A stretch of 33,787 bases of DNA from Myxococcales bacterium (lineage in GTDB: Bacteria > Myxococcota_A > Polyangia > DRWM01 > JAAZOP01). The position numbers were made by a program, and so were the translations under genes. Below, in pieces: positions 1 to 33,787 of this stretch. A model generated the notes under the pieces. It saw only the letters and a list, made by a program, of their open reading frames with translations, did not search any database and was not told the DNA's origin. The stretch is from NCBI GenBank assembly GCA_012797735.1, contig JAAZOP010000432.1:1-33787 (forward strand), in the 5' to 3' direction. How positions within the stretch are numbered: the first letter of the stretch is position 1; every line of letters starts with the position of its first letter.

Positions 1-8
1 CCGGGCCG

Positions 9-476
9 GTGCCGGCGACGGCCGCCGGGCCGGAGGCGGCCGCGCGCATGGGGAGCGCGGCGGCCCGGCGGGCGCAGGAGATCCTGCGGATCCTGGCGCG
101 GGACCGGCGCGGACCGCTCGCCGGTTTCGCGTCCGGTCGCGTTCGGGAGGAGAGCGGCGAGCCAGGCGGGCGGCAGCTCGTGATCGAACTGGCGGGTCGG
201 GCAGGACGGCTGACGTTACGGGCGCTCGCGCGGCGCCCCGGGACGCCGGCGTTCCTCCGGACGCAGCGGTTCCTGCTGCGCTTCGACGCGGACACGCCGG
301 TGGACTCGCCCGACAAGGAGCACGTCGCGCGCGTGCTCGCGGCGCACCTCGAGCGGTTCGGTCTGTTGCCGGGGACGCGGCGGACCAGCCGGAGGCTCGC
401 TCCGGTCGCGCCGCTGGGCGCGGAGGAGGCGGCGCGGTTGGTCGAACGGCCGCCGGAGAAGGAGTGCGGCGCGTGA
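9..476 (+). CDS. Conserved accessory-module protein of unknown function (possibly the C-terminal part of a larger protein truncated by the window edge)
   Basis: ORF is open to the window edge; alternative ATG at 48. Ends in a GTGA overlap with the NifH-like gene. Aligns colinearly with the C-terminus of CDS 18851-20842 (LxG...LxLxL...GxPAF...LxF...TPxDxPxKxxVxxL). Confidence 0.6.
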   Translation: MPATAAGPEAAARMGSAAARRAQEILRILARDRRGPLAGFASGRVREESGEPGGRQLVIELAGRAGRLTLRALARRPGTPAFLRTQRFLLRFDADTPVDSPDKEHVARVLAAHLERFGLLPGTRRTSRRLAPVAPLGAEEAARLVERPPEKECGA

Positions 477-1303
477 CGGCACGCAGCTTCGCAATCTACG
501 GCAAGGGCGGCAGCGGGAAATCGACGATCGCCGCGGCGCTGTCGTCGGCGTTCGCGGACCTCGGCCTGCGGGTGCTGCACATCGGTTGCGATCCCAAGGC
601 GGATTCGTCCCGCCCCCTGCTGCGCCGCGGCCGGGTCCGGTCGGTGATGGGCGAGGCGATGACGACCCGTCTGCTGGACGCCTCGAGCGTGCTGGTCCGG
701 GGCGTCAAGGGGATCACCTGCGTCGAGGCCGGCGGACCCGAGCCGGGCGTCGGTTGCGCCGGCCGAGGCATCAGCCGGACGTTCGAGCTGCTCGCGGAGT
801 TGGGTGTGTCGCTCGCCTCGTACGACGTCGTCGTCTACGACGTGCTGGGGGACGTGGTGTGCGGCGGCTTCGCCGTGCCGATGCGCGAGGGACACGCGCG
901 GTACGTGGCGGTGACGGTCTCGGGCACCGGCATGTCGCTGTTCGCGGCGAACAACATCCTGCGGGCGGTGCGGCGGTTCCATCGGAACGGCGTGCGGCTG
1001 GCCGGGCTGATCGGCAACTACCACACCGGCGAGGCGTTCCGCGATCGCGTGCCCCGCTTCGCCGCCGCGACGGGGACGAGCGTGCTGGTCGAGATCCCGT
1101 TCGATCCGCAGGTGCAGAAGGCCGAGGAGCGTCGCGCCACGATCCTCGACTGGCGGCCACAGGGCGCGACGGCGCGGGCGGTGCGGCGGCTGGCCTCCCG
1201 GTTGCTGGACCTCGACGATCCGCCACCACCGAAGCCGCTCGAGGCCGAGGCGTTCGAGAGGTTCCTGGCGCGGCCGCGGAAGCGGAGACGGACGGCTCGA
1301 TGA
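473..1303 (+). CDS. NifH/BchL/CfbC-like Fe-protein ATPase
   Basis: YGKGGSGKST P-loop, CDPKADSS, GVGCAGRG and DVLGDVVCGGFAVPMR (both [4Fe-4S] Cys present). GTG at 473 overlaps the upstream TGA; the ORF track start is 464. Confidence 0.93.
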   Translation: MTARSFAIYGKGGSGKSTIAAALSSAFADLGLRVLHIGCDPKADSSRPLLRRGRVRSVMGEAMTTRLLDASSVLVRGVKGITCVEAGGPEPGVGCAGRGISRTFELLAELGVSLASYDVVVYDVLGDVVCGGFAVPMREGHARYVAVTVSGTGMSLFAANNILRAVRRFHRNGVRLAGLIGNYHTGEAFRDRVPRFAAATGTSVLVEIPFDPQVQKAEERRATILDWRPQGATARAVRRLASRLLDLDDPPPPKPLEAEAFERFLARPRKRRRTAR

Positions 1304-3306
1304 CGGCGCGGAGCGGGTCGTTCTGGGACTACCTCGGCCGCCTGGCCGCCGGCCTGGCGGCCGAGGGCTGCGGCTGTGGGGCGGTGCTGCCCGACGTGGA
1401 CGGCGGGCTGCTGTTCGCGTTGCGCGACGCGGCGGGCCGGCGGCACGTGGCGAGGCTGCGGCCGTCCGGGGGCGAGAACCGCGAACGCGGGCCGAGTTTC
1501 GAGCGGGGGACGGCGCCGCCGGCGATGATCCGGCGCCTGCGACGCGCCTTCCTCCGGTTCGCCGCGCGGAACCCGCATCCGCTGCTCGACCACCGAGGTC
1601 AGGACATCGGCGAGATCCTGCTGCGCCGCGGCGGGGAGCTGCCGGAGATCTGGCGCGAGGAACTCGTGCCCGGAACGACCCGCTGGTCCTCGTTCGTGCT
1701 CGAGGAGCTGGTGCCGCAGAGCGGGGCGCTGTACGCGACCTTCCGGGACGGCGAGCGCAGGGTGCGGCTGCGTCTGACGGACCGCGAGGACCCCCGGCTC
1801 GCCGGCGCGGAGCGGGTGCTGCCCGTCGGCAACCTGGCCCTGTCGCTCGTCGAGGACGACCGGACGCCGCCCGTTCGGCCCGCGGATCAGGTGGAACGCT
1901 TCCTGGCCTACCTGGTCGCGCGCACGACCGGACCGCGGACGCGGATCCGCGGAGACGGCGCGACCAGCCCGAGCGTCACGTCATACGGGGGGGAGGTCGA
2001 GCTGAACCCGTTCCTGCCGGAGGGGCGGCAGGGGGCGAGCGGCATGGCGGCGGCGCTGTCGAGCCGGCGGGGATCGCGGCTGAAAGTCGTCGTGTTCGGC
2101 GACGCGAGCTGCCGGCAGACGTTCCCGCCGCTGCGCCGGTTGCCGTTGTTCGACAGCTGGTCCTGCTTCCCGGTCGGCACCGCGCCGGAGCCCGGCGGCT
2201 GGGTGGCGTACGACTTCTCCGAACGGGACGTGATCGGCGGCGCCGAGCGGCGGCTGGAGCGGTTGCTGCGGGCGCTCCGCCGGCGGGACCCCGCCGTCCG
2301 GATCGCGCTGGTGCAGACCTGCGTGAGCCGGCTGATCGGGGACGACGTGCGGGGGGTCTTGCGCAAGGTGCTGGACGACGACGCCTTCGTGGTGCTCGAC
2401 CCCGACTTCCAGGCGAAGGACTGGGCGGTGGACGCGCTGGTGTGGCCGTGGGTGCTGCGGGCGTTCCGCCGTCCGGTCCGGCAACGGCGGAACCTCGTCA
2501 ACCTGGTGGGCCTCGGCGGCCGGGGTGCGCCGTGGGCCGCCGAGCTGGCCGGGTTGCTGCGGGACTGCGGGATCGGCGTCAACGCCCGCCTCTTCCCGTC
2601 GTTCCGGGAGGAGGAACTGGAGCGATTCGACGCGGCGCCGCTGACCGTCGCGAGCCGCTGCTCGATCGTGCGCAGCGCGTTCGCCGGCGTGGACCGCACG
2701 GCCGGTCCGAGCCGCTGGGTGACGCTGGACCCGCCGTTCGGAATCGAGGGCACCCGGCGGTGGGTGGAGGGCGTCGTGCGCGAGATCGGCGGCGGGCCGC
2801 TGCGCGGTGCGGCGCGCGATCGGCTGGAGCGGGCGTGCCGGGCCCGGCGGCGCGACCTGGCGCCGATCCGCGCGGCGCTGCGCGGCGCGTCGATCGCCCT
2901 GGTCGCCCAGAGCCGCTTCTCCGCCTGGATCTTCGACCCCGCCGAGATCTTCGGCATCCGGATTCTGGACCTGCTGACCGAGCTCGGACTGGAGGTGGAG
3001 ATCTTCCTCCACCGCGACGTGCCGCCGCCGCGGGAACTGGTCCGCGCGGTCGAGGGGCGGGGGGACGTGACGTTCCGCACGTTCGACGAGGCGGGCGCGC
3101 TGCGGGAGGCGCTCGCCGCCTCGAGGTCGAGGCTGCTGCTCACTTCGATCCGGCGCAACACGCCGGCCCTGGCCCTGGGCAAAATTCCGGTTTTCGTGCA
3201 AACCTTCGAACCCGGCCTCGACGGCGCGGTCCGAAGCGCCCGGCGTCTGGCCGCCGGCGCGAGGTTCCGGTTCCTGGAACGGTACGGGAGATACATGCGG
3301 CGATGA
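1300..3306 (+). CDS. Nitrogenase component 1-like (NifD/K superfamily) long subunit with N-terminal extension
   Basis: ATG at 1300 overlaps the upstream stop (ATGA). Shows LVQTCVSRLIGDDV, NLVNLVGLGG and VFVQTFEPGLDGAVRSARRL. About 200 aa extra N-terminal region. Confidence 0.85.
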   Translation: MTARSGSFWDYLGRLAAGLAAEGCGCGAVLPDVDGGLLFALRDAAGRRHVARLRPSGGENRERGPSFERGTAPPAMIRRLRRAFLRFAARNPHPLLDHRGQDIGEILLRRGGELPEIWREELVPGTTRWSSFVLEELVPQSGALYATFRDGERRVRLRLTDREDPRLAGAERVLPVGNLALSLVEDDRTPPVRPADQVERFLAYLVARTTGPRTRIRGDGATSPSVTSYGGEVELNPFLPEGRQGASGMAAALSSRRGSRLKVVVFGDASCRQTFPPLRRLPLFDSWSCFPVGTAPEPGGWVAYDFSERDVIGGAERRLERLLRALRRRDPAVRIALVQTCVSRLIGDDVRGVLRKVLDDDAFVVLDPDFQAKDWAVDALVWPWVLRAFRRPVRQRRNLVNLVGLGGRGAPWAAELAGLLRDCGIGVNARLFPSFREEELERFDAAPLTVASRCSIVRSAFAGVDRTAGPSRWVTLDPPFGIEGTRRWVEGVVREIGGGPLRGAARDRLERACRARRRDLAPIRAALRGASIALVAQSRFSAWIFDPAEIFGIRILDLLTELGLEVEIFLHRDVPPPRELVRAVEGRGDVTFRTFDEAGALREALAASRSRLLLTSIRRNTPALALGKIPVFVQTFEPGLDGAVRSARRLAAGARFRFLERYGRYMRR

Positions 3307-4616
3307 GAGCGCGGAAAACCGGACGGGTCGCGGTCCCCGGCGTGACGCTCGTGCCGGCGTACGAGACCGGCGTGTTCCTCGGGGTCAACGCGATCGAGAA
3401 CTCGGTCCTGTTGATGAACTCGCCGCGCTGTCCGTTCGTCCGCGGCCTGAAGGTCTTCGTGCACAACGACCTCGGCAGCACGGTCTATCGGGCCACGGGC
3501 CGGCACCGCGTGATCACCACCGAGTGGGCGGGCTACGAGGACGTCGGTGGCGGCGAGGCGGCGTTCCTGCGGCGGTTGCGCGAGGCCGCCGGCCGGCATC
3601 CCGGTCACTGGCTGTTCGCGTTCCAGAACATCTCCTCGCTGGTCACCGGCTTCGATCTGCGGGGCGCGCTACGGGCGGGCGGCGGCGCGGGCCGCGTCGT
3701 CCCCGTGCCGCTCGACGGGCCGCGCCTGGACGAGGACTGGCTGGGCGGCTACGACGCCGTGCTGGGCGGAGTGCTGCGCCGCGTCGTCTCCCGCCGGGGC
3801 CGGCCGGTCGACCTGCTGCTGGCGGGGAACCTGTTCTGCCGCAACGAAGACGACGAGCGGGCGAACGTGGACGAACTGCGCCGCCTGCTGGAAGCGCTCG
3901 GCGTCCGGCGTCCAGCGATCCTGCTGTCCGGCGGCCGGCTCCCCGTCGAACCGCTGCGGCCGCGCGCGACCATCGCGCTGCCGTACACCGGCGCGCGCGC
4001 GGAAGAGGCGCTGCGGCGGGCGGGCGCCGCTCCGGTGCGGGTCGGCCTGCCGGTCGGGATCGAAGGCACCGCGGAGTGGCTGCGGGCGATCGGCCGGACG
4101 CTCGGACGGGAGCCGGCGGCCGAGGCGTGCATCGAGCGGGAACTGCGGGAGCTGGTCCCGGCGGTCCAGTGGATCGCGGCCGAGCACCTGCTCGGCCGGC
4201 GGGCGGCGGTCGTCGCCGACCCGCACCTGGGCCGCGCGCTCGTTCGGTTCCTCGACGAGATGGGCCTGTCGGTGCCGGGCTGGTTCGTGACCGGGCGGGG
4301 CCCGGAGCCCGCGGGCCGACGTCGGGGCTCCCGGCGCCGGGAGCCGGCGGGCCGGGTGTTCGTCGAGCCGACCGTCGAGCAGTTCGCGTCGTTCCTCGAG
4401 GACGACCCCGTGGACCTCGTGATCGGCGGGTCGTCGTTCAAGTACCTGGCGCTGGACCGCGGCGTGCCCTACGTGGAGATCGGTTTTCCCAGCTACCTGA
4501 CCCACGTGCTGCATCCGCGGCCGTACCTGGGCTTCGCGGGAGCGCGATGCATCGTCGAGTCGCTGCTCAACGCGCTGCTCGAGCGGGATCAGCGGCGGAA
4601 TGCCACCGAGCCCTGA
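3303..4616 (+). CDS. Nitrogenase component 1-like (NifD/K superfamily) short subunit
   Basis: ATGA overlap with the previous gene. NSPRCPF Cys motif, DPHLGRALVRFLDEMGL, and C-terminal FPSYLTHVLHPRPYLGFAGA typical of the NifK/BchB-like C-terminus. Confidence 0.85.
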   Translation: MRARKTGRVAVPGVTLVPAYETGVFLGVNAIENSVLLMNSPRCPFVRGLKVFVHNDLGSTVYRATGRHRVITTEWAGYEDVGGGEAAFLRRLREAAGRHPGHWLFAFQNISSLVTGFDLRGALRAGGGAGRVVPVPLDGPRLDEDWLGGYDAVLGGVLRRVVSRRGRPVDLLLAGNLFCRNEDDERANVDELRRLLEALGVRRPAILLSGGRLPVEPLRPRATIALPYTGARAEEALRRAGAAPVRVGLPVGIEGTAEWLRAIGRTLGREPAAEACIERELRELVPAVQWIAAEHLLGRRAAVVADPHLGRALVRFLDEMGLSVPGWFVTGRGPEPAGRRRGSRRREPAGRVFVEPTVEQFASFLEDDPVDLVIGGSSFKYLALDRGVPYVEIGFPSYLTHVLHPRPYLGFAGARCIVESLLNALLERDQRRNATEP

Positions 4617-5634
4617 CATCGCGGCGGCGCTGGTGCCGTACTTCCACCTGCGGTACCGGGCGCGGTGCAACCTGCGCTGCTTCTTCTGCTACGAGCGTCC
4701 GCATCCGCGGTCGGTTCCGCGGGATCTCGCCGCACGTCTCGAGCGGGAGATGAGGACGGCGCGGCGGGCGGGGTACCGCGGCGTCGTCTTCGGCTCCGCG
4801 GAACTGCTGCTGTTGCCGGGTTGGCGGGAGGTGGTCGTTGCGGCGCGGCGGCTGGGCTTCGAGCGCGTGCGGATGCTCAGCAACCTGCTGGCCGTGAACG
4901 AGAGGACGCTCGACGAACTGGCGCGGGCCGGCGTGGACGGGATCACGGGGACGCTGTTCGCCGCCGGCGATGCCGATGCGCAGGCCGTCTCGGGCGGCCG
5001 GGACGTGTTCTCGCGGCAAGTGCGGGCGGCGCGACGGATCGCCGGGCATGGCGCGTTCTCGTTCTCGCTGCACCTGATCCTCACGCGTTCGCTGGCGCGA
5101 GACCCGTGCGGAAATGCCGTGCGTCTTCGGGACGCACTGGCCCCCGGGCTCGACCGGATGATGCTGTCGGCGATCGAGCCGGTTTCGGCGGCGGTGGCCG
5201 GGCATCCGCAGTACGTGCACGGGCTCGACCTGGACTGGCCGCGGCTGCTCGCCCGCGCCGACCGGGAAGGACTGCGGTTGATCGTGCAGAATATCCCCGC
5301 CTGCCTGTTGGGCCGGTACGCCCACCGCACCCTCTTCCTGCGGATGCGGGTGGCGCGGATCCTGGAGGGATGGCCGCGGCCGCCGTCCCTGGCGCGGTTC
5401 GTCGATCGGGTCGAAGGGCTGGCGCGGAGGACGACGCCCGCCGGCCCATGCGTGGGCTGTCCGCTGCTTGCCGTCTGCCACCGCTACTTCGACTATCCGG
5501 TGAAGCGGCGCGTGCGGGGGCTGGACGAGCGAGGCGTGGTGACCCGGTTGCTGGCCGAGGAAGGCGTGCGGGGCTCGCCGGAGCGCATCGTCGCCGGCCT
5601 GCGGGCGATCGACTCGCGGCCGCCCCGGTCGTGA
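4600..5634 (+). CDS. Radical SAM protein with C-terminal Cys motif
   Basis: CNLRCFFC (CxxxCxxC) near the N-terminus; C-terminal CVGCPLLAVC. Overlaps the 3' end of the preceding gene. Confidence 0.88.
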   Translation: MPPSPDIAAALVPYFHLRYRARCNLRCFFCYERPHPRSVPRDLAARLEREMRTARRAGYRGVVFGSAELLLLPGWREVVVAARRLGFERVRMLSNLLAVNERTLDELARAGVDGITGTLFAAGDADAQAVSGGRDVFSRQVRAARRIAGHGAFSFSLHLILTRSLARDPCGNAVRLRDALAPGLDRMMLSAIEPVSAAVAGHPQYVHGLDLDWPRLLARADREGLRLIVQNIPACLLGRYAHRTLFLRMRVARILEGWPRPPSLARFVDRVEGLARRTTPAGPCVGCPLLAVCHRYFDYPVKRRVRGLDERGVVTRLLAEEGVRGSPERIVAGLRAIDSRPPRS

Positions 5635-5701
5635 CATCCGCTCTGCGGCGTGGCGTCCGGCGGGGCGGTCCCCCCGGTGAACGGCCGCGCTTCGGGCGTG
5701 C

Positions 5702-5716
5702 CGCGGGGATCCCGCG
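5702..5716. terminator. Short GC hairpin between convergent genes (possible bidirectional terminator)
   Basis: CGCGGG-GAT-CCCGCG between CDS 4600-5634 (+) and CDS 5722-7023 (-). Confidence 0.25.
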
Positions 5717-5721
5717 TCGGT

Positions 5722-7023
5722 TCACGGGCGGCGGGAGCGCTTCCGGGCATGCTCGGCGAGATGCCGCTGGTGTTCGACGGCGTTGGTCAACCGCTCGGCG
5801 AGCCGGGCCAGTCCGGCGAAGCCCATGTAGGGGGTGGGCTCGGCGAAGTGCTCGAGGTAGTGCGGCGCGGAGATCTCGACCGTGGCGAGGCCGGCTTGGC
5901 GGGCGGCGTCGGCGACGACGGCGGAGCCGACGACCGCCTCGCAAATGCGGTTCCGGGCCAGGCGGCGCAACTCCCGCTCGAAGTCGGCGCGCTTCGGGTC
6001 GAGCAGGATCTGGCGGCCCGGCCGGTCGAGGCGGGCGAGGACCGGGTCCGCGGCGTTGCCGCGGCGCAGGACGCCGACGAGACAGGCCTCGACGCCCAGC
6101 TCGCCGAGGGCGCGGCACAGGCCGTCGGCGGTCCAGGGGTCGCCCAGGACGGCCACGCCGAGACCGGCGAGGGTTCTTTCGCACAGCGGGCGGATTCGGT
6201 CGGCCAGTGCGCGCGATTCTTCGCGGATCACCGCCTCGGTCCGCCGGGTGCACCGGAACTTCCGCGCGAGCCTCCGCAGCATCGAGCAGGTCGCATCGAT
6301 CCCGATCGGCAGTTCGACCTCGATCACCTCGCCCTCCCACGCGAAGCGCGACGCGTCGAACCCGATCGGGAAGGCGACGAGCGGGGTGTGGCGAGGGATG
6401 GGCGAGTCGGGGAGGAGGCCGGCGGAGAACGGCCAGGCGGCGGGTGGCGGGAAGCCGGCGAGTCGCCAGAGACGAAGGATCTCTTCGAGATTGCCGGTCT
6501 CGTCTCCCTCCCGGCGAAACGGCAGGAAGCCTCCGACGACGGGGGCGCGGCTGCCTCCGCGCGGCCCGCGGAGGTCGCGGAAGACCGCGGCCTGCGTCCT
6601 GCGAATCCCATCGACCCAGTCCTCGTCCAGCGATTCCCGCCCGACGAAGACGAGGCGCCCGGAGAGCTTCTTTCGCCACTCGGCGACAAGGCCCTCGACG
6701 TCGGTGTTGGCGAGCAGGGAAAGGAAGCTCGGGGCGACCAGGAGGGTGTCCCCTGGATGGTGGCGCGCCACGAAATCGATCATCTCCGCCAGCGTCCGTT
6801 CGGTGCCCTGGACGAGGGTCGCGGTCTTCCAGAGCGGGGCGAAAACGCGCCGGTCGCGGGTGTACGAACCGGCGCCGGACAGCTCGGCCCGCCAGTCGTG
6901 GGTCTGGTCGAAGATCCAGGCGCGTTCCTGCTCGCAGCGCGGCGCATCGAGCACGGCCCGGACGCCGGGCAGGGCGTTGACGGCGAGCAGCACGCCGTCG
7001 AGGTACTTCGGAGCGAGTCTCAT
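5722..7023 (-). CDS. Nitrogenase component 1-like short subunit
   Basis: In-frame ATG at 7023 inside the longer ORF 5722-8958. LDAPRCEQER motif, C-terminal YLEHFAEPTPYMGFAGLARL. Overlaps the stop of the upstream gene. Confidence 0.83.
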   Translation of the reverse strand: MRLAPKYLDGVLLAVNALPGVRAVLDAPRCEQERAWIFDQTHDWRAELSGAGSYTRDRRVFAPLWKTATLVQGTERTLAEMIDFVARHHPGDTLLVAPSFLSLLANTDVEGLVAEWRKKLSGRLVFVGRESLDEDWVDGIRRTQAAVFRDLRGPRGGSRAPVVGGFLPFRREGDETGNLEEILRLWRLAGFPPPAAWPFSAGLLPDSPIPRHTPLVAFPIGFDASRFAWEGEVIEVELPIGIDATCSMLRRLARKFRCTRRTEAVIREESRALADRIRPLCERTLAGLGVAVLGDPWTADGLCRALGELGVEACLVGVLRRGNAADPVLARLDRPGRQILLDPKRADFERELRRLARNRICEAVVGSAVVADAARQAGLATVEISAPHYLEHFAEPTPYMGFAGLARLAERLTNAVEHQRHLAEHARKRSRRP

Positions 7024-9107
7024 CGGTGCCGAACCCCCGCCCTGCGCAGCCGACACCACGTGCCGGGAAAGGCGCTCTCGGCCAGCCGGACGAGCCGGGC
7101 GAGGCTGCGGACGGTGCCGGCGAGGCCCGGTTGGATGTCGCGCGGCTGAAAGAACATCTTGCCGGCTTCCAGCGCGCGCCGGTCGGGCGGAAACTCGCTG
7201 AAGCACAGGCGGGCATCGAGCGTTGCGAGGATGGCGGTGGGTTCCCGAACGGGCCTGCGGATCGTCCGCACCGTCTCCGCCAGCAACGGATCCGCGGCGG
7301 CCCGCCGTTCCAGTCGCGAGCGGGCGGTCTCTCCCTCCGGGCCCGCGAGCACGACGAGATCGATCCCGAAGCCGAACTCGGCGAGGATCCGCAGGAGGTC
7401 CAGGCCGTGCAGTTCTTCGGGTTCCAGGAGACAGGTCGCGTCGCCCGGCCGGACCAGGAAGCAGACGCGCACGCCCCGGGCCCGCTCCTGCCAGGCGGCG
7501 AATTCCGGCTCGTGGGGCGCCCACAGGGCTTCCGCCTCGGCCTGCGGATCCTTCGCGCCCGCCAGTTCTGCCAGGCCGCGGTAGAAGGCGATCGTCGCGG
7601 ACTTTCCGAAGGGCGGCGGAATCCGGTGGAAGCGCATCGTGGGGAAGGTCGCGGCGGCCCGGGCGAACTCGAAGGTGGACGAGCGCGCGGGGTTGAGCAC
7701 GGTGCAGGCGGCGCGGGCGAAATCCCGCGCCTCCCGGGAGTGGAACGACGGCACGAGCAGGGCGTTGAGCCGCAGGCCGAGCCTGGGAATCGTACCGCGC
7801 AACTCGTCGGCCAAGTCGGATTCCGCCGGGGCGTAGCCGACCAGGTTGATTCGGTCGGCCTCCGGCGGCCGCCGGCGGTCTGCGATCTGCAGCAGCAGTT
7901 CCCAGGTGTGGTCCATTTCCACGAAGTGCTCGAGCATCTGGCCGATCACGACGACGGGTTTGCCGAACTCCCGCTCGACGGCGGCCGCGAGACCTTCGTA
8001 GTCGAGTCCCGTGACGTCGCCGACGCAGGTGCCCATCAGCGCGACGATCCGGGTCTTCCGGCGGCCGGCGGCCCGGCGGAGGGCGCGCAGGAGAACCGTG
8101 TCGTCTCCCCGGATCGTCTGCGCCTGGACCGGCTCCAGCCACTCGATCTCGCGCCCGGAAGCGTGCGTGGGCAGGGGATGCAGTCGCGCGAACAGGGAGC
8201 GGAGGTGCCCGCACGACTTGAGCCACGGCAACTTGGTCGTGCACTCCTGGTCCGTGTGCACCACCAGCGCGAGGCCCTCGTCCGCGGCGAGGAGCGTCCC
8301 CAGCGTCTCCTGGGTGCCGATGCGGCGCAGGAACGGGTCGAGGAAGAAGGCATGCTCGGGCACCTGGTCGAGATTCTGGCGGATCCGGTCGTCCGGGTCG
8401 TCGCGGAACGGGACGTCGCCGTTCGGACTCGCGTGTGCCGGCTCCGGTCGCGCCGCAGCCAGCGGTTGACCCGGGCGGAACGCGCGGTGGAAGGCGTAGT
8501 AGACGTAGGTCTCGACGCGCCGCGCGACGCTTCCGACCGCGGCCGGGTCGCGTCCGTCGGCGGCGATGCGGACGGCCAGCGGGCCGAAACGGCGCCAGCC
8601 TTCCTCGCGGGCCGCGCGCGACGGCGCCACCCGGAAGTCCACGCGTCCGGCGGGGCCCTCGAAGACGAGCGTCACGGTGCGATCCTCGTTCGCATCGCAG
8701 CCCGCGAACAGGAAAGGACCCCAGGCGGTGCGGCCGGCGTCGAGGAAGCGCCGCAGGTGGACCCGGGCGAAGTCGGCGTCGAGGACCACGGGGCGGTCGG
8801 CATCCTCCCAGACGGCCAGCGGGTCGAGGGAGAGCGGGAACCGCGTCCGCGCGCCGGCCAGGCGTCGCAGGCACGCGGCGGCGAAACGATCGGTCGCGCC
8901 GCGCACGAAGAAGCAGCCCTCGACGCCCCGGACGACCGAACCGCCGGGCCGATGCCACGGACTGTGGAAGACCTCGACGCGGCGGCGACCCTCGCGGAAG
9001 CGGTAGAGCAGCGAACCGTCGTGGAGCGGGACGGCGGCCGCCGCGCCGGCGCGACGGGCGAGAGCGGCGAACAGGTCGAGGAGTTGGACGGGTCGCGGGT
9101 CGCTCAC
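7020..9107 (-). CDS. Nitrogenase component 1-like long subunit with N-terminal extension
   Basis: GTG start at 9107, 4 nt after the NifH-like stop. DQECTTKLPWLKSC, MGTCVGDVTGLDY, DRINLVGYAP and IQPGLAGTVRSLARL. Confidence 0.84.
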   Translation of the reverse strand: MSDPRPVQLLDLFAALARRAGAAAAVPLHDGSLLYRFREGRRRVEVFHSPWHRPGGSVVRGVEGCFFVRGATDRFAAACLRRLAGARTRFPLSLDPLAVWEDADRPVVLDADFARVHLRRFLDAGRTAWGPFLFAGCDANEDRTVTLVFEGPAGRVDFRVAPSRAAREEGWRRFGPLAVRIAADGRDPAAVGSVARRVETYVYYAFHRAFRPGQPLAAARPEPAHASPNGDVPFRDDPDDRIRQNLDQVPEHAFFLDPFLRRIGTQETLGTLLAADEGLALVVHTDQECTTKLPWLKSCGHLRSLFARLHPLPTHASGREIEWLEPVQAQTIRGDDTVLLRALRRAAGRRKTRIVALMGTCVGDVTGLDYEGLAAAVEREFGKPVVVIGQMLEHFVEMDHTWELLLQIADRRRPPEADRINLVGYAPAESDLADELRGTIPRLGLRLNALLVPSFHSREARDFARAACTVLNPARSSTFEFARAAATFPTMRFHRIPPPFGKSATIAFYRGLAELAGAKDPQAEAEALWAPHEPEFAAWQERARGVRVCFLVRPGDATCLLEPEELHGLDLLRILAEFGFGIDLVVLAGPEGETARSRLERRAAADPLLAETVRTIRRPVREPTAILATLDARLCFSEFPPDRRALEAGKMFFQPRDIQPGLAGTVRSLARLVRLAESAFPGTWCRLRRAGVRHR

Positions 9108-9111
9108 CGGC

Positions 9112-18039: not shown

Positions 18040-18814
18040 GGCGGGCCGCTCCGGCGGAGCCGCGGGCTCCCGGCGTCCGGCGCCGCGGGGCGCCGGACGG
18101 CGCCGCGTCGCGGAAGTCGTCCGAAATCAGCGTGCGGATCTCGAACCCCGGCCGGCGGGTGCGCGCGAGCGCCGCGCGCACGCCGGCGACGAAATCGCCG
18201 TGGCGGCACAGGATCCGCGCGCCGTGCGGGTCGAGCGGGTTGGGGCGGTCGTCGGGGCGCACCTCGGCCAGCCGCAGGCAGACGCAGGAGAACCCGTGGC
18301 GGTCGACGTAGAGGCGGCAGAGCGCCTCGCCGAAGACCTTCGAGACGCCGTACAGCGAGTCCGGCCGCGGCGACTCCTGCGCCTCGAGGAACGCGATCTT
18401 GCGGGCGGCGGAGAGGAACCGCCGCCTCCGGCACAGCTCCAGGAACGCCACGCGATGGCCGCCGATGGCCGACAGCGAGCTGCCGAACACGATGCGACGG
18501 ACGCCGGCGCACCGGGCGGCCTCGAGCAGGTGCAGCGTGCCGAGCACGTTGACCGGCACGATCTCGTCCGCGTTGTCGTCGGCGAACGGGTAGGCCGCCA
18601 GGTGGACGATCGCATCGATGCCGGCCAGCGCGTCCCCGATCGAATCGGGCCGGCGCAGGTCGGCGCGGATCGTCCGGACGCCGGGGACGATCGAACGGTT
18701 GAGGGCGACGAGTTCGAAGTCGGCGGCGAGGGCCCGGCGCAGGATGCCGCCCAGCCTTCCCGACATGCCGGTCACGCACACCGTCTCCCGCGCCTCCGGC
18801 CCGCCGCGCCGCAT
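18032..18814 (-). CDS. NAD-dependent epimerase/dehydratase (extended SDR)
   Basis: VTGMSGRLGGILRRAL nucleotide-binding motif, VHLAAYP, VNVLGTLHLLEAA, FGSS, YGVSK (YxxxK). Confidence 0.9.
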   Translation of the reverse strand: MRRGGPEARETVCVTGMSGRLGGILRRALAADFELVALNRSIVPGVRTIRADLRRPDSIGDALAGIDAIVHLAAYPFADDNADEIVPVNVLGTLHLLEAARCAGVRRIVFGSSLSAIGGHRVAFLELCRRRRFLSAARKIAFLEAQESPRPDSLYGVSKVFGEALCRLYVDRHGFSCVCLRLAEVRPDDRPNPLDPHGARILCRHGDFVAGVRAALARTRRPGFEIRTLISDDFRDAAPSGAPRRRTPGARGSAGAARRA

Positions 18815-18825
18815 CGCCGCCCGGA

Positions 18826-18854
18826 AGACTAGGGCCGGGAGCGCAGCGCGTCAA
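18826..18854 (-). promoter_or_regulatory. Putative sigma70-type promoter for the 18814-to-5722 minus-strand unit
   Basis: On the minus strand: TTGACG (18854-18849), 17-nt spacer, TAGTCT (18831-18826), 11 nt before the ATG at 18814. Confidence 0.65.
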
Positions 18855-20842
18855 CGCGAAGGACGGGCGAGCCATGCGGCGAGCCGGCGGGCCAGCTCGC
18901 GCACGCCGGCCTGCTTCTCCGGCGTGTCGAGCGGGGTGGTCTCGGCGAACCAGAGCTTGAGCGGTCCGTGCTCGACGAAAGCGGGGCCCGGGACGTCGGC
19001 CGGCGTCAGACGCAGGTCCAGCCGTTCCTTCCCGCGCCGCAGCGCCAGGGCCAAGCCGAAGGCGCCGTTCCCAGCGCGCGCCGCCAGGTCGTCGAATCGC
19101 CAGCCGGGCAGCGGCGAATCGGCGGAGGACAACAGCCGGGCCAGCCGGGCGCGCAGGCGCGGGGCCAGGGCCCGCAGGCGTCGCTCGAGCGGTGTGACGG
19201 CGCGGCGGACACCGGGAGCGCTCGGCCGCGGGCGCCCGCCGCGGTGGTTCCGGCGCGGTCCGGGGGACGGGGCGGGCGGCACCGCGCGCCGCACGCGCTC
19301 GAGCAGTTCGGTCGGATCGGCGGGCGGCGGGTCGCGCCGCGCCGTCTCGAGCGCCTCCAGCAGGAAATCGAGGACGTGCGGCCAGCGGTCGGGACGAGAT
19401 CGGAACAGCGCCGCCGCACGTCGGGCCAGCGGGTCGGCCGGCCGGCAGCCTGGCTCCTGGGCGGCGGTCAGGCGCCAGACCAGCTCGTAGTAGACGGCCG
19501 TGCGCGGGTCGAGGAAGCGCCACGGCAGTTCCACCTGGCGGGGGTCGCCGACGCAGCGACCGTCCCAGAAGAAGAAGCCGTCGAACGAATCGACCAGGGC
19601 GCCGTCCCGGGCGGCCAGCCGGGCGATCGCGGTCTCGGGGAGGACCTGGAGCTTGCTGCGCAACCGGCGCCATTCCATCCCGATCTCGGGGAAGGTGAAG
19701 CGTTGGAGCCGGCGGTAGTTGATCGCGACGTCGTCCAGCGTGGTCCAGGGCGTGAACAGGATCATGCCGAAGCTCTCGAAGCTGAACGTGTCGGGATACG
19801 CCTGCGCCCAGCGCCGGATCTGCTCGACCGCGCGGTCGACCTGCTCCGGCGTGATCCCCTTGTTGAAGCGTTCGTTCTCGCGCGCCGAGAAGTTCTCGAT
19901 GCCGGGGTTGTAGATGCGCAGCCGATGGCCGGCGCGCGCCAGGGCCGGCAGCTTCTTCGTGACCTGATCGGCGACGCGCAGCAGTTCGTCCACGCGGTAA
20001 GAGAACAGGAAACGGCTCGGGGGCAGGCCGGAGTCGAGCACCCCTTGCGCGAAGTCGCCGAACCGCAACGCGACCCGCGCGGCGCGGATCAGGTAGGTGT
20101 CGCCCGAGAAGCGGTCCGTCGTCGCCGCCGCGGCCCGGCACTGGCGCAGCGCCAGTTCGACCGGCGGCGTCTCGAGGCGGTAGACCAGCTCGCGCTTGCG
20201 GCAGAAGGCGCAGCCGATCGAGCCGACCCCCGCCGGCAGTTCGACGCCGGCGTAGAACGGATTGCGGGCCAACGGACGACCGTACAGGCAGACCGGGCCG
20301 CCGATCACCGCGATGTACGGCCGCGGCGGAGCCGCCCGACCGCGCGGCGGCGGGATCAGCCGGTTCTCGTACCGCGGTTCGACGGCGTCGAGCAGCCATC
20401 GTCCCCGCCAGGGATCCGCCGGCAGGCCGAGCCGTCGCGGCAGCCAGTCGGCCGGGCAGTACAGCGAACGCACCTCCGGATCGTCCCAGATCGAGATCAG
20501 GCGGAGGCCGGGAAAGGCCCCGGCGATGCGCCGCTGCAACTCCTCGCCGATCGCCTCGGAGAAGATCAGATGGCTGGGGCGGAACTCGCGGACCGCGCCG
20601 AGCAGCATCCGGGTCTCCGCCGGCGACGGGTGCACCGTGTGCCGGTCCAGATGGCCCGAGGTGTCGCGGGAGTAGAGGCCGGCGAACCGCCAGGCCGCCT
20701 CGACCCCCAGCGCGCGGGCCTGGCCCAGGAAGAACGGGAACATCTCGCTCTTGTCGCGACCGTAGGGATCGTCGAACAGGAATTCGACCAGCAGCAGCCG
20801 GAGCCGGGAAGCCGTGGTCCGCGGCGCAGCCCGAAGCGTCAC
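18851..20842 (-). CDS. Radical SAM-like protein with incomplete cluster motif and C-terminal accessory module
   Basis: GSIGCAFCRKRE in place of CxxxCxxC; FLFSYRVDELLR and NPGIENFSARENERFNKGIT resemble radical SAM core motifs. C-terminal approx. 110 aa aligns with ORF 9-476. GTG start at 20842. Confidence 0.7.
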   Translation of the reverse strand: MTLRAAPRTTASRLRLLLVEFLFDDPYGRDKSEMFPFFLGQARALGVEAAWRFAGLYSRDTSGHLDRHTVHPSPAETRMLLGAVREFRPSHLIFSEAIGEELQRRIAGAFPGLRLISIWDDPEVRSLYCPADWLPRRLGLPADPWRGRWLLDAVEPRYENRLIPPPRGRAAPPRPYIAVIGGPVCLYGRPLARNPFYAGVELPAGVGSIGCAFCRKRELVYRLETPPVELALRQCRAAAATTDRFSGDTYLIRAARVALRFGDFAQGVLDSGLPPSRFLFSYRVDELLRVADQVTKKLPALARAGHRLRIYNPGIENFSARENERFNKGITPEQVDRAVEQIRRWAQAYPDTFSFESFGMILFTPWTTLDDVAINYRRLQRFTFPEIGMEWRRLRSKLQVLPETAIARLAARDGALVDSFDGFFFWDGRCVGDPRQVELPWRFLDPRTAVYYELVWRLTAAQEPGCRPADPLARRAAALFRSRPDRWPHVLDFLLEALETARRDPPPADPTELLERVRRAVPPAPSPGPRRNHRGGRPRPSAPGVRRAVTPLERRLRALAPRLRARLARLLSSADSPLPGWRFDDLAARAGNGAFGLALALRRGKERLDLRLTPADVPGPAFVEHGPLKLWFAETTPLDTPEKQAGVRELARRLAAWLARPSR

Positions 20843-20848
20843 GTCTCG

Positions 20849-20877
20849 ACGTTGAACCGGGAACGGGGGCGGGTCAA
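20849..20877 (-). promoter_or_regulatory. Putative promoter for CDS 18851-20842
   Basis: TTGACC (20877-20872), N17, CAACGT (20854-20849) immediately before GTG at 20842. Confidence 0.45.
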
Positions 20878-20900
20878 GACCGACGGCGGTCCCGGCGGCC

Positions 20901-23204
20901 TCACCGGCCGTCGCGGACGCAGCGCCAGTTCGCGGGGAACGGCTTGTCCGCCGGGCTCACATGGCCGCTGCTGAAGTTCACCTGCCAGACGCTCGGCGGG
21001 TCGAAGACCCAGGGGGTGGACGACCAGTACCACCCGACGGGCGTTCCCGGGAAGGCGACGGCGTCGATCGCGGGCGACCGGACGCGCGTGTCGAGGAGAC
21101 TGGCCAGTTCCTTCACGTCGGGCAGCCTCCAGTCGTCGAAGCCGGCCCACACCAGCGATGCGCAGTCGGACGCGGCCCGATCCCAGGTGTCCAGCGTCGC
21201 CGCGCCGGTGTCGCAGTCCCGCCCGGTCCGGCCGGCGGCGCAGCCCTGCCACACCAGCGCGGTCGCGGCGTCGAGAACGACCGGCTGGCCGGGCTCCGGT
21301 TCGTCGCGCCGGAACCGCCGCCACGGCGTCCCGGCCGCCGGCGCGCCGGGCGCTCCCCCGCGAACGCACCGGACGCCGTGGCGCTGGCCGCCGTCCGAGT
21401 AGCTCTGGTGGCCGGCGGCGAAATGGACGACCCAACCGACCATCGAACCCGCCGCGTAGAGCGACGACGACCAGAAGTAGTCGGACGTCGCCGGGAACAC
21501 CGCCGGGTCGACGGCGGGTCCGGACCGACCGTAGTCGATGATCGACAGGAGCTCGGTCGGCGACGGAAGGCGCCAGTCGTCGTGCCCCGCCCAGACCAGG
21601 CGGTCGCACCAGACGAGCGCTTCCGCGTAGGTCGCTTCGAGCCGGTCGCCGGTCGAGCAGTCGGCGCCGGACAACCCGGCCGGACAGCCCTGCCAGACCA
21701 GGTGCGTGATCCCGTCGGTGACGACCGGTTGACGCGTTCCGGTCCGGACGAGCGCATCGTTTCCCGCCGCCGGCGGCAGCCGGTCGCGCGGCCCGGGGGC
21801 GTTGCAGCGGGCGGAGCCGCACGAGCCCGGCGAGCGGCAGGCGCCCGCCACGCAGATGTCGTAGGAGAAGTCGGGTCGGGTCGCGAGGCGGCACGGGGTG
21901 CCGTCCGGTTGGACGCCCCAGTCGCAACCCCACCCCTCGATGCAGTCGGGCGTCGACGCGCGCCGGGCGCACTGGTCGTCGAGATCGGGCGGGGCGGCCC
22001 GCGCGCAGAACGCGTCGTCCCAGCCGGCGCCGTCGCAGTCCCAGTCGGTCGCGGAGCAGTCGAGACTCAGGGCGCCGGGGTGGACCCAGCCGTCGGCGTC
22101 GTTGCAGTCCCCCTGGTCCTCGCGGAACAGGTCGCCGTCGTCGTCGACGAACGGACGGACTGCGCGCGCGTCGGCGGGGCGGGAGACGAGCGGCACATCG
22201 TCGAAGGCCCAGGCGCGGTAGAAGTGCTCGACGCCGTCGGGCGCGGCCGGATCGCGGCACCCCTCCGCGCGGGTCCGGCAGACCACGACGGCCTCCGGAT
22301 CGTCGGGGCGCTCCGGAGGCACGTCGTCCCGGCGCAGGACGACGACGCCGGCCAGGTCGGGATCGGGCGGGTTCTCCCAGGAGAGTTCGATCCCCGTCCG
22401 GCCGGGGCGCGGGTCCGATGTCGCCGAGAAGCCGGACAACGCTGCCGGCGGCGTGACGTCGGTGGATCGACCGGAGGCGAAGGCGCCGGACGAGTAGTGG
22501 ATTCCCGAGCGGACGAAGACGGCGTAGCAAGAGTCCACTTCGTCCCGGACGGCGTCGTCGGTCCAGGAACGGGGTCCGCCCGGAGCGCCCGGCGGGAGAT
22601 CGATGCGCCGCTCGGCCCCGGCCGCATCCGGCGCGTCCTGGCACGCTCCGGCGAAGCGCAGGACGCGCACGAAGTCGACCCCCGCCGGGTCCGGCTCGTG
22701 CCAGGTCAGCGTGAGCCGTCCGCCCAGGCCGGGATCGGTGACCTGCAAGTCCGTCACGGGCAGAACGCCGACGTGGACCCGGGTCCTCCGTTCGACGGGC
22801 GGCCGTGCCGTCGCGTCGCCGAGGAACGCCGCGTAGAAGTACGTGCGTCCCGCCGTCACGCCGGAGTCGAAGATCGAGGCGCGGAACGGCCCGCGATGGA
22901 CCACGGCCGCGTCGCGGTCGTCCGGTCCGTCCGGGAACGCGTCCTCCCGGCGCAGCACCAGAAGGTGCCCGACGGTGCCGCCGTCCGGCGGCTCCAGGAC
23001 CAGCCGCACCAGCGAGCCGGTCCCCAGGTCCTCCGCCTCGAACGGGCGCCGGGGACTCGACGTCGGGCCGGCCAGGCGGTCCGCCGCGTCGGCGGCCGCC
23101 GGCCGCGTCGAACCCTCGGATCGATGCCCGCAGGCCGCCAGCGCGGCGCAGGCGGCCAGTCCGCCCAGGCACGCCCGGCCGGTCCAGGCGCCGCGTCCGC
23201 TCAT
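20901..23204 (-). CDS. Lipoprotein with two DUF1566/Lcl_C-like repeats, Fn3-like region and MopE-like Cys/Asp motif
   Basis: ATG at 23204; lipobox-like LAAC. HLVWQGCPAG...HDDWRLPSPTELLSI...YFWSSS occurs twice; DDDGDLFREDQGDCNDADGWVHPGA. Confidence 0.85.
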   Translation of the reverse strand: MSGRGAWTGRACLGGLAACAALAACGHRSEGSTRPAAADAADRLAGPTSSPRRPFEAEDLGTGSLVRLVLEPPDGGTVGHLLVLRREDAFPDGPDDRDAAVVHRGPFRASIFDSGVTAGRTYFYAAFLGDATARPPVERRTRVHVGVLPVTDLQVTDPGLGGRLTLTWHEPDPAGVDFVRVLRFAGACQDAPDAAGAERRIDLPPGAPGGPRSWTDDAVRDEVDSCYAVFVRSGIHYSSGAFASGRSTDVTPPAALSGFSATSDPRPGRTGIELSWENPPDPDLAGVVVLRRDDVPPERPDDPEAVVVCRTRAEGCRDPAAPDGVEHFYRAWAFDDVPLVSRPADARAVRPFVDDDGDLFREDQGDCNDADGWVHPGALSLDCSATDWDCDGAGWDDAFCARAAPPDLDDQCARRASTPDCIEGWGCDWGVQPDGTPCRLATRPDFSYDICVAGACRSPGSCGSARCNAPGPRDRLPPAAGNDALVRTGTRQPVVTDGITHLVWQGCPAGLSGADCSTGDRLEATYAEALVWCDRLVWAGHDDWRLPSPTELLSIIDYGRSGPAVDPAVFPATSDYFWSSSLYAAGSMVGWVVHFAAGHQSYSDGGQRHGVRCVRGGAPGAPAAGTPWRRFRRDEPEPGQPVVLDAATALVWQGCAAGRTGRDCDTGAATLDTWDRAASDCASLVWAGFDDWRLPDVKELASLLDTRVRSPAIDAVAFPGTPVGWYWSSTPWVFDPPSVWQVNFSSGHVSPADKPFPANWRCVRDGR

Positions 23205-25486
23205 GGCGTCGCACTCCGCACGCAGCGGACGTAGCACGGCAGGGTCCGGTCGAAGTTGGCCACGTGCCCGCTGGAGAAGTTGACGTGCCACGCATGGGTG
23301 GACGGTCCGCCGGCGTAGCGCAAACCGGTCCAGTACCAGCCGATCGGCGTGGCCGGGAACGCCGCCGGGTCGATCGACGGCGACCTGCGCCTCGTGTCGA
23401 GGATGCTGTCCAGTTCCTTGGTGTCGGGCAGGCGCCAGTCGTCGAACCCGCCCCAGGCGAGGGACTCGCAGGCGGCTCCGGCCGCGTCCCAGTCGAGCAT
23501 CGCCGCGTCGCCGGCGGAGCAGTCGGGGCCGTGGAGACCCACGGCGCACCCCTGCCAGACCAGACCGGTCACGACGTCGGTCACGACCGGCTGGCCGCTC
23601 GCCGGCTCCGCCCGCGAGAACCGCCGCCAGCCGGCTCCACCGGCCGGCGGCGGAGCGCCGTCGCGGACGCAGCGGACGAACTGGCGCGCCTCGGCCGGCG
23701 AGCAGACGACGTTCCCGGAGTTGAAGTATCCCGCCCAGACCATCCGCGAACCGGCGACGTACGACGAGGAGGACCAGAAGTAGTCCGAGGTTCCCGGGAA
23801 GACCGCGACGTCCGCGGCCGGCCCCACCCGTCCGTGGTCGGCGATCGAAAGCAGCTCGTGGCGGTCGGGCAGGCGCCAGTCGTCGTGCCCGGCCCAGTCC
23901 AGGGCGTCGCACCAGGCCAGGGCCTCCCGCCAGTCCAGGGCGGCGCGTTCGCCGGTGACGCAATCGGGGCCGCTCGTCCCGGCCGGGCAGCCCTGCCAGA
24001 CGAGTCCGGTCCGCCGGTCGACGACGACCGGCTCGGGGCCCCCCGTGCGTTCGAACTCCGCGGGTCCCGCCGCCGGCGGCAGGCGGAAGTGCGGGCCGGG
24101 CGAGTTGCACGTCGCGTCGCCGCAGGTGCCGGGCGAGCGGCAGGCGCCGGCGGCGCAGATGTCGTACGAGAAGTCCGGATCGGTGACGAGCGTGCAGGGC
24201 GTGTGGTCGGGCAGGACATTCCAGTCGCACCCCTGGCCGGCGACGCAGGCGGGGGCGGACGATCGGTCGCTGCACGCATCGTCGAGCCAGGGCGGCGCGG
24301 CGGAACGGCAGAACGCATCGTCCCACCCGGCACCGTCGCAGTCCCAGTCCGTCGCCGAACAGTCCAGGCTGGGGGCGCCCGGATGAACCCGCGCGTCGTC
24401 GTCGTCGCAGTCGCCCTGGTCCTCCCGGAAACCGTCGCCGTCGTCATCGATCGGCCGGCGGGTCGTGCTCACCTCCGCCGGCGCGGAGGCGAGCGCGCCG
24501 CCGTCCAACGCCCAGACGCGGTAGCGGTACTCGACGCCGTCCCGGACGCCGGCGTCGCGGCAGCTCCCGCCCGGACCGTTCCACACGATGGCGGCGCGCG
24601 GGTCGTGCGGGCCGTCCGGCCAGTCGCGCTCGCGCCGGAGGACGAGGATCCGGGCGAGATCCGGGTCCGCGGGATTCGTCCACGACAGTCCGATCGACCG
24701 ATCCCCCGGCGTCGTGGAGGCGACCGCCGCCAGACCGGTCACCGCCGCCGGCGGGGTGGTGTCGGACGAGACGGCGTGCGCGAAGACGCCGGGCGCGTAC
24801 AGGTAGTTGGCCTTCGACCGGGCGAAGACCGCGTAGCAGTAGCGCACGCCGTCCTCGACCCGGTCGTCGCTCCAGGTCTGGGGTCGGCCGGGGGCCGCGA
24901 CCGGCAGGTCGATCCGGCGGCCGAAAACGGCGGGGTCCGGGTCATCGGAGCAGTCGCCGGCGAACCGCAGGATGCGGATCAGGTCGGTCGTCGGACTCGA
25001 CGGGTTCGTCCAGGACAGGTCCAGGCGCCGCCCGCGGCCGGGATCGGTCACGCGGAGGCCGGTCACCGGCCGCGGCCCGATATCCACCGCGGCGGCGGGG
25101 CCCGCGCGCCAGCGTGCGCCGTCTTCCGAGGAAAAAGCCGCGTAGCGGTACACCCGTCGCGGAACCGCTTCCGCGTCGAAGTACTCGACCTGCGGGGGGC
25201 CGCGGAAGACGATGACGGCCCTCCGGTCGTCGGGCCCCCGCGGGACGGCCTCCTCGCCGCGCAGGATCAGGACCTCGATCGGCGCGGGCGCACCCGGCGG
25301 GCGCTGCCAGGTCAACCGCACCACCGACCCGACCCCGAGATCGGTCGCCGAGAGCGTTCCGGGAGGTTCGTCCGATGTCGCGGAGGGCGCCCGGCCGCAG
25401 GCGAGGAGCAACCCCGGCAGGAAGAGTCGGAGCGCGGGCCGGACCGTCGTTCGCCACCTCCGTTCGACCCGCGGGTGCCGCGGCAT
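23201..25486 (-). CDS. Lipoprotein paralogous to CDS 20901-23204 (DUF1566/Lcl_C-like, MopE-like motif)
   Basis: LLLACGRAP lipobox; GLVWQGCPAG...HDDWRLPDRHELLSI...YFWSSS repeats; DDDGDGFREDQGDCDDDDARVHPGA; ATGA overlap with the next gene. Confidence 0.86.
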   Translation of the reverse strand: MPRHPRVERRWRTTVRPALRLFLPGLLLACGRAPSATSDEPPGTLSATDLGVGSVVRLTWQRPPGAPAPIEVLILRGEEAVPRGPDDRRAVIVFRGPPQVEYFDAEAVPRRVYRYAAFSSEDGARWRAGPAAAVDIGPRPVTGLRVTDPGRGRRLDLSWTNPSSPTTDLIRILRFAGDCSDDPDPAVFGRRIDLPVAAPGRPQTWSDDRVEDGVRYCYAVFARSKANYLYAPGVFAHAVSSDTTPPAAVTGLAAVASTTPGDRSIGLSWTNPADPDLARILVLRRERDWPDGPHDPRAAIVWNGPGGSCRDAGVRDGVEYRYRVWALDGGALASAPAEVSTTRRPIDDDGDGFREDQGDCDDDDARVHPGAPSLDCSATDWDCDGAGWDDAFCRSAAPPWLDDACSDRSSAPACVAGQGCDWNVLPDHTPCTLVTDPDFSYDICAAGACRSPGTCGDATCNSPGPHFRLPPAAGPAEFERTGGPEPVVVDRRTGLVWQGCPAGTSGPDCVTGERAALDWREALAWCDALDWAGHDDWRLPDRHELLSIADHGRVGPAADVAVFPGTSDYFWSSSSYVAGSRMVWAGYFNSGNVVCSPAEARQFVRCVRDGAPPPAGGAGWRRFSRAEPASGQPVVTDVVTGLVWQGCAVGLHGPDCSAGDAAMLDWDAAGAACESLAWGGFDDWRLPDTKELDSILDTRRRSPSIDPAAFPATPIGWYWTGLRYAGGPSTHAWHVNFSSGHVANFDRTLPCYVRCVRSATP

Positions 25487-25492
25487 GAGACT

Positions 25493-25521
25493 CTTCTACG
25501 GGAGGGGCCGCCGCGGCGCAA
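25493..25521 (-). promoter_or_regulatory. Putative promoter for the lipoprotein pair
   Basis: TTGCGC (25521-25516), N17, TAGAAG (25498-25493), 6 nt before ATG at 25486. Confidence 0.5.
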
Positions 25522-25589
25522 GCGTGCGGCGCCCGGCCCGGGACGCCGGCATCGCCGGACGACGTGCGGGACGGGTCGCGGAGCTTCGG

Positions 25590-25615
25590 GAACCGCCGGC
25601 CGGCGCCGCCGGTTC
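25590..25615 (-). terminator. Hairpin downstream of the B12-type radical SAM gene (possible terminator)
   Basis: GAACCG-C-CGGC / CGGC / GCCG-C-CGGTTC: 10 bp with one C:C mismatch and a 4-nt loop, 31 nt after the stop. No U-tract seen. Confidence 0.4.
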
Positions 25616-25646
25616 GGGGCGGGACCTCGTCGTCGTCGCGGCCGGT

Positions 25647-33787: not shown

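Follow-up and report, generated by a model that had tools for sequence, protein, structure and literature searches.

What small domain could be of use to both a nitrogenase-like enzyme and a radical SAM enzyme? The question is raised by a stretch of 33,787 nucleotides (hereafter the window), which makes up one complete contig, G000:C131, of a draft assembly of 5.3 Mb split into 662 contigs. Among the products of the window are two NifH-like, three NifD-like and three NifK-like proteins together with a number of radical SAM proteins, including B12-binding ones, and the components of a nitrogenase-like reductase, a NifH-like ATPase with NifD/NifK-like subunits, are matched by PF00142 and PF00148 across its length. 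The features referred to below are as follows.

9..476, + strand: P0005-type (radical-SAM-like) gene, 3' end only, truncated at the contig start (5'-open frame; ortholog in L023, N-terminal part on contig C544)
about 78-422, + strand: C-terminal module within 9-476 (70.6 bits)
464..1303, + strand: NifH-like ATPase (PF00142, E 2.6e-76; best NCBIfam match CfbC, below cut-off)
1300..3306, + strand: NifD-like protein with tandem N-terminal extension (PF00148)
3303..4616, + strand: NifK-like protein (PF00148, E 3.3e-40)
4600..5634, + strand: radical SAM protein (PF04055, E 2e-14)
5722..7023, - strand: NifK-like protein (PF00148, E 1.1e-28)
7020..9107, - strand: NifD-like protein with tandem N-terminal extension, group 2 member (PF00148, E 6.3e-18)
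9112..9981, - strand: NifH-like ATPase (PF00142, E 5.8e-77)
9971..11440, - strand: B12-binding radical SAM protein (PF02310 and PF04055)
11504..12841, - strand: NifK-like protein (PF00148, E 1.2e-39)
12927..15917, - strand: fusion of a radical SAM domain, the module and a NifD-like domain (PF04055 and PF00148)
14433..14783, - strand: module of the fusion protein, between its radical SAM and NifD-like domains (94.8 bits, E 1.3e-26)
16981..18039, - strand: radical SAM protein resembling HxsC4 (NF038332, 128 bits, below the 500-bit cut-off)
18851..20842, - strand: P0005, a non-canonical radical-SAM-like protein with C-terminal module (homologous family A2)
18854..19183, - strand: C-terminal module of P0005 (73.2 bits, E 6.7e-20; second figure 41.9 bits)

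The frame at 9-476 had been described in the initial annotation as a stand-alone module that aligns colinearly with the C-terminus of the radical-SAM-like protein 18851-20842, under the heading of a module shared between enzyme classes. The alignment was recovered, the minus-strand C-terminus of 18851-20842 being the only second match of 9-476 in a single-sequence search of the genome (E 0.09). The stand-alone gene, however, is an artefact of the contig edge. The contig start coincides with base 1 of the window and the frame is open at its 5' end, the N-terminal part matching the same gene terminates at the end of contig C544 in the same genome, and the ortholog in the relative G002 (L023) reads as one frame of 663 aa or more, in which the module occupies residues 525-630; 9-476 is therefore a C-terminal end and not a gene of its own. 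The G002 copy adjoins a NifD ortholog (75% identity). Contigs C544 and C131 seem to be separated by a gap of about 25 codons. Nor do the two copies come from different enzyme classes, as the G002 protein is homologous to 18851-20842 across 625 aa (332 bits) and the two genes of the window, judged by this homology, are paralogs of one protein family, P0005.

P0005 itself gave no match in Pfam or NCBIfam, and P0006, used as query in a scan of the genome contigs, found no relative. In the P0005-family proteins of 18851-20842, L023, L068 and L032, only the last two cysteines of the radical SAM motif are kept (GCxFC), CX5CX2C being present in some relatives (L025, L069 and L200), while an upstream CxY is invariant in family A2; cluster ligation in the P0005 family may be unusual or lost. 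On contig C544, L068:3-1187 encodes a NifH-like protein whose C-terminus apparently continues, as a fusion, into the first part of a NifD-like domain before the contig end cuts it off, and the remainder of this fusion may be L037:3198-4265. Beside the enzyme cluster of the window, 20901-23237 and 23201-25486 encode two neighbouring secreted-looking proteins with repeats of the metal-binding MopE-like and Lcl_C types, and a similar gene pair is found at the equivalent position in G002 (L024).

With 9-476 and 18851-20842 reduced to a pair of paralogs, and a single-sequence score as weak as the one above, the similarity could be accounted for without any shared module, as a paralog pair plus chance beta-strand resemblance among GC-rich proteins. 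This account is hardly credible in view of the profile searches. A profile built from NifD-like N-extensions only (g1), searched against 4122 frames, gave as its best non-NifD matches radical SAM proteins, each hit at one terminus or the other; among them were L036 (E 1e-5), one homolog of P0005 (4e-5), a B12-binding radical SAM protein (5e-5) and window 9-476 (0.002). The reverse profile, built from P0005 C-termini only, matched NifD-like N-extensions (L151, E 1.6e-4; L152, 1.1e-3). At E<=0.01, three profiles matched 91, 122 and 29 real frames, and none of the three matched any of 6802 reversed or shuffled frames. Aligned with hhalign, the NifD-extension profile and the P0005 C-terminal profile reached 88% with a score of 35.9, far above both nulls for that pair (at most 0.9% and 14.5 for shuffled columns, at most 2.4% and 16.9 for unrelated real segments), and a confident fold is predicted from the mixed alignment (see below). 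The module shared between the enzyme classes is thus a real, unannotated and mobile domain family of roughly 100 residues, as the initial annotation had proposed, and the copy that it suspected in the middle of the fusion protein was located at 14433-14783.

The initial annotation had also suspected more divergent copies in the N-terminal extensions that 1300-3306 and 7020-9107 carry. A sequence-profile search found no module match in either extension, but profile-profile comparison with a 69-copy profile scored the second unit at 71% and the first at 19% (shuffle maxima 1.8% and 0.7%), with the following boundaries.

about 1321-1569 and 1672-1929, + strand: divergent module-like units of 1300-3306 (hhalign)
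about 8838-9086 and 8484-8744, - strand: module-like units of 7020-9107 (group 2, hhalign)

On this comparison the extensions look, weakly, like two divergent module units in tandem.

The module of the fusion protein, modelled by AlphaFold with 20 relatives, yielded a predicted alpha-beta4-alpha2 structure of high confidence (pLDDT 91.2, pTM 0.84), with a helix at residues 8-17, strands at 26-34, 37-44, 49-56 and 71-77, and helices at 83-94 and 99-107. Differing folds among the copies, or HHpred probabilities at background, had been named beforehand as outcomes that would speak against a shared module; next to the confident module model, that of 1300-3306, built from 11 sequences only, has a pLDDT of 59 and lies mostly below 50 in the N-extension. 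Foldseek returned nothing at E<=0.001 against the PDB (best 0.22, only curved-sheet lookalikes) or against viral models (best 0.057). The comparison covered these two sets, and a new fold is not claimed. Sequence databases were equally silent: 21 modules searched against Pfam and NCBIfam at E<=1 gave nothing beyond single chance matches, and a PDB sequence search gave no credible match, its best entry, SUMO-2 (28 residues, E 0.02), being taken as chance. No column of the module alignment is invariant, including any Cys or His, which argues against an active site.

A search with profile A4 identified about 120 module copies in 20 genomes, six of them in the genome of the window and up to 18 in one genome. 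The bearers belong to a group of delta-proteobacteria. With few exceptions, bearers other than NifD-like proteins have the module at the N- or C-terminus, and some proteins carry tandem copies. Among these 49 non-NifD bearers, 33 match Radical_SAM, eight a B12-binding domain and one U32 peptidase, and the radical SAM bearers comprise MoaA/SPASM-type, B12-dependent, HemN-type and P0005-type proteins. Read by sequence, the other bearers include P0005-type, sulfotransferase-like and glycosyltransferase-like membrane proteins and a lipoprotein-like frame; PMT_2 gave one match among the module bearers, below cut-off. Discrete copies were found in L194 (185 aa), L157 (121 aa) and, membrane-anchored, L232 (161 aa). 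The 149-aa frame L103:4313-4759 was left uncounted as a stand-alone copy, since it extends to the limit of the retrieved sequence and opens with a P0005-like tail. In G492, the Glycosyltransferase-39-like membrane proteins of L183, L198 and L199 carry one or two modules in the predicted extracytoplasmic N-terminal part, and L062:2-862, flavin-oxidoreductase-like in its sequence, has a module near its C-terminus.

Of the functions suggested for the module in the initial annotation (shared substrate, carrier or docking domain), terminal placement favours docking or recognition, while a substrate or carrier is less likely, as no residue of the alignment is invariant. A carrier for a cofactor or a tetrapyrrole-type small molecule would have its precedent in NifB, a radical SAM protein with a C-terminal NifX-like domain. 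Here too a small domain is appended to a radical SAM protein in a nitrogenase context, and the module, like the NifX/NafY domain at the NifB C-terminus, is associated with radical SAM and nitrogenase-like proteins. Unlike that domain, however, it is found on different enzymes, has no Pfam match to a NifX-like or other nitrogenase-cofactor domain (21 modules, E<=1) and conserves no metal or cofactor ligand, and it also occurs on membrane proteins and a U32 peptidase, so that we regard a carrier as quite improbable.

A link to the His-Xaa-Ser system was obtained from a phylum sample of 290 genomes, of which 52 contain the module and 104 contain HxsB. HxsB is present in 51 of the 52 module genomes versus 53 of the 238 without a detected module (Fisher p about 3e-26, with genomes treated as independent though related, and HxsB as the sole radical SAM family compared), and the lone module genome without HxsB is 68% complete. 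As HxsB is the more widespread of the two, its tie to the module may be indirect or a matter of genome content. The HxsB proteins in module loci score 520-533 bits (cut-off 370). HxsB together with HxsD or an HxsD-like protein was observed within module-enzyme loci in G005 (L134 and L135), L227 and L233; nitrogenase-like genes are present in the first two of these HxsB/module loci and none were seen in the last two. The HxsD beside HxsB scores 57.8 bits in L229, above the 50-bit cut-off, and just under it in L134 (49.6) and L135 (49.8). In the genome of the window, a 12.7-kb contig (G000:C149; L237) encodes HxsD, HxsD-like, HxsB, B12-binding radical SAM, tetrapyrrole-methylase-like and NifK-like proteins together, of which HxsB is assigned by profile (477 bits against the cut-off of 370) and the others are named by resemblance. 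The module itself is neither HxsD nor the HxsD-like protein, for which hhalign gave background values. One radical SAM gene pair (VKALxKVGY... and ANLGYxQV...) recurs in L136:9497-11350 and L227:2404-6521, that is, in one nitrogenase-like cluster and in one cluster without nitrogenase-like genes.

The co-occurrence with HxsB also bears on whether the enzymes have a common target at all. The module could be a general ligand-binding or envelope domain that was recruited independently, and this would agree with the copies in signal-peptide or membrane proteins, with the membrane-anchored 161-aa copy and with a distribution wider than the nitrogenase-like family. The predominance of radical SAM proteins among the non-NifD bearers, and HxsB in all module genomes but one, argue against it and make it improbable.

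Based on terminal placement, spread over enzyme classes, co-occurrence and neighbourhood with HxsB, and an arrangement resembling that of RREs, we consider the module to be a domain for recognition or docking, mobile and probably without catalytic activity, that tethers varied redox-modifying enzymes to one kind of target, most likely an Hxs-type peptide or protein, and give this reading a probability of about one half. Each catalytic unit would carry one, sometimes two, modules at an end; the modules would bind and recruit a common target, probably a peptide or protein that passes through a maturation system of the HxsB/HxsD type, and radical SAM and, presumably, nitrogenase-like enzymes would then modify this target in turn. 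The tethering reading is weakened by the searches for a precursor peptide, in which canonical HxsA, the His-Xaa-Ser repeat target, never exceeded the cut-off in the 10 module genomes searched and was without any match in G000, and no small precursor gene beyond HxsD and HxsD-like was conserved near modules. It is weakened further by the copies on glycosyltransferase-like membrane and lipoprotein-like proteins, bearers that are hard to reconcile with a peptide target in the cytoplasm. As its chief rival we see a scaffold: modules would attach to one another, or to a common hub protein, and bring the enzymes into one complex while leaving the substrate untouched. Many copies per genome on co-encoded enzymes, their terminal placement and the tandem copies in some proteins would all suit such an assembly, but in some genomes of the phylum sample only one copy was detected, so that a partner module is lacking, and we hold a scaffold to be unlikely.

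If tethering to a common target is correct, a tentative extension is a new peptide-modification pathway, in which nitrogenase-like reductases and many radical SAM enzymes would recognise one ribosomal precursor via an undescribed domain of non-RRE fold; we think this possible, though doubtful. The substrates of nitrogenase-like enzymes with a known role are small molecules or tetrapyrroles (N2, the precursors of chlorophyll and F430, thioethers and isethionate; in part PMC11423573), and a literature search covering few subscription journals gave no paper joining nitrogenase-like enzymes, RiPPs and radical SAM. Should the module group nitrogenase-like paralogs with radical SAM peptide maturases, it would provide a testable link from low-potential, ATP-driven reduction to peptide modification, and profile A4 is a sequence handle for locating such clusters without knowing their product.

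Among known systems, the module is most readily compared with the RREs, which occur fused or discrete and at either end of different enzymes (PMC7470986). Like these PqqD-like domains of about 90-100 residues, which are found at either end or alone, with a wide range of unrelated modifying enzymes, radical SAM proteins among them, and which are divergent in sequence, the module occurs both as terminal fusions and as discrete proteins (L194, L157 and L232). However, the RRE fold is strictly a beta3-alpha3 winged helix (PMC12710340), whereas the module is predicted to be alpha-beta4-alpha2, and an identification as an RRE by fold was therefore rejected; no Pfam or NCBIfam match to PqqD/RRE families was found among 21 modules at E<=1. 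The best reading of this comparison is that the module may work like an RRE, yet outside the RRE definition. The His-Xaa-Ser system (HxsA/B/C/D) is similar in that HxsB and HxsD genes accompany module loci, but it is described without nitrogenase-like enzymes, its HxsA target was not found above cut-off in the 10 genomes searched, and the module is not its HxsD. Of known systems that pair a nitrogenase-like enzyme with a radical SAM protein, the isethionate reductase IsrBHDK (NflBHDK) comes closest: its nitrogenase-like HDK are encoded with a radical SAM protein, the role of the latter subunit being unclear (PMC11423573). IsrBHDK has one radical SAM partner and belongs to a small-molecule sulfonate pathway, whereas the enzymes described here have many partners and a common appended domain.
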